Source: Campylobacter concisus (GTDB lineage: Bacteria; Campylobacterota; Campylobacteria; Campylobacterales; Campylobacteraceae). From it: a stretch of 64,000 nt of DNA. Both the position numbers and the translations under genes were made by a program. The stretch is from the NCBI RefSeq assembly GCF_003048875.2, contig NZ_CP049264.1, forward strand, positions 868,001 to 932,000. Direction: 5' to 3'. The notes under the pieces were generated by a model. The model made no database searches and had not been told where the DNA came from. It was given only the letters and a program-made list of their open reading frames with translations. This document shows positions 1 to 64,000 of this stretch, piece by piece. Position 1 is the stretch's first letter; every line of letters begins with the position of its first letter.

Positions 1-423
1 AATTTCGCCGTTGATATTTTTGCCAACTAGAAAGATGTCTGCGCGTGCGAGCTCGTCTGTGGCGTTGTCCTCCATATACTGGATCTTTTCAAAGATCGCT
101 ACCTTGCCGTCTATCAAATTTACATTTTTGCCTTTGTTGATATTTTTGCACTCAAAATCTTTATAAATTTTCTCACCATTCTCCAGCACGATACAAGCAT
201 GTACGCCCTTTTCGTTTGTGAGGCTTGAGACCGAGTCTAAGCCATTCATCCTGGCTTTCATATATATGCCCATCTTGATCTCTTTTAGGCTTTTTACCTC
301 GTTTAAGATGAGTGCTTCTTTTTTATTTTGGTAGTCGTGTATAAAAAAATAGCTCAAAAATAGCACAGAGCTAACAAGATAGAGGGATAAAATTTTAAAT
401 AAAATTTGCGTCTTTTCAGACAT
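1..423 (-). CDS. sensor histidine kinase, N-terminal part (cut by window edge)
   Basis: The first 141 codons are visible, read leftwards from ATG at 423; the rest lies outside the window. The start overlaps the end of the response-regulator gene by 8 bases, so the two are translationally coupled partners. The protein begins MSEKTQILFKILSLYLVSSV, with one clear membrane segment at about residues 8-29, followed by a periplasmic sensor stretch that carries single cysteines. No HAMP, H-box or ATPase domain is in view, so the kinase call rests on the operon position next to an OmpR-type regulator and on the membrane-plus-sensor layout. By context it may be the DccS counterpart. The signal it senses cannot be read from the sequence. 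Confidence 0.75.
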   Translation of the reverse strand, partial: MSEKTQILFKILSLYLVSSVLFLSYFFIHDYQNKKEALILNEVKSLKEIKMGIYMKARMNGLDSVSSLTNEKGVHACIVLENGEKIYKDFECKNINKGKNVNLIDGKVAIFEKIQYMEDNATDELARADIFLVGKNINGEI

Positions 424-1081
424 AGATGTAGCCGTCTCCACGCTTGTTTAAAATGGCATCTTTGCCTAAAATTTGGCGTAAATTTTTGATATATACACGA
501 AGGCTAAGCTCGCTTGGCTCCTCGTCAAATTTCCAAATTTTATTAAAAATTTCATCTTTGGTTAAAATTTTGCCCTTGTTTTGCAAAAATAGGGCGAGCA
601 GGTCGCTCTCTTTGCTCGAGATATTTACATTTTCGCCGTTTTTACTTAGAGTTTTGCTCTGTGGGTGAAAGCAAAGATCATCTAAAATTTTGATATCTTC
701 GCCGTTTTGGTGTGAGAAATTTCTTTTTATGAGAGCTTGCATGCGGATAAGTAGCTCTTTTAGCTCAAATGGCTTTTTTAGATAGTCATCGCAGCCGCTT
801 TTGTAGCCTTTTTCAAGGTCGTCTATGGTGTTTAGCGAGGTGGTAAATATGCTAGGTGTTGTGACGCCAAGCTCACGTAGCGATGAAAGTAGGGAGAAGC
901 CGTCGCCTTGCGGGAGTTTGACGTCTAGTATAAGTAGGTCAAAATTTCGCTCGTATGCAAGATCTAGTGCGTCTTTGGCATTGTTTGTAGTGGTGACATC
1001 GTAACCATTTTCGCCCAGATACTCGCTTATTAGATCAAGTAATGTTTCATCATCTTCAACAAGCAAAATTCTGACCATCAA
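416..1081 (-). CDS. OmpR/PhoB-family response regulator, DccR-like
   Basis: A 221-residue DNA-binding response regulator. The receiver domain (about 1-120) shows the acidic pair D10-D11, phospho-acceptor D53 in LLILDVKLP, the T80/T81 switch position and K103 in LKKPF. The C-terminal winged helix (about 130-221) includes SSKESDLLALFLQNKGKILT and ends RGDGYIYV. Full length for the family. It overlaps the kinase gene by 8 bases. Just upstream lies a small exported-repeat gene whose promoter region carries a TTCAC-N6-TTCAC direct repeat, the motif reported for the Campylobacter jejuni DccR regulon. That context, rather than a sequence comparison, suggests DccR; the family assignment itself is secure. 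Confidence 0.9.
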   Translation of the reverse strand: MMVRILLVEDDETLLDLISEYLGENGYDVTTTNNAKDALDLAYERNFDLLILDVKLPQGDGFSLLSSLRELGVTTPSIFTTSLNTIDDLEKGYKSGCDDYLKKPFELKELLIRMQALIKRNFSHQNGEDIKILDDLCFHPQSKTLSKNGENVNISSKESDLLALFLQNKGKILTKDEIFNKIWKFDEEPSELSLRVYIKNLRQILGKDAILNKRGDGYIYV

Positions 1082-1087
1082 GTGCCT

Positions 1088-1414
1088 TTACATGCCTTTT
1101 TTCATTTCGTCTTTCATGCCCATGTCGTCTTTTTTCATACCCATGTCATCTTTTTTCATTTCGTCTTTCATGCCCATGTCGTCTTTTTTCATACCCATGT
1201 CGTCTTTTTTCATTTCGTCTTTCATGCCCATGTCTTCTTTTTTAGCTTCGTGTTTTTTGACAGGATGTTTTTTAGACATATCATCTTTCATCATCTGCTC
1301 TTTCTTCATCATCTCATCTTTGCCCATCTTGTCCTTTTGCATCATTTCAGTAGCATTTGCAAGACCGCCAAACATAAACATAGCACCAAGTGCAACTAAG
1401 ATTAACTTTTTCAT
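1088..1414 (-). CDS. small exported MXKDX-repeat protein
   Basis: A 108-residue protein with a signal peptide (MKKLILVALGAMFMFGGLANA, cut predicted after ANA) followed by a highly charged, Met/Lys/Asp-rich region. The C-terminal half repeats MKKDDMGM and MKDEM blocks with an 18-residue period. This fits the known family of small exported proteins with pentapeptide MXKDX repeats (TIGR02953 type), whose role is unknown. Dense Met with Asp/Lys/His suggests metal binding or a surface or periplasmic buffer, which is inference only. It has a good ribosome site (AAAGGAG, 6 bases before ATG). It lies directly upstream of the response regulator and kinase genes, 6 bases from the regulator start, so all three may form one operon under the box at 1460-1477. 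Confidence 0.85.
   Translation of the reverse strand: MKKLILVALGAMFMFGGLANATEMMQKDKMGKDEMMKKEQMMKDDMSKKHPVKKHEAKKEDMGMKDEMKKDDMGMKKDDMGMKDEMKKDDMGMKKDDMGMKDEMKKGM
1101..1240. repeat. 54-bp in-frame tandem repeat inside the MXKDX gene
   Basis: Two full 54-base units (1101-1154, 1155-1208) and a partial third (from 1209) are almost identical; the only difference between the full units is one base (catc versus cgtc). The period is a multiple of three, so copy-number change would add or remove 18 residues without a frameshift. The near identity at DNA level shows recent expansion or homogenisation. Confidence 0.9.
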
Positions 1415-1459
1415 AAAGTCTCCTTTAAATTAAATTATGTTGCAATTGTAGTCACTTAG

Positions 1460-1477
1460 TGTGAAATAAGTGTGAAT
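1460..1477 (-). promoter_or_regulatory. DccR-like binding box upstream of the MXKDX gene
   Basis: Read on the minus strand this is A-TTCAC-ACTTAT-TTCAC-A, a perfect direct repeat with 11-base spacing, about one helical turn, as OmpR-type regulators use. It matches the WTTCAC-N6-TTCACW motif that I recall for the C. jejuni DccRS regulon. It ends 45 bases before the MXKDX start codon and sits about 20 bases upstream of a CATAATT -10-like element, so it would overlap the -35 region. Confidence 0.7.
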
Positions 1478-2383
1478 TTACGCAAATACAAAATAGATAA
1501 CTGGAAGCGTGATAAATGAAAAAAGCACGCCAATAGCAACTGATGAGATGGCTAGTGAGCTATCAAGTCCAGCTTTTATGACCATCGCGCTTGCAAGGGC
1601 TGATGTCGGCATCGCACATTGAAAGAGACCAACGACCCAAGTTTTGCTCATCTGGATGCCTGAGACTTTTAATATGATGAAAAATACGATAGCTGGCAAT
1701 ATCATCTTACACAAAAGCACGACGCTAACGCCTTTATATGAGCTTGTGATACTGCTAAAGTTAAGACCAACGCCGATCGCAAAAAGTGCCACTGGGGTGA
1801 CGCTACCTTCAAACATCCTAAGTGGCGCAAAGATAAAATCTGGAAGCGGGACTTCTTTTAAGACAAGACCCATAATGAGCGCGATAAATGGTGGAAATTT
1901 TAAAATTTTCATCGTATTTTGAAAGAGCGAGACCTTCTCAGGTGCGGCAAAAGATAGGATGAGTGGTCCAAGGATCGAAAGTGGGATACCAGTGGCTATT
2001 TGATCGTAAAAGATGACCTCATTTACCATCGCATCGCCAAAGAAGCCCTGAATGACAGGCATACCGACAAATAGTGTGTTACCAAAAAGGCTTAGCATGA
2101 CCATACTGACGGTTGTTATTTTGGTAAATTTAAAAACTCTGCCTATGACAAATGCCAAAGCGGCGCTAATGGCGGTTGAGGCAAAGCCGATTAGGATCGT
2201 GTTTATAAGCGAGGCATCGACATTTACGTGGTAAATTTTGTCGAAAATTAGCGCAGGCATTGCAAAACAAAGGACAAAATCCACAAATGGGATCGAGTGC
2301 TTTTGCTCAACAATGCCGACTTTTTTAGCAAAAAAACCAGTTGCGATTATGAAAAATATTGCAAAAAGTGGTGTGAAATTCAT
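1478..2383 (-). CDS. AEC-family (auxin efflux carrier-type) transporter
   Basis: A 301-residue polytopic inner-membrane protein with about ten hydrophobic segments in the two-times-five arrangement of the AEC/BASS fold. Typical elements are the N-terminal FAIFFIIATGFFAKKVGI, the FVLCFAMPALIF helix, GNTLFVGMPVIQGFFG, and near the C-terminus FQCAMPTSALASAMVIKAGL. Bacterial members move organic acids such as malate or malonate, but the substrate cannot be deduced here. It is read leftwards, and its stop codon abuts the DccR-like box. The next gene in the same direction upstream is a separate orphan gene, 94 bases away. Confidence 0.85.
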   Translation of the reverse strand: MNFTPLFAIFFIIATGFFAKKVGIVEQKHSIPFVDFVLCFAMPALIFDKIYHVNVDASLINTILIGFASTAISAALAFVIGRVFKFTKITTVSMVMLSLFGNTLFVGMPVIQGFFGDAMVNEVIFYDQIATGIPLSILGPLILSFAAPEKVSLFQNTMKILKFPPFIALIMGLVLKEVPLPDFIFAPLRMFEGSVTPVALFAIGVGLNFSSITSSYKGVSVVLLCKMILPAIVFFIILKVSGIQMSKTWVVGLFQCAMPTSALASAMVIKAGLDSSLAISSVAIGVLFSFITLPVIYFVFA

Positions 2384-2477
2384 AGCAGTCTCTTTTAAGT
2401 TTGGAATTTACAAAGAATTGATTATATGCCCCAAAAGATTAAATTACAATAAACTTTTTTGGATTTTACTCTTAAAT

Positions 2478-4238
2478 TTAAACCCTAGTATCAACCTTTT
2501 TGTAAAATTTATCTCTTTCATCTATCTTTTCTTTATTTTTTATATCGTTTTCAAGATAGCTGATATTATAAATTTCTCTTGCGGATATACTTTTGCCGCT
2601 ATTTAGGCTGATTAAAAATTTACTCTCAAATTTATTTGATATGTTGATGATAGCTATCGCTCCAGCATCTTTTAGGCTTGTGATCTTGCCGCTTTGCATG
2701 ACGCCGATGTCTTTGAAATTTAGGCTATTTAGCTGCTCATTATCCATCTTTTTTGCATCTAAATTTACACTAGTTTTTAGCTCGCTTGGCGTATTTAGCT
2801 TGCCAGTGTCATTGTAAAGCTCATTTACGTCTAGCTCTCTGCCGCTATCAAATTTTAGTCTTATCGTGCCATCTTGATTTAGCTTCATAGCTATGACGCT
2901 ATCGCTATCTCGCAGTGCAGTGGCGGCTATGGCTTCATTTGATGTAAAAGCCTTTTTTACTTTTTTTAAATTTGAGATGCTAAAATCAAGCCCAGTTGCT
3001 TGCTTAAATTCATTTTCCATTGCGATCATTTTGGCTGATTTTGTATCTTCAAGCTTTGATATGTAAGCGTCCGCATTTTCGTCAAATTTCTTTAAATTAG
3101 CGCTAAGATTTTCTATCGTCTTTTCATGCGCATCAAGCTCAGCGTTGTAGTCACTATAAAATTTCATAAAACTATCTTTTTGAAATTTTGTGTATGAGAA
3201 ATTTTCATCTTTTTTCTGCTCTTTGCTTGGCTCGACGATCGGGTTAAACTCGCTTAATCTTGCAGTGTCATCAAAGCCTATTTTTGTGTAAGCGAAATTT
3301 TTAAAAGAGCTATCCTTACCAAAGATATTATTGTGCCTTAGATCGACCCAGCCGTCATTTTGAGCATATTTTTTAAAGAAATTATTTATATCATTTTTGC
3401 CTATCTTTTCATATCTATTCTCAGCAGCAAACAAGGTATTTGGATCTGAGGCGTAGTAGGAGTGCCTGTGATCGATCTCTTTTGTATCTACGTAAAGATC
3501 GGGACTATTTGTGATTATTGCTTTATGGTTTAGCTCTTCTCTTGCTATTTGGTTGTGATTTATGACATTTGTGCTGATAAACTGCCTAAGATCAACTCTA
3601 GCCGTGACGTCACTTAAATTTGCTATTTTTTCATTTCCGTCTTTGTCGTATCCTCTTACTTTTAGCTTGTCAAAGAGCATATCTTTTTGATCTAGTGTGC
3701 CGTCATTATTGCTATCAAAGCTAAAAAGTGCGCTGTTGTTTTCTAGCTTTCCAATGCCTAGCTCATCATTATCGCCGTAAATATCTAAAAAGACTTCCAC
3801 TTCGCCATAATTTGTCTTTAGAGTGTTTGAGTAGGCGTAGTCGTTTAAATTTTTAAATTTTGTATTTTCTAAGTAGCCACTTTTTAAGACAGGTAGCATG
3901 GCGGCATCATCTGTGGCATTTATATTTTTAAAGTAGGCGTTTTTGCTAAAGCCATTAGAAAGTTTGTCTGAGTAAATTTTGTTGTTGCTATCTATTAAAT
4001 TTTGCGAGTAATCTTTTAAAATTTCTTCTGCTTTTTGTATTGCTAGATGTTTGTTGTATTCTTTGATATCAGCTTCAGTTATGTAGATGGTATCTGTTTT
4101 ATTTGCTTCATAAAGCTCGTTAAACTGGCTTAAATTTACTTTTGAGCTATTTTGATCGCCATGATTTGAAAATCTTTTAGAGAGATTTTGCAAATCATTT
4201 AAATTTATAAAATCATACTTTTGCGGTGCAACATTCAT
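2478..4238 (-). CDS. large orphan protein with an EF-hand-like loop
   Basis: A 586-residue hydrophilic protein without signal peptide or membrane segment; I do not recognise the family. A textbook EF-hand loop is present at DSNNDGTLDQKD (about residue 175), just after an acidic GDNDELGIGK stretch, so calcium binding is plausible. The middle contains two loosely similar blocks that begin with DDAAML and DDTARL and mention YA and F-K-N-L/F, hinting at an old internal duplication. A long coiled-coil-like helix follows (about 350-410). It starts MNVAPQKYDFINLNDL with a ribosome site AAAGGAT. It stands alone between the AEC gene and tRNA-Leu. Cytoplasmic or leaderless secretion are both possible. 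Confidence 0.7.
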   Translation of the reverse strand: MNVAPQKYDFINLNDLQNLSKRFSNHGDQNSSKVNLSQFNELYEANKTDTIYITEADIKEYNKHLAIQKAEEILKDYSQNLIDSNNKIYSDKLSNGFSKNAYFKNINATDDAAMLPVLKSGYLENTKFKNLNDYAYSNTLKTNYGEVEVFLDIYGDNDELGIGKLENNSALFSFDSNNDGTLDQKDMLFDKLKVRGYDKDGNEKIANLSDVTARVDLRQFISTNVINHNQIAREELNHKAIITNSPDLYVDTKEIDHRHSYYASDPNTLFAAENRYEKIGKNDINNFFKKYAQNDGWVDLRHNNIFGKDSSFKNFAYTKIGFDDTARLSEFNPIVEPSKEQKKDENFSYTKFQKDSFMKFYSDYNAELDAHEKTIENLSANLKKFDENADAYISKLEDTKSAKMIAMENEFKQATGLDFSISNLKKVKKAFTSNEAIAATALRDSDSVIAMKLNQDGTIRLKFDSGRELDVNELYNDTGKLNTPSELKTSVNLDAKKMDNEQLNSLNFKDIGVMQSGKITSLKDAGAIAIINISNKFESKFLISLNSGKSISAREIYNISYLENDIKNKEKIDERDKFYKKVDTRV

Positions 4239-4303
4239 CTAAAATCCTTTTAAAGATGTTGCAAATAGTATCGGCTAAATTTATAAAATGTTTAAGCTTA
4301 TGA

Positions 4304-4390
4304 TGGTGCCCGAGGTCGGACTCGAACCGACACAAGGTTGCCCTTATCAGATTTTGAGTCTGACGCGTCTACCAGTTTCACCACTCGGGC
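4304..4390 (-). tRNA. tRNA-Leu(CAA)
   Basis: The minus strand folds into an 87-base class II tRNA: acceptor GCCCGAG/CTCGGGC, anticodon loop CTCAAAA with anticodon CAA, a variable arm, T-loop GTTCGAGTCC and an encoded 3' CCA. It follows the HU gene terminator closely in the same direction. Confidence 0.95.
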
Positions 4391-4425
4391 TAAGTTAAGA
4401 TTGAAATTTTAGATTTGTGAGAAGA

Positions 4426-4450
4426 AAGAAAAAGGGGAGACTTGCTCCCC
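4426..4450 (-). terminator. intrinsic terminator after the HU gene
   Basis: On the minus strand GGGGAG-caagt-CTCCCC is followed by TTTTTC. It lies 12 bases past the HU stop codon and 36 bases ahead of tRNA-Leu. Confidence 0.8.
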
Positions 4451-4461
4451 GAAAAAGAAAA

Positions 4462-4764
4462 TTATTTCTTTTTACCTTTTTTAGCAGCACCAGCAGCAAC
4501 TGCTTCTTTAAGTTTTTTGCCAACTTTGAATTTGACTGCTTTGCTAGCAGGAACGTCGATTACTTTCTTAGTTCCAGGAACTCTAGCTTTCCTTGCAGCT
4601 CTGTCAGCAGTACCGAAAGTACCAAAGCCTATAAAGCTAATTGTATCACCTTTTTCAAGAACCGCTTGGATTGTCTCCAAAGTAGCATCAACAACTTTTA
4701 GAGTATCTTTTTTTGAAAGACCAGCCTTGTCGGCAACCGCTTGAATAAATTCAGCTTTTTTCAT
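4462..4764 (-). CDS. hup: HU/IHF-family nucleoid DNA-binding protein
   Basis: A 100-residue histone-like protein. It starts MKKAEFIQAVADKAGLSKKD, has the dimer core and the beta-arm region with GFGTF (about 46-50) and the RKARVPGT arm tip, and ends in a Lys/Ala-rich tail (AAAGAAKKGKKK) that adds non-specific DNA affinity. The ATG at 4764 was chosen because AAAAGGA lies just before it; a longer frame from 4794 adds ten residues not seen in the family. Single gene with its own terminator. HU bends and compacts DNA. Confidence 0.95.
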   Translation of the reverse strand: MKKAEFIQAVADKAGLSKKDTLKVVDATLETIQAVLEKGDTISFIGFGTFGTADRAARKARVPGTKKVIDVPASKAVKFKVGKKLKEAVAAGAAKKGKKK

Positions 4765-4888
4765 GAACCATCCTTTTAAGAAGTTATGCGGCAATTCTAC
4801 ACTCTTTTAAAAAAAAATACAATACTTTTTCCCTAAATTTAGCTCTTTTTTTGCATTTTTTTAGTAAAAAAGACCAAATTTTGAACTT

Positions 4889-5635
4889 TCACTCGCAAAT
4901 TTCAAACGTAAGCTCGTTTTTTAGCCCTATCTTTTTCATATCTACAAGCTTTAAATTTTTAAAATTTAAACCCATTAGCTCATCTTTGTTTGTCACTTTA
5001 GCATTTGCGATCTGGCGCAAAACCTCACCTCTATAAGCTTTTGCATGGTGGCTTAATATCTTTTTGTTTTTTAAAAAGCAAAATGTCGTAAATTCTTTTT
5101 TCACCACATAAAATTTCTCATAAAATTTGGCTCTAAGGTCTAAAATTTCATCATTTTCTAAAAAGCTATCGACTGCCTTGCTAAAATTTTGCTCATAAAA
5201 TTTACAAATATCAAAGCCAGCTAGCTTTTCGCCTTGCTTTAGTTTATATTCAGCTATCTCATCTTTTGCCAAAATTGGCCCAAATAAATTTGAAAATATC
5301 AAAACATTATTATCTATATATTTTTGAGCCTCAACGCTTAGTCCGCGGTAGTTTAGGTGTTTATAGGCAACGCCGTCATATCTTAAGATAGCTTTTATGC
5401 TACCTTTTTTAGATAGACTTTCTCGCAGTTGCTCGCTATCCTCAAGCTCCTTTAATCCAAAAAGTTTTTTTATCTCGTCTAAATTTGCACTTTTTAAAAA
5501 CTCATCATATCTTTTTAAAATTTCAGCCCTTTTGCCAAAAAGCTCAGAAAATATCAAATTTTTACCATCAAATTTATCACTCGTGTTTAGAGAAATTTTG
5601 CTTTCGCTTGGTGAGAAGAGTATTTTTAACCCCAT
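4889..5635 (-). CDS. yaaA: YaaA-family (UPF0246) peroxide-stress-type protein
   Basis: A 248-residue cytoplasmic protein. Family marks are the N-terminal LKILFSPSESK, AILRYDGVAYKHL (about 83-95), the NLFGPILAKDEI..YKLK block, and SHHAKAYRGEVLRQI (about 199-213). E. coli YaaA limits intracellular iron and DNA damage during peroxide stress and binds DNA; that role is transferred by family only. Usual length. Monocistronic, read towards HU, with a run of T-rich sequence before the start. Confidence 0.85.
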   Translation of the reverse strand: MGLKILFSPSESKISLNTSDKFDGKNLIFSELFGKRAEILKRYDEFLKSANLDEIKKLFGLKELEDSEQLRESLSKKGSIKAILRYDGVAYKHLNYRGLSVEAQKYIDNNVLIFSNLFGPILAKDEIAEYKLKQGEKLAGFDICKFYEQNFSKAVDSFLENDEILDLRAKFYEKFYVVKKEFTTFCFLKNKKILSHHAKAYRGEVLRQIANAKVTNKDELMGLNFKNLKLVDMKKIGLKNELTFEICE

Positions 5636-5730
5636 TTTCTTTCCTATTTATATATGTAAATTTTGGCAGATTATACAATAAAACTTTTTTGCACTAAAAA
5701 AAATCAAATTTTCACCGATATATCACAAAG

Positions 5731-5746
5731 CGGAATTATTCTTGCT
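5731..5746 (+). promoter_or_regulatory. sigma-54 promoter of flgL
   Basis: The sequence cGGAATTATTCTTGCT has GG at 5732-5733 and GC at 5744-5745 with exactly ten bases between, plus the TTGCT form of the -12 element. It lies 30 bases before the flgL ATG. Middle flagellar genes of epsilon-type bacteria are RpoN-dependent, and rpoN itself is at 35584. Confidence 0.8.
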
Positions 5747-5775
5747 TAGAGTGAATAAAAATTTAGGGAAAAATT

Positions 5776-8091
5776 ATGAGAATTACAAATCAACTACGTT
5801 TTAGTCAGACTTTGCACGACTATCAAAAAAATATGGTTGGCGTAAATAAAAGCTACCAGCAGCTCTCAAATGGACTAAAAATTCAAGATCCATACGACGG
5901 TGCTGCGGTTTATAACGATGCTATGAGGCTTGATTATGAAGCGACCACTCTCACTCAAGTGGCAGATGCTACCGGTAAGTCAGTAAATTTTGCGAAAAAC
6001 ACGGACAATGCGCTGCAAGAATTTGAAAAACAGCTTGAAAATTTTAAAACAAAAGTCGTTCAAGCAGCCAGCGACGTGCATAGCACAACATCTCTTGAAG
6101 CTTTGGCAAACGACCTTCAAGGTATCAAAAACCACCTTGTAAATATCGCAAATACCTCTATAAATGGGCAGTTTTTATTCTCAGGTAGTGCTGTGGATAC
6201 TAAGCCGATCGATGGCTCAGGTAAATATCAAGGCAACCGCGACTATATGAAAACTTCAGCCGGTGCGCAGGTCGAGCTACCTTACAATATCCCAGGATTT
6301 GATCTATTTTTAGGAAAAGATGGCGACTACAACAAAATTTTAACAACAAACGTGATGCTAGCTGATCAAACTAGAACTGACATCTCTTATGCGCCAAAAT
6401 ATCTTGACGAAAATAGCAAGATAAAAAATATGATCGGTCTAAACTACGCAAGCGACTCAGTTGTGGGCAGTGACGGCTCTTATAAAGGTACAATCGAGCC
6501 AGATTTTGACTTTTTGGATACTTCAAATGTAAATTTCCCTGACACATACTTTTTTATGCAGGGTAAAAAGCCAGACGGCACGACATTTACAAGTAAATTT
6601 AAGATGAGTGCTGATACGTCAATGGCTGGTTTGATGGAGAAGATCGGTATGGAATTTGGCAACACAAAGACTACAAAAGTTGTCGATGTGAGCATAAATA
6701 ACGACGGACAATTTAATATAAAAGACCTTACTAAAGGCAATCAAACGATAGACTTTCACATGGTTGCAGCTACTTCTGTGGCGGCAAATCGTGGTGCGAT
6801 AGCTCCAAACAATACACTTGATACGATAAATTCGCTACAAAGCCTTGAAAATATGGCAAATGCTGTGCCAAAAACGGTTCATATAACTGAATTTACAAAG
6901 AGCAAATACCTTGATAAAGATGGAAATTTAACAAACGCATTTGACTATGACAAGGTTAGATTTGAGCGAAAAGACAATGAACTTATCGCAAATTTACCTC
7001 AAGTTGCTAGAAGAACAGGCGAGTTTGCAACTGATCAGACAAAGCTAAGCGAGGTTTCTGGTACAAAAGAGAGCTACAATAGAAATTTATACCCAAAAGA
7101 TGTTGATGCTAGAAAGAGGGAGCTTTACAATATAGATAATCAAGAGATAGGCATGCAAGTAAAATCAATAACAGGCACAATGTATGACATCAAAGTAAAA
7201 ATGGGCGAAGCAGGTGGCGTAAATACCCCAGTGCAGTTTCAAATAACATCTACAACTGCTGCTGGTGTGGTATCTCCAACTAGAAATTTGACCGTCTATA
7301 ACTCAGATGAATTTGGCAGTTACAGAACCTATGCAAGTGATTTTACATATCGCCAGCTAATGGATATCGTAGCGATGGCTGCAAGCGATAACATCCCTGA
7401 TCCTCAAAACGTAGAAAATGCAAATTTTGATACAGATATCGAAAAGGTAAGAAGAGATCAAAACTACAACGCCTATAAAGAGGCTTTGTCAAAGACTAAA
7501 GGCGCAGTAGAAGTAAATTTAGACGATAAAGGCAGGATGGTGCTAACTGACAAGACAAAATCTGTCACAAATATAGAGCTAACCATGTATGATGCGAAAA
7601 ATGGAGATATATTTGACGGAGATAGCACTGGCATGAACACTGCTGGCGCTGCAAGCCACCCTCAAGGCAAGGGCTCAGTATTTAGCTTTAACGAAAATAA
7701 CGCTTTAACTATCGATGAGCCAAGCACAAGTGTCTTTCAAGACCTTGATGATATGATATTTGCCGTTAGAAACGGCTACTATAGAGCAGACGCTAACAAT
7801 CACGATCCGCGAAATACAGGTATGCAGGGAGCTTTAAAAAGGCTAGATCACTTGATAGATCACGCAAATAAAGAGCTTACAAAGATAGGCTCTCAAACAA
7901 AGCTACTAACTGCGACAAATCAGCGTGCAGAGGTCATGAAAGTAAATGTGCTAACCGTTAAAAATGACGTCATAGACGCAGACTATGCAGAGTCATATCT
8001 TAAATTTACACAGCTTTCACTCTCATATCAAGCTACTCTACAAGCAAGCGCTAAGATAAATCAACTAAGCTTGCTAAACTACCTAAACTAA
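5776..8091 (+). CDS. flgL: flagellar hook-filament junction protein FlgL (HAP3)
   Basis: A 771-residue protein with flagellin-type ends: N-terminal MRITNQLRFSQTLHDYQKNM with the QLSNGLKIQDPYDGAA helix, and C-terminal DYAESYLKFTQLSLSYQATLQASAKINQLSLLNYLN, which form the D0/D1 coiled-coil. The large variable middle (about 170-640) is the exposed part and makes it far longer than enteric FlgL, as is usual in Campylobacter. It joins the hook to the filament and is exported by the flagellar type III apparatus. Transcribed from the sigma-54 site at 5731 and closed by a hairpin terminator, so monocistronic. The ATG has AGGGAAAAAT upstream. It lies directly before ftsK, an order also known in C. jejuni. 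Confidence 0.93.
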   Translation: MRITNQLRFSQTLHDYQKNMVGVNKSYQQLSNGLKIQDPYDGAAVYNDAMRLDYEATTLTQVADATGKSVNFAKNTDNALQEFEKQLENFKTKVVQAASDVHSTTSLEALANDLQGIKNHLVNIANTSINGQFLFSGSAVDTKPIDGSGKYQGNRDYMKTSAGAQVELPYNIPGFDLFLGKDGDYNKILTTNVMLADQTRTDISYAPKYLDENSKIKNMIGLNYASDSVVGSDGSYKGTIEPDFDFLDTSNVNFPDTYFFMQGKKPDGTTFTSKFKMSADTSMAGLMEKIGMEFGNTKTTKVVDVSINNDGQFNIKDLTKGNQTIDFHMVAATSVAANRGAIAPNNTLDTINSLQSLENMANAVPKTVHITEFTKSKYLDKDGNLTNAFDYDKVRFERKDNELIANLPQVARRTGEFATDQTKLSEVSGTKESYNRNLYPKDVDARKRELYNIDNQEIGMQVKSITGTMYDIKVKMGEAGGVNTPVQFQITSTTAAGVVSPTRNLTVYNSDEFGSYRTYASDFTYRQLMDIVAMAASDNIPDPQNVENANFDTDIEKVRRDQNYNAYKEALSKTKGAVEVNLDDKGRMVLTDKTKSVTNIELTMYDAKNGDIFDGDSTGMNTAGAASHPQGKGSVFSFNENNALTIDEPSTSVFQDLDDMIFAVRNGYYRADANNHDPRNTGMQGALKRLDHLIDHANKELTKIGSQTKLLTATNQRAEVMKVNVLTVKNDVIDADYAESYLKFTQLSLSYQATLQASAKINQLSLLNYLN

Positions 8092-8098
8092 AATGATA

Positions 8099-8127
8099 AA
8101 TCAGCAGGCCTAGCTTGCTGATTTTTT
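8099..8127 (+). terminator. intrinsic terminator after flgL
   Basis: AATCAGCA-ggcctagct-TGCTGATT is a perfect 8-bp stem followed by TTTT, starting 8 bases past the flgL stop. Confidence 0.85.
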
Positions 8128-8145
8128 AAAAATTAAACTCAAGCG

Positions 8146-8154
8146 TGCTATAAT
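8146..8154 (+). promoter_or_regulatory. extended -10 promoter of ftsK
   Basis: TGcTATAAT, a consensus extended -10 element. Transcription would start near 8161, about 20 bases before the proposed AUU start of ftsK and 7 bases before its ribosome site. Confidence 0.7.
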
Positions 8155-8180
8155 AAGCCTTTTTAACAAAAGGATCTAAA

Positions 8181-10340
8181 ATTTTAAGACATATATTATT
8201 TACTATTTTTGTTTGTTTTTTTATATATTTTGGTATCGCTACGGCTGCTCCGACTGCTGATTTTGTAGGCTTACTTGGACAAAGCCTTGGTGTTTTTAAT
8301 ATTAAATATTTTGGACTTATCGCCTATGTTTATCCATTTTTACTTATCGTTTTAGGCTATTTTGTATATAAAAATTTTAATAAATTTGACTTTGATTTTG
8401 CCCAGTTTCTAGTTGGGATTTTTCTATTTTTTATCGCATTTTTGATGTTTCAAGCGCTAAGTACTTCTGGGGCAAATAGCGGCGTGATAGGTGGCTTTAT
8501 AGTCTCAGCGCTAAAAGAAGTCATCGGCGCTATCGGCACTGCGGTTGCTATACTTATGATATTTATCATCTCACTTGGACTTGCTTTTAGAGAAAATTTT
8601 ATCATCGTTTTAAGAAAGGCTTTCGTAGATAAAGAGCCAAATAGCTATGAAGAAAAAAGCGCAAGCGTAAAAGAGGTAAGGGCAAGGCAGATACCAAAGA
8701 TAGAGCGCAAAAAGCCAAAAGCCGACGAGATAAAAGAAGAAGAGCTTATAGATGCGCAGGTGCTAAATGATGATGAGCCAAATTTAGAGAGCGAGCCAGA
8801 ATTTGAACCAGAGCCAGAGATGGAGCCAGCACAAGAGGGCAGACCTGCAACTATAAGCGGGGTTGAAATTTTAAATGAAGTGGCTGAAAACAAAAAGCTT
8901 CTTGATCAGATAGAGCGCGGCAAGGTCGAAAAGCCAAAAGACTTTGTCTTGCCGCCACTTAAATTTCTAAACGACCCTCCAAAGCGCTCGCACAATATAA
9001 ATGAGGCAGAGATCGACCAACAAATTTCAAATTTGCTCGATAAACTGCGTAAATTTAAGATAGATGGCGACGTGGTGCGAACTTATACTGGCCCTATCGT
9101 TACGACATTTGAGTTTCGTCCAGCCCCGCACATTAAGGTGAGTAAAATTCTCACTTTACAAGATGACCTAGCGATGGCGCTAAAGGCCCAAACTATCCGC
9201 ATCCAAGCGCCGATCCCTGGCAAGGATGTCGTTGGCATAGAGGTGCCAAATCAAAATTTAGAGACGATCTATCTAAAAGAAATTTTAGAAAGCGAAGTCT
9301 TTAAAAACGCGAGCAGTCCGCTAACCATGGCTCTTGGCAAGGATATCGTGGGCGCTCCTTTTGTGACTGACCTTAAAAAGCTCCCACATTTGCTAATCGC
9401 AGGTACAACAGGATCAGGCAAGAGCGTGGGTATAAACGCGATGCTTTTAAGCTTGCTTTATAGAAATAGCCCACAAACTTTGCGCCTAATGATGATCGAT
9501 CCAAAGATGCTTGAGTTTAGCATATATAACGACATCCCACACCTTTTGACGCCGGTCATCACAGAGGCTAAAAAGGCGATCACAGCGCTTTCAAACATGG
9601 TCGCTGAGATGGAGAGAAGATACAAAATAATGAGCCAAACTCGCACAAAAAACATCGAGAGCTACAACGAAAAGATGAAGAGCGAGGGCGGCGAGCAGTT
9701 CCCATACATAGTCGTGATCATCGATGAGCTGGCCGATCTTATGATGACTAGCGGCAAGGACGTGGAGCTTTACATAGGCCGTCTAGCGCAGATGGCAAGG
9801 GCTAGCGGCATACACTTGATAGTGGCGACCCAGCGTCCAAGTGTCGACGTCGTGACTGGCCTTATAAAGGCAAATTTGCCAAGCAGGATAAGCTACAGAG
9901 TAGGGCAGAGGATCGATAGTAAGGTCATCCTTGATCAAATGGGAGCTGAGAGCTTGCTAGGGCGAGGAGATATGCTATTTACACCTCCTGGAAGCCCTGG
10001 TGTGATCAGGCTGCATGCGCCATTTGCGAGCGAAAAAGAGATCGAAACAATTGTAAATTTCTTAAAAGAGCAGCAAGATGTGATCTACGATGAGAAATTT
10101 CTAGCAGAAGAGGGCTCTAGCGCAGGCTCGGCTACTGGTGCGCTAGGCGAAGATGAGCTTGATGAGCTATATGAAGAGGCAAAAGAGATCATCTTAAGCG
10201 AGCAAAAAACATCGATCAGCTACCTACAAAGACGCCTAAAAATAGGCTACAACAAAGCTGCAAATATAATCGAGCAAATGGAGAAAATGGGCGTTTTAAG
10301 CCCTGTAAATGCAAAGGGCCAAAGAGAAATTTTGGTCTAA
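8181..10340 (+). CDS. ftsK: DNA translocase FtsK/SpoIIIE, probable AUU start
   Basis: A cell-division DNA pump that clears chromosome ends at the septum. The frame is open from 8157 with no ATG, GTG or TTG until 8442, yet the stretch 8181-8441 encodes three of the four N-terminal membrane helices expected of FtsK (HILFTIFVCFFIYFGIA; YFGLIAYVYPFLLIVLGYFV; FLVGIFLFFIAFLMF), the fourth being VIGAIGTAVAILMIFIISLG. AAAAGGA at 8168-8174 sits 6 bases before ATT at 8181, so AUU is the likely start (719 residues). Then come an acidic linker, the motor with Walker A AGTTGSGKS (about 407), Walker B YIVVIIDELADL, the ATQRPSVDV motif, and a C-terminal gamma winged helix for KOPS-type sites. If AUU is wrong, a shorter protein from 8442 would lack three helices. 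Confidence 0.9.
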   Translation: MLRHILFTIFVCFFIYFGIATAAPTADFVGLLGQSLGVFNIKYFGLIAYVYPFLLIVLGYFVYKNFNKFDFDFAQFLVGIFLFFIAFLMFQALSTSGANSGVIGGFIVSALKEVIGAIGTAVAILMIFIISLGLAFRENFIIVLRKAFVDKEPNSYEEKSASVKEVRARQIPKIERKKPKADEIKEEELIDAQVLNDDEPNLESEPEFEPEPEMEPAQEGRPATISGVEILNEVAENKKLLDQIERGKVEKPKDFVLPPLKFLNDPPKRSHNINEAEIDQQISNLLDKLRKFKIDGDVVRTYTGPIVTTFEFRPAPHIKVSKILTLQDDLAMALKAQTIRIQAPIPGKDVVGIEVPNQNLETIYLKEILESEVFKNASSPLTMALGKDIVGAPFVTDLKKLPHLLIAGTTGSGKSVGINAMLLSLLYRNSPQTLRLMMIDPKMLEFSIYNDIPHLLTPVITEAKKAITALSNMVAEMERRYKIMSQTRTKNIESYNEKMKSEGGEQFPYIVVIIDELADLMMTSGKDVELYIGRLAQMARASGIHLIVATQRPSVDVVTGLIKANLPSRISYRVGQRIDSKVILDQMGAESLLGRGDMLFTPPGSPGVIRLHAPFASEKEIETIVNFLKEQQDVIYDEKFLAEEGSSAGSATGALGEDELDELYEEAKEIILSEQKTSISYLQRRLKIGYNKAANIIEQMEKMGVLSPVNAKGQREILV

Positions 10341-10373
10341 ATTTATAAGCAATGTAAAGATAAAGGAATAAAA

Positions 10374-11372
10374 ATGTTTAAATTTGGAGTTCTCGTTTGT
10401 ATTTCTTTTTTAATGCTAAATTTTACCTTTGCTCAAGATATCAATACGAGTAATGTAGAGAAAAACTCAACATCTATGCTAAAAACTCTAAAACAGATGA
10501 GCATACCTTTTTCTGGCGATGAGTATGAGATAGAGAATTTATCCAAGTTAGATGATAAGATGTTAGCGGTAGTGCAAGCATCATTGCCAAAACAAACTGC
10601 ACTATATGATGCCATCAAGGGTGATCTAAATAAAGATGGCATAGAGGATGTAGCTGTGGTAACTCAAGAAACATTTAAGGATAAATTTATGCCGTTTAGT
10701 GAAGGTTGCGACGAGAGCACTAAAGATGATAAATGGTGTCAAATAGTAAATAAAAATCGTCGTGGTGTCGTGATCTTGCTCTCAAATGGTGATAAATATG
10801 AGGCTGTAGTAACTAAGAGAGATATCTTTGAGAGCCCAAATGAAGATGGTGGAGCTTATTTTCCACCAGAGCTTGTAGTAGAGATAAAAAATAGCGAACT
10901 AAAATTTTTCTATAGTTATGGTAAGTACGGATACTGGGAATATGTTTTTGCGCTAGATGGAAAAGATTTTAGGCTTGTAAAGTATTTTAGTAGTGTTAAT
11001 AATGGTCCTATGTCAGAGTATATAGTGCAAATGGACTTTGTAAATCATAGGCTAGATAAAAGTGTAAATTTGCTATACCAGGGCAATAAAGAGTATAAGA
11101 GATACGAAGAGTGTATAGAAAAGTATAAATCTTTAAATGATGCGCAAGAAGATGATGGTTATGATGGAGTATTTATTAGAAAAACTTACGAGCTAAAAAC
11201 ACAAGAAATTCTACTCTCGAAAGTTAAAAAGGTTGATTATATAGATGGTCGTTGGCTGGATGATTTGCAAAATTCAAAAGAGTTAGAAAAAATTTTGAAG
11301 ATTGATTTTTGGAGTGAATATCCAGGCGATAATGAAAATGAACTTGTTAGATGTGTCGCTGATAAGATATAA
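10374..11372 (+). CDS. exported orphan protein with a calcium-loop-like motif
   Basis: A 332-residue protein with a clear signal peptide (MFKFGVLVCISFLMLNFTFA, cut before QDIN). Not recognised as a named family. DAIKGDLNKDGIEDVAVV (about 78-95) is the Asp-rich loop of FG-GAP or dockerin/EF-hand repeats, suggesting a bound calcium. Four cysteines or more are spread through it, including the pair C-DESTKDDKW-C, so periplasmic disulfides are likely. It starts 33 bases after ftsK with its own ribosome site (AAAGGAAT) and may be read through from it, though no functional link is evident. It lies next to the integrase relic, so it could belong to an acquired strip; base use looks like the neighbours. 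Confidence 0.75.
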   Translation: MFKFGVLVCISFLMLNFTFAQDINTSNVEKNSTSMLKTLKQMSIPFSGDEYEIENLSKLDDKMLAVVQASLPKQTALYDAIKGDLNKDGIEDVAVVTQETFKDKFMPFSEGCDESTKDDKWCQIVNKNRRGVVILLSNGDKYEAVVTKRDIFESPNEDGGAYFPPELVVEIKNSELKFFYSYGKYGYWEYVFALDGKDFRLVKYFSSVNNGPMSEYIVQMDFVNHRLDKSVNLLYQGNKEYKRYEECIEKYKSLNDAQEDDGYDGVFIRKTYELKTQEILLSKVKKVDYIDGRWLDDLQNSKELEKILKIDFWSEYPGDNENELVRCVADKI

Positions 11373-11618
11373 AAGCCTTGTGCTGATTTAAATTTTTCTA
11401 CTAAATTTAATTGATGATAAAAGTTTGTAAATTAAAGCCATTGTTAAAAATTTAAAAATAAATTTTAAAAATAGCTAAAAACATAATCAAAAATATTTAA
11501 ACTCTTTATGAAACAAATTCGCATAATGTGCTAATTGATACCTAAAAGAAGCTATATCATAACTACAAAAAAGCAATGCTCTTGATGTTAACGAAATAAA
11601 TTTGATGCCTTAAATTAA

Positions 11619-11915
11619 CTTTATTATAGATACAAAGACTTACCACTTGATAAGTGTTCTATAACCCACCTAAATCACGATACAGCAAATCGTATGTGGT
11701 GGGCTGTGAGAAACCATCTTGGATATTTAGGGACTAGCAACACTCACGGACTTTACGTATTACGCCATACAGTGGCTTCTAGGTTAGTGAGTTTGAAGGG
11801 ATTTAATGCTCATAAACTGATGGCTTTTATGGGTCACACAGATATTAAAAGTAGCCTACATTACGTGCATCTAAATGTTGATGATATACGTGATGGTGTG
11901 GGAGTTGGTGTTTAG
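11619..11915 (+). pseudogene. tyrosine recombinase (integrase) C-terminal remnant
   Basis: The open stretch from 11619 encodes the C-terminal catalytic part only: YKDLPLDK, then VLRHTVASRLV, KLMAFMGHTDIKSS and LHYVHLN, which are the R-H-T box, the GH box and the terminal tyrosine of phage-type integrases. There is no start codon at the break, and the N-terminal DNA-binding and first Arg regions are missing. A stop at 11616 cuts the frame; another frame just upstream (11575-11613) reads NALDVNEINLMP, which looks like an integrase strand out of frame. It points at the 3' end of tRNA-fMet 28 bases away, the classic position of an integrase beside its attachment tRNA. Non-functional. Confidence 0.8.
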
Positions 11916-11943
11916 TTAAAAGGTGGTAAAAGTCCTTGGTATT

Positions 11944-12018
<75 letters not shown>

Positions 12019-12045
12019 ATAAGAGTTGTTTGGGATTTTTAAAAG

Positions 12046-12120
12046 TGGATGGGGTAAGAGGATTCGAACCTCTGAATGACTGGACCAAAACCAGTTGCCT
12101 TACCGCTTGGCGATACCCCA
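12046..12120 (-). tRNA. tRNA-Gln(UUG)
   Basis: A 75-base cloverleaf on the minus strand: acceptor TGGGGTA/TACCCCA, anticodon loop TTTTGGT, T-loop GTTCGAATCC and encoded CCA. It is 27 bases ahead of tRNA-fMet and transcribed with it. Confidence 0.95.
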
Positions 12121-12138
12121 ATGTTTTTAAGAGTTGTA

Positions 12139-12167
12139 ATTATATAGACTTTAATGCCATTTGTCAA
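12139..12167 (-). promoter_or_regulatory. consensus sigma-70 promoter of the tRNA-Gln/tRNA-fMet unit
   Basis: On the minus strand TTGACA (12167-12162), a 17-base spacer and TATAAT (12144-12139) are all perfect. The -10 lies about 19 bases before the tRNA-Gln 5' end. Confidence 0.9.
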
Positions 12168-12273
12168 GCTTTTTTAAAAAAATATGTAAATTTATTTTAT
12201 TTTTCAAAGTAGCTCTTTTAAAATTTAAAAATAAACAAAATACTTTTATAGTATATAAAATTTAATTATAGCT

Positions 12274-12305
12274 TTTAAAACCCATGCGAAAATTTACATG
12301 GGTTT
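12274..12305 (-). terminator. intrinsic terminator after yqeY
   Basis: On the minus strand AAACCCATG-taaattttcg-CATGGGTTT, a perfect 9-bp stem, runs into TTTT. It begins 9 bases past the yqeY stop. Confidence 0.65.
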
Positions 12306-12313
12306 ATCTAGTT

Positions 12314-12745
12314 TTATGCCAAAAGTTCTTTTGCGATCATACTTATGCGTTTTGCTTCAGCACTCGCTCCGATCTCATCTTTTGCCATTTTCATCACAGC
12401 GCCTAAATTTTTACCAACCTTTTCAATGATACTTTTTATCTTCTCTTTTAGTTCATCATCACTTAGCTGAGCTGGTAGATATGCCTTGATCAGCTCGATC
12501 TCGCTCTGCTCTTTTTTGGCTAGGTCCTCTCTTGCTCCCTTTAGATAGAGCTCAACCGAGTCAGCTCTCTTTTTGATCTCTTTTTGAAGTAGTGGGAGCA
12601 CGACCTCGTCGGTCATCTCGATCCTTTGATCGACTTCGACCTGCTTAAGTGCTGCATTTAGCGTCCTTAAAGTGTCTCTTTTAAACTCATCTTTTGCTTT
12701 CATAGCCTCTTTTATGTCGGCTAAAATTTGCTCTCTTATGCCCAT
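12314..12745 (-). CDS. yqeY: GatB/YqeY-domain protein
   Basis: A 143-residue helical cytoplasmic protein that matches the whole YqeY family: N-terminal REQILADIKEAMKAKDEFKR, LRTLNAALKQVEVDQR, and the C-terminal tail KVGKNLGAVMKMAKDEIG with the small helical domain shared with GatB. GatB is the tRNA-binding subunit of the amidotransferase that makes Gln-tRNA and Asn-tRNA; stand-alone YqeY may bind tRNA but its function is not settled. It lies 30 bases after the ppx gene in the same direction, probably one transcript ending at the hairpin near 12290. Confidence 0.9.
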   Translation of the reverse strand: MGIREQILADIKEAMKAKDEFKRDTLRTLNAALKQVEVDQRIEMTDEVVLPLLQKEIKKRADSVELYLKGAREDLAKKEQSEIELIKAYLPAQLSDDELKEKIKSIIEKVGKNLGAVMKMAKDEIGASAEAKRISMIAKELLA

Positions 12746-12775
12746 TTTCTCTCCTTTAAATTTTTGAAATAATAA

Positions 12776-13678
12776 CTAAAATTTTGTGATAATTTCTTGA
12801 AATATGCCTTTTAAATAAGCCGCCCCAACGCCCTCTCTAAGCCCATCGTCTATTACTATAAATTTCGCTTCTTGCCCGTTTAGTAGCTCCTCTAAAAGCA
12901 GTGTCCCAGCGATGAGCGGATACTTTCTACTTCTTCCAACCGCCACGTCAGCGCTTTTGTCATCCATCTTTAAAAGCTCATTTACAAACCAAGCAAGATC
13001 ATCATTTTTAAGCTCATATCCACTCACTTTTTTTGGATCGTAGCTCTCGTAGTTTAGCCCAAGCTTTAGTGTTGTGATAGTGGTCGGCACTCCAGAAGTT
13101 AGTACGATAAGTCTGTTGTCAAGACTTGTTAAAAATTCCCTTGCCTCTTTTGTATAAATTTTTGCATTTTCTCGTATCAGATCAAGCGTCTTAAACCTCT
13201 CGTAAAAGGTGATGATGCCAAATTTAAAGCTTATAAATTTTCCATCTTCGCCTATCTCTGAGCTTGCACCGCCGATGTCGATGATGCTAAATTTATCATT
13301 TATGCCAAGCTTTCTTAAGGCATTTTGCACGCCTAAAAATGTAAGTTTTGCTTCAGCTTGTCCGTCAATGATATGAAAATTTATGCCAAATTTCTCTCTT
13401 ATCTCGCTAAAAATTTCTTCGCTATTTGATGCCACTCTAAAAGCCTCAGTTGCGACTGCCACGCACTTAAATTTAGTAAAGTCAAATTTGCTTTTAGCCT
13501 CCGCTATCGCTTCAAAAAGCCTATTTTTAGCCTCAAAGCCTATCTTGCCACTTTCGTTTAAGCCCCTTGCAGCTCCAACTATCTTTTCATAAATTTGCTC
13601 ATTAGTAAAGTCATTTTGCTCTTTTTTTATAAGTGCCACGCGAAAGGTGTTTGAGCCAAGATCGATCGCTATAACCAA
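12776..13678 (-). CDS. ppx: Ppx/GppA-family phosphatase
   Basis: A 300-residue member of the actin-like-fold exopolyphosphatase / pppGpp phosphatase family. Phosphate-binding loops are visible at IAIDLGSNTFRVALI (N-terminus) and SIIDIGGASSEIG (about 135-147), with VLTSGVPTTITTLKLG as the later conserved strand. It lacks the C-terminal HD-like extension of the 500-residue E. coli enzymes, as do other short members. It could hydrolyse polyphosphate or pppGpp; sequence alone does not decide. The start is TTG at 13678, chosen because AAGGA lies 7 bases before it. It is divergent from the Pit phosphate transporter gene, which fits phosphate metabolism. Confidence 0.88.
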   Translation of the reverse strand: MVIAIDLGSNTFRVALIKKEQNDFTNEQIYEKIVGAARGLNESGKIGFEAKNRLFEAIAEAKSKFDFTKFKCVAVATEAFRVASNSEEIFSEIREKFGINFHIIDGQAEAKLTFLGVQNALRKLGINDKFSIIDIGGASSEIGEDGKFISFKFGIITFYERFKTLDLIRENAKIYTKEAREFLTSLDNRLIVLTSGVPTTITTLKLGLNYESYDPKKVSGYELKNDDLAWFVNELLKMDDKSADVAVGRSRKYPLIAGTLLLEELLNGQEAKFIVIDDGLREGVGAAYLKGIFQEIITKF

Positions 13679-13772
13679 AATTTATCCTTAATATTTTTGC
13701 CAAATTCTAACATATGATAATTTAGTATCATTTAAAGTGAGAAAATTCTAAAAACTTTAATAATTTTCAAGA

Positions 13773-13778
13773 TATAAT
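13773..13778 (+). promoter_or_regulatory. -10 element of the pit gene
   Basis: TATAAT in the 130-base gap between the divergent ppx and pit genes, 31 bases before the pit start. No clear -35 is seen, as is common in Campylobacter. Confidence 0.6.
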
Positions 13779-13808
13779 TTTGCCAAAAACTCTTACAAGG
13801 GGGCTTGA

Positions 13809-15347
13809 TTGCTTCGAGATAACTTCTTGGCGTTAGTTATTTTTGCGATTTGCAGCGTTGGATTTTTCGTTTGGGGCTATCAATACATCCCGGCAAATAA
13901 CTACTTTTTATTCTTGATCGCTGGTATGTTTGGTCTTTTTATGGCGTTTAATATCGGTGGAAATGATGTTGCAAACAGCTTTGGCACAAGCGTCGGCGCA
14001 AAAACACTCACACTAAAACAAGCTCTTGTAATCGCCGCCATTTTTGAGCTTAGCGGCGCGATATTTGCAGGATCTGAGGTTACAAATACTATTAGAAACG
14101 AGATCGTGAAATTTCCAAGCGATCTAAACCCGATGAAATTTGTCATCATTATGATCTCAGCCCTTCTAAGCTCAGGTCTTTGGCTATTTTACGCGTCCAA
14201 AAAAGGTCTGCCAGTCTCGACCACTCACTCGATAGTTGGTGGCATCGTTGGCGCAGGACTTGCTATGGGATTTATGATAAAAGACCCTGAGCCATTTAAT
14301 ATGGTCTCTTGGGGCGAGATCGGCAGGATCGCCGTTAGCTGGGTCATCTCGCCACTGCTTGGCGGCGTGATGTCTTACATTATATTTGGCTATGTAAAAA
14401 GCAAAATAATCGAGCCAACACACGAGCTAAAGACAAATTTAAAAGCGCTAAAAGCTGAGAGAAAAGCCTATAAAGAAAGCTTCATAAAAGCGCTTAAAAC
14501 AAAGCCAGCTGAGGAGCAGATAGCCACTCTTTCAAAAATCGCAGTTATCGATGAGGACGAGATCGAAACCACTGAATACAGCGAGTACCGCTCAAAAATT
14601 CGCATCATGAAAGATAGTGAAAAAGAGATAGATACCTTTAAAGCAATGAAAAAGCACATCCCGATCATCGCTGGATTTGCTGCAATGGTCATCTCATCGA
14701 TGATGCTTTTTAAAGGGCTTGAACACATAAATTTAGCCTTTAGCATCATCCAAACAGTCTGGATCATCTTTGTTATCGGTGCTCTAGCGTATCTTGCAAG
14801 CCTTGCTATCATAAACGTCATGAGCAAAAACGATAGCGAAAAGAGTATCAATAGAATTTTCTCATGGTTTCAAATTTTTACCGCTTCATCTTTTGCATTT
14901 TCACATGGCGCAAACGACATCGCAAATGCCGTTGGACCATTTGCAGCTGTGCTTGACGTGCTAAAAACTGGCTCTATAAACGAAAGCTCACCTATACCAA
15001 GCATCGCAATGGTAACCTTTGGCATCTCGCTTGTCGTTGGACTTTGGTTTTTAGGCAAAGAGGTGATCACTACTATTGGCTCAAAACTAGCTGAAATTTT
15101 ACCTACGACTGGCTTTAGTGCGGAGCTTGCCTCAAGTATCGTCATACTTCTAGCTACAAAGCTTGGCATACCAGTTAGCTCGACGCATATCCTAATAGGC
15201 GCAGTTTTGGGCATTGGCATCGTAAATAAAAATGCAAACTGGAAAATGGTAAGACCTATCATCCTAGCTTGGCTCATCACACTGCCTGCAGCTGCTATCT
15301 CATCGGCTATATTTTATTTCGCCCTTGCTAAATTTCTAGGCGTTTAG
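13809..15347 (+). CDS. pit: inorganic phosphate transporter, Pit family
   Basis: A 512-residue inner-membrane carrier for phosphate coupled to cations. The two PHO-4 signature repeats are visible: FNIGGNDVANSFGTSVGAKTL (about 48-66) and FSHGANDIANAVGP (about 363-376), each followed by a V-S-(T/S)-TH motif (GLPVSTTHSIVGG and GIPVSSTHILIGA). A hydrophilic central loop (about 200-290) separates the halves. The start is TTG at 13809, with a strong AAGGGGG ribosome site 5 bases before; no ATG lies near. Monocistronic with a downstream hairpin. Confidence 0.93.
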   Translation: MLRDNFLALVIFAICSVGFFVWGYQYIPANNYFLFLIAGMFGLFMAFNIGGNDVANSFGTSVGAKTLTLKQALVIAAIFELSGAIFAGSEVTNTIRNEIVKFPSDLNPMKFVIIMISALLSSGLWLFYASKKGLPVSTTHSIVGGIVGAGLAMGFMIKDPEPFNMVSWGEIGRIAVSWVISPLLGGVMSYIIFGYVKSKIIEPTHELKTNLKALKAERKAYKESFIKALKTKPAEEQIATLSKIAVIDEDEIETTEYSEYRSKIRIMKDSEKEIDTFKAMKKHIPIIAGFAAMVISSMMLFKGLEHINLAFSIIQTVWIIFVIGALAYLASLAIINVMSKNDSEKSINRIFSWFQIFTASSFAFSHGANDIANAVGPFAAVLDVLKTGSINESSPIPSIAMVTFGISLVVGLWFLGKEVITTIGSKLAEILPTTGFSAELASSIVILLATKLGIPVSSTHILIGAVLGIGIVNKNANWKMVRPIILAWLITLPAAAISSAIFYFALAKFLGV

Positions 15348-15355
15348 AAAAACAC

Positions 15356-15389
15356 TTTGCTTGTAAATTTAAAATTTGCAAGCAAATTT
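15356..15389 (+). terminator. probable terminator after pit
   Basis: TTTGCTTG and CAAGCAAA form an 8-bp stem that can extend inward through AAATTT pairs, followed by TTT. It starts 9 bases after the pit stop. Confidence 0.55.
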
Positions 15390-15529
15390 CATTTAAACTA
15401 AAATTTCTAATTTCTACGGATAAAAAACTATCAGAAAAATAAAATTTTACTTACATTATTTAATAGATTAATTTATTAAAGATTAATCAATTTAGGCTAA
15501 AATACGACCATTTCAACAAAAGGACAGCT

Positions 15530-16753
15530 ATGAAAAAAGATGTAAAAAAAGTTGTTTTAGCATACTCAGGCGGACTTGACACAAGTATTATTTTAAAGTG
15601 GCTCCAAGACGAATACAAATGCGAAGTAGTCACATTTACAGCTGATATCGGACAAGGCGAAGAGCTAGAGCCTGCACGCAAAAAAGCCCTAGCACTTGGC
15701 GTAAAACCTGAAAATATTTTTATAGAAGACTTAAGAGAAGAATTTGTACGTGACTATGTATTTCCAATGTTTAGAGCAAACGCAGTCTATGAGGGCGAGT
15801 ATCTGCTTGGCACATCAATCGCGCGTCCACTAATAGCAAAACGCCAAAGCGAGATCGCAAGACTTGTTGGTGCTGATGGTGTGAGCCACGGAGCAACAGG
15901 TAAAGGCAACGACCAAGTTCGCTTTGAGCTTGGCTACTACGCACTTGGCGACAACCTAACTATCATCGCTCCATGGCGCGAGTGGGATCTAAACAGCCGC
16001 GAAAAACTTTTGGCATACGCTGAGAAAAACGGTATAGATATCACCAAAAAACCAGGTAAGAGCCCATATTCAATGGATGCAAATTTACTTCACATAAGCT
16101 ATGAGGGTCTAGTGCTTGAAGACCCAAGCCACGCACCAGAAGATGATATGTGGAGATGGACAGTAAGTCCAAAAGATGCTCCAGATAAGAGCGAGATCAT
16201 TGAGATAGGCTATGAAAAAGGCGATCCAGTGAGCATAAACGGCAAAAAGATGAGCCCAGCTGAAATTTTAACCGAGCTAAACCGCCTTGGCGCAAAACAC
16301 GGTATCGGCAGACTTGACATCGTAGAAAACCGCTCAGTTGGTATGAAGAGCCGCGGCTGCTACGAAACTCCTGGCGGCACGATAATGCTAAAAGCTCACA
16401 GAGCGATCGAGAGCATCACGCTTGACCGCGGTGCAGCTCACTTAAAAGATGAGATCATGCCAAAATATGCAGAGTTAATCTACAACGGTTACTGGTGGTC
16501 ACCTGAGCGAAATATGCTCCAAGCTCTCATCGACAAGAGTCAAGAACACGTAAATGGCTCTGTAAAAGTTGAGCTTTATAAAGGCAACGTGACTATCCTT
16601 GGCAGAAGTAGCAAAAATGATAACCTATTTAGCGAGGCATACTGTACATTTGAAGAAGATAGCGTTTATGATCAAAAAGATGCAGCTGGATTTATCAAGC
16701 TAAATGCGCTTCGTTTCATCATCGCACGCAAAAATGGGCGAAAATTTGACTAA
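15530..16753 (+). CDS. argG: argininosuccinate synthase
   Basis: A 407-residue enzyme joining citrulline and aspartate with ATP in arginine synthesis. The N-type ATP pyrophosphatase loop AYSGGLDTS (about 10-18) is intact, as are [13 protein letters not shown] (about 121-133), [16 protein letters not shown] and the C-terminal synthetase region through [18 protein letters not shown]. Length is standard. ATG follows AAAGGACAGCT. It may be co-transcribed with rplI, whose start is 23 bases downstream. Its 180-base upstream gap contains two AGATTAAT copies and a TAAAAT -10-like element. Confidence 0.96.
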
Positions 16754-16776
16754 AAATAAAATTTAAAAGGATAAAA

Positions 16777-17223
16777 ATGAAAGTACTACTAATAAAAGAT
16801 GTAAAGGCGCTTGGCAAAGCTGGCGAGATAAAAGAGGTAAAAGACGGCTATGGCAACAACTTCTTAATCGGCAAAGGCTTTGCAAAAGCAGCCACTCCAG
16901 ATGTCCTTCGTCAATACGAAGCAGCTCAAAAAAGAAAGGCTGAAGAGCTAAAATATGAAATCGCAAATTTAGAAAAACTAAAAGAAGAGCTTGCAAAAGT
17001 GACAGTCGTCGTCAAGAAAACTCTTGGTGCAAATGGCTCGCTTTTTGGTTCAGTTTCAAAAGAGGAGATCGCAGCAGAGCTTGAAAAAACTCACCATTTA
17101 GTAGTCGAGAAAAGAGCGATCGACATGGACACTCACTTAAAAGCAGTTGGTCTTTATGATGTTTCTATAAAGCTTGGACACTCGATAAATGCGACCTTAA
17201 AGGTTGATGTGCAAGGAGAGTAG
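16777..17223 (+). CDS. rplI: 50S ribosomal protein L9
   Basis: A 148-residue ribosomal protein. The N-terminal 23S-binding domain begins MKVLLIKDVKALGKAGEIKEVKDGYGNNFLIGKG, the long connecting helix spans about 45-75 (rich in E, K, A), and the C-terminal domain ends GHSINATLKVDVQGE. It heads the rplI-hslV-hslU-era cluster, and its stop codon touches the hslV ATG. Confidence 0.96.
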   Translation: MKVLLIKDVKALGKAGEIKEVKDGYGNNFLIGKGFAKAATPDVLRQYEAAQKRKAEELKYEIANLEKLKEELAKVTVVVKKTLGANGSLFGSVSKEEIAAELEKTHHLVVEKRAIDMDTHLKAVGLYDVSIKLGHSINATLKVDVQGE

Positions 17224-17757
17224 ATGTTTCATGCGACAACCATCTTAGCCTACAAAGGCAAAAATAAAGCGGTCATCGGCGGTGATGGACAGGTGAGTTT
17301 TGGCAACACCGTCTTAAAGGGCAACGCCGTAAAAATTCGCAAAATTCACAACGGCAAAGTCCTAGCTGGCTTTGCTGGCAGCACTGCTGACGCGTTTAAT
17401 CTCTTTGACATGTTTGAGAAAAATTTAGAGCATACAAAGGGAGACTTGCTAAAGGCGGTGATAGAATTTAGCAAAGAGTGGCGCAAAGACAAGTATCTAA
17501 GAAAGCTTGAGGCGATGATGCTTGTGCTTGATAGGGATAAAATTTTCTTACTTAGTGGCACTGGAGATGTTGTTGAGCCAGAAGATGGCAAGATAGCAGC
17601 TATCGGAAGTGGCGGAAATTTCGCCCTTTCAGCGGCCCGTGCCTTAGATAAATTTGCTGATATCGACGAAGAGGAGTTAGTCAAAGAGAGTCTCAAGATA
17701 GCCGGCGAAATTTGCATCTATACAAATACAAACATCAAAACTTATGTTTTAGAATAA
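17224..17757 (+). CDS. hslV: ATP-dependent protease peptidase subunit HslV
   Basis: A 177-residue Ntn-hydrolase that forms the double hexamer core of the HslUV (ClpQY) protease. The N-terminus is [12 protein letters not shown], so processing after Ala4 would expose the catalytic Thr; the usual [14 protein letters not shown] and [15 protein letters not shown] blocks follow. The few extra residues before Thr are typical of Campylobacter and Helicobacter. ATG immediately follows the rplI stop, with AAGGAGAG as ribosome site inside the rplI end. Works with HslU, encoded next. Confidence 0.95.
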
Positions 17758-17765
17758 GAGAGAAA

Positions 17766-19088
17766 ATGAACTTAACACCAAGAGAAATTGTTAAATTTTT
17801 AGATGACTATGTGATCGGTCAAAAGGACGCCAAAAAGATCATAGCGATCGCACTTCGCAACCGCTACCGCCGTATGAAGCTTGAAAAGAGCTTGCAAGAT
17901 GACATCATGCCAAAAAATATCTTGATGATCGGCTCAACTGGCGTTGGTAAAACCGAGATCGCAAGGCGTCTTTCAAAGATGATGGGATTGCCATTTATAA
18001 AGGTCGAGGCTAGCAAATATACTGAGGTTGGCTTTGTTGGTCGTGACGTTGAGAGCATGGTAAGAGACCTTGCTATGGCGTCATATAATCTCGTAAAAAA
18101 CGAGCAAAGCGAGAAAAATCAAGATAAAATCAACGCCTACATCGAAGAAAAGATCGTCTCAAAGCTACTTCCGCCACTTCCAAAAGGTGCGAGCGAAGAG
18201 AAGCAAGCAGAGTACGCAAAGAGCTATGAAAAAATGCTAAATAGGCTAAGAAATGGCGAGCTTGACGAGTTAAGCATTGAGATAGAGGTGCAGCAAAATC
18301 CGCTTGAAGCTGGCTCAAACGTGCCACCTGACATGGCACAGATGCAAGAGAGCTTTATCAAGATAATTGGCATCGGCGGCAAAAACATCAAAAAAGAGAT
18401 GAAGGTAAAAGACGCCAAAAAAGCCCTTCAAAGCGAAGCAAATGATAAAATTTTAGACCTTGAGAGCGTAAAAACAGAGGCTTTAAGAAGGGCTGAAAAC
18501 GAGGGCATCATCTTTATAGACGAGATCGATAAAGTAGCCGTTGGCTCAGGTAGCTCAAACAGGCAAGATCCTAGCAAAGAAGGCGTGCAAAGAGACTTGC
18601 TACCTATCGTTGAGGGCTCGAATGTAAATACTAAATTTGGAAATTTAAAGACAGACCATATTTTATTTATCGCAGCTGGAGCCTTTCATATAAGCAAGCC
18701 AAGCGATCTCATCCCAGAGCTTCAAGGCCGTTTCCCACTAAGGGTCGAGCTTGATAGTCTTGATGAGGACGCGCTTTATCAAATTTTAACTCAGCCAAAA
18801 AATTCGCTTTTAAAACAATATATCGCACTTCTTTCAACTGAAAATGTCGAGCTAGAATTTGACGATGAAGCGATAAAAGAGATAGCAAGGATCGCTCACG
18901 CAGCAAATGAAAAGATGGAAGATATCGGTGCTAGACGCCTTCACACGGTGATCGAGCGCGTGATAGAAGATATCAGCTTTGAGGCTAGCGAAAAGAGCGG
19001 CGAGAAGATAAATGTGACAAAAGAGCTTGTAAAAGAGCGCCTAAAAGACGTGGTTGAGGATCAAGATCTAGCGAGGTATATACTTTGA
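17766..19088 (+). CDS. hslU: HslUV protease ATPase subunit HslU
   Basis: A 440-residue AAA+ unfoldase that feeds substrates to HslV. It begins [19 protein letters not shown]; Walker A is GSTGVGKT at 56-63, Walker B is [13 protein letters not shown] (about 240), the I-domain lies between, and the C-terminus [13 protein letters not shown] is the conserved tail that docks into HslV. The ATG at 17766 was chosen over a longer frame because AGAGAGAAA precedes it and it matches family starts. The stop overlaps the era start by 3 bases. Confidence 0.96.
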
Positions 19089-19954
19089 AATCGGGCTTTG
19101 TTAGCATCATAGGACGCACAAATGCTGGCAAAAGCTCGTTTTTAAATGCATTGTTGAATGAAAAGATCGCCATTGTCTCGCACAAGCAAAACGCAACTCG
19201 TAGAAAGATAAATGGCATAGTAATGAACGGTGAAGATCAGATCATCTTTACCGACACGCCAGGGCTTCACGAGAGCAATAAGGCGATAAATCAACTACTA
19301 ATAAACCAAGCTATAAAATCGATGGGAGACTGTGATCTCATAGTATTTTTAGCGCCTATTCATGATAGTACAAGCGACTATGAGAAATTTCTAGCTCTAA
19401 ATCCTGAAAAACCACACATCTTAGTGCTAACAAAAGTCGATGAGAGCTCAAATACTAAAGTGCTTGAAAAGATCACTCAGTATCAGAAATTTCAAGATAA
19501 ATTTGCAGCTTTGCTCACCTTTAGCACCAAGCAGCCTACCTATAAAAAGCCGCTTCTTGATGAAATTTGCAAGCTTTTGCCAGAGCATGAGTACTTTTAT
19601 GATCCAGAATTTCTCACGCCGACAAATGAGAAGGAAATTTTTAGAGAATTTATACTTGAAGCGATCTATGAAAATTTAAGCGATGAGATCCCATATCTTA
19701 GCGATGCGATCATAAAAAGCGTGAAAGAAAAAACTGGCATAACTGAAATTTATGCTAGTATCATCACGGAGCGTGACATCCACAAAAGCATGATCATCGG
19801 GAAAAATGGTGAAACTATTAAAAGAATTGGAATTTTTGCAAGAAAGTTAATACAAAATTTAACCAACACAAAGGTCTTTCTAAAGCTCGATGTAGTCGTT
19901 AAAAAAGGCTGGAGTAAAGAAGAAAAGAGCCTAAATCAGATAATTGGCTATTGA
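19085..19954 (+). CDS. era: GTPase Era
   Basis: A 289-residue ribosome-assembly GTPase that binds 16S rRNA. G1 is GRTNAGKS (10-17), G3 is DTPG with LHESNK after it, G4 is TKVD (about 116-119), and the C-terminal KH domain contains [15 protein letters not shown]. The start is TTG at 19085, overlapping the end of hslU, which keeps the gene coupled. Normal length. Last gene of the rplI-hslV-hslU cluster; a 60-base gap separates it from the transformation genes. Confidence 0.95.
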
Positions 19955-20014
19955 TTTTTTATTTTAAAGATATTAAAATACCCAATATAAGCGTTTAGGA
20001 AGGTTTTTTGATTC

Positions 20015-21535
20015 ATGATGAATATTAAAAAAAATAGTGAAATTTCTATAGTTGCACTAGATCCGTATGACTATAAAGGATTTCGTTATCATAACAGCAA
20101 TGTAGAAGCTTTTAACTTTTCAAAAACAGTCAATAAACGCGACTTTTTCATCTCATATATAAAATTTAAAGACCTAAAAACAACAACTATTTTTATCCCT
20201 AGAAGCGTTGATAGCGACACCCTCTATGAGGAGCTTTATTCAAAGACCTATGCAGAGCTCTCACTTGATCCAGCGCTTGATAATAAGATATTTTTCTCAG
20301 AAGGTACTACAAAAGCTCAAGAGAGAATTTTTACTGTTTTTGCTATCACAAATGAAGATATAAATTCGACCTTTAAAGCAGTTGCAAAAAAGGTCCCATA
20401 TATCGACTATCTTGCGCCTGAGCCTTTGATCTACTCTGCTATTTATAAAAAAGGCTTGCTACCTAGCACACAAGCAGACTGCTTTATCGCGCTTAGAAAA
20501 GATGAATCATTTTTAAGCATATATTTAGATGGTGATTTTTTTACTGCAAGAGAAATTCGCTATAACCTAAACTATCTTAAAGATAAATTCTTAGAGCAAA
20601 GCGGCGATCGCCTAAGCGATGATAAATTTCTCGAAGTTTTGTCTCAAAGAGGACTCGTAAATAAAGACGATGATGGCTTTAACTACGATCTAAACACAGT
20701 TTTTGAAGATTATATATTTTACTTTAACGATATTTTAAACATTATAAATAGCCAAAATGGCATAGCCATAAAGAAAATTTACATAGATTGTGACTATGAG
20801 ATCAAAAATTTTGCAAATTTTATCTCAACCAAACTTGGCTTGGATGCCGAATATATAAACATAAAAGTTGCGATAAATAACAAAAACTACACTATCAACG
20901 AGCGTTATAACGTTATGGCTTTATTTGGTAGATTTTATACCAAAGAGCCATTTTATGAGAATTTTAACCTCTCAAATATGCTCCGTCCAGATCCATTTGT
21001 CAAAAGAAAAAGTGGCAAATTCTTGCTCACTTGCGCTACGGCATTTGCGCTAAGTATGTTATATCCAGCTTACAACTACATAGCTGGTCTTGTTTTAGAA
21101 AAAGACAGCGCAAGACTAAATGACGAATATAGCGTCTTAAACGCACAAGAGATGCAGATAAAAGAGACGCTAGCTAAAATTTCAAGAGAACAAGAGGCGG
21201 TAAAAGAGCAGACTCAAAAAGAGAATGAAAAGCTAAATTTTAGAAAAGGTCTGCTTGCTGAGATCGAAAATAAAAAAGATAATTACGCTATGAAGGGTTT
21301 AAATCTTTTTAAAATTACCGATATTTTAAATCTAAACGCAGTTCATATCACAAACATCGTAAATAACGATAGAAATTTGACTATAACTGCAGTTAGCGAT
21401 AATGAAAAAAGGATAACCCAGTTGATCAAAGATATCAGCAAAGATGAAAAATACTTGGTAAATACTAAAAAAATTCGCTCCGATGACGCTAAACACGAGT
21501 ATGAAAGTAATATAAGCATAGAGATTAGACAATGA
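20015..21535 (+). CDS. GspL/PilM-PilN-like inner-membrane protein of the transformation machine
   Basis: A 506-residue protein that heads the competence operon. The first 330 residues look like the actin-like cytoplasmic domain of PilM/GspL, with the strand-turn-strand FIALRKDESFLSIYLDG at about 153-169. A single membrane segment (FLLTCATAFALSMLYPAYNYIA) is at about 333-355, followed by a coiled coil (about 360-415) and a small periplasmic ferredoxin-like domain as in PilN. The fused layout resembles GspL rather than separate PilM and PilN. ATGATG start after AGGAAGG. It is expected to anchor the secretion ATPase beneath the inner-membrane platform. The family match is from architecture, not from strong motifs. 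Confidence 0.7.
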   Translation: MMNIKKNSEISIVALDPYDYKGFRYHNSNVEAFNFSKTVNKRDFFISYIKFKDLKTTTIFIPRSVDSDTLYEELYSKTYAELSLDPALDNKIFFSEGTTKAQERIFTVFAITNEDINSTFKAVAKKVPYIDYLAPEPLIYSAIYKKGLLPSTQADCFIALRKDESFLSIYLDGDFFTAREIRYNLNYLKDKFLEQSGDRLSDDKFLEVLSQRGLVNKDDDGFNYDLNTVFEDYIFYFNDILNIINSQNGIAIKKIYIDCDYEIKNFANFISTKLGLDAEYINIKVAINNKNYTINERYNVMALFGRFYTKEPFYENFNLSNMLRPDPFVKRKSGKFLLTCATAFALSMLYPAYNYIAGLVLEKDSARLNDEYSVLNAQEMQIKETLAKISREQEAVKEQTQKENEKLNFRKGLLAEIENKKDNYAMKGLNLFKITDILNLNAVHITNIVNNDRNLTITAVSDNEKRITQLIKDISKDEKYLVNTKKIRSDDAKHEYESNISIEIRQ

Positions 21536-22179
21536 GACAAGATATTTTAAGCAAAATGGATCAATACTTTGATAGCAAAAAGCCAAACGAAACAAACCTC
21601 ATTTTTCTTGGCTCAGCGCTTATCATAGCTTACCTTGTCTATATGCTATGCTTTGATCCTGCACAAAATTTCTTTGATGAAAAGCTTGATAAACATACGA
21701 GAATTTCTACAAAGCTAGAAAACACTAGAAATTATCTAGCCTCAGTGAGCTCCCCTGATGGCGATAGAAATTTCAAGATAAACGAAGAAAATAGAAATTT
21801 AAGCAATCTAAAACTTCGTTACACAAATATTTTGAAATTTAATACCTATTTTGATTCAAAGCTAAAAGAGCTTTCATTTTTGCTTTTTGACAATCAAAAC
21901 TGGGCAAACTATATAGATAGTATCGTGCTTTTGGCAAAACAAAATAATATAAAAATTTTAGAGCTTAAAAGTGATATAAAAGAGCCAAATTTCCAAAAGA
22001 TAGAGCAAATTTTAAATATAGATGTCACTTGCCTTGGAAATTTTAAAGATATGCTTAGCTATATAAACGGACTTGAAGAGTCAAAACTCGTAGTAGATCT
22101 TCACAAGATGGATATAAATTCCACTCAAAAAGATCTAGGAGCTAAGCTCTCTATCTCTGTGTGGGGTATGAAGTACTGA
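21532..22179 (+). CDS. PilO/GspM-like inner-membrane protein
   Basis: A 215-residue protein that overlaps the preceding gene by 4 bases (ATGA). It has a short cytoplasmic start, one membrane segment at about 23-41 (LIFLGSALIIAYLVYMLCF), a coiled coil, and an alpha-beta domain at the end (FKDMLSYINGLEESKLVVDL and LSISVWGMKY), the layout of PilO and GspM. By position it should pair with the PilN-like part of the upstream product. No enzyme motif is visible. Confidence 0.7.
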   Translation: MRQDILSKMDQYFDSKKPNETNLIFLGSALIIAYLVYMLCFDPAQNFFDEKLDKHTRISTKLENTRNYLASVSSPDGDRNFKINEENRNLSNLKLRYTNILKFNTYFDSKLKELSFLLFDNQNWANYIDSIVLLAKQNNIKILELKSDIKEPNFQKIEQILNIDVTCLGNFKDMLSYINGLEESKLVVDLHKMDINSTQKDLGAKLSISVWGMKY

Positions 22180-22589
22180 TGAAAAAATTTGGTTTATTTT
22201 TAATTTTAGCTCTTGGCCTATTTGGTAATGAGTTTGAAGGCGAGATGAAAAACTATGATGAAGTTTTTGTTAAGATAAAGGAGCAAAGAAAGGGGCTTAA
22301 TAACGGTGAAATTTCTAGCTTGCAAGATCCTTTTAAGCTAAATTTGCCAGTTGCTCCAAAAGGCGATCAAAACACTACAAAATACTCTTCTGCAAGGGGG
22401 TTTATGCTAAAGGCTATTTTGCTAAATAAAGCAAATATAAATGGCAAGTGGTATAAAGTGGGAGATATGATTGATGATTACAATATCACAAGTGTTCAAA
22501 ATAACAAGGTTATCATCGTAAAAGATGGTGAAAAACAAGAACTAACTCTTAAAAATGGAAGTAAAAATGTTGGTATCAAAATTAAGTAA
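22179..22589 (+). CDS. small exported PilP/GspC-like transformation protein
   Basis: A 136-residue protein with signal peptide MKKFGLFLILALGLFG. The C-terminal half (FMLKAILLNKANINGKWYKV, then GDMIDDYNITSVQNNKVIIV) resembles the beta-rich HR domain of PilP/GspC, which links the inner-membrane platform to the secretin. ATG at 22179 shares one base with the preceding stop and gives the proper signal peptide; six extra upstream codons were discarded. The end overlaps the secretin gene. In C. jejuni the gene just before ctsD is ctsR, so this may be its counterpart, which is unproven. Confidence 0.65.
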   Translation: MKKFGLFLILALGLFGNEFEGEMKNYDEVFVKIKEQRKGLNNGEISSLQDPFKLNLPVAPKGDQNTTKYSSARGFMLKAILLNKANINGKWYKVGDMIDDYNITSVQNNKVIIVKDGEKQELTLKNGSKNVGIKIK

Positions 22590-24093
22590 ATTTATTATAA
22601 CTGCGGCGTTGGCTTCATTTTTAGCTACCCCTATAATGGCAAAACCAAGCACATGCTTGAGTAAAAATTTTAGTATGAAGATCACAGACGATATAAGTCT
22701 TGGCGATGTTTTAAATCAGCTCTCTGAAATGTGTGATTTTAGTATTGTTGCAAAAGATGCTTATAGTAAAAAAGAGCTTGACGATAAAGTCTTTGGCGTA
22801 AATATAAGAAACATGAGTCTAAGCGAGGTCTTTGATCTACTTTTAAATGAGAAAAATTTAAGCTATGAGTTTTCAAATAATGTCTTAAAAATCTCATCGC
22901 TTCAAACAAAAATTTTTAAAATAGACTATATCACCTCTATCCGTGAGGGCACAGCTATCACAAAAGCTTCGGTTGATGCCTCTCCATCAGAGGTTGGCAA
23001 TAGCTCAAGCAGTGACACTAGCTCAAATGACATAAAAAATGAAAACAACTTGATAAGAACAACAGAGAAATTTGACTTCTGGGAGAAGCTTGATGCTGAG
23101 CTAAAAGCTATCTTAAACAATAGCAGCGAGCACATCACAGCGCCAGATCCTATCATAAACCAAAATGCTGGACTTATCACGGTTACAGCCACTCCGTCAC
23201 AGCTAAAACGCGTTGAAAAATATATAGCCGAGATGCAAAGAAGACTTAAAAAGCAAGTCATCATCGACGTTTCTATCATCGCAGTTGATCTAAATAATGA
23301 GTATAAACAAGGTGTTGATTGGAGTAAATTTGAGCTTGGATTTAACTCATATATAGGCAACCAAGGCTCTAGCACCGGCTCAAGTGCAAGCTGGACAAAT
23401 AAGGGCAACAGCCTAAGCGATGGCTTTGGACGCACACTAAACATCGCTGCAAATTTAAACTTTAGCCTTGATGGTATGATAAATTTCCTTGAAACAAATG
23501 GTAAAACAAAGGTCGTTTCAAGTCCAAAAGTAACCACTCTAAACAACCAACAAGCGCTAATCTCTGTGGGTGATAATATAAACTACCGCGTGATGGAAGA
23601 GACAGATAATGGTAGCAACAATAACAATAACAACAGGCTTACAACAACTTATAAACAATACTCTGTATTTATCGGTATCTTGTTAAATTTGCTTCCAGAA
23701 GTTTCAGATAACAACAAGATCATGCTTCGCATCAACCCAAGCTTAAGCAGCTTTAAGTATGCAGAAGATGACACAAGATCACAAAATACAGCCATTAGAG
23801 AGATCGCCCCTGATACAGTTCAGAAAAAACTCTCAACCGTCGTTCAGGTAAATAGTGGCGATACGATCATACTTGGCGGACTTATCGGACAGACCAAAGA
23901 TAAGCAAAACACAGCTGTGCCACTTCTAGCCGACATACCTTTGATAGGAAGCGTCTTTAAAAGCACAAGAGATGGCGTAAGAACTACTGAGCTTATCTTT
24001 GTCATCACGCCAAGAGTTGTTGATCTTGAAGATCCAAAACCAGTTCAGCAGTCGCTAAAAGATCTAGGATTTTCTAAATCGATCTATGAGTAA
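22567..24093 (+). CDS. ctsD: secretin of the DNA-uptake system (CtsD/PilQ/GspD type)
   Basis: A 508-residue outer-membrane secretin. Signal peptide MLVSKLSKFIITAALASFLA runs to an AKPS cut site and has no lipobox. N-terminal STN/N1 domains (about 35-130) are followed by a second ring domain (ITAPDPIINQNAGLITVTAT) and the secretin core: KKQVIIDVSIIAVDLNNEYKQ at about 220-240, TKVVSSPKVTTLNNQ, VQVNSGDTIILGGLIG and LIFVITPRVV. A Ser/Gly/Asn-rich loop (SSTGSSASWTNKGNSLSDG) and an Asn run lie in the core. ATG at 22567 was preferred because GGAAG lies 5 bases before it. It forms the pore through which DNA enters; order next to ctsP matches C. jejuni. Confidence 0.88.
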   Translation: MLVSKLSKFIITAALASFLATPIMAKPSTCLSKNFSMKITDDISLGDVLNQLSEMCDFSIVAKDAYSKKELDDKVFGVNIRNMSLSEVFDLLLNEKNLSYEFSNNVLKISSLQTKIFKIDYITSIREGTAITKASVDASPSEVGNSSSSDTSSNDIKNENNLIRTTEKFDFWEKLDAELKAILNNSSEHITAPDPIINQNAGLITVTATPSQLKRVEKYIAEMQRRLKKQVIIDVSIIAVDLNNEYKQGVDWSKFELGFNSYIGNQGSSTGSSASWTNKGNSLSDGFGRTLNIAANLNFSLDGMINFLETNGKTKVVSSPKVTTLNNQQALISVGDNINYRVMEETDNGSNNNNNNRLTTTYKQYSVFIGILLNLLPEVSDNNKIMLRINPSLSSFKYAEDDTRSQNTAIREIAPDTVQKKLSTVVQVNSGDTIILGGLIGQTKDKQNTAVPLLADIPLIGSVFKSTRDGVRTTELIFVITPRVVDLEDPKPVQQSLKDLGFSKSIYE

Positions 24094-24913
24094 CGAAAAT
24101 ATTTATACACATATAAAAGATGTTTTTATAGATGAAGACGAGAGTTTAAATTTCGTAAATTTAGACAACTCTATAAGCTGCTACAACAAGATAGTTTTAG
24201 CTTTAAAAAAGCCACTAAAGCTTATCTTATTTTATGGCAAGCCAGGTAGCGGCAAGACCTTTTTGCTAAACAAGATCGCAAATGATCTAAAAGAAGATAA
24301 AAGCCTCATCTTTTTTCCACATCCATTTTTTAGTGAGGCGACATTTATCGAGGCACTTTGTGAGCAAATTTATGGAAAAAAGCTTGAAGATATAAACAAC
24401 TTTGAGAGCTTTATAAAATTTTATTCAAAAGACTTTAGCAGTAAAGATGAAATTTTAAAAAATCAAATGACGGTTATCCTAGATGAAGCACAGCTCTATC
24501 CGACTGAGCTTATCGAGAAGATAAGGCTTATGGCCGATACTAGGATGTTTAAATTTCTCTTTACGATACACAAAACCGAAAACGAAGATATTTTGGCGAA
24601 AGATTATTTTCAGACTAGAATTTGGGAGAGCATCGAGCTAAGTAGTGCTGATGTAAATGAGATCATCATCTACTTGCAAAGAAAGCTTAGTCAAAAAAAC
24701 TATGATAAATACCTTAAATTTGAGAAAAAAGACTACGAGTGCGCCTACTCATTTTGCGGTGGAAATTTAAGAACGCTAAACAAGATCATGTATAAATTCT
24801 ATGAAATTTGCGAATACTACGAGCAGTATCAGCCTTCAAAGCTTAGCGGCGATAAGGCAAATACCATGATACTCACCATGGCTGCACTTGATGCGGGGCT
24901 AATCGATGCTTGA
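24086..24913 (+). CDS. ctsP: GspA/ExeA-like AAA ATPase of the transformation system
   Basis: A 275-residue soluble P-loop ATPase. Walker A is GKPGSGKT (51-58), Walker B with the DEAQ variant is VILDEAQ (about 130-136), and a sensor-type FLFTIHK strand follows; the C-terminal helical lid contains SFCGGNLRTLNKIMY. The DEAQ form is typical of ExeA/GspA, which helps assemble secretins. Overlaps the secretin stop and the next gene's start. Position directly after the secretin corresponds to CtsP, the nucleotide-binding competence protein of C. jejuni. It lacks the peptidoglycan-binding domain found in full ExeA. Confidence 0.8.
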   Translation: MSNENIYTHIKDVFIDEDESLNFVNLDNSISCYNKIVLALKKPLKLILFYGKPGSGKTFLLNKIANDLKEDKSLIFFPHPFFSEATFIEALCEQIYGKKLEDINNFESFIKFYSKDFSSKDEILKNQMTVILDEAQLYPTELIEKIRLMADTRMFKFLFTIHKTENEDILAKDYFQTRIWESIELSSADVNEIIIYLQRKLSQKNYDKYLKFEKKDYECAYSFCGGNLRTLNKIMYKFYEICEYYEQYQPSKLSGDKANTMILTMAALDAGLIDA

Positions 24914-25781
24914 ACCACAAGAAATTCAAAGACTAGAAAAGCTTTATGAGAGCTACAAGAAAAAAAATGGTGGCTTTTTGCATAAAATTTTTAATGCCAA
25001 AAACTCTAAAATTTTAATCATCGAGCTTTTACTTATCATCATTTTGCTGGCTGCATTGATAGCGCTAAGCATAGAAAAAACCCCAAGTCTTGCTAGTAAA
25101 AGCGATAAATTTTTAGCTAAAAATGCAACCGCAGTAAAAATGGTAGAAAAAAACGAAACAAATGCAAGCATGCTTAGCGAGCTAAAGCAAAAGAGCGAGG
25201 TTGCTAAGGCTAAATTTGAAGAGGGTAAGAAGCAAGATGAGCTGGCTGACAAGATAGCTAAAAAGCTCGAAGAGGTCGTAAAGATAAACGAAACAAACGA
25301 TACTTCAAAAAATGACCCAAAAAGGCAAAGAAGCTCACAAGGTTGGCTTAAGCTAAATATCCCTGATGAAGAGCCACTTACCGAACAAAATGGCATAAAC
25401 GGCATGAGCGTGCCACAAGATGAAGTGATAGATCTTGAGGCAAAACCAGCTAGAAAGCGTGTAAATATACAAGTAACTTCAGCATCAAATGAAGAGAGCG
25501 TGCTAAGGGAGCAGTTTTTAAAGACAAACAATCCAACTATCGCGCTCGAGCTTGCTAGATTAAATTTTAGAAATAATAATTTCAAAGAAGCTATAAAGTG
25601 GTCGCTTGCCGCGAACGATATAGATAATAGCTTAGAGGAGTCGTGGATCATCTTTGCAAAGTCAAAATATAAGCTAAAACAAAGCGATGATGCCGTCAAA
25701 GCTCTAAGGGAGTATAATAAAAACTTAAACAAAGCTTCGATAAATGAGCTTATAAATAAGATAAAAAGTGGAACATTATGA
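24906..25781 (+). CDS. transformation-system membrane protein with TPR-like tail (CDC27-type)
   Basis: A 291-residue protein with a cytoplasmic start, a single membrane anchor (ILIIELLLIIILLAALIALS, about 35-54), a charged coiled-coil-like linker and a C-terminal TPR-like region (PTIALELARLNFRNNNFKEA, then SLEESWIIFAKSKYKLKQSDDA). Similar proteins in Campylobacter are annotated as transformation system proteins of CDC27 type. GspB partners GspA in other bacteria and has the same single-anchor layout, so this may be the membrane partner of the ATPase encoded just before; that is inference. Genes overlap by 8 and 4 bases on its two sides. Confidence 0.72.
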   Translation: MLEPQEIQRLEKLYESYKKKNGGFLHKIFNAKNSKILIIELLLIIILLAALIALSIEKTPSLASKSDKFLAKNATAVKMVEKNETNASMLSELKQKSEVAKAKFEEGKKQDELADKIAKKLEEVVKINETNDTSKNDPKRQRSSQGWLKLNIPDEEPLTEQNGINGMSVPQDEVIDLEAKPARKRVNIQVTSASNEESVLREQFLKTNNPTIALELARLNFRNNNFKEAIKWSLAANDIDNSLEESWIIFAKSKYKLKQSDDAVKALREYNKNLNKASINELINKIKSGTL

Positions 25782-26317
25782 AATTTTTTGCTATTTTTTT
25801 GCTTTTTGTTTGTGAAGTTTTTGCTGTTAGTCTGACTGAGATAAGAGATGACTTTAACAGCGCAAACTATGCAAAAGTCTGCAACCAAAAGGTTGAGGAC
25901 TTTTTAAAAACACAAAATAACGAAGAGCAAATTTCTATGTTTGGCATCGCTTGCATAAAGATGAACGATCTAAACAGGCTAGCAACTCCGATCGATAAGC
26001 TAGTAAAGAGCGAAAAATCAAGAGAAAATGCTGCCTATTTTGCTGATATCTTATTTAAGAAAAAGCTCTTATTTCACGCTATGATAGATGGCGTTGATAT
26101 AAGCTATATCAGGCTTCCAAAGAGTGATTATATACTTTCATTTTTGTTTGATAAATTTGTAAAAAAAGAGTATGTCGAAGAGCTTGGCACATTTATATTT
26201 GAAGAGCCAAATTCTGACACAAGATATGAGATAAGCCCAACAAATGGGCAAATACCAAAGCTAGTGCTTAAAATTTTTAAAAATAACGACCTGAAATCAC
26301 AAATAGAGTATAGATAA
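25778..26317 (+). CDS. small exported protein of the transformation operon
   Basis: A 179-residue protein with signal peptide MKFFAIFLLFVCEVFA. The mature part is mostly helical (DFNSANYAKVCNQKVEDFLK, then ISMFGIACIKMNDLNRLA) with two cysteines (about 34 and 54) that could pair in the periplasm. It has no recognisable domain. It overlaps the TPR gene by 4 bases and the GspE gene by one base, so it is part of the same transcript and likely of the same machine. Role unknown. Confidence 0.7.
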   Translation: MKFFAIFLLFVCEVFAVSLTEIRDDFNSANYAKVCNQKVEDFLKTQNNEEQISMFGIACIKMNDLNRLATPIDKLVKSEKSRENAAYFADILFKKKLLFHAMIDGVDISYIRLPKSDYILSFLFDKFVKKEYVEELGTFIFEEPNSDTRYEISPTNGQIPKLVLKIFKNNDLKSQIEYR

Positions 26318-28068
26318 TGAAAAATGTAGAAAATGTAATCTTAAAAAATATAGAACAAAATGGCAAACTAAGCACATCAGATATAGAAAAGATAAAGCAG
26401 ATAAGCGAGCAAGAAGGTAAGGGTCTTGTTAAAATTTTAAGAGATGAAAATTTAATAAACGATGAAGATTTTATGGAAATTTTGTCCGATATTTACAGAA
26501 GAGGGCATGTAAATATAGATGAAATTTCAAACGATCTTGAGCTTGATATAAAGGCTTTTGTTAAATTTATAAGCGAGAAATTTAAGGTTTTATACTTTGA
26601 CCTTGATGATATCGACATCGACTACCGCATCAGTGAGAAGCTAAGCACCGCTCAGCTAAAAACATATAGCGCGATCCCAGTAAAAGAAGACGAGATAAGC
26701 GTATATGTCGCTTTTAAAAATCCGTTTGACGTTATTGCTCAAGATAAGGTGCAAAATTTATTTAATAGAAAACTACTAAAAGTTGCCATCGCTCAGCCAA
26801 CTCAGATAGAAAAATATATAAGCAAGCTAGCACTTAATGAGAGCATAAAAGATGTGATAACAGAGATCAGAAGAGAGCTTTCAAGCTCGGCCAGTCAAGG
26901 TCAAAACACTGAAAACTCTGGAATTTTAAAGCTAATCGAGATCATCTTAAAAACATCTATCCAAAGCAGAGCCAGCGACATCCATATCGAGCCAACCGAG
27001 ACAAACTGCATCGTAAGAAGCAGGATCGATGGCATGCTAAGTGAGACATTTATATTTGATAAAGATATCTATCCGCCGATGGTTAGCCGTATGAAGCTAC
27101 TTTCAAATATGGATATCGCAGAGCGCCGCCGCCCACAAGATGGTAGATTTTCAGCTCAAATTTTAGACAAAGAGTATGATTTTCGTATCTCGACGCTACC
27201 TATATTAAATGGCGAAAGTATAGTTTTAAGAATTCTTGATAAGTCAAAGGTCATTATAAATTTAGAAGATCTTGGCATGCACCCAGACAACTTTTCTAAA
27301 TTTAAAAAGAGCATGAAAGCACCTTATGGCATCATCCTTGTTACTGGTCCAACAGGCTCAGGTAAGACTACGACACTTTACGGCGCGCTAAATGATATAA
27401 AAAGCGTAAAAACTAAGATCATCACAGTTGAAGATCCGGTTGAATACCAGCTAAATATGATCCAACAAGTGCATGTAAATGAAAAGGCTGGACTTACCTT
27501 TGTCTCAGCTCTTCGCTCTATCTTGAGGCAAGATCCAGATGTCATAATGATAGGTGAGATCAGAGATCAAGAGACGCTTCGCATAGCGATACAAGCGGCA
27601 CTTACTGGTCACCTTGTCTTTTCTACGCTTCACACAAATGATGCCATAAGCGCGCTTCCTCGTATGATAGATATGGGCATCGAGCCTTATCTAGTAAGTG
27701 GCGCGCTCGTTTGCATAGAGGCTCAAAGGCTTGTTAGAAAGCTCTGCCCACACTGCAAACAAAAGATCACTCTATCTCAAAAGGCATTTGACGAGGTTAA
27801 GAAATTTGTCCCTGAAAACTACCAGTTTTATAAAAGCGTCGGCTGCCCGCAATGCTCACAAACTGGGTATCTAGGACGTGAGATGATAAGTGAAATTTTA
27901 CCTATTAGTGACCATATAGCAAGCATGGTCGCAAATGGTGCTTCTAAAGATGAGCTTAAAAGCGTAGCTTACGAAGAGGGCTTTATAGATATGTTTCATG
28001 ATGGTGTCATAAGAGCAGCAAATGGCATAACCACGCTTGAAGAAGTTTATAGGGTTGCTAAGATATGA
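26317..28068 (+). CDS. ctsE: assembly ATPase CtsE (GspE/PilB type)
   Basis: A 583-residue secretion ATPase that powers pseudopilus assembly for DNA uptake. An N-terminal MshEN-like domain (about 1-170) precedes the core: Walker A GPTGSGKTTT (about 343-352), Asp box ITVEDPVEYQL, Walker B DPDVIMIGEIRD, His box GHLVFSTLHTNDA. A zinc tetracysteine is intact: CPHC at about 475 and CPQC at about 508. Overlaps the preceding and following genes. It should contact the GspL-like protein and CtsF. The family includes both type II secretion and type IV pilus ATPases. Confidence 0.93.
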   Translation: MKNVENVILKNIEQNGKLSTSDIEKIKQISEQEGKGLVKILRDENLINDEDFMEILSDIYRRGHVNIDEISNDLELDIKAFVKFISEKFKVLYFDLDDIDIDYRISEKLSTAQLKTYSAIPVKEDEISVYVAFKNPFDVIAQDKVQNLFNRKLLKVAIAQPTQIEKYISKLALNESIKDVITEIRRELSSSASQGQNTENSGILKLIEIILKTSIQSRASDIHIEPTETNCIVRSRIDGMLSETFIFDKDIYPPMVSRMKLLSNMDIAERRRPQDGRFSAQILDKEYDFRISTLPILNGESIVLRILDKSKVIINLEDLGMHPDNFSKFKKSMKAPYGIILVTGPTGSGKTTTLYGALNDIKSVKTKIITVEDPVEYQLNMIQQVHVNEKAGLTFVSALRSILRQDPDVIMIGEIRDQETLRIAIQAALTGHLVFSTLHTNDAISALPRMIDMGIEPYLVSGALVCIEAQRLVRKLCPHCKQKITLSQKAFDEVKKFVPENYQFYKSVGCPQCSQTGYLGREMISEILPISDHIASMVANGASKDELKSVAYEEGFIDMFHDGVIRAANGITTLEEVYRVAKI

Positions 28069-29300
28069 AATACTTTGAGGTTGAATACATCCAAAACGGC
28101 AAACGCCACAAGATGAGCCTAAGAGCGAACAATAAAAGCGAGATCAAAGACAAAGCAAATGTCACTGGCATGATCGTAAAGATCAAAGAGACGCAAACTT
28201 CTAGCATAAATAACTTTGAAAATTTACAAAACGTGATCGCAAAGGCTTTTACTAATCCAAAGGTGAAAATCCCAAATTTAGTAGCCACCATAAGGCAGCT
28301 TAGCGTTATGACAAATGCTGGAATTTCTATCCACGATAGCATTAAAGAGGTTGCAAACTCCACCGAGGATAAGCGCCTTAAATTTATATTTCAAACTATA
28401 GATGAGGAGCTAAATCAAGGCTCAAGCCTCACAAATAGCATAGAAAATTTTAAAGAAGAGCTAGGCGACGTGACGCTAGCGATGATAAGACTAGGGGAAA
28501 GCACTGGTAATATGGCTGACGCGCTTGTAAAGCTCGCCTCTATCTTGCAAGAGGTCTGGGACAATCAGCAAAAATTTAAAAAAGCTATCCGCTATCCGAT
28601 AACAGTCATTTGTGCGATCATCATAGCCTTTGTCATCCTTATGATACTTGTTGTGCCGCAGTTTAGAGAAATTTTCGAGCAGTTAAATGCAGAGCTGCCA
28701 CTGCCAACTAAAATTTTGCTAAATATCGAATATGTCATGACAAACTACGGCTTTTATATCCTTGGAGCACTTGCGTTTATCGGATATTTGCTTAGAAAAT
28801 ACTACCTTGAGAGTGAAGAATTTCAAGATAAGGTCGATAAATACCTTTTGAAAGTCTATCTCATCGGCAAGATCATATTTTATTCGAATATGAGTAGATT
28901 TAACCTCATCTTTACAGAGCTTGTTCGAGCTGGTTTGCCTATAGCAGATGCCCTTGATACGGCTGTGATAACGGTTTCAAACAAGGATATCAAAAAAAAG
29001 CTAAGCGGCGTTAAGATACTTGTTGGTAGGGGCGTTAGCCTAACAGAGGCTTTTAGAGATACAAATTTATATGAAAATATGCTCATACAGATGATAAGCG
29101 CTGGCGAGCAAAGCGGTAGCTTAGACGATATGACCGGAAAAGTAACTGACTATTACAGGATGAAATTTAACGATATTATTGATAACATCTCAAACTATAT
29201 AGAGCCTATCTTGCTTGTTTTTATAGCAGGCATGGTGCTTTTACTGGCTCTTGGTATATTTTTGCCGATGTGGGATCTATCAAAAGCCGTTAAAAACTAA
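28065..29300 (+). CDS. ctsF: inner-membrane platform protein CtsF (GspF/PilC type)
   Basis: A 411-residue polytopic protein with two GspF helical domains: the first about 70-190 (IRQLSVMTNAGISIHDSIKE, then MIRLGESTGNMADAL), then a membrane hairpin (YPITVICAIIIAFVILMILV and YGFYILGALAFIGYLL), and the second about 270-370 (FTELVRAGLPIADALDTA, GEQSGSLDDM) before the last membrane segment. It is the rotor-like base for pseudopilus growth. The ATGA overlap with ctsE is 4 bases. Last gene of the nine-gene cluster; the PAS gene begins 27 bases later with its own ribosome site. Confidence 0.92.
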   Translation: MKYFEVEYIQNGKRHKMSLRANNKSEIKDKANVTGMIVKIKETQTSSINNFENLQNVIAKAFTNPKVKIPNLVATIRQLSVMTNAGISIHDSIKEVANSTEDKRLKFIFQTIDEELNQGSSLTNSIENFKEELGDVTLAMIRLGESTGNMADALVKLASILQEVWDNQQKFKKAIRYPITVICAIIIAFVILMILVVPQFREIFEQLNAELPLPTKILLNIEYVMTNYGFYILGALAFIGYLLRKYYLESEEFQDKVDKYLLKVYLIGKIIFYSNMSRFNLIFTELVRAGLPIADALDTAVITVSNKDIKKKLSGVKILVGRGVSLTEAFRDTNLYENMLIQMISAGEQSGSLDDMTGKVTDYYRMKFNDIIDNISNYIEPILLVFIAGMVLLLALGIFLPMWDLSKAVKN

Positions 29301-29327
29301 AATAATTAAAATCTTAAAGGAGAGAAG

Positions 29328-29828
29328 ATGTCTGAAAACAAAGAACACATGGTCGAAGAGAGCGCCTTTTTGGTCTCAAAGACCGATTTAAAAGGACGTA
29401 TTACATATTGTAACGAGCCATTTTTAAAGATAGTTGGAGCTAAACAAGCTGAAGTCTTGGGTAAGCCTCACAACATCATAAGACACCCAGATATGCCAAG
29501 AGCTGTTTTCAAGCTACTTTGGGAGCGTATAAAAAATAAAGAAGAAATTTTCGCTTATGTTAAAAACAAAAGCTTTGATGGCGGATACTACTGGGTCTTT
29601 GCAAATATCACAACTTCGCTTGATGTGCAAAACAACCCAGTTGGCTACTACTCAGTTAGACGCAAGCCAAATCCAAAGGCGATTGAGATAATAGAGCCTA
29701 TATATCAAAAGTTGTTATCGGTAGAAAAGAGCGGTGGCATGGATGCTTCGATGAAATTTTTAACTGAATTTTTAAAAGAAAAAAATCTAAGTTATGATGA
29801 ATTTGTAAATAACCTTCAAAGGCTATAA
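29328..29828 (+). CDS. PAS-domain redox sensor, Aer/CetB-like
   Basis: A 166-residue soluble protein that is one PAS domain (about 12-120) plus a short helical tail. The segment [20 protein letters not shown] followed by [19 protein letters not shown] is the FAD-binding PAS pattern of Aer-type aerotaxis sensors, with Trp and Asn/His at the usual places. It has no membrane part. The next gene, one base later, encodes a chemoreceptor without membrane segments or sensor domain, so the two probably form a split energy-taxis receptor in the way of CetB and CetA in C. jejuni. The start follows AAAGGAGAG. Confidence 0.82.
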
Positions 29829-29829
29829 G

Positions 29830-31086
29830 ATGTTTGGAAAAAAACTTGACTCTATAAATGAAATTTTAAGCGTAGTAGGCTCAGCTAGAAACGGTATCTT
29901 AGAGCCTAGGATAGTAAATGTAAAAGAAAATGACCCTCTTTATGAAGTAGCGCTTGGTATAAATGACTTGCTTGATCAAGTTGAGGCACTTCAAAGAGAA
30001 ATTTCAACCTCGATAGACGCTGCTCAAAGTGGACTAACATATAGAAATATCTTTACAGAGGGATTTCGCGGTATATTTAAACAAAATGCCATCTCTATGA
30101 GCAACGGCGTAACTGGTATAAAAGATAGTCACAAAAGTAAAGTAAGAGGTCTGCTTTCAAAAGAGCTTGACGCACTTGGCAATGGCAACGACGGTATAGA
30201 AGATGTTAGAAACGATCTAAATGAGAGCATCAAAAACCTAAGCCAAATGGCGCACATGGCACAAGATACGGCTAGGATCGCTGAGGATACGACGCAAAGC
30301 ATCAATGAGCTAAGCGTAAATATGAGCTCGCTTGAAGAGCTGATAGAGGGCTCAAGCCACGCTATAAGCACGCTAAATAGCAGAACAGATGACATCACTT
30401 CGGTTGTAAATTTGATAAAAGATATAGCTGAGCAGACAAATTTACTAGCTCTAAACGCAGCCATCGAGGCAGCACGAGCAGGTGAGCATGGACGCGGCTT
30501 TGCAGTTGTCGCTGATGAGGTTAGAAAGCTAGCTGAGAACACTCAAAAAGCGACACATGAGATCGGCGTAAATATCCAAACACTTCAGCAAGAAGCCAAA
30601 GATATAGATGAAAACTCTAAAAAGATAGATGAAATTTCAAAGATCGCCACAGCAAATGTTGAAAATTTCAAACAAACTTTAGCTAGCTTTAACCAAAATG
30701 CAAAAGAGACAGCCCAAAGATCAAAATATGTAGAAGACAAGACCTTTGGCATCATCGCAAAGATAGCTATCATCGTCTATAAAGTGGGCGTTTATTCAGA
30801 CACTGTAAATGAGCAAGGTTACAGCGATGATATAGCAAAAGACGCAGACGATCTTGTAGCGTGGTATGAAAATGAGTGTGCAAAGAGCTTTAGCCACACT
30901 AAAACTTATGAGAAATCACGCCATTTGGTAGATGAGTTTAACAAAAACATCAAAGCCATCTTGACAGAAGCTGGCAAGGGCTATAACGAGAAAAATTTAA
31001 AACATTTTGTCACTGAGTTTAGAAAGCTCGAAGATCTTAGTAGAGAGATATTTAACTCATACAACGAAATGGTCGCTTCAAAATAA
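29830..31086 (+). CDS. soluble methyl-accepting chemotaxis protein
   Basis: A 418-residue chemoreceptor without a membrane segment. N-terminal about 120 residues look like a HAMP-like or coiled-coil region. The signalling hairpin tip is canonical: [26 protein letters not shown], in pieces VEVxxxA-type [13 protein letters not shown] (about 200-245). The tail after residue 300 ([28 protein letters not shown]) resembles a zinc-binding CZB domain in spacing, but only some ligand positions are kept, so zinc binding is doubtful. It should couple to CheW/CheA. It is one base from the PAS gene and closed by a strong terminator. Confidence 0.87.
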
Positions 31087-31096
31087 CTTCAAATTT

Positions 31097-31126
31097 GCTA
31101 GACCCGCTTTGGGTCTAGCTTCTTTT
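31097..31126 (+). terminator. intrinsic terminator after the chemoreceptor gene
   Basis: GCTAGACCC-gcttt-GGGTCTAGC, a perfect 9-bp stem, followed by TTCTTTT; starts 10 bases after the stop. Confidence 0.9.
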
Positions 31127-31162
31127 AGATTGATTTAAATTTTATTTTCATAAATTTTTCTA

Positions 31163-31188
31163 AATTATCATTTAAAATTATGATAATT
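31163..31188. promoter_or_regulatory. Fur-box-like palindrome before the TonB receptor
   Basis: AATTATCAT and ATGATAATT form a perfect 9-base inverted repeat with an 8-base spacer (TTAAAATT). The ATGATAAT half sites resemble Fur operators. It lies 79 bases before the receptor start, in a gap that otherwise holds only A+T-rich promoter-like sequence. Confidence 0.6.
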
Positions 31189-31267
31189 AATATTGTTTTT
31201 ATGCTTGCTTTGTTAAATTTGCGTTTCGCTTTCATTATCAAAGATTAAATTTAACAAAAGGATATCT

Positions 31268-33364
31268 GTGAATAGATCAAAATTTATCGCCATTTGCCTT
31301 AGCGCTTGTGTGGCAAATTCTCTCTATGCAGTAGAGAAAGAGAACAACGAAACTAAGCTAGATGGCGTCGTAGTAAGTGCGAGTGGCTTTTCGCAGCAGA
31401 TCAAAGAAGCCCCTGCAAGCATCAGCGTGATAAGTGGTGATGAGCTAACAAAAGATAGCTTTACCTCACTTCATTCAATCGCGCAAAAGGTACCAGGCGT
31501 AAATGTCGTTGGCGGCGAGGATGGTCCAGCTAGTGGCATCTCGATACGCGGCATGGAAAGCTCTCAAACGCTAGTTTTGATAGATGGCAAAAGGGTAAAT
31601 TCTAGCAGCGCAAATCCAAAGGGCGGAGCAGGGGATATGAACTCAAATTTCATCCCACCAGCCGAGGCGATCGAGCGTATAGAGGTCATCCGTGGGCCGA
31701 TGAGCTCGCTTTATGGCAGTGATGCAGTCGGCGGCGTCATCAACATCATCACCAAAAAAGACTTTTCAAAATTTAGTGGCAACGTCGGCCTCTCAACACT
31801 TATCAACACTCACAAAGGCATAGGCGATGGCAGGCAAGTGGATTTTTATCTAAATTTGCCACTTTACAAAGAGCTTTTTGCGCTTCAGCTTTGGGGATAC
31901 AAAAAGCTAAGAGATGAGGATAATTACAAAGGTGGCTATCAAAAGAGCGATAAGAGAAATTTAAGCGCAAAACTTTGGATCACACCAGATGAGCACAATA
32001 AATTTTTTATCCTTGGCTCAAATGAAAGGCATGATTACTCAAGAACTGTTGGAAAGTCAGCCACTACTAGAACAAACAGACTTCTAAACGCCTATGACTA
32101 TGAGAAAAAGAGCTATGGCGTGGGCTATCTTGGCGAATTTGATAGCCTAAATGCCGATCTTAGCTACATTTATGATGAGACCCAAAGAACGAGCCTTTTT
32201 GACAAATTTATACCAGCAAAAGCTAAAAATCACAACTTTAACTCAAAATTTACAACGTTTTTTGGCGCACACACTCTAACTTTTGGCTATGACTTTAGCA
32301 AGCAAAATGTAGGCACAACCTTCATCGTCTCAAACGCTTCAAGAAACGGCTTAAAAGATCCAAAGACCTACTCGATGAGCGAGCATGCGGGATTTATCGA
32401 AGATGAGTGGCAAATTTTAGATGAGAAGCTCTTTTTAACGCTTGGCTCAAGGCTCACACACAACGAATTTTTTGGCAACCACCTCTCGCCAAGAGCCTAT
32501 CTAGTCTATAACGCCACAGATACGCTAAGCTTAAAAGGCGGCGTAGCGACTGGCTATAAAACACCTAATGTCAATCAAATTTCTCCTGAAGTAGGCACTA
32601 TTCAAAAGGCTTGGAGTATAGTTGATTTTGGCAACAAGGACCTAAAGCCAGAAAAGAGCACGACTTATGAAGTTGGGGCGTATTATGACAATCAGGCTGA
32701 TTTTAGAGGCTCGGTAACGCTTTTTAGAAATGAATTTAAAGATAAGATCCTAGACACTGATGGCAGTAAAAGAGTAAATGGAATTCCAGCCTTTGGCACT
32801 TGCACAAATGCACCAGATGTTACTTGCCCTGGTTGGGGAACCTACTTTAACATAGAAGGTGCGACCGTTTGGGGCGTAGAGCTAAGTGGCGACTATGACA
32901 TCCTTTCAAATCTAAATTTCAGCTCAAACTACACCTATAACAAATCAAAGATCAAAACTGGCAATCCAACGATAAATACGCCAAATGGCCCTATGAAATT
33001 TAGCCAAACTGGGCTTAACAGACTTGATGGCAAAAGCCTAACAGCAACGCCAGAGCACACATTTCACGCCACGCTTACATATAAGCCTGTAAAAAGCGTC
33101 AAGACATTTTTTGGTGCAAACTACGAGAGCAAGCTAACAAGCGTAAATTTTGGTGCTGGTAATAGTGTAAGAGAGAACACAAAAGACCTACTCACCTTCG
33201 ATACAGGCGTCAGCTGGGACGCAAACAAGCACCTAACGCTTAGCCTAAATGCCTACAACATCTTTGATAAAGTAAGATACGATGAGGCGCTTGTGGGCGA
33301 TACATACTACTTTTATCCGCAAGAGGGCAGGAGATTTTGGTTTAAGGTCGCTGCAAAATGGTAA
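31268..33364 (+). CDS. TonB-dependent outer-membrane receptor, probably for a catecholate siderophore
   Basis: A 698-residue receptor. Signal peptide (about 1-22, ending NSLYA), a TonB-box-like segment (DGVVVSASGF), the plug domain (about 35-165: APASISVISGDEL, VLIDGKRVNSS, IERIEVIRGPMSSLYGSDAV, GGVINIITKK) and a 22-strand barrel that ends with Trp. GTG at 31268 is the start, preceded by AAAAGGATAT. The gene overlaps the end of a periplasmic-type esterase gene by 7 bases, and C. jejuni takes up ferric enterobactin with CfrA/CfrB plus the Cee esterase. Enterobactin-type iron uptake is therefore likely. Fur control is suggested by the palindrome upstream. Confidence 0.85.
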   Translation: MNRSKFIAICLSACVANSLYAVEKENNETKLDGVVVSASGFSQQIKEAPASISVISGDELTKDSFTSLHSIAQKVPGVNVVGGEDGPASGISIRGMESSQTLVLIDGKRVNSSSANPKGGAGDMNSNFIPPAEAIERIEVIRGPMSSLYGSDAVGGVINIITKKDFSKFSGNVGLSTLINTHKGIGDGRQVDFYLNLPLYKELFALQLWGYKKLRDEDNYKGGYQKSDKRNLSAKLWITPDEHNKFFILGSNERHDYSRTVGKSATTRTNRLLNAYDYEKKSYGVGYLGEFDSLNADLSYIYDETQRTSLFDKFIPAKAKNHNFNSKFTTFFGAHTLTFGYDFSKQNVGTTFIVSNASRNGLKDPKTYSMSEHAGFIEDEWQILDEKLFLTLGSRLTHNEFFGNHLSPRAYLVYNATDTLSLKGGVATGYKTPNVNQISPEVGTIQKAWSIVDFGNKDLKPEKSTTYEVGAYYDNQADFRGSVTLFRNEFKDKILDTDGSKRVNGIPAFGTCTNAPDVTCPGWGTYFNIEGATVWGVELSGDYDILSNLNFSSNYTYNKSKIKTGNPTINTPNGPMKFSQTGLNRLDGKSLTATPEHTFHATLTYKPVKSVKTFFGANYESKLTSVNFGAGNSVRENTKDLLTFDTGVSWDANKHLTLSLNAYNIFDKVRYDEALVGDTYYFYPQEGRRFWFKVAAKW

Positions 33365-34185
33365 GAGCCTTTAAATTTTTGCTTTTTACGCTTGGTGTGA
33401 CGCAAATTTTGCACGCAGGACCTAGCCAAACGCCTGAGCCACTTAGCCAAAAAGCTGCTAGTAAATTTGAAATTTCAACATTTAAAATGAGCGCAAATGA
33501 TGAAATTTATAAAATTTTCACAGCCAAGCTAAAGGGGCAAAATGAGTTTAAAAACGTGCTTTTCTTGCTTGACGCAAACGCCCAGTTTAACATGCTCTTA
33601 AATGAATTTGACGCCACGACTGCCCCGCTAATAATAGGCATAGGATATGACACGGACAAAAGCTACGAGATAGAAAAACGCACAAGAGATCTCACTCCAA
33701 AGGCAGAGGGTGAGGAGTTTAGCAAAGGTGGTGGCGCAGATGCGTTTTACCACTTTTTAACTAGAAATTTAGTGCCGCTAATCGATGAGAAATTTAACGT
33801 GCAAAGCAGCCAAAAGAGCCTTTATGGACACTCTTTTGGCGGGCTTTTTACGCTCTATGCTTTGCTTAAAAATGATGGCGTATTTTCAAATTTCTTTATC
33901 GCTTCGCCATCTCTTTGGTGGGGTGAGTCTGAAATTTTAAAGCAAAACATAAGTGAGGGTAAATTTAAAGAGAAAATAAGAGCTAAATTTGTCTTTCTTA
34001 GCGTTGGAGAGCTTGAAAAGAGAAAGGGCAAAACAGACAAAGCTGGCATTTTAAAGGCGAGCGATTTGGCCCAAATTTTAAAGCAAAGTGGCGTAAATTC
34101 TCACTTTGAGCTTTTTAAAAATGAAACCCATGGCAGCGTCATACCTCTAAATTTAAAAGAGATTTTAAAATATCTGAAGGATTAA
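33358..34185 (+). CDS. siderophore esterase-like alpha/beta hydrolase (IroE/Cee type)
   Basis: A 275-residue exported hydrolase: signal peptide about 1-21 (ending LHAGPS), the nucleophile elbow GHSFGG with Ser159, an oxyanion-side strand LFLLDANAQF, SPSLWWGE after the elbow, and a terminal His258 in NETHGSV. This is the esterase D-like fold of IroE and Fes, which cleave the trilactone of enterobactin or its linear esters. The start at 33358 overlaps the receptor gene, so iron import and siderophore opening are co-expressed. In C. jejuni the homologous-type enzyme Cee works in the periplasm. Confidence 0.82.
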   Translation: MVRAFKFLLFTLGVTQILHAGPSQTPEPLSQKAASKFEISTFKMSANDEIYKIFTAKLKGQNEFKNVLFLLDANAQFNMLLNEFDATTAPLIIGIGYDTDKSYEIEKRTRDLTPKAEGEEFSKGGGADAFYHFLTRNLVPLIDEKFNVQSSQKSLYGHSFGGLFTLYALLKNDGVFSNFFIASPSLWWGESEILKQNISEGKFKEKIRAKFVFLSVGELEKRKGKTDKAGILKASDLAQILKQSGVNSHFELFKNETHGSVIPLNLKEILKYLKD

Positions 34186-34218
34186 AAATTTAAGGCTATT
34201 TTTGTTAAAATCCGCCGC

Positions 34219-34464
34219 ATGAGAGTAGATAAATTTTTAAATGTAGTAAATATCACCAAAAGGCGTGCCGTTAGCGAAGATATGTGCAAAAGCGGCGTTG
34301 TGAGCATCAACGGCGTGCAGGCAAAAGCAGCAAAAGATGTTAAGATAGGCGACGTTATCACTATCAAATTTCTAGCTCGTGAGGCGAGATACGAGGTGCT
34401 AGCGATCCCGACTACAAAAAGCATACCAAAAAGCGCTCAAAGCGAATATGTAAAAGAGCTTTGA
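34219..34464 (+). CDS. S4-domain RNA-binding protein (RqcP/Hsp15 type)
   Basis: An 81-residue protein that is one S4 domain: MRVDKFLNVVNITKRRAVSE, KSGVVSINGVQAKAAKDVKIGD, then a strand-rich end with EARYEVLAIP. Proteins of this size bind stalled 50S subunits or other RNAs in Hsp15 or RqcP style. The stop overlaps the first base of the next start. Its exact partner is not clear. Confidence 0.85.
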   Translation: MRVDKFLNVVNITKRRAVSEDMCKSGVVSINGVQAKAAKDVKIGDVITIKFLAREARYEVLAIPTTKSIPKSAQSEYVKEL

Positions 34465-34862
34465 TGGTTTTTGAGCTTTTAGAAAATGAGCTTGATCGGC
34501 TTGTGAGAGTGCTGCCAAAAAGTGGCGTGGTGCTACTAAGCGGCGATCTAGCAAGTGGCAAAACGACACTTGTAAAGGCGATCATCAAGGCTCATGGCAT
34601 AGATGAGAGCGTGACGTCGCCTACGTTTTCTTTGATGCAAATTTATGGTAAAGATATCTACCACTACGACATTTACCAGATCGGATTTGACGGGATGGCA
34701 AAAAACGGCCTTTTTGAAAATTTGTTTGAAGAGGGGCTTCATCTAGTAGAGTGGGGCGATGAAAATTTAGAAAAAGCTCTAAAGAAAAACGGCGAGAGCT
34801 ATACATTAGTAAAAATTTCTCCTAGCAAAAATGGCAGAAAATACGAGGTTATAAGTGCATAA
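34464..34862 (+). CDS. tsaE: tRNA threonylcarbamoyladenosine ATPase TsaE
   Basis: A 132-residue ATPase of the t6A tRNA-modification complex (with TsaB, TsaC and TsaD, not in the window). Walker A is LSGDLASGKTTL, the switch-like T-S-PTFSL segment follows (VTSPTFSLMQIY), and YHYDIYQI and EWGDE (LVEWGDENLE) are the other family marks. ATG at 34464 was chosen over a TTG three bases earlier. It overlaps the lptB start by 8 bases. Confidence 0.92.
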   Translation: MVFELLENELDRLVRVLPKSGVVLLSGDLASGKTTLVKAIIKAHGIDESVTSPTFSLMQIYGKDIYHYDIYQIGFDGMAKNGLFENLFEEGLHLVEWGDENLEKALKKNGESYTLVKISPSKNGRKYEVISA

Positions 34863-35583
34863 ACTAGAAGTAAAAGATCTAAAAAAGACGATTAAAAAAA
34901 GTGAGATCATAAAAGGTATATCTTTAGAGGTAAATAGCGGCGAAGTCGTGGGGCTTCTTGGGCCAAATGGCGCTGGAAAGACGACCACTTTTTATATGAT
35001 CTGTGGGCTCATCTCGCCAACTAGCGGAGATGTCTTTTTAAACGACGAAAAGATCACAAACGTCCCACTTCACAAAAGAGCGCACCTTGGTATTGGCTAT
35101 TTGCCGCAAGAGTCAAGCATATTTAAAGAGCTAAGCGTAGAAGAAAATTTGCTCCTTGGGGCTGAAAATTTAAATCAAAGCAAAGAAGATATCTCTAAAA
35201 GAGTAAATGAGATGCTAAATATGCTAAATATCGAGCCTATCCGCCTAAGAAAGGGCGTCAGTCTAAGTGGTGGCGAGCGCAGACGCTGTGAGATCGCTAG
35301 AAGCCTCATCATAAAGCCAAAATTTTTGCTGCTTGATGAGCCATTTGCAGGCGTTGATCCTATCGCAGTTAGCGACATCCAAAGCATCGTTAGGGACCTT
35401 AAAAAGCTAGGTATCGGCGTTTTAATAACTGACCACAACGTCCGTGAGACGCTAGCCATTTGCGACAGAGCCTACGTCATCAAAGATGGCTCGCTGCTAG
35501 CAAGCGGCAGTGCGAGCGAAGTGGCAAACAACAAGCTCGTTAGAACGCACTATCTTGGCGAAGAATTTAAGCTACTTGAGTAG
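34855..35583 (+). CDS. lptB: LPS export ABC transporter ATPase LptB
   Basis: A 242-residue ABC ATPase of the lipopolysaccharide transport bridge (LptB2FGC). Walker A GPNGAGKT at 36-43, Q-loop YLPQESSIF, signature LSGGERRR (about 138), Walker B FLLLDEPFAGVDP with the H-loop DHNVRET. The MHKLEVKDLKKTI start and the PQESSIF / DEPFAGVDP wording are typical of LptB rather than other ABC ATPases. It begins with GTG inside tsaE. The rpoN gene follows with no gap, an lptB-rpoN order found in many proteobacteria. Confidence 0.93.
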   Translation: MHKLEVKDLKKTIKKSEIIKGISLEVNSGEVVGLLGPNGAGKTTTFYMICGLISPTSGDVFLNDEKITNVPLHKRAHLGIGYLPQESSIFKELSVEENLLLGAENLNQSKEDISKRVNEMLNMLNIEPIRLRKGVSLSGGERRRCEIARSLIIKPKFLLLDEPFAGVDPIAVSDIQSIVRDLKKLGIGVLITDHNVRETLAICDRAYVIKDGSLLASGSASEVANNKLVRTHYLGEEFKLLE

Positions 35584-36837
35584 ATGATGCTAAGGCAAAA
35601 GCAAACTTTAGCGCCAAAGATCAAACTAAACCAAACGCTAAGAAGCTGGCTTCCTATCCTTCAAAGCGGGCTTGATGAGCTAAAAGAGACGCTTGAGCCT
35701 TTTATAAAAGAGAACCCATTTGCCACGATCGAACATAAAAATTTAGAAAAAAGCGAAAAAAGGCGAAATTTTTTCGAGCAGGTTAGTAGAAATTCTGTTA
35801 GCGAGAGTATCGAGGCTTTAAGCATATATAAAGAAAGCCTCTATGAAAAGCTCGTTAGCCAGATAAATCCACCACTTTTTCCCACGCAAAAGTCCCAAGA
35901 TATCGCATATAAGATCATTGAGTGTTTAGACGATGAGGGATATTTTTCTTATGATGATGAAATTTTTGCTGATTTTTGCGAGAGCGAGGTGGAGCGAGTT
36001 AGGGCGAGATTTGCCTACCTTGAGCCCTGTGGCGTGGGCGCAAAGGATGTTAAAGAGAGCTTTTTGTTTCAGCTAAGCGAGGCAGAGGCTAGCGAAGAGA
36101 TCATAGAGTGCGCGAAAAAGATCATCTTAAATTTTGAAAATATAGAGAAGCTTAGAAAGCTTAAATTCTATGACGACGCGCTAAAGATCATAAAGAAATT
36201 TAAAAATCCCCCAGCCATTGAGTATCTTGAAGATGAAAAAGAGGCGGTGCCTGACATCTTCGTGCTAAGCACAAGTAGTGGCATAAGCGTGCAGATAAAT
36301 GACGACTATTATCCTGAAATTTCTATCGACACTGAGGGGCTAGACGAGAAAGAGGCCTTTGTAAGCTCGCGCATAAAAGAGGCAAGCGAGCTCATAGACG
36401 CCCTTGAGATGAGAAAGGCGACACTTTATAAGATAGGGCTCATGATAGTTGAGTATCAGTATGACTACTTTTTGGGTGGTGACATAAAGCCTATGAAGCT
36501 AAAAGACCTAGCTGACGAGCTTGGACGCAACCCTTCAACCATCTCAAGAGCGATCGCGAACAAATATCTAAGCTCCCCACGAGGCACGGTAGCGCTTAAA
36601 AATTTCTTCGCAACTGGCTTTGACGAAGAGACTTCAAACGCTGCGATAAAGGAATTTTTGCTAGAGCTTATCAAAAATGAAGATCACAAAAAGCCACTTT
36701 CTGATCTAAAAATCCAAGAGCTAATCCAAGCTAAATTTAACATCCAAATCGTTCGCCGAACTATCACCAAATACCGCAAAATCCTAAACATCGGCAGCTC
36801 AAGCCAACGAAAAAAGATCTATCAGATAAACGGTTAG
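35584..36837 (+). CDS. rpoN: RNA polymerase sigma-54 factor
   Basis: A 417-residue sigma factor. Region I begins MMLRQKQTLAPKIKLNQTLR and is short in Gln, the core-binding region is about 90-200, and the C-terminus shows the helix-turn-helix with ELGRNPSTISRAIANKYLSS and the RpoN box RRTITKYRKILNI close to the end. It starts right after the lptB stop. It drives middle flagellar genes in Campylobacter, with FlgR as activator; the flgL promoter at 5731 is a likely target. Confidence 0.95.
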   Translation: MMLRQKQTLAPKIKLNQTLRSWLPILQSGLDELKETLEPFIKENPFATIEHKNLEKSEKRRNFFEQVSRNSVSESIEALSIYKESLYEKLVSQINPPLFPTQKSQDIAYKIIECLDDEGYFSYDDEIFADFCESEVERVRARFAYLEPCGVGAKDVKESFLFQLSEAEASEEIIECAKKIILNFENIEKLRKLKFYDDALKIIKKFKNPPAIEYLEDEKEAVPDIFVLSTSSGISVQINDDYYPEISIDTEGLDEKEAFVSSRIKEASELIDALEMRKATLYKIGLMIVEYQYDYFLGGDIKPMKLKDLADELGRNPSTISRAIANKYLSSPRGTVALKNFFATGFDEETSNAAIKEFLLELIKNEDHKKPLSDLKIQELIQAKFNIQIVRRTITKYRKILNIGSSSQRKKIYQING

Positions 36838-37596
36838 CTACCACTCATTTATAGCAAAAAGTGTGGCTTTTCGCATCTGCGTAAATAGCTCACTGCTAAG
36901 CTCATCATACTCTTTGCCTCGTCTTTTATGCTGTGCCAAGCCTGCTGCGTCGTCGTTCCAAGAGCCCATGCCACCAAAGACATCTGCCGCACTTGCCGCA
37001 GTAAAAAGGGCTAAATTTAGCTTTGGCATAAGTGGCGCATTTAGGACATTTTGCTCTATATTTTCTGGCTCATTTAGCGCTTTTAGCCCTCGTCTAAAGC
37101 AGTCACCAAAATTCTCACACTCTATCTCGTCAGCAAATTTAGAGGTCCTAGTTAGGATATCTTTAAACTCCAAAGTGTTATCGCTAAATTTTTGAATTTC
37201 TGGCGTGCCATTTAAACTAAATTCTTTATAGACTATATCCCAGCCCTTTTTATCTTCTTCAAAGCTCCAGTGAGGCACGAGATAGCTCATTTTATCTTTA
37301 TAAATGCAAAGAATAGACTTGTAGCTTACATTTGAAAAGCCTTGCAGCGAGCGCTCCTCTGATGTGACGCTCAAATTTGTGGCATATCTCACGTCGCTTA
37401 GCCCAAGCTTTAAGGCGTGCTTAAACCACTCATTTATGCTAGCTTGCTCTCTTTTTTCTGGCTCATCACCTAAGATAAAGTCAAAAACTAGGCTTTTTAT
37501 AAATTTTTCGCTTTTGTAGTTTAGCTCCGAATTTGACTTTAAGGCTTGCTTTATGAATGCTACGATAATGCAAGCGTTAAAAACTTCACCATTCAT
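36838..37596 (-). CDS. orphan cytoplasmic protein
   Basis: A 252-residue protein I do not recognise. No signal peptide or membrane segment. The C-terminal part is notable: FTAASAADVFGGMGSWND, then a charged KRRGKEYDELSS and a final helix. Two cysteines in ECENFGDCF are spaced as C-N5-C. It converges with rpoN, with the stop codons touching, and its start faces a plus-strand orphan gene at 37713 across a 116-base gap, so it is transcribed on its own. Confidence 0.65.
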   Translation of the reverse strand: MNGEVFNACIIVAFIKQALKSNSELNYKSEKFIKSLVFDFILGDEPEKREQASINEWFKHALKLGLSDVRYATNLSVTSEERSLQGFSNVSYKSILCIYKDKMSYLVPHWSFEEDKKGWDIVYKEFSLNGTPEIQKFSDNTLEFKDILTRTSKFADEIECENFGDCFRRGLKALNEPENIEQNVLNAPLMPKLNLALFTAASAADVFGGMGSWNDDAAGLAQHKRRGKEYDELSSELFTQMRKATLFAINEW

Positions 37597-37712
37597 TTTT
37601 GCTCCTTTTTGAGATATTTTATTAAAAGAAGTATAAATTTATCTCTTTAAGAATTGCAAGCGAAAACTTCAGCTTTTTATAGTAAAATAGTCAAAAATTT
37701 CAAAGAGGCAAA

Positions 37713-38447
37713 ATGGATTTTAATGAGATTGATAAGCTGATAAATACGCTTAAGAAAAACTTGGAAGTTATCGAAAACAACGGCGTTGTCGAGCCTGAGA
37801 CAAAGATCGATGCGCTTACTTTTAATAAAAATGTCGAAGAGATCAAAAAAAGACTTTACAGCACAACAGACGAGGGCAGTTTTTTTAAAAATGTCTTTAA
37901 CACTGAAGATTACTACGAAAACATTAGCTCATACCTCGAGCAGACAAACAAAAGCCTATACTACAAGATAGAAAAAGCCGGAGTGAGCCTAAAGACTAAT
38001 CAAAACCTACAAGAGAGCCTGACAAACATCTCAAACATCATGCAAATTTTAGTCGCTGAATATCAGATACAAAATAAAAAAAAGAAGAAGAGTATCTTCT
38101 CAAGAAGTGGCGATACAGCGATGATAAGAGGGCTACTTGCCGAGCTAATGGAACTGCAAAATAGGATGAATAAAATTTTACATCTCGACTCTCAAATCGT
38201 CTCAAATGTCGTTTTGGAAAATTTTAAAACTATCTACACATTTTTTTATAACTGCATAAGAGTGGCAAAACAAAGGGGTGATGAGCTACTTTTGGTTGAG
38301 ATCGCAGGTATCACAGATAGGATCATTGAGATGATAAGACCTGTGCTTTCAGGCAAGAGCCTAAAGACAAACGAGCTTATCTATCACTACCTCATTTACG
38401 AGCTACGAGAGCTAAAAGCCTACGCCATAGGCGAGGATCTAGCTTAA
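37713..38447 (+). CDS. orphan helical cytoplasmic protein
   Basis: A 244-residue, mostly helical, charged protein without signal peptide. Coiled-coil-like stretches flank a basic run (QNKKKKKSIFSRSGD, about 125-139). Not recognised as any family. Start after AAAGAGGC. It converges with murG, the two coding regions overlapping by 9 bases at their ends, which argues that both ends are real. No functional clue from context. Confidence 0.7.
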   Translation: MDFNEIDKLINTLKKNLEVIENNGVVEPETKIDALTFNKNVEEIKKRLYSTTDEGSFFKNVFNTEDYYENISSYLEQTNKSLYYKIEKAGVSLKTNQNLQESLTNISNIMQILVAEYQIQNKKKKKSIFSRSGDTAMIRGLLAELMELQNRMNKILHLDSQIVSNVVLENFKTIYTFFYNCIRVAKQRGDELLLVEIAGITDRIIEMIRPVLSGKSLKTNELIYHYLIYELRELKAYAIGEDLA

Positions 38448-39461
38448 AATTTTATCCATTATCTCTTTTGCTCCGTTTGGCAAAAGGATTTCTTTTAGTG
38501 CTTTGCTGCTTTTGTTTAGATCAAAGCTCTCGATCATTTTTATGACTTCGTCTTTGTCTAAATTTTCGCCATTTTGCAGGCAAATTTCGGCTATGCCTTT
38601 ATCTTTTAGAAATTTAGCGTTATAAAACTGGTGATTGCCAGCGGCATAAGGAAATGGCACAAAGATAGATGGTAGGGCGTTTGCGCAAAGCTCCCAAAGC
38701 GAGCTAGCTCCAGCTCTTGATATGGCAAGATCAGCCTCACTCATCTTCTTTTCTATCTCTTTGCTAAAGTCAAAAATTTCTAAATTTGCCTCGCTAAAGC
38801 CAAGCTCATCATATCTTTTTTTAAGCTCATCAAGGGCATTTTTGCCGCATTGATGAATGATTTTTATCCCTTTTTCTTTAAGATATGGGGCTAAATTTAT
38901 AGCTAGCTCATTTATAGCTTTTGCACCTTGTGAGCCACCTAAAAATAGTATCGTTTTTAGCTCATCTCTTGTTCTTTGGCTTTCAAAAAATTTATTTGCC
39001 ACAGGATAAGGGCAGGGCGAGAGCTCATCATAAGAGCTAAAAAAGCCCTTTGCGTATGGCTTTAAAATTTTATTTAGCTTGCCAGTTACGGCATTTTGCT
39101 CGTGGATGAAAAGCGGTGTTTTAGAGATGATGGCCGCTATGGCTGCTGGCGCTGCTGAGTAGCCTCCCACGCTGATGACTGCTTTAACGCCATTTTCTTT
39201 AAAAATTTGCTTGCATTTTAGCGCTAGGCTTATGATGTTTGTTAGTGATTTTAGCTTGGCAAGGCCTCTTTTATTTACGACACCACTGCTTGGTAAGAAG
39301 AATTTTTTTGCAAATTTCTCATCATTTTCAAACCAAAATTTGTCCTGACCGCTAGTTGAACCGATAAAAATAGGCTTTATGCCTCGTCTATTTAGCTCCT
39401 CACAAAAGCTTCTAGCGATCGCCAAATGCCCACCAGTGCCGCCACCACAAATAACTATCAT
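38439..39461 (-). CDS. murG: MurG glycosyltransferase
   Basis: A 340-residue peripheral membrane enzyme that adds GlcNAc to lipid I to give lipid II. The N-terminal GGGTGGH loop (6-12), HEQNAVTGKLNK (about 117-128), and the donor-binding GGSQGAKAIN (about 179-188) and SRAGASSLWEL (about 250) motifs are present. Length is a little below the usual 350. It overlaps the ftsW end by 4 bases and so is coupled to the flippase-like division protein. Confidence 0.95.
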   Translation of the reverse strand: MIVICGGGTGGHLAIARSFCEELNRRGIKPIFIGSTSGQDKFWFENDEKFAKKFFLPSSGVVNKRGLAKLKSLTNIISLALKCKQIFKENGVKAVISVGGYSAAPAAIAAIISKTPLFIHEQNAVTGKLNKILKPYAKGFFSSYDELSPCPYPVANKFFESQRTRDELKTILFLGGSQGAKAINELAINLAPYLKEKGIKIIHQCGKNALDELKKRYDELGFSEANLEIFDFSKEIEKKMSEADLAISRAGASSLWELCANALPSIFVPFPYAAGNHQFYNAKFLKDKGIAEICLQNGENLDKDEVIKMIESFDLNKSSKALKEILLPNGAKEIMDKILS

Positions 39462-40630
39462 AGTTTTGCCTTTTTACTAACCATCAAGACCATGCCGATG
39501 CCGATGCATATAGCAAGCACGGAGCTGCCGCCGTAGCTAAGAAATGGCACAGCGATACCTTTTATCGGCGTGATCGATGTGATGCCGTAACTATTCATCA
39601 AAAACGAAAACGACAAGATAAGACCGATGCCTAGCGAGAATAGGTGATAGACCTTGTTTTCGCTCCTAGCTGAAATTCTAAATATCCTATAAAGTAGTGT
39701 GATAAAGATCGCTGTGATGCATAAAATACCAAAAACGCCGACCTCCTCAGCTATGCCAGCTAGCACAAAGTCTGTATGCACCTCGCTTAAAAAGCCAAGC
39801 TTAAATATACCAGCTCCAAGCCCCTCGCCAAAAAACTCGCCGTGTTTAATTGCATTTAGTGAGTGAGAAATTTGATATGGCTCTGGCGCGTCTGCCACTC
39901 TAAGCACGTTTGCCACGCTATCTGGCAAGAAAGAGAGAACCATATTTTGTATCGTGCCCCACCATGACTTTATACGTAAAATTCTGTGCTCAGAGCTAAC
40001 TATCGCCACCGTCATGACAAAGGCAGCACCCAAGATACCTATACCAAAGAGCCTAACGCTAGCCCCTGCAAAGAGCGCCATCGTCACAAAGGTAAGTGCC
40101 AAAACTACAACCTGACCAAGGTCGTTTTGCATAACGGCAATAAGAAAGACAATTACAACAAATAGACCAATATAAGGCCAAAGTATCCTGATCTCATCTG
40201 CTAAAGTCCTCTTACCGTCGCTAAATTTTCTAGTAAAGCTCCATGCTAAAAAATAGACAAAACCGACTTTGAAAAACTCAACAGGCGCAAGTGAGAAGCC
40301 AGGCAGCCTGATCCAGCGTCTAGCACCTCCAGAGTCAGTCACCATCGAAGCTGGCAAGGCGTGCATGAGCCCCATAGCGATACCGCACGAGATAAGAAGT
40401 CCAAAGCCTATCCAAACGAGCGCTTTGTCGGGATTTAGCCTAGAGAGCCACCACATGAGAAAAATTCCTATGCAACCGACTGCAAACTGGCGGATGAAAA
40501 AGTGAAATTCGTCGTAGTTAAAAAATAAAACTGTAAAAACTGGCAAGGATAGTGAAAAAATGATACTTATGGCGATCAAAGTCGCGCAAAGATAGAAAAT
40601 AACCTTATCAACTGCCAAATTTAGCTCCAA
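39458..40630 (-). CDS. ftsW: cell division protein FtsW (SEDS family)
   Basis: A 390-residue polytopic SEDS-family peptidoglycan polymerase of the divisome. Motifs include PGFSLAPVEFFKVGFVYFLAW, NDLGQVVVLALTF, HTDFVLAGIAEEVG and TPIKGIAVPFLSYGGSSVLA. The ATG-less start is TTG at 40630 without an obvious ribosome site, so a start a few codons away cannot be excluded. FtsW rather than RodA is inferred from the fusion to murG. Cognate FtsI is not in the window. Confidence 0.92.
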   Translation of the reverse strand: MELNLAVDKVIFYLCATLIAISIIFSLSLPVFTVLFFNYDEFHFFIRQFAVGCIGIFLMWWLSRLNPDKALVWIGFGLLISCGIAMGLMHALPASMVTDSGGARRWIRLPGFSLAPVEFFKVGFVYFLAWSFTRKFSDGKRTLADEIRILWPYIGLFVVIVFLIAVMQNDLGQVVVLALTFVTMALFAGASVRLFGIGILGAAFVMTVAIVSSEHRILRIKSWWGTIQNMVLSFLPDSVANVLRVADAPEPYQISHSLNAIKHGEFFGEGLGAGIFKLGFLSEVHTDFVLAGIAEEVGVFGILCITAIFITLLYRIFRISARSENKVYHLFSLGIGLILSFSFLMNSYGITSITPIKGIAVPFLSYGGSSVLAICIGIGMVLMVSKKAKL

Positions 40631-40680
40631 CTTTAAAATGAGCCAAAGTATAATAAAAAACGGCTTACAAAGATATTATT

Positions 40681-40689
40681 TGCTATAAT
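40681..40689 (+). promoter_or_regulatory. extended -10 promoter of murI
   Basis: TGCTATAAT, a consensus extended -10 element 21 bases before the murI ATG. It lies in the short gap between divergent ftsW and murI. Confidence 0.65.
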
Positions 40690-40709
40690 TGCAGGCTTTA
40701 AGGATGGGC

Positions 40710-41498
40710 ATGAAGATAGGTATATTTGACTCGGGACTTGGCGGACTTAGCGTCTTAAACGAAGCTTTAAGCAAGCTTAGCGAGCATGAATTTTTATATT
40801 ACGCAGATGTGAAAAATGTCCCATACGGACAAAAGAGCAGGGATGAGATATTAAAATTTAGCTTTGATGCGGTGAAATTTCTTGTTAGAAATGGCGCAGA
40901 AGCTGTTGTGGTAGCGTGTAACACTGCAACAAGCGTGGCGATAAAAGAGCTTAGAGCAAATTTAAGCGTGCCGATCATCGGCATGGAGCCAGCTGTAAAA
41001 AAGGCTCACGATCTAAGCCACGATGACGCCCTAAAAACGCTTGTCATCGCCACTCCAGTCACCGTAAATGGTGCAAAACTAAAAGAGCTAATCACAAATT
41101 TAAACGCAAAAGATAAAACCGAGCTGCTAGCTCTGCCTCGCCTTGTAAATTTCGCTGAAAAGGCTGAGTTTGAGAGCGAAAACGTTAAGTCATATCTAAA
41201 AGAAGAGCTAGCTAAATTTGATCTAAGTAAATTTGACTTTTTAGTGCTTGGCTGCACGCATTTTAACTATTTTAAAGATAGCTTAAGAGAAATTTTGCCC
41301 CCAAATGTAAGCATAATAGACGGCAACGAAGGGACGATAAAGCGCCTCATAAGCGAGCTTGGACTTAAAATTTCAAGTGTAAATTTAACTCCAAATGTGA
41401 AATTTTTCTACTCAGGTGACGAGGTTTGCGAGCAAAGCGAGCTAGAGAAAATTTCAAGAAATTTAGCTAGATTAGAAAAAATGAGAGCGATCAGCTAG
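40710..41498 (+). CDS. murI: glutamate racemase
   Basis: A 262-residue enzyme that makes D-glutamate for peptidoglycan. Starts MKIGIFDSGLGGLSVL; Cys70 in VVACNTATS and the second catalytic Cys in VLGCTHF (about 173) are both present, as are YYADVKNVPYGQKS and DGNEGTIKRL. ATG at 40710 fits best because AAGGA lies 5 bases before it and the family begins M-K-I-G-x-F-D-S-G; upstream in-frame starts are ignored. The gene sits next to murG-ftsW with opposite direction, a cell-wall group. Confidence 0.95.
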   Translation: MKIGIFDSGLGGLSVLNEALSKLSEHEFLYYADVKNVPYGQKSRDEILKFSFDAVKFLVRNGAEAVVVACNTATSVAIKELRANLSVPIIGMEPAVKKAHDLSHDDALKTLVIATPVTVNGAKLKELITNLNAKDKTELLALPRLVNFAEKAEFESENVKSYLKEELAKFDLSKFDFLVLGCTHFNYFKDSLREILPPNVSIIDGNEGTIKRLISELGLKISSVNLTPNVKFFYSGDEVCEQSELEKISRNLARLEKMRAIS

Positions 41499-41533
41499 GC
41501 TAAATTTAGCTAAAAATTTGAGCCAAATTTAGC
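41499..41533. terminator. weak bidirectional hairpin between murI and dedA
   Basis: GCTAAATTT and AAATTTAGC, a 9-base inverted repeat with a 17-base loop, lies between the convergent gene ends. It has little G+C and AAAA follows, so termination is only possible. Confidence 0.35.
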
Positions 41534-41567
41534 AAAATACACTAAATTTTACGTATTTTTATATGTA

Positions 41568-42158
41568 TTATTTTTTTCTTTGCTTTAATATATAGATAGC
41601 ACTTATTATCGCAACCACCGCCAAAAGAGCGATCGTAATCGCTAGAAGTGTCTGTTTATCAGGATTTGAGCCTAGAAAGTAGCCAACTCCAAGCAAAACC
41701 GCACACCAAATCCCAGCGCCAAGCGTGGTAAATAGGCAAAATCTAAAAATGTTCATCTTAGCAAGCCCAGCTGGCAGGCTGATATACTGGCGAATTCCTG
41801 GGATGAGGCGTGAGTTAAATGTTGAAATTTCGCCATGTTTATTGAAAAATGCTTCAAATTTATCCATTTTTTCGTGAGTGATGCCAACAAATTTGCCGTA
41901 TTTTAAGACGATCTCGCGTCCAAAAAAGTAGCAAAGATAGTAGTTAAAAATGGCTCCAAGAAGGCTACCAAGCGTGCCTGAGATAAAAGCAAGCGCTAAG
42001 TTCATCTCGCCTTTGTGAGCTAGATATCCAGCTGGTATCATCGCCACTTCGCTTGGAAATGGAAAAAATGAGCTCTCTAAAAACATCATTACAAATATGC
42101 CAGCATAGCCCCAGCTGCTCACGCTTGAGACTATAAAATCAATAATGTCATGTAGCAT
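41568..42158 (-). CDS. DedA-family membrane protein
   Basis: A 196-residue inner-membrane protein with about five hydrophobic segments. Family marks: [22 protein letters not shown] (about 26-47), the [21 protein letters not shown] block, and the R[14 protein letters not shown] motif (about 120-133). DedA proteins move undecaprenyl phosphate or other phospholipids across the membrane and support envelope and pH homeostasis; family-based. Convergent with murI, an enzyme that also feeds peptidoglycan synthesis. Confidence 0.9.
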
Positions 42159-42285
42159 TTTTACTCCGAAATTTATCTTAAGTGATGCATTGTAGCAAAG
42201 CTTTATTTACTAATAGTAACTAACAAAAGCGATAAATTTTAAGAAAGATAGTTAAAACGAAAAGCTATAAGGTTTAAATTTAAAG

Positions 42286-42310
42286 GTAAAATTAGGGCGA
42301 AAGCTCGCCC
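42286..42310 (-). terminator. terminator after the second metQ
   Basis: On the minus strand GGGCGA-gctt-TCGCCC is followed by TAATTTTA. It starts 6 bases past the stop codon; T-run is interrupted, so strength is uncertain. Confidence 0.55.
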
Positions 42311-42315
42311 CGTTT

Positions 42316-43095
42316 TTAAAATGCAGGTATGACCTCGCCTTTGTAACGAGTGATGATGAAATTTTTAGTATCAGGGCTAAGCACCGCATCAATTAAAGCT
42401 TTGATCTTAGGATTGTTCTCGTTGCCAGCTCTTGTGACGATGATGTTGGCGTAAGGGCTGTTGGCATCTTCAAGTAAAAGTGCGTCTTTTGCCACGCTCA
42501 TGCCAAGATCAAGGACGAAATTTGTGCTAATAGCAGCGATATCGACATCATCAAGCGTTCTTGGGATCTGAGCGCCTTCTAGCTCGACAAACTGCAAATT
42601 CTTAGGATTTTTAGTTATGTCATTTACAGTTGCAACTTTTACGTTTTTATCGATCTCTATAAGGCCAGCTTTTTCTAAAATTCTAAGCGCTCTGTTGCCA
42701 TTTGACGGATCGTAAGCTATCGCCACTTTTGCGCCATCTTTTAGATCTTTTATGTTTTTTATCTTTTTAGAGTAAAAGCCAAGTGGCTCGACATGGACAT
42801 TTGCAACGCTTACAAGATGCAGGCCTCTAGCCTTGTTTTGCTCCTCAAGATATGGCAAATGCTGAAAGAAATTTGCGTCTAAGCTGCCATCTTCTGTGGC
42901 GACATTTGGTATCGAATAGTCTGAAATTTCAGAGATAACAAGGTCGTAGCCTTTATCTTTTAGCTTTGGTTTTACAAATTCTAAAATTTCAGCGTGTGGC
43001 ACTGGTGAGACGCCAACAGTGATAGTGTGGTCCTTGTCGGCTGCGTGAAGGCTTAGAGCAACTAAAGATGCGGTTAAAAGTTTGATAAATTTCAT
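42316..43095 (-). CDS. metQ: MetQ/NlpA-type substrate-binding protein, second copy
   Basis: A 259-residue periplasmic binding protein of the D-methionine/methionine ABC importer type. Signal peptide MKFIKLLTASLVALSLHA, then ITVGVSPVPHAEILEFVKP, ATEDGSLDANFFQHLPYLEE and a C-terminal RYKGEVIPAF. There is no lipobox cysteine, so unlike most MetQ proteins it is probably free in the periplasm. It is a close paralogue of the upstream copy (43173-43955), with 77 bases between them. The two copies may differ in ligand (methionine, its D-form, or another amino acid). Confidence 0.88.
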   Translation of the reverse strand: MKFIKLLTASLVALSLHAADKDHTITVGVSPVPHAEILEFVKPKLKDKGYDLVISEISDYSIPNVATEDGSLDANFFQHLPYLEEQNKARGLHLVSVANVHVEPLGFYSKKIKNIKDLKDGAKVAIAYDPSNGNRALRILEKAGLIEIDKNVKVATVNDITKNPKNLQFVELEGAQIPRTLDDVDIAAISTNFVLDLGMSVAKDALLLEDANSPYANIIVTRAGNENNPKIKALIDAVLSPDTKNFIITRYKGEVIPAF

Positions 43096-43172
43096 TGTTT
43101 TTACTTTTTTTGATTTGATTTTAAGCGACGCTAAAAAGGTAAAAGCTTTTACGTCGCTTTTTATAAATTTAA

Positions 43173-43955
43173 TTAAAACGCTGGGATGATAGCGCCGTTA
43201 TATTTTGTCTCGATAAATTTCTTAACTTCTGGTGAGTTGATCGCTTTATCAAGCGCTTTAGTTTTAGGGCTGTTCTCGTTGCCAGCTTTAACAACTACGT
43301 AATTTACGTATGGGCTATCTTTGCTCTCGATCACAAGCGCGTCTTTTGTTGGATTGAGATTTGCATTTAGCGCGTAGTTTGTGTTGATAACTGCGATAGT
43401 AACGTCATCAAGCGTTCTTGGCACTTGAGCAGTCTCGATCTCTTCAAATTTAAGCTTCTTAGGGTTATCAACTATATCAAGTGGGGTTTTTAGTGGGTTG
43501 TTGTTTAGCTTGATAAGTCCGGTACTTGCTATGATATCAAGTGCGCGGCTCTCGTTTGTTGGGTCATTTGGTATAGAGACAACTGCGCCATCTTTTAGCT
43601 CTTTGATATCTTTGATCTTTTTAGAATAAACGCCCATTGGCTCGAGGTGTACGCCAACTGTTTTTACAAGGTGAGTGCCTTTGTTTTTGTTAAACTCTTC
43701 AAGATATGGGATGTGCTGAAAGAAGTTTGCATCAAGGTCACCGTCCTCTGTCGCAAGGTTTGGCGTGGTGTAGTCGTTAAATTCTTTGATCTCAAGTGTG
43801 TAGCCATCTTTTGCCAAAATAGGCTTTACAACCTCTAAAATTTCAGCATGTGGGATAGGTGTAGCACCGACGATTATTGTTTTTGATTTGTCAGCAGCAT
43901 TTGCGCTAACGCTAAGGCCTAGGGCAACTAAAGAGGTAAGAAGTAGTTTTTTCAT
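43173..43955 (-). CDS. metQ: MetQ/NlpA-type substrate-binding protein, first copy
   Basis: A 260-residue paralogue of the next gene. Signal peptide MKKLLLTSLVALGLSVSANA with cut before ADKS, and IIVGATPIPHAEILEVVKP, ATEDGDLDANFFQHIPYLEE, NDPTNESRALDIIASTGLI, and end KYNGAIIPAF. No lipobox. It is downstream of metN and metI but separated from metI by a 258-base region with a small reading frame and hairpins, unlike the tight spacing elsewhere. It probably delivers methionine or a related amino acid to MetNI. Confidence 0.9.
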   Translation of the reverse strand: MKKLLLTSLVALGLSVSANAADKSKTIIVGATPIPHAEILEVVKPILAKDGYTLEIKEFNDYTTPNLATEDGDLDANFFQHIPYLEEFNKNKGTHLVKTVGVHLEPMGVYSKKIKDIKELKDGAVVSIPNDPTNESRALDIIASTGLIKLNNNPLKTPLDIVDNPKKLKFEEIETAQVPRTLDDVTIAVINTNYALNANLNPTKDALVIESKDSPYVNYVVVKAGNENSPKTKALDKAINSPEVKKFIETKYNGAIIPAF

Positions 43956-44017
43956 TTGTTATCCTTTTTTAAAATTTGCCAAGCACCAAAAAAGGATAAA
44001 TTTAAACTAGAAGGTTA

Positions 44018-44066
44018 AATTTCTTTTTAAGCGCTTAAGCTAGTTCTAAGCACTTAAAAAGAAATT
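44018..44066 (-). promoter_or_regulatory. long hairpin B upstream of metQ
   Basis: AATTTCTTTTTAAG (44018-44031) pairs perfectly with CTTAAAAAGAAATT (44053-44066), and after one mismatch a further 5 pairs (44033-44037 with 44047-44051) extend the stem over a 9-base loop. On the minus strand no T-run follows. It shares bases 44045-44053 with hairpin A (44045-44077) and cannot coexist with it. Confidence 0.65.
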
Positions 44067-44077
44067 CTGTGCTTAGA
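44045..44077 (-). promoter_or_regulatory. competing hairpin A upstream of metQ
   Basis: TCTAAGCAC and GTGCTTAGA (44069-44077 with 44045-44053) form a perfect 9-bp stem with a 15-base loop. Its 5' arm on the minus strand begins 3 bases after the stop codon of the small reading frame. Confidence 0.6.
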
Positions 44078-44079
44078 GA

Positions 44080-44139
44080 TTAGTCTTTCGACGACGCATT
44101 TTTTAGTAGGCGGCACATCTGGCACATATCTGATTTCAT
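44080..44139 (-). CDS. 19-residue Met/Cys-rich peptide, candidate leader peptide
   Basis: The frame reads MKSDMCQMCRLLKNASSKD and stops at TAA. ATG at 44139 is preceded by GAAAGGACAAAAG, a good ribosome site with 6-base spacing. Three Met (1, 5, 8) and two Cys (6, 9) codons lie in the first nine. It sits after metI and before metQ, and its stop is just before hairpin A. Whether it is translated is not shown by sequence; the ribosome site, the bias and the location in a methionine transport operon support a regulatory leader. A small CxxC peptide with its own function is the alternative. Confidence 0.5.
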   Translation of the reverse strand: MKSDMCQMCRLLKNASSKD

Positions 44140-44213
44140 CTTTTGTCCTTTCAGCTAAAATTAATTTGGCAATTTTAAGGAAAAAAGCTTAAAATCAGAT
44201 AAAAAATGTGGCC

Positions 44214-44888
44214 TTATTTTTTTGAAATTTTATAGAGATAGTTGCCTAAAACTTGGAAAATTTGAACCATTATGATAAGAATAACCACGGTGTAGAGCAT
44301 GATATCTGGGCGAAATCTCTGATATCCGTAGTTTATAGCGACTGATCCTAGTCCGCCACCGCCAACTGCACCAGCCATCGCTGAAAAGCCGATATTTACG
44401 ATAAGCGTTAGCGTAAATGCCGAGATGATGCCAGGAAGTGCCTCTACAAACATCACTCTAAAGATGATCTGAAATTTCGAGCTACCAAAGCTTTGAGCAG
44501 CTTCGATGATGCCCTTATCAACCTCTTTTAGTGCATTTTCAATGAGCCTTGCCACAAACGGAGCCGCGCCAATAGTTAGCGGAACGATCGCAGCTGTGGT
44601 GCCGATGCTTGTGCCTACGATCATTTTTGTGACTGGAAAGAGCACAATGATGAGAATAATAAACGGAAAGCTTCTAAGCACGTTTATAACGATATCAAGC
44701 ACAAAATAAAGCTGCTTGTTTGGCTTTAGTCCGTCTTTGTCTGAAAGGATGAGCAAAACCGCAGGTATGAGGCCTATGGCAAAGGCGAGCAGGGTAGAGA
44801 CTATGCTCATATATAGCGTCTCGCCGATAGCTGGCAAAAGTATCCTAGAAAAAACATCTGGAAATTTAGAAAAATCAATACCAAACAT
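44214..44888 (-). CDS. metI: methionine ABC importer permease MetI
   Basis: A 224-residue inner-membrane permease of the MetNIQ importer with five or six membrane segments. It begins [20 protein letters not shown]; the EAA loop that contacts MetN is visible (DKGIIEAAQSFGSSKFQIIF, about 130-150) and AMAGAVGGGGLGSVAINYGY is the conserved end. ATG at 44888 shares a base with the metN stop and follows GGGAGG. It is cotranscribed with metN and valS. Confidence 0.93.
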   Translation of the reverse strand: MFGIDFSKFPDVFSRILLPAIGETLYMSIVSTLLAFAIGLIPAVLLILSDKDGLKPNKQLYFVLDIVINVLRSFPFIILIIVLFPVTKMIVGTSIGTTAAIVPLTIGAAPFVARLIENALKEVDKGIIEAAQSFGSSKFQIIFRVMFVEALPGIISAFTLTLIVNIGFSAMAGAVGGGGLGSVAINYGYQRFRPDIMLYTVVILIIMVQIFQVLGNYLYKISKK

Positions 44889-45844
44889 CAAGCAACCTCC
44901 CACAAAACGCCACTTTGCTTGATATAGTTAAGCACGTTTTCTTTATCTTTTTCGTCTATATTTATGACGAGCGAGCCAAGAACGTTGTCGTTTAGCTTTT
45001 CAAGCTTGCCCCAGACTATGTTAAAGTCGATATTTAGGCTTCTTGCCATGTGCGTGATCACGCTGTTTTGAGCCACTTCTTTTGGGAAAAATAGCCTGAT
45101 ATTTGTGCCAGTGCTTGGCAGAATTTCAACTTCGCCCAAAAACTCTTTCATCTTCTCATCTGGCTTTAAAAATAGCTCTTCGATGCTTCCAGAGCCTATA
45201 ATCTTGCCGCCTTCTAGCAGTATCGCGCGTTTTGCGATCGATTTTACAACCTCCATCTCGTGAGTGACGATGACGACGCTGATGTCTAGCTCTTTGTTTA
45301 TCTTTTCAAGCAGCTCTAAAATTTGATTTGTCGTGTTTGGATCAAGAGCCGAAGTCGCCTCGTCGCTTAGTAAAATTTTAGGATTTAATGCAAGCGCTCT
45401 AGCAATTGCCACACGCTGTTTTTGACCGCCACTTAGCTCGCTTGGATAGCTTTTTGCCTTGTTTTCAAGACCGACTAAATTTAAAAGCTCTCTCACTCTT
45501 TTTTCGGTCTCATCGTTTTTGTAGCCCCAAAATTTAAGCGGAGTAGCGACGTTTTCAAAGACATTTTTTCTAGCCATTAATGCAAAATGCTGAAATATCA
45601 TCCCAACATCTCGCCTTAAATGTCTTTGCTGTGTCTCATCTAAATTTTTTATCTCTTGATCAAAGACTTTTAGGCTGCCACCTTGATAGCTCTCAAGCCC
45701 ATTTATGCACCTTAAAAGCGTTGATTTACCAGCACCGCTGTGTCCCACGATAGCAAAAATTTCACCCTTTGCAACCTCCAAATTTACATCATAAAGGATC
45801 TGCGTATCACCATAAAATTTGTTTAAATTTTCTATTTTTATCAC
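44888..45844 (-). CDS. metN: methionine ABC importer ATPase MetN
   Basis: A 318-residue ATPase for methionine import. Walker [10 protein letters not shown] (34-42), signature LSGGQKQR, Walker [15 protein letters not shown], and a C-terminal NIL domain (about 240-318, [15 protein letters not shown] onwards) that binds L-methionine and inhibits transport in E. coli MetN. The start is GTG at 45844, sharing a base with the valS stop; a longer frame would run into valS. Feedback by internal methionine is thus expected at the protein level. Confidence 0.93.
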
Positions 45845-48468
45845 TATTTTTCTCCAAGAGCTTCTAACTCTTCGCATACTTTTTTAAATTTAGCCTCAGC
45901 GCTCTCTAGCGCCTCTTTGTTTGTCTCTATGACCTCTTTTGGTGCGTTTGCTACGAAATTTTGGTTATTTAGCATGCCTGAGAGTTTAGCTATCTCTTTT
46001 TCAAGTTTTGTCTTTTGAGACCTTAGCCTTGTGATGATGCCACTCATATCAAGCCCTTCAAGCGGGACAAATGCCTCTAAATTTTCGCTCACATCCCTTA
46101 TTGAATTTTCGATTTTCTCATCTACAAAGCCAATCTCCTCGCATTTTGCAAGCAGTTTAATATACTCTTTAACCTCGTAAAGATCTATTTTTTCGTTAAA
46201 TTTAACAAAGGCTTTTGCGATCTTTGAGTTGCCAAGGTCGATAGTAGCTTTTGCACGGCGAATAGCAACGATCGCTTCGATAACTAGCTCAAATTTCTTC
46301 TCAACATCTAAATTTCGCTCTTTTATCTCTGGATAGCTCATAACCATTATTGATTTTGCATTTTCAAGCTGTGTGCCGCTAAGCTCTTGGTATAGATACT
46401 CTGAGAGAAACGGCATGAAAGGATTTAGCAGTTTCATTGCCTCTTTAAATATACTTCCAAGTTCTTTTACGCTCGCTTTGTCAGCCTTGCTAAGCTCGAT
46501 GCCCCAGTCACAAAACTCGTCCCAAAGGAATTTGTAAAGTGTGTTTGCAGCGTCATTGAAGCGGTAGGCGTCGATGTTTTCGCGCACCTCTCTCACGCAC
46601 TCGTTAAAGCGGCTATTCATATAAATTCCAAGCTTTGTTTGAAGCTTGATGTCCTCTAAATTTGCAAATTTGCTCTCATTTAGCATGAGATATTTGCTCG
46701 CGTTATAAAGCTTGTTGGTGAAATTTCTTACCTGCTTCATCTTGGCGTCGCTTAGCTTGATATCACGTCCTTGAACGGCTAGAAGCGTTAGTGTAAAGCG
46801 CAATATATCGGCGCTATACTCATTTATGCTATCAAGTGGGTCGATGACATTGCCAAGGCTTTTACTCATCTTTCTGCCAAACTCATCTTTTACAAGCGCA
46901 TGCAGATAAATGTCGTCAAATGGCAGCTTACCAAGGGCGTTTTCACCCTGAAACATCATCCTAGCAACCCAGAAAAATAATATATCAAAGCCAGTTATGA
47001 GAAGGTTGTTTGGATAAAACTCAGCCAAGTCGCCTTCAAACCATTTTTCATTTTTTAGCTCATTTTCATTGCCCCAGCCAAGCGTGCTAAATGGCCAAAG
47101 ACCAGAGCTAAACCACGTATCTAGCACGTCTGGGTCTTGGTGGATGTTTTTACTTTTGCACTTTTTGCACTCGCACGGCTCTCCCTCGTCAGCCCACATA
47201 TAACCGCAATCATCGCAGTAAAATACTGGAATTTGATGTCCCCACCAAAGCTGGCGTGAGATACACCAATCTCTTAGCTCTCTCATCCACGCGTTAAAGC
47301 TGTTTATCCAGTGCGGCGGATAAAATTTAGCAAGACCCTCTGAGACCTTTTGTATCGCCTCGTCTGCGATCTCTTTTTTGACAAACCATTGCTTTGAGAT
47401 GTATGGCTCGACGACGTTTTTGCAGCGGTAGCAGTAACCTACTTGGTTTTCATAGTCCTCTATCTTTTCAACATTGCCAAGTTTTTCAAGCTCGGCCACG
47501 ACGATATCTCTAGCCTCTAGCCTTTCAAGACCTGCAAATTTATCGCACTTGTCGTTTAAAATGCCTTTTTCATCAAATACAGTGATAAACTCAAGGTTGT
47601 GCCTTTTGCCAACTTCGTAGTCGTTTTGATCGTGCGCAGGCGTGACCTTAACAAGGCCTGTCCCAAACTCCATATCAACGTGCTCGTCTGCGATGATCTC
47701 GATCTCTCTATTTATGATAGGTAGCACCACTTTTTTGCCGATTAAATTTTTATAGCGCTCGTCGTTTGGATTTACCATTACGGCCGTATCACCAAAGTAG
47801 GTCTCCGGACGAGTTGTGGCCACAACAACAAATTCGCTTGGCTTGTCTGCAAAGTAGTATCTCAAATGATAAAGCTTGCCTTTATTTTCTTTGTGCTCGA
47901 CCTCGATGTCAGAGAGTGCGCCATCATGCGTACACCAGTTTATCATGTAGTTTTTCTGAACAATTAGCCCTTTGTCGTATAAATTTACAAAAGCTTTTTT
48001 CACAGCTTTTCTTAAGCCCTCATCCATAGTAAATCTCTGGCGTGACCAAGCCGGAGTGATGCCAAGTTTTCGCATCTGATGGACGATCATGCCGCCGCTT
48101 TTTTCTTTCCACTCCCACACTTTTTCTACAAATTTCTCACGTCCAAGCTCTTCTTTTTTGATCCCTTGAGCCAAAAGCTGCTTTTCAACGACGTTTTGAG
48201 TGGCGATACCAGCGTGATCAAGGCCTGGCTGCCAAAGTGTCTTGTAGCCGTCCATCCTCTTGTAGCGAGTCATGATATCTTGAAGTGTGAAGGTTAGGGC
48301 GTGTCCGATGTGAAGCGAGCCAGTCACGTTTGGAGGTGGCATCATAATGCAAAATTTACGTCCATCTTTTTGGATATCTTTGTTTGCGTCTATCTCGAAG
48401 TATCCGCGTTCTTCCCAAATTTTATAAAATTTATCTTCTATCTCTTTTGCATTGTAAAATTCTGCCAC
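45844..48468 (-). CDS. valS: valyl-tRNA synthetase
   Basis: An 874-residue class I synthetase. HIGH motif at 53-56, KMSKS at about 533, a full CP1 editing domain with the [13 protein letters not shown] stretch (about 215-227), two zinc-like Cys clusters (CYRCKN; CDDCGY and CECKKCKS) and a C-terminal coiled-coil arm ([15 protein letters not shown] onward) that binds tRNA. Length is normal. The stop codon is shared with the metN GTG, so metN-metI probably depend partly on valS transcription, as seen in related genomes. Confidence 0.97.
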
Positions 48469-48558
48469 TTTTCTCTCCTCAGTTTCGTTTAAAAAATGCT
48501 TAATGTTATCTAAAATTTGTTTAAAAAAATCTTTGCAAAAGTGGGGAAATATGGGCTT

Positions 48559-48576
48559 GGGGCGGTTAAACGCCCC
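48559..48576 (-). terminator. hairpin after the alpha-2-macroglobulin gene
   Basis: GGGGCG and CGCCCC form a 6-bp stem with a TTTAAC loop. It lies 14 bases past the stop on the minus strand. No T-run follows, so a factor-dependent end or stabiliser is equally possible. Confidence 0.4.
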
Positions 48577-48589
48577 GAAGTTTAAATAG

Positions 48590-51500
48590 CTATTTGACGT
48601 TAAAGCTTCGCTGAGCTAAGTCGTAGTCGTTTTGTCTTTCGTTATACATATTTTCAGTTGTAACTGCACCAAGCGAGCATTTGCCGCCAAGTCTTACGCG
48701 GTAAGGTGTGTAAAGCACGGCGTCTTTTTCGTCGCTACTTAGCGTGTAAAAGCTTAGTACGCGGTCATCTTTTACGCTTTTATACTCAACTTGCAAGCTG
48801 TTTTTTAAGCTCTTGCTAAAGTTGCTTAAATTTTCATTTATCGGCTCAAAGCAGCTACTTACGATCTCGTTTATAACGCCATTTTTAACCATTGTTTTTG
48901 AGTTTATCACCACTTTTGAGTAGATGACGTCATTTACTTTTAGGCTGTCAAGACCCAGCTCTTTGCCTTTTTCATCGACAAAAACGCGGTAGATGTCAAG
49001 CTCTTTTGGCTCTATTTTGTGTTTAATCTCAAGCGGCAAGTAAGCGTAGCTTAAGATAGTCGCATAAAGCTTATTTGAGCCTAGTGGAGTGATGCTAAAT
49101 TCGCCATTTTTTGTAGTAAAAGAGGTGCTTAAAAGACCGTCAAATTCTTTACTTTCACCATTGTAGCTAAGCTTAAATTTATTATTTTTCTCGCCGCTAT
49201 CTTTGCCAAAGTAGGCGTTTAGAGCTCTTAGCGTAAATGCACGTTCTTGCGTTGAGCTAAGCTCATTTAAATTTACTATCAAGAAATTTGCAAGGTCGTC
49301 TGAGTAGTCGTTTTTCTCAAAGTATTTTGCGTGCAGATATAAGATAAAGGCGTTATCTCTTACTTTTGAGCTAAAATCAGATGGATTTTCTTCGCTTGTT
49401 TTAGCGTTTTTGATATCTTTTAGCACGACCTTTGCCTCGTCATTTAGGCCATTTAGCTTTAGAGCCGCTGCCATTAGGTATTTACTTAGCGCTGTTTTAT
49501 TGTAGGCTTTGTCGTCATAAATTTTATTTAAGATAGATCTATCGGCCATATTTGCACGTGAGCTTACATAAAGAGCGTAAAGTACCTCAAGGTCGTTGTT
49601 TGCGTATTTTAAGAGCGAATTTAGAGCATTTTGTTTGACGCCTTTGCTTACCTCGTATCCAGCCTCGCTAAGATCAAGTAAAACATCAGTTGCAAAGATG
49701 CTTGCAAATGCATTTGTCTCGCCTAGATCGCTCCAGTAGCCAAAGCTGCCGTCTGGCTTTTGCATCTTAACTAGCTCATCTATGCCGCTTGCGATAAATC
49801 TCTTTTGATCGCTTTTTTCAAGCTCATCTTTTGGTTTTAAATTTAAAAGCGCAAGCAGTCTTGAGCTTCTTTGCTCCGCGCATCCGTAAGGATACTCTAC
49901 TAAATTTTTAGAAGCTGCTAAAAGCACGCTTGAGACCGAGCTTGAGGCATCAACGCTCACATCGTGATAGCCTTTTGGTAGTGAAATTTTGCTCTCTTTG
50001 TCAAAGACGCTGCTCTTTGCGTAGGTGCTGATCGTATAAGGGCTAACGACGTCAAGTAAATTTTGAAGCGTTTTTGAGCCATTTTTGTCGCTTATTGTGA
50101 CATTGTATTCGCCAGCACCTGTTTCAAGGGCTGAAATTTTAAGCACAAACGCCTTGTTTTCAAACGGCTTTAGGTTAGCATTTTCTTGCGTTTTGATGTT
50201 TAAATTTTTACTTGATGCTACATTTATAGTAAGGTTTTTGTCGGCATTTGTCGTATTTATAAGCCTTAAGTTTGCATTTAGTTCATCGCCTTTTAAAAGA
50301 TAGATCAAGGCACTTGGCTTAATGATCACATCATCTTTTACTTTTATCTCACTATTTACGGCGTTCATCGCAGTTGCGTCATTTGCCACGGCATCTACTC
50401 TAATGGCGCCGTTAAAGCCATTTGGCGTTTTAAACTCGTATGAAATTTCGCCTTTGTCGTCCGCTTGAAGGCTTACTAAATTTGCATAAGTTTTTACATT
50501 TTTGCTATCAACTGGGCTTGCATGCTTTGCCATTTTTGCCGCCACAGCCATCGCCGCGGCATCACCGCCAAAGCTTAGCGTTTTGCCCTCGACCTTGTAG
50601 TTTGTGAGCATATTATAGATGTCGTAGTCAAAGACGCCATCAGGTAAAATTTTGTCAAAAAACTTAAGCGGATCGGCTGGTTTTTGCGAAGTGATATCAA
50701 GCACGCCAACATCTGTGATAAATAAATTCAGATAAGCTTTTGGCTTTGTTTTTAGTGAAATTTTGATATTTTCATCGCTCTTTGCGCTTTTTGGCGCTTC
50801 TAAGCTAAGCTTTATCTCTCTTGAAGATTTATCGCCGTTTGCATAGACCTTGCCGTAGGTTCTAAACGGAGTTAGTCCAGCGTCAGTCATGCGGTAGATA
50901 TTTGCGCTCACGTAAAGGCCGTTAAAGTCAAAGTCAAGTTTAAATTTAACATTTGCTGAGTTGTTTTTGATCTTGACTACTTTATAGGCTTTGACGCCAG
51001 CGTCTTCAAGCGTTACAAGCGCGATGCCTTCTTTTATGGCTGAGCTTATGTCCGCGCTTAGTTCGTCGCCTTTTTTATAGACGCTTTTGTTTAGCTTTAT
51101 CTGAGACTTGCTAAGCTCTTTTGTAGGCGCTAGAGTTGAGTAGTTGTAGCCGCTTACATCGATGTCTAGGCTCGTGCTCGCGCCACTTACTAAATTTGTA
51201 GCAGTGATGACGTATGAGCCACTTTGTGTGAATTTATAGCTAAACTCGCCACTGTTTTTATAAAAACTATCCACATCTTCAAGCGTTTGGATCCATTTTA
51301 TATAGCCATTTGCATCCCTTTGATACTGCCATGAAACACGTTTTATATCAAATTTCAAATTTGACTTTACTGCCTTTTGGCTTGGCATATCAACGACGAC
51401 CGTTCTTATCTTTACATCTTCGTTTGGATCAGCAAATGCCGTGCTAGCAGCGATGCCAACCATATCTTTGTAAGGATAGAGTGTAAAGCTTTTTGCGTCA

Positions 51501-53713
51501 CTTACATTTTTGCCATCGTCATTTACGTTGAAATTTATGACGCCTTTTATTATTGAAGGTGCGTTTTTAGTGTTAAAGCTAAGGTCTATCATTTGGCTTG
51601 ATTTGCCATCTTTTGAAAGAGTTAGATCATTTTCTATGCTTGGATAAGCAGCTGCTTTTAGGGTGTCATTTTTAAATTTATACTCTTTAAATTCGCTATT
51701 TTTATACTCATCATCAAAGAAGCTAACCTGCATGCTGCCAGCTAGGTCGCTAGCTGCTCCGCCAAAGAGATAGCTACTTGTCAAATTTACCTTTACTAGC
51801 TCATTTGAAAAGAATTTATCCGCGTCTATGGCTATGTCATTTTTTATCTTGTTTGGCACGAAACTCTCGACATAAAATGGCACGCTTGCTATTACCTTGC
51901 TAGCGTAGATTATCTGCATGTTAAATCTACCGCTTAGATCGCTTAAAATTTCTTTTTCGAAATTTATCATGCCGACATCATTTGTATTTTGCGTGATCTG
52001 GGCGCTACTTTTGCCTTGTGGATCGATAAATTTGATCTTAACTGGCATATTTTTAAGCGGGTTAAAGTCCCTATCTCTTAGATAGATAGCACCTTTTAGG
52101 CTCTCGTTTGGTCTTATGATATTTGAGGCAAAATGAGTGTATGCGTCGATGCTCTCGCTTGGATTTTGGCTGATGAGCTTTGCCTCATTTAGCGCTTTGC
52201 CATCTTTTATGATGAGGAAATTTTGCTCCTTGCCAAGTGAGACAACGATCGATGAGATCTCTTTGTAGATATCTTTTTTGTTAAATTTAAATACACCAAC
52301 GTCATTTGTCGCGCCAACTGCGATCTCTTCGTTTCTTTTGCCATAAATTTTTACATTTGCGTTTGGTAGCATTGTGTTTTCGCCAAGGCGGTTTGCAAAG
52401 ACGAAAATTTCATCCTTGCCAAGCTTTGCATTTATGGCGATGTCGCTTAGATAGACGACCTTTGAGACGCTCTTATCTTTGCCGTAGTTTAAGCTTATCT
52501 TATAAACGCCGTCTCCTGCTCCTGCAAAGTCAAGCTTGATCTTGTTTAGTGAAATTTCGTTTAACGCACCCTCTAGCTTGTAGCTTTTGCTCGCTACTTT
52601 TGAGCTAAAATTGCTCAGATCTTCGCTATTGTCGTTGAAATTTAAAAAGTATCTAAAATTTTGATCGCTTAACTTTTCAACGCTCACATTTAGCTCAGGT
52701 AAATTTGCACTTCTGATGCCGATCTCGCCCACGCTTGAGATGTAAGGCTCTTCGTTTGTGAAAATTGCAAATGGAGTGAAGTTGCTAGCGACTACCTCGT
52801 AGGTTTTAGCCTCTCTTACGACATTTCTATCATCTCCAAAGCCCGGTTTTATCGTGATCTCGTAGCTATTTTGTGGCTTAAACTCATCGCTTGTGATATC
52901 GATGTAATAATCATACCCATCAAGCTCAGAATTTGGCGCGCCATTTTCATCATCATTTTTATATGCCACGTCGCTTATACTAAAGCTTTTTACGCCTTTT
53001 ATCTTTATAAATTTCTTTAGATTATTATCATCGCTTAGCCACTCTTTTAGATAAATTCTAAAGGCCAAGATGCCGTTATCAAGGCTTGTCGGATAAATTT
53101 TAGCTATCTCAAAGCTATTTGCCTCAGCATTTATATTTACGCTCTCACTGCTTGCTTGCTCACTAAATTTCACTACGCTATCGCCTGCTAGCTTAGCGCC
53201 AAATTTACTTTCAAAATTTTCTCCAAGATCAAAAGTAGGCTCGCTTATATTTTTATCAAGATCAAGCTCAAAGCTGTTTTGAGAGAGCTGCAAGGCATTA
53301 AAGCTTGCACCTTTTACGGCTATTTTTTTTACAAGCTCATCACTAACTTCGTCATTAAATTTAAGGATAAATTTGCTATCAGTGAGCTTTTCTATCTTCT
53401 CAAGCGCAAATTCTTTCGTCTCAAAGCTAGCGCTGCTGCCATTTTCTAGCTTACAGCTATACTCTACGCCTGCGTGCATATCTTTTGTAAAGAGCGTAAG
53501 GCTTTGAGCGTTAAATTTTACCGTGCCACTTAGCGCTGGCTCGCACGAGATAAGCTTTTTCTCGCTTAGAGTGCCTATGAGATTTTTGCTAACATCATCT
53601 TCTAGTCCAAATTCCACGCTTAAAGGCGACTTCACCTCGGCGGTGCCATTTAGACTTAAAGCATATAAATTTACTGCTCCAAAGAGTGCTAGAAGTAGCG
53701 CTTTTTGCTGCAT
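48590..53713 (-). CDS. bacterial alpha-2-macroglobulin (protease trap)
   Basis: A 1707-residue periplasmic protein. Signal peptide MQQKALLLALFGAVNLYA without a lipobox cysteine, then several MG beta-sandwich domains, the bait-like region, and the thioester domain with YPYGCAEQRSSRLLALLN; the thioester Cys is residue 1278 (CAEQ), followed by helical TED repeats such as KMQKPDGSFGYWSDLGETN. These proteins trap proteases and guard peptidoglycan repair, and they are nearly always paired with pbpC, which is the gene directly upstream here, one base away. Lack of a lipid anchor is the main difference from E. coli YfhM. Confidence 0.93.
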   Translation of the reverse strand: MQQKALLLALFGAVNLYALSLNGTAEVKSPLSVEFGLEDDVSKNLIGTLSEKKLISCEPALSGTVKFNAQSLTLFTKDMHAGVEYSCKLENGSSASFETKEFALEKIEKLTDSKFILKFNDEVSDELVKKIAVKGASFNALQLSQNSFELDLDKNISEPTFDLGENFESKFGAKLAGDSVVKFSEQASSESVNINAEANSFEIAKIYPTSLDNGILAFRIYLKEWLSDDNNLKKFIKIKGVKSFSISDVAYKNDDENGAPNSELDGYDYYIDITSDEFKPQNSYEITIKPGFGDDRNVVREAKTYEVVASNFTPFAIFTNEEPYISSVGEIGIRSANLPELNVSVEKLSDQNFRYFLNFNDNSEDLSNFSSKVASKSYKLEGALNEISLNKIKLDFAGAGDGVYKISLNYGKDKSVSKVVYLSDIAINAKLGKDEIFVFANRLGENTMLPNANVKIYGKRNEEIAVGATNDVGVFKFNKKDIYKEISSIVVSLGKEQNFLIIKDGKALNEAKLISQNPSESIDAYTHFASNIIRPNESLKGAIYLRDRDFNPLKNMPVKIKFIDPQGKSSAQITQNTNDVGMINFEKEILSDLSGRFNMQIIYASKVIASVPFYVESFVPNKIKNDIAIDADKFFSNELVKVNLTSSYLFGGAASDLAGSMQVSFFDDEYKNSEFKEYKFKNDTLKAAAYPSIENDLTLSKDGKSSQMIDLSFNTKNAPSIIKGVINFNVNDDGKNVSDAKSFTLYPYKDMVGIAASTAFADPNEDVKIRTVVVDMPSQKAVKSNLKFDIKRVSWQYQRDANGYIKWIQTLEDVDSFYKNSGEFSYKFTQSGSYVITATNLVSGASTSLDIDVSGYNYSTLAPTKELSKSQIKLNKSVYKKGDELSADISSAIKEGIALVTLEDAGVKAYKVVKIKNNSANVKFKLDFDFNGLYVSANIYRMTDAGLTPFRTYGKVYANGDKSSREIKLSLEAPKSAKSDENIKISLKTKPKAYLNLFITDVGVLDITSQKPADPLKFFDKILPDGVFDYDIYNMLTNYKVEGKTLSFGGDAAAMAVAAKMAKHASPVDSKNVKTYANLVSLQADDKGEISYEFKTPNGFNGAIRVDAVANDATAMNAVNSEIKVKDDVIIKPSALIYLLKGDELNANLRLINTTNADKNLTINVASSKNLNIKTQENANLKPFENKAFVLKISALETGAGEYNVTISDKNGSKTLQNLLDVVSPYTISTYAKSSVFDKESKISLPKGYHDVSVDASSSVSSVLLAASKNLVEYPYGCAEQRSSRLLALLNLKPKDELEKSDQKRFIASGIDELVKMQKPDGSFGYWSDLGETNAFASIFATDVLLDLSEAGYEVSKGVKQNALNSLLKYANNDLEVLYALYVSSRANMADRSILNKIYDDKAYNKTALSKYLMAAALKLNGLNDEAKVVLKDIKNAKTSEENPSDFSSKVRDNAFILYLHAKYFEKNDYSDDLANFLIVNLNELSSTQERAFTLRALNAYFGKDSGEKNNKFKLSYNGESKEFDGLLSTSFTTKNGEFSITPLGSNKLYATILSYAYLPLEIKHKIEPKELDIYRVFVDEKGKELGLDSLKVNDVIYSKVVINSKTMVKNGVINEIVSSCFEPINENLSNFSKSLKNSLQVEYKSVKDDRVLSFYTLSSDEKDAVLYTPYRVRLGGKCSLGAVTTENMYNERQNDYDLAQRSFNVK

Positions 53714-53714
53714 T

Positions 53715-55883
53715 TTATCTCCTTAGTTTTATTGTTATTTCACTTTGATTTGAGTTTTGATCAAGGCATTTTAAAGTGTGCTCGCCAAGAGTTAGATCTA
53801 GCCTTTTTTCGCTCGCGTTTTCTATCTTAGAAAAGTTCAAATCATCCACTTTCAGGTAAATTTCATTACCTAAAAACGCGTAGCATTTTAGCACAATTTG
53901 TGTTACATTTTCATCTGTCACGATCTCTTCGCCGTCATACGGATAGGCAAAGACTGGCTTTTTGTCTTTAAAAACTTCAGCGCAAGGGCTATTTTTGACC
54001 TCGTCTTTGTCTAAAAAGCCATTTTTTATCAAAAACTCAAGCTCCTCACCCCTTAAACTCTCGCACTTATCTTGCAGTTTAACTCCAACTATCCTATCAT
54101 CAAGCGCAGTTTTTTTGCACGTTTCAAAACTAAAAGCATCAAGGCAGGTTGGCACTTTCTCAATGCCTTCTGGCTCGCTCATAAAGCTTAAATTTCTTTT
54201 TTGAGCGATGAGCTTAAACATATCAAAAACGATCTTTGAGACGTCATTTAGCCCAGTTAGTTTGTCGGTTTTTTCGGCGTTAAAGTTGCCCACCCAGACG
54301 GCTATTGTATAGTCCTCATCAACTCCTATGGCGTAAAGATCGCGTGAGTTTGCACTTGTGCCTGTTTTAAAGGCGATCTTTGGCGTGTTTTGCGCATATT
54401 GCCAAGCGTTTTTTAGATATGACCTAGAGGCCTCGCTCATCATTTTGGCGGTTAGATAAGCACTTTGAGGCGAGATGAGGGTTATATTTTTATCTTCATT
54501 TTTGTAGTTTTTGCCCGCAAACTCAAGCGGCCTATAAACCCCGCCATTTGCGTATATCGTATAAAGATGTGCAAGATCAAGCAGGCTCATCTCAGCGCTG
54601 CCTAAAACTATCGAAGAGCCGTAAAACTCCTTGTTTTCATCAACTAAATTTACCTTTTCAAGCAGTTCGTAAAGTGAGTTATCTTTTAGTTTTAAGTCTA
54701 AATTTATAACTGGGATATTGAGACTAAAATTTAGAGCGTCCTTTGCGCTTACAAGCCCCAAAAAGTCGTTACTAAAGTTCTTTGGCACATATTCATTCAG
54801 ATAAATTTGTGTATCGATTAGCTGTGAGCTTGGCGTGATAAGCCCACTATCAAGCGCAAGCGAGTAGATAAAAGGCTTTAGCGTGCTGCCGGTGTTTCGC
54901 TTCATATTTAGGGCTGAGTTTTTGCCATCACGTGCGCGCTCATCGTGTGAGCCGATAAAGGCAACAACGCTCATTTTTTTGTTGTCGATGACCACGGCAG
55001 CGGCGTTGTTTGCATTTTTAGCCTTTAGCGAAAACATCGCATCTTTTAAAATTTTAAGCATATCTTTTTGTAAATTTAGATCCAAGCTCGCCTTTGAAAT
55101 TTGGTTTTTAAAAGCGACATTTGCGTAGTCGCTGGCATTTACGACAGCCCTTATCCTTACATTTTTAAATGGCTCGGCTTGAGCCCTTTTAAATGCGCTA
55201 AGATCGATTAAATTTGCCTTATAAAGCATCTTTATGACCCTGTTTTTTAGCGCATTTATGTTTGAGACGCGGTCAAGTCTATTTTTATTTGGATTTTTAG
55301 GTATCGTGCTTAAAAGTGCCGCCTGAGCATAACTAAGCTCGTTTAGCTCCTTGCCAAAGTAAAAGAAGCTTGCCGCCTTTGCCCCCTCGATATTGCCACC
55401 ATATGGGGCTAAATTTAGGTATAAATTTAAAATTTCATCCTTGCTAAAGTGAAGCTCTAACTGAAATGCCCTAAAAATTTCTTTTATCTTATTTTTATAG
55501 CTTCGATCACCAGGCTCAAGCATTCTTGCCACTTGCATCGTGATAGTGCTAGCGCCTATGCGGTTGTCGCTTCTTAGGTTGTGGAAAAATGCTCTAAAAA
55601 TGGAGGCAAAATTTACGCCAAAATGGTAGTAAAAGTATCTATCTTCAAAGAGAACGACGCATTGTTTTAGCGAATTTGGGAAGCTTTGCTCATGAAATCT
55701 CCAAATTCCGTCGCTACTAAGCTTCATATTTATAATATTTCCATTTTTATCAAGTAAAATTTTGGCTTCGTCTTTTTTGAGTGCCTCTAAATTTAGTGGA
55801 TAAATTTGATCAAGTATCAAAAAAATAGCGACCAATAGAGCCAAAAATAGGGCAAGGAATTTTAAAAATTTAAACTTTTTCAT
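53715..55883 (-). CDS. pbpC: penicillin-binding protein 1C
   Basis: A 722-residue bifunctional peptidoglycan synthase. A membrane anchor (about 6-24) precedes the GT51 glycosyltransferase domain (VVLFEDRYFYYHFGVNFASI with the catalytic Glu at about 77, GASTITMQVAR). The transpeptidase domain has STLK with the active Ser at about 332 (RNTGSTLKPF), an S-x-N-like stretch and KTGT (about 504-507). A C-terminal BiPBP-type domain closes it. Class-C PBPs cooperate with the alpha-2-macroglobulin in repairing breached walls. The gene is divergent from the helicase gene. Confidence 0.93.
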   Translation of the reverse strand: MKKFKFLKFLALFLALLVAIFLILDQIYPLNLEALKKDEAKILLDKNGNIINMKLSSDGIWRFHEQSFPNSLKQCVVLFEDRYFYYHFGVNFASIFRAFFHNLRSDNRIGASTITMQVARMLEPGDRSYKNKIKEIFRAFQLELHFSKDEILNLYLNLAPYGGNIEGAKAASFFYFGKELNELSYAQAALLSTIPKNPNKNRLDRVSNINALKNRVIKMLYKANLIDLSAFKRAQAEPFKNVRIRAVVNASDYANVAFKNQISKASLDLNLQKDMLKILKDAMFSLKAKNANNAAAVVIDNKKMSVVAFIGSHDERARDGKNSALNMKRNTGSTLKPFIYSLALDSGLITPSSQLIDTQIYLNEYVPKNFSNDFLGLVSAKDALNFSLNIPVINLDLKLKDNSLYELLEKVNLVDENKEFYGSSIVLGSAEMSLLDLAHLYTIYANGGVYRPLEFAGKNYKNEDKNITLISPQSAYLTAKMMSEASRSYLKNAWQYAQNTPKIAFKTGTSANSRDLYAIGVDEDYTIAVWVGNFNAEKTDKLTGLNDVSKIVFDMFKLIAQKRNLSFMSEPEGIEKVPTCLDAFSFETCKKTALDDRIVGVKLQDKCESLRGEELEFLIKNGFLDKDEVKNSPCAEVFKDKKPVFAYPYDGEEIVTDENVTQIVLKCYAFLGNEIYLKVDDLNFSKIENASEKRLDLTLGEHTLKCLDQNSNQSEITIKLRR

Positions 55884-55916
55884 CGGCGTGATTATAGCTG
55901 TTAAAGTTTAAGTAGC

Positions 55917-55922
55917 TATAAT
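55917..55922 (+). promoter_or_regulatory. -10 element of the helicase gene
   Basis: TATAAT, 27 bases ahead of the helicase ATG, in the 65-base gap between divergent pbpC and the helicase; AGAGGAA precedes the start. Confidence 0.55.
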
Positions 55923-55948
55923 TAGGCCTTTTTAAAAAAGAGGAAACA

Positions 55949-57982
55949 ATGCCCTTATCTAGGTTAAACAAAGAACAATACACCGCCGCAACTGCGCCAT
56001 TTGGACACAATCTCATCATCGCTTCAGCTGGCACTGGCAAGACTAGCACCATAGTCGCTCGCATCGCACATCTTTTAAATTTAGGCGTAAAGCCAGAGAA
56101 AATTTTGCTTCTAACATTTACCAACAAAGCAGCCAGCGAAATGATAGAGCGCTTAAATAGGTATTTTGACAAACAAATCACCTCCAAAATCACCGCAGGC
56201 ACCTTCCACTCGGTCTCATTTTCGCTTTTAAAAAGCCTTGATAAAGGCGTCACGCTAAAGCAGCCAAGCGAGCTAAAGACGCTTTTAAAAAGTCTTGTTG
56301 AGAGGCGTAAATTTTACCATTTAAGCGACGTCAAGCCTTACGGCGGAGCCTATCTATACGACCTTTACTCGCTATTTCAAAACAGCGAACAAGGCACAAC
56401 TTTTGGCAAATGGATAAGCCAAAAGAGCGAAGAGCAGGGCGTTTATGCTGAAATTTATGAAGATGTCTTAGAAGAGTTTGAAGCTGAAAAGGCTAAATTT
56501 GCCTACGCTGATTTTAACGATCTTCTCATAAAAATGCGCGACGAGCTAAAAAATGGAGCAAATTTAGCTTATGATGAAATTTTGATCGACGAGTATCAAG
56601 ACACAAACACGCTTCAAGGCAGCCTCATAGACGCATTTAAGACAAAGAGCCTATTTTGCGTGGGCGATTTTGACCAGAGCATTTACGCATTTAACGGCGC
56701 AAATATCGAGATCATTGGCTCATTTAAAGATCGCTTCCCAAACGCAAACATCTACGCTTTAAATGTAAATTACCGCTCAAGCTCGAGCATACTTGCCCTT
56801 GCAAACAAGGTCATAAACAATAACCCAAGGCTTTATGAAAAGCACCTCACAGTTAGCCGCGAGGGGAATTTCAAGCCTCCAAGGCTGCTTGTCTATAACG
56901 AGCTTTTTGATCAGTATCAAAACATCGCCGACATCATCTCACTCTCGCCATTTAATAGAGAAAATATCGCCATAATTTTTAGAAATAACTCATCAGCTGA
57001 TGGCATCGAAGTCGCGCTAAAAGAGCGAGGCATCGGCTCAAAGCGAAAGGGTGGAGTGAGCTTTTTTGAGAGCCGTGAGATCAAGGCACTCATCGACATC
57101 ATGGGAATTTATGTCAATCCAAAAGATATAATGGCATTTATCCACATCTGCGAATACGCAAAGGGCGTTGGCAGCGCAGTTAGCAAAGAAATTTTTGACG
57201 CACTGCTCAAGCTTGGGCATGGAAATTTGATAAAAGGGATAGTTGAGCCAGATGAGAGCGTAAATATCTCATCAAACAAAAGGCGAAACTACCAGCTAGG
57301 CCTTTTTGACGACCTTGATGAATTTGCCGAAGTTTCGAGGTTTTCTAAGCTTGGCTTTAGCGATAAATTTCTGGGCCACCCTGTGCTAAAACTACAAAAG
57401 CTAAGCGAGAGTGGGGCGCAGTTTTTATATGAAATTTACAACTTTTTAAGAGGCATGAGAAATATCTCAAAGCCAGCCACGATGATAAATGAGATAAAAA
57501 CTAGCAAAATTTACTCGTTAATCGTCGAAAACATCAGCACAAAAAGAGCGACCTTTAAAAACGGCAACGTCGATCTAGCTCTAAAAGAAGAGGTCAAAGA
57601 GCGCATAATGGCAAAGAGCGTGGTGCTAAGCGAGCTAGCTAAAAAGTATCAAGATATCAGTAAATTTTATAATTTTTTAGCCCTTGGAAGCAACGAGATG
57701 AGCGAAGGGCAGGGCGTTAGCTTGCTTAGCGTGCATGCGAGCAAGGGGCTTGAATTTGACCAAGTTTTTATCGTCGATCTCGCGCAAAATCGCTTTCCAA
57801 ATTTAAAGCTAATGAGCATGGGTGGCAGCCTAGAAGAAGAGAGGCGGCTCTTTTACGTAGCAGTAACAAGGGCTAAAGACGAGCTTTATCTTAGCTATGC
57901 AAAATACGACAAGATAAAGAAGGTGACCTATCAGCCAAGTAGGTTTTTGATAGAGGCTGGCATGGCAAAAGAGGAAGCTTAA
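55949..57982 (+). CDS. UvrD/Rep-type superfamily 1 DNA helicase
   Basis: A 677-residue 3'-5' helicase. Motif Ia/Q region (LNKEQYTAATAPFGH), Walker A ASAGTGKTST (about 27-36), motif Ia TFTNKAASEMIERL, motif II LIDEYQDTN, motif III VGDFDQSIYAFNGA, motif IV NYRSSSSILALAN, motif V HASKGLEFDQVFIVDL and motif VI EERRLFYVAVTRAKDELY are all present. At 677 residues it fits Rep or a short UvrD. The same group includes a Campylobacter/Helicobacter-type Rep helicase, so the gene symbol is left open. DNA repair or fork restart is the expected role. Start after AAGAGGAAACA. Confidence 0.92.
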   Translation: MPLSRLNKEQYTAATAPFGHNLIIASAGTGKTSTIVARIAHLLNLGVKPEKILLLTFTNKAASEMIERLNRYFDKQITSKITAGTFHSVSFSLLKSLDKGVTLKQPSELKTLLKSLVERRKFYHLSDVKPYGGAYLYDLYSLFQNSEQGTTFGKWISQKSEEQGVYAEIYEDVLEEFEAEKAKFAYADFNDLLIKMRDELKNGANLAYDEILIDEYQDTNTLQGSLIDAFKTKSLFCVGDFDQSIYAFNGANIEIIGSFKDRFPNANIYALNVNYRSSSSILALANKVINNNPRLYEKHLTVSREGNFKPPRLLVYNELFDQYQNIADIISLSPFNRENIAIIFRNNSSADGIEVALKERGIGSKRKGGVSFFESREIKALIDIMGIYVNPKDIMAFIHICEYAKGVGSAVSKEIFDALLKLGHGNLIKGIVEPDESVNISSNKRRNYQLGLFDDLDEFAEVSRFSKLGFSDKFLGHPVLKLQKLSESGAQFLYEIYNFLRGMRNISKPATMINEIKTSKIYSLIVENISTKRATFKNGNVDLALKEEVKERIMAKSVVLSELAKKYQDISKFYNFLALGSNEMSEGQGVSLLSVHASKGLEFDQVFIVDLAQNRFPNLKLMSMGGSLEEERRLFYVAVTRAKDELYLSYAKYDKIKKVTYQPSRFLIEAGMAKEEA

Positions 57983-58035
57983 AGAGTGTTTACTCTTGTG
58001 AAGTAGAATTTACCAATTTTTTACAAAGAGAAGCG

Positions 58036-59232
58036 ATGAAAAAATCTAAAATTTTAATAATCCTGCTTATTTTAGGCGTTGGCGGATACTTCGTCTATGA
58101 TAAATTTTTTAAGGTAAAAGAAGAAGAGGTTGAGTTTATCACCAAAAAGGCAAAGAAGGGCTCATTTAGTAAAAAGGTCGATGCGACTGGAGAAATTTTC
58201 GCCACCGAGCTAATCGACGTTGGAGCTCAGGTGAGCGGTCAGATAAAAAAGCTATATGTTAAGCTCGGAGATCAGGTAAAAAAGGGCGATATGATCGCAA
58301 GTATCGATAGCTCGACCCAGCAAAATAGCATTGATAATAAAGAAGCTCAACTTGCCATCTACAAAGCCCAGCTAGAAAGCGCAAAAGTGGCTCTAAATAT
58401 CGCCAAAACGCAGTTTGATAGAGAAAACGCACTATTTTCTAAAAACGCCACCTCAAAGCAAGAATTTGAAAGCGCAAAAAATACATATAGTGCAAACAGC
58501 GCCAAGATAAAGGAGCTTGAAGCGCAGATCAAGCAGACAAATATCGAGCTAAGCACCGCTAAGATAAATTTAGGCTACACAAAGATCACCGCTCCAAGAG
58601 ACGGCACTGTTGTAAGCGTGCAGGTCGAGGAGGGTCAGACTGTAAATGCCAACCAAACTACGCCAACTATCGTAAATATCGCTGATCTTGGCCATGTAAA
58701 GATGAAGATGCAAATAGCAGAAGGCGACATCACAAAGATCAAAGTCGGCACGCCAGTTGAATACTCGATCCTCTCTGAGCCAACGAAGAAATTTCAAACG
58801 ACTGTTAGCTCGATCGACCCGGGGCTTACTACGCTAAGTGATGGCAGCTACGGCTCAAGTAGCAGCAGTAAGTCTTCATACTCAAGTAGCTCAAACAGCA
58901 GCTCGGCGGTTTATTACTACGCGCAAAGCATCGTTGATAATAAAGATGGAATTTTAAGAATAGGCATGACCACACAAAACGAGCTTTTAATAGCAAACGT
59001 CGAGGGAGCCATCATCGTGCCAAGCATCGGCATCAAAAAAGATGAAAACGGCACTTTTGTCTATGTGCTAAAAGATGGCAAGCCAGTAAAAACAGCGGTC
59101 AAAACCGGCATAAAAGACAACCTTGATACGCAGATCATCAGCGGTATAAACGAGGGTGACGAGATCATCACATCTCAAGGCTCATCAAGCGAGATCGCTA
59201 AGATGATCGCAAAAGAACATAAGAAGTTTTAA
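58036..59232 (+). CDS. macA: MacA-like periplasmic adaptor of a tripartite exporter
   Basis: A 398-residue membrane-fusion protein: one N-terminal membrane helix (about 5-24), a lipoyl half-motif (GAQVSGQIKKLYVKLGDQVKKGD), a helical hairpin (about 95-175), second lipoyl half (YTKITAPRDGTVVSVQVEEGQTV), beta-barrel and membrane-proximal domain. A Ser-rich low-complexity stretch (about 272-292: GSYGSSSSSKSSYSSSSNSS, then SAVYYYAQ) interrupts the beta barrel, which is unusual. It is followed with no gap by macB and then a tolC-like gene, so it should bridge an ABC pump and an outer-membrane channel that exports macrolides, peptides or heme-like compounds. Confidence 0.9.
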   Translation: MKKSKILIILLILGVGGYFVYDKFFKVKEEEVEFITKKAKKGSFSKKVDATGEIFATELIDVGAQVSGQIKKLYVKLGDQVKKGDMIASIDSSTQQNSIDNKEAQLAIYKAQLESAKVALNIAKTQFDRENALFSKNATSKQEFESAKNTYSANSAKIKELEAQIKQTNIELSTAKINLGYTKITAPRDGTVVSVQVEEGQTVNANQTTPTIVNIADLGHVKMKMQIAEGDITKIKVGTPVEYSILSEPTKKFQTTVSSIDPGLTTLSDGSYGSSSSSKSSYSSSSNSSSAVYYYAQSIVDNKDGILRIGMTTQNELLIANVEGAIIVPSIGIKKDENGTFVYVLKDGKPVKTAVKTGIKDNLDTQIISGINEGDEIITSQGSSSEIAKMIAKEHKKF

Positions 59233-61161
59233 GTGATAAGTCTAAAAAGCATCACCAAAAGCTTTAAGCTAGGCGATAATGAGATAGAGATCCTGCATGG
59301 CATAAATTTAGAGATAAAAAAGGGCGAATTTATAGCCATCATCGGTCAGTCTGGCTCTGGTAAATCAACCCTGATGAACATCCTTGGCTGCCTTGATAGC
59401 CCAAGTGGTGGGCAGTACCTACTGGACGGCAAAGATATATCAAAATTTGATAGCGACGCACTTGCCAAGCTTAGAAGGGATAAATTTGGCTTTATCTTTC
59501 AAAGATATAATCTGCTTAGCACGATGAATGCTCTTGAAAACGTAGCGCTACCAAGCATCTACGCAGGGGCAAACAAGAGCGAGCGAGAGAAAAGAGCTAA
59601 TGAGCTTCTTGGCTCGCTTGGACTTAGTGAAAAAGCTAGAAATTTACCAAATAAACTCTCAGGCGGACAACAGCAAAGGGTCTCCATAGCAAGGGCGCTG
59701 ATGAATGGCGGCGAGATCATTTTAGCAGACGAGCCAACTGGCGCTCTTGATAGCAAAAGTGGGCTAAGGGTGATGGAAATTTTAGTTGATCTTTACAAAA
59801 AAGGCCACACTATCATCATCGTCACGCACGACCCAAAGATCGCAGAGTATGCAAGCCGTGTGATCGAAATAAAAGATGGCAACATCGTAAGTGACAATGT
59901 AAAAAATAGTGAAATTTACGAGGCCGCAAAGCAAACCCAGCCAGAAAAGAGCAAATTTACCTACTATAAAGACCAGCTAATAGAGAGCTTTAAAATGTCG
60001 GTAAATGCGATGCTAGCGCACAAACTAAGATCGCTTTTAACGATGCTTGGCATTATAATTGGCATTACAGCGGTAATTAGCGTCGTTGCTCTTGGCAAAG
60101 GCTCACAGGAGCAAATTTTAGCTGGCATCAGAAAGATCGGCACAAACACGATCGACATCATGCCTGGTAAAGGCTTTGGCGATATGCTCTCAGGCAAGGT
60201 CAAAACGCTCTCCATAAGCGACGCAAACATGCTTGCCAAGCAGTCCTTTCTAGACTCAGTCACGCCAAATACAAGCACCTCAGGCGTGCTAACTTATGAA
60301 AATATCTCGCTAAGTGCGAGCTTAAAAGGTGGCGGGGTAGGGAGCTTTGACGTAAATGGGCTAAAGCTAGAAGAGGGCAGAATTTACGATGATGATGAGG
60401 TTTTAAACTCTGATTCAGTCGCACTAATCGATCAAAACACCAAAAATAGCATCTTTAAAAATGATGATCCTATCGGCAAGATCATACTTTTTAACAAAAA
60501 GCCACTTCGCATTATCGGCGTTTTGCAAAAGGATGATTTTAAGATGGGCGACTCAAGCACGCTTAAAATTTACGCCCCGTACACGACTGTGCTAAACAAG
60601 GTCACAGGGGATAAATTTATAAGCTCGGTCACCGCCAAAGTAAATGAAGGTGTCAATGCGCAAATCGCCGAAAAAACACTAACCGAGCTTTTAGAGATCA
60701 AGCACGGCAAAAAGGACTTTTTTACAAGAAACTCAGACAGCATCAAGCAAACGATCGAAGAGACCATCTCGACCATGCGCCTGCTCATCTCAAGCATCGC
60801 CGTCGTCTCACTCGTAGTTGGGGGCATAGGCGTCATGAACATCATGCTAGTCTCAGTCACCGAGCGCACCAAAGAGATAGGCATAAAAATGGCGATCGGA
60901 GCTAGACAGAGCAACATCTTGCAGCAGTTTTTGATAGAGGCCGTGCTACTTTGCCTAATTGGCGGAGCCATCGGCATCGTCCTATCCTACGCGATCGGCT
61001 ACATCTTTAACAACTTCTTAAACGGCTTTAGCATGATCTTTTCAAACGGCTCGATCGTGCTTGCACTTGTCACGTCGATGGCTATTGGCATCATCTTTGG
61101 CTACATGCCTGCTAAAAACGCCTCAAAACTAAATCCAATAGATGCGCTTTCAAGGGAGTAA
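59233..61161 (+). CDS. macB: MacB-type ABC exporter (fused ATPase and permease)
   Basis: A 642-residue mechanotransmission ABC transporter. N-terminal ATPase: Walker A GQSGSGKSTL (about 38-47), signature LSGGQQQRVSIARALM, Walker B IILADEPTGALDS. Then four membrane segments with a large periplasmic domain (first at about 265-290 after KLRSLLTMLGIIIGIT, last three at the end) as in MacB. Starts at GTG 59233, straight after the macA stop. The C-terminal end SKLNPIDALSRE overlaps nothing; tolC-like ATG follows two bases later. Works with MacA and the outer channel. Confidence 0.93.
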   Translation: MISLKSITKSFKLGDNEIEILHGINLEIKKGEFIAIIGQSGSGKSTLMNILGCLDSPSGGQYLLDGKDISKFDSDALAKLRRDKFGFIFQRYNLLSTMNALENVALPSIYAGANKSEREKRANELLGSLGLSEKARNLPNKLSGGQQQRVSIARALMNGGEIILADEPTGALDSKSGLRVMEILVDLYKKGHTIIIVTHDPKIAEYASRVIEIKDGNIVSDNVKNSEIYEAAKQTQPEKSKFTYYKDQLIESFKMSVNAMLAHKLRSLLTMLGIIIGITAVISVVALGKGSQEQILAGIRKIGTNTIDIMPGKGFGDMLSGKVKTLSISDANMLAKQSFLDSVTPNTSTSGVLTYENISLSASLKGGGVGSFDVNGLKLEEGRIYDDDEVLNSDSVALIDQNTKNSIFKNDDPIGKIILFNKKPLRIIGVLQKDDFKMGDSSTLKIYAPYTTVLNKVTGDKFISSVTAKVNEGVNAQIAEKTLTELLEIKHGKKDFFTRNSDSIKQTIEETISTMRLLISSIAVVSLVVGGIGVMNIMLVSVTERTKEIGIKMAIGARQSNILQQFLIEAVLLCLIGGAIGIVLSYAIGYIFNNFLNGFSMIFSNGSIVLALVTSMAIGIIFGYMPAKNASKLNPIDALSRE

Positions 61162-61162
61162 T

Positions 61163-62509
61163 ATGAAATTTCTAAGCTTAGCTTTAGTGCTCGTTTTAAG
61201 CGGCTGCGCTGTTAAAAATATAGATGAAAACTATAAGCAAATTTTACTTGAAGATAATGCAAGCCGTGAGCTAAATTTAGACACTTCTTGGTGGAAGCAG
61301 TATGAGCAAAGCTACCTTGATGAGCTTGTAGAACTTGCGCTTAAAAACAACACCGACCTTGCAAAAGCTGCGATAAATGTAAATAAAGCGCTCGCTCAAG
61401 CTGGCGTTTTGCAGGCAAATTTGATCCCTAGCTTTAACGCTGGCATCGAGGCAACAAGTAGCAAAAACATAAAAGAGGGCGGTGCGGTCACTAGAAGTTT
61501 TGGCTCAAGCATAGGGCTTAGCTACGAGCTTGATCTTTGGCAAAAGCTAGCAAACAGCAAAGACGCAGCGATGTTTGAAGCAAGGGCTACTAAATTTGAT
61601 CTGGAGGCTGGCAAACTAAGCGTCATAAACTCAGTAGCAGATGCCTATTTTCAAATTTTATATCTAAACGAGAGCATAAAAACCTATAAGCAAATTTTAG
61701 AAATTTATAACAAACTAAATGAGATAGTTGGGCTTAAATTTAAGCTTGGCAAAGAGGAGGCGCTAAGCCTAAAACAGATAAACTCGCAGCTCTTAAGCGC
61801 TCAAAATAAGATAGAAAGTGCCAAAAAAGAGCTAGTGAGTGCTAAAAAAACGCTTAGGATTTTGCTAAATGAGAAGCCAGAATTTGAGCTTAAATTTGAA
61901 GGCCTCACGCTAAGCCCAGTTAAAAGAGTGGGCGTTGATCTGGATGTGCCAACAAGCGCCATAGCAAACCGCCCTGATCTAAAAGCGGCCATTTACCGCA
62001 TAGAAGAGGGCATCTTAAACTACAAAGCGAGCCAAAAAGAGTTTTATCCAAGCATCACACTAGGAGCCAGCCTCAAAAGCAGCACCGACAAAAAAGAGGA
62101 AGCCTTTAGTCTTAAATTTCTAAATGGCAACATAGCTCTGAATTTGCCATTTTTAAACTACCACAAGCTAAAGTCAAATTTAAAAGTTAGCGAGGCAAAT
62201 TTCGAGCTTGCAAAGTTAAACTACATAAGCGCTCTAAATAGCGCATTAAACGAGATAGACGCATTTTACAAAGGCTACCTTAACGACGAAGCACTACTTG
62301 CTAACTACCAAGAGCAGATAAAAAACTACGAGGAAATTTCAAAAATTTACGATCTAAAATACTCCTACGGCAAGGTTGAGCTAAAAGAGTTTTTAGAGGC
62401 TAAAAACAGCGAGCTAGAGGCTAAAATAGGGCTTTTAAAAGCAAAATACACGCTTTTACAAGATGAGCTAAATATCTACAAAGCCATGGCAGGCAAATTT
62501 AATAGGTAA
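61163..62509 (+). CDS. TolC/NodT-family outer-membrane efflux lipoprotein
   Basis: A 448-residue outer-membrane factor with a lipoprotein signal MKFLSLALVLVLSGCAV (lipobox LSGC), then SWWKQYEQSYLDELVELALKNNTDL, the typical NodT start, and two long coiled-coil repeats (about 60-230 and 260-440). It ends GKVELKEFLEAKNSELEAKI and ELNIYKAMAGKF. The ATG at 61163 was chosen because it gives the lipobox and GGGAG precedes it. It completes the macA-macB pump. A second, decayed copy of its first 80 codons lies inverted at 63221-63473. Confidence 0.92.
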   Translation: MKFLSLALVLVLSGCAVKNIDENYKQILLEDNASRELNLDTSWWKQYEQSYLDELVELALKNNTDLAKAAINVNKALAQAGVLQANLIPSFNAGIEATSSKNIKEGGAVTRSFGSSIGLSYELDLWQKLANSKDAAMFEARATKFDLEAGKLSVINSVADAYFQILYLNESIKTYKQILEIYNKLNEIVGLKFKLGKEEALSLKQINSQLLSAQNKIESAKKELVSAKKTLRILLNEKPEFELKFEGLTLSPVKRVGVDLDVPTSAIANRPDLKAAIYRIEEGILNYKASQKEFYPSITLGASLKSSTDKKEEAFSLKFLNGNIALNLPFLNYHKLKSNLKVSEANFELAKLNYISALNSALNEIDAFYKGYLNDEALLANYQEQIKNYEEISKIYDLKYSYGKVELKEFLEAKNSELEAKIGLLKAKYTLLQDELNIYKAMAGKFNR

Positions 62510-62513
62510 ATTT

Positions 62514-63005
62514 ATGATCTCAGCTTGGGACTACGAGGCAAAAGCATGCAGCAGTGATGGCAAATTTAGCGCCAAATTTGAAGGCTGTGAGGTCGCTATG
62601 GGCGCTCCAACCCTTGGTGAGCTAAGGCTTTTTATAAATAGCGAGCACTGTTTAAATTTAAAAAATAAATTTTCAAACCACGCAAAAAGACTATTAAATT
62701 TGGATCAAAATTTAGTTAAAGATGACGATGCGCTTCAAATTTTACTTAGCGAAAGGGCGACTGCTTGCTTTTTATTTTCAGACGACTCCAAATTTCTAGC
62801 TTTTTCTGAATGGACGGCAGATAAAATGCAGATCGTAAAGGTAGTACGCCTAGCTGATATGAGCATAAAAACCGTCGGAAAGCCAAAAAGAGTAGTGGAA
62901 TTTCTCTCATTTAATGATGGCTTGCTTGAAATTTTAGACTCGCCGATCTTTATGCCAAAAAACTACACACTAGATATCCGCACGCTTTTTGAGGATAAAA
63001 TTTAA
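62514..63005 (+). CDS. orphan protein at the end of the exporter operon
   Basis: A 163-residue protein not recognised. No signal peptide. It contains a DDSKFLAFSEWTADKMQIVK stretch and a strand pattern like one or two WD/YVTN-type blades, but too short for a propeller. It starts 4 bases after the outer-membrane gene stop, so it is probably co-transcribed with macAB-tolC-like. The start ATG has TAGGTAAATT before it, a weak ribosome site, so translational coupling is likely. Function unknown. Confidence 0.6.
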   Translation: MISAWDYEAKACSSDGKFSAKFEGCEVAMGAPTLGELRLFINSEHCLNLKNKFSNHAKRLLNLDQNLVKDDDALQILLSERATACFLFSDDSKFLAFSEWTADKMQIVKVVRLADMSIKTVGKPKRVVEFLSFNDGLLEILDSPIFMPKNYTLDIRTLFEDKI

Positions 63006-63104
63006 TTACGCACTTTAGCTTGAAAATAGTTTTAATGCGTGTTTTCACAACAAATTTAACTACTTTTAGTTTTAAGTTGCCTTTGAATGGCAAATTTAAC
63101 TCTT

Positions 63105-63130
63105 TACTCCAAAATTTAACCCACAAGATC
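63105..63130. repeat. 26-base repeat, copy 1
   Basis: Matches 63180-63205 at 23 of 26 positions (core ATTTAAC-x-CACAAGATC), 75 bases apart. May be part of a decayed gene rather than an element. Confidence 0.55.
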
Positions 63131-63179
63131 AATATTTGGCGCACAAAAACAGATATCACGCATTTATTCTATTCTATGC

Positions 63180-63205
63180 TACTCTTAAATTTAACACACA
63201 AGATC
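63180..63205. repeat. 26-base repeat, copy 2
   Basis: Second copy of the repeat at 63105-63130; differences at positions 6, 7 and 17. Confidence 0.55.
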
Positions 63206-63220
63206 GCCTTATTAGCTTTT

Positions 63221-63473
63221 TATAAAAAAATCGCTTTGGATTAAATTTGCATCCAAAAATGCCATCTAGCGAGCGCTTTATTTACATTTATCGTCGCTTT
63301 TGCAAGGTCGGTGCTCTGCGTTTAAAAGCAAGAACCACAAACTTCAAAGATAGCTCTTGCTCACATTTTCAAAATAGGGTAGATCAAATTTTAAGTTATA
63401 TATAAGATAAATGTAAATTTCACAATTTTTGAAAAGTGTAAAATTTAACTAATTTTCTTACAAATATTTTTAC
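63221..63473 (-). pseudogene. inverted decayed copy of the start of the tolC-like gene
   Basis: Read on the minus strand, 63313-63268 matches 61351-61396 of the tolC-like gene at 44 of 46 bases (start CACCGACCTTGCAAAAGC). The match continues, more weakly and with small indels, towards GCAAATTTRATCC near 63240 on one side and towards GTAAAAATAT...AAATTTTAC near 63470 on the other, which corresponds to gene positions about 61211-61440. In the gene's frame it reads STDLAKATINVNKALA and soon stops. No start, no lipobox remains. It is the relic of a duplicated or second NodT-type gene. Confidence 0.75.
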
Positions 63474-63828
63474 GCCAAATTTAATGGATAAATTTAGATC
63501 ACACAAAAGATAAAATGCAAAACATAGCCAAATCTAGCCATTTAAAACTTGTAAAAGAGCAGAATAAAGATTTTAAAATATCAATTTGAAAATTACAGTT
63601 TTCAATACAAAATATATAAAATACCTTGCGTTTTACCTTTTGTCATATTTTGGCATTGCAATTATGGTTGATTTTAAATTTGTTTTTATGCTTGGCGACT
63701 TGAACTTGAAATGGTTAAATTTTCAAGTTTGGTTCAAAAGCAAAACTTGCATTTGAAAAATCAAATAAACAGATGTTCTTTGTGCCTGTCAAATTGCAAT
63801 GAGTAAATTTGCGGATTTTTTATAAAAC

Positions 63829-64000
63829 TTACCTTTGATGTTTCTTTGGGTGGTCAAAAAACAGAGCTTTTGCACTGCCCTCTTTTAGCTCTTTAAATTT
63901 ACATTCAAACTCAATGCAAAAAATGCCTGAAGTTGGGATATTGTCAATCGATGAGTCACTTAGATATTCGCAAATTTCAGTTATGCTTGGATTGTGCGTG
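63829..64000 (-). CDS. sixA: SixA-type histidine phosphatase, C-terminal part (cut by window edge)
   Basis: The last 56 codons of a minus-strand gene, ending at TAA (63829-63831). The sequence begins THNPSITEICEYLS and continues NIPTSGIFCIEF, ending FFDHPKKHQR. The H-N-P motif and the IPT-G-I-F segment match the end of the SixA phosphohistidine phosphatase branch of the histidine phosphatase superfamily. The catalytic RHG motif lies outside the window. Such small enzymes remove phosphate from histidine phosphotransfer proteins. The assignment rests on this short piece. Confidence 0.7.
   Translation of the reverse strand, partial: THNPSITEICEYLSDSSIDNIPTSGIFCIEFECKFKELKEGSAKALFFDHPKKHQR

Follow-up and report, generated by a model that had tools for sequence, protein, structure and literature searches.

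Layout of the operon and its promoter

The window analyzed here, a stretch of 64,000 nucleotides of the Campylobacter concisus genome (contig NZ_CP049264.1, positions 868,001 to 932,000), carries at its left end a compact set of genes encoded on the minus strand. The first of these is the gene of an AEC-type (auxin efflux carrier type) transporter (2383–1478), which is followed by a gap of 63 bp (1415–1477), the gene of an exported MXKDX-repeat protein of 108 aa (1088–1414, with its ATG at 1414), that of an OmpR-type response regulator of 220 aa (416–1078), and the N-terminal part of a sensor histidine kinase gene (1–423). The remainder of the kinase gene lies beyond the window, so its sequence was completed from the genome. 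The regulator most likely starts at the ATG at 1078, which has AAAGG upstream and leaves 9 nt to the MXKDX gene; the distance of 6 bases given in the first-pass annotation applies only if translation begins at the TTG at 1081. The ATG of the kinase gene (423) and the regulator stop overlap by 8 nt. The small contig of the assembly gives matches to C. concisus plasmids only. In most related genomes, too, an AEC-family transporter gene lies directly upstream of the operon.

The gap holds both a box and a –10 element. The direct repeat TTCAC-N6-TTCAC, reportedly the DccR motif in the study of the DccRS regulon, is present on the minus strand at 1476–1461 with A/T flanks and zero mismatches (TTCAC-ACTTAT-TTCAC, i.e., TTCACACTTATTTCAC), as had been read at first. 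The true unit of the repeat is longer than in that reading, however: TTCACACT occurs twice at an 11-bp period, and the box is better written as TTCACACT-N3-TTCACACT. It lies 1 nt past the transporter stop codon and 61–62 bp ahead of the MXKDX ATG, while the –10 element TACAAT (1445–1450, minus strand) is located exactly 10 nt downstream of it.

A genome-wide search for the bare motif, proposed in the first-pass annotation, returns four sites in 2.03 Mb, one of which precedes the MXKDX gene. The other three fall within or next to unrelated housekeeping genes, or close to the end of a contig. The reversed control motif also occurs four times; thus, the motif by itself carries little weight. An exact match within 110 bp before the MXKDX gene has a probability of about 0.0016 (dinucleotide shuffles). 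The extended pattern is found without mismatch in this genome only in the MXKDX box, which suggests, but does not prove, that the regulon of this regulator comprises one operon. Ten extended boxes with one mismatch were considered and set aside, as none was MXKDX-like in promoter position before an obvious exported-protein gene. The box matters through its context, namely, the distance to the start codon, the –10 spacing, and the recurrence of box, spacing, and gene order in divergent Campylobacter.

Conservation of the box and operon

The MXKDX gene, the regulator, and the box are kept together in 27 of 27 concisus-type loci. The second half-site is variable within this group, being exact in 11 genomes and TTAAC in 16. 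The MXKDX gene also adjoins the regulator in all 14 more divergent loci. Among divergent genomes, whose regulators are 65–75% identical to the one described here, or 61% in a locus from another genus (L080), nearly all have a box that starts 59–62 bp ahead of the MXKDX gene (the survey leaves out L056, which ends at a contig edge). It reads TTCACACTTGCTTCAC in L061, TTCACGCTCGTTTCAC in L054, and TTCACACATACTTCAC in L080; the second half is TTTAC or TTTAT in L049, L050, L051, and L060, and in L052 the first half-site drifts as well (TTAACACTCACTTTAT). In an alignment of eight lineages, box columns carry a mean of 1.58 bits of information, versus 0.63 for the spacer. Thus, the loss of the box from relatives that keep the gene pair, raised at first as an argument against its role, is not what the relatives show: the box is kept with the pair, and its second half-site drifts.

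One divergent locus, L060 (G047:C4, approximately 2521–4597), has an intact MXKDX gene next to a regulator with an in-frame TAG and a kinase with a broken frame; either the system is decaying here or the sequence contains an error.

The box pattern was also sought in the C. jejuni group. Four DccR-bearing genomes of this group contain 23 matches, compared with 8 in controls, and 17 of the 23 precede genes of exported or membrane proteins, including PepSY-like proteins, a 184-aa membrane protein, MacA-like proteins, and a small exported protein. MacABC and Cj0200c have been reported in the DccRS regulon (PMC11365321). In both the MXKDX set and the DccR set, a TATAAT-like element fits best at offset 10 after the box, where the mean match is 4.5 of 6 positions; other offsets reach at most 3.1. 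Additional matches to the specific pattern in G001, G006, G013, and G046 were rejected, every one of them being within coding frames. A diverged box, TTAACGTATTTTTTAC, is located 68 bp before a macA gene adjoining the MXKDX locus in L051 (position 5031) and L055 (position 5156, reverse).

The regulator is a sister of DccR

Phylogenetic analysis places the MXKDX-linked regulators (17 rows) as a sister branch of DccR, with support of 97/89, and not within the jejuni-type DccR clade. The DccR rows were recognized by their conserved gene neighborhood, which contains groEL, hemerythrin, CprRS, and htrA. A regulator on a C. jejuni contig is 92% identical to a DccR row, with a CprRS-like pair a few genes away, and in C. 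jejuni CprRS corresponds to cj1227c-1226c and DccRS to cj1223c-1222c (PMC9449129). Regulators linked to DUF1104 proteins and the paralogues from the same genome fall outside the pairing. In the DNA-binding C-termini, EEPSELSLRxYIKNLR and RGxGY are common to the MXKDX and DccR branches, whereas the DUF1104 branch differs. The DccR-type assignment made in the first-pass annotation therefore stands, the nearest branch being DccR and no other family member. That annotation had further described an autoregulated module, which fits the conserved promoter architecture; both readings are supported at the level of sequence, on which the case for autoregulation is based.

The third branch consists of regulators about 50% identical that sit with DUF1104 exported proteins. 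Parallel operons of a DUF1104 exported protein, regulator, and kinase were found in L062–L075 and L100–L110. In many of them, TTAAC-N6-TTCAC lies close to the start of the operon, and these operons appear to form a second system, related to DccRS, within the family. In a locus from another genus (L104, 3396–4404), MXKDX-like and DUF1104-like genes both precede a regulator of the DUF1104 branch, a case in which MXKDX has become associated independently with regulators of this family.

Methionine and cysteine residues of the sensor kinase

The kinase is homologous to DccS over its full length (profile comparison over 386 columns, E = 1e-88, 35% identity), with a diverged periplasmic sensor part. 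Met50, Met54, Met58, Met116, and Cys76 are present in nine of nine kinases of the MXKDX branch, the other eight of which are 47–67% identical to the query, and in none of ten DccS proteins, where the aligned residues are R/H, I/L/T/V/S, N/K, varied, and Ala. A second Cys is present in the nine kinases at a less fixed position. DUF1104-type and paralogous kinases are without this set. The invariant periplasmic Met/Cys set, absent from DccS and the paralogues, is a new observation.

A structural model would place the Met triad (i, i+4, i+8) on the membrane-proximal helix, next to a small predicted PAS-like sheet. In fold searches, the whole kinase matched by its kinase core alone, and the sensor part gave weak PAS-like matches (best E = 0.03) that permit no ligand inference. 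Since the whole sensor helix is conserved, and not just its methionines, the Met/Cys residues are a lead rather than proof.

The MXKDX protein and methionine repair

The predicted mature part of the MXKDX protein has 86 aa, of which 25.6% are Met, 29% Lys, and 28% Asp or Glu, with no Cys and two His. It contains five MxM and five MxxxM spacings along with many acidic residues; MxxM was not found in it. Tandem repeats of 54 bp occupy the 3′ half of the gene (1096–1243, minus strand) and vary in number between genomes, and the protein ranges from 83 to 108 aa across the concisus-type group. The match to TIGR02953 (31.3 bits, E = 1.5e-7) is under the curated cut-off of 41 bits, which no genome in the phylum sample exceeds. 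A plasmid search with the protein gave no match. Outside Campylobacter, three weak matches in the phylum were set aside; of these, the one inspected corresponds to a His-rich repeat of the opposite strand.

The first-pass annotation regarded the role of MXKDX proteins as unknown, a view that no longer holds. The Brucella MXKDX protein BcrX is a reported homologue of the Azospira hypochlorite scavenger MrpX; HOCl induces the bcrXQP operon, which also includes MsrPQ, and this operon adds to the resistance of Brucella to HOCl (PMC8315932). Unlike in bcrXQP, Msr genes were not found beside the operon in this locus. The genome encodes an MsrA-MsrB fusion with a signal-like N-terminus (L283, 1390–2430), the only MsrA-domain protein found in it; an MsrP-type domain was not found. 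The presence of MsrAB without MsrP agrees with the C. concisus literature (PMC10653797). According to the same work, C. concisus BisA also reduces methionine sulfoxide, bisA mutants are hypochlorite-sensitive, and Met-rich proteins named there have 5–6% Met, a content far exceeded by that of the MXKDX protein.

Discussion

The system described here shares with DccRS of C. jejuni (Cj1223c-Cj1222c) a regulator of a sister clade (about 55% identity), a kinase homologous over its full length, a direct-repeat box at a 10-nt distance from the –10 element, and exported or membrane proteins as targets. It differs in that the MXKDX target is in the same operon, with one clear site rather than several, in that the sensor has the Met/Cys residues that DccS is without, and in that groEL, hemerythrin, and CprRS are not its neighbors. 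The hypochlorite-scavenging systems BcrS-BcrXQP (Brucella) and yedYZ-mrpX (Azospira) are similar in having a regulated small exported Met-rich protein of MXKDX type, a likeness drawn from their descriptions. Control in Brucella is by an ECF sigma/anti-sigma pair and not by a two-component system, and MsrPQ-type partner genes adjoin in Brucella and Azospira, whereas here the exported MsrAB is encoded elsewhere in the genome. The two-component sensor HprS of E. coli is reportedly triggered through oxidation of periplasmic methionines (PMC10296692). The likeness of HprSR to the present system would be functional; its regulator belongs to another branch, and its target, hiuH-msrPQ, serves repair and is not a Met-rich sink.

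We infer that the MXKDX product probably acts in the cell envelope by capturing oxidants or copper. The reading we favor, to which we assign a probability of about one half, is that of a DccRS-branch operon that responds to oxidants (or Cu(I)) by inducing a Met-rich sink, which exported MsrAB repairs. The components that the sequence itself supports are a regulator in the branch next to DccR, a promoter in which a DccR-type direct repeat spans the –35 region and the –10 element follows at a fixed distance, a first product predicted to be an exported Met/Lys/Asp repeat protein, and Met and Cys residues, missing in DccS, that are invariant in the periplasmic domain of the kinase. Given the repeat over the –35 region and the fixed –10 element, the operon would be activated by its own regulator. 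HOCl-type oxidation of the kinase Met/Cys residues (or Cu(I) binding) would turn the kinase on, the phosphorylated regulator would raise the level of the MXKDX protein, the methionines of this protein may serve as a sacrificial sink, and exported MsrAB and BisA (the latter published for C. concisus) would reduce methionine sulfoxide, closing the loop. The fuller version of this circuit, in which the kinase Met/Cys cluster reads the oxidant (or Cu(I)) load, the one clear target is the kinase's own operon with its sacrificial Met-rich protein, and recharge is by MsrAB and BisA but not MsrPQ, is put forward tentatively.

Several observations stand against the favored reading. In C. jejuni, DccRS reportedly responds to growth phase but not copper (PMC7118207), the TIGR02953 score is below its cut-off, and no Msr gene adjoins. 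Moreover, in L104 an MXKDX-like gene lies by a DUF1104-type regulator whose kinase is without most of the Met/Cys residues, and the low-complexity Met/Lys/Asp composition also fits metal binding. The same autoregulated operon could encode a protein that buffers Cu(I)/Ag(I) in the periplasm, with the kinase Met/Cys cluster as a copper site. The MxM and MxxxM spacings and acidic residues of the mature protein, the sensor triad with its invariant Cys, the binding of Cu(I) by the E. coli copper chaperone CusF via methionines, and the overlap of copper and methionine-repair responses in E. coli (PMC9302797) are in line with this. Nevertheless, we consider a copper buffer unlikely, given a mature protein without MxxM or Cys and with only two His, the copper-unresponsiveness reported for C. 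jejuni DccRS (PMC7118207), and, in the loci read, flanking genes among which a copper exporter or oxidase was not recognized.

Slightly more doubtful is a CpxP-like feedback accessory that binds the kinase periplasmic domain and holds the kinase off until titrated away. In CpxP-CpxRA and ZraP-ZraSR, a small periplasmic protein is under the control of its own two-component system. The low-complexity repeat protein described here has no sequence relation to CpxP or ZraP, and its composition would not be expected to give a stable fold. A small exported protein gene does precede the regulator in both the MXKDX and DUF1104 branches, even as the protein family changes, and the lone perfect box of the genome is the MXKDX gene's own; yet repeat number varies freely among genomes, unlike in a defined binding partner, and the DccR orthologues of the C. 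jejuni group are without such a neighbor gene. With respect to regulation, the copper-buffer and feedback explanations coincide with the favored reading; the function assigned to the MXKDX protein is the sole difference. That the box is a chance match or the site of another regulator, and the operon not autoregulated, is improbable: the bare motif is not enriched in the genome and the second half-site is degenerate in many relatives, but the position, the –10 spacing, and the extended consensus are found again in divergent genomes and agree with the promoters of DccR-bearing genomes.

Growth phase is the only signal so far defined for C. jejuni DccRS, and the sister branch ties the same box to a protein family of hypochlorite defense. 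The invariant sensor residues are specific targets for mutation, making the question of the DccRS signal directly testable. If the sink reading is true, C. concisus, which lives in the mouth and gut and encounters oxidants from neutrophils, would gain a candidate envelope antioxidant, and the MXKDX protein would be a candidate substrate of its repair enzymes MsrAB and BisA.
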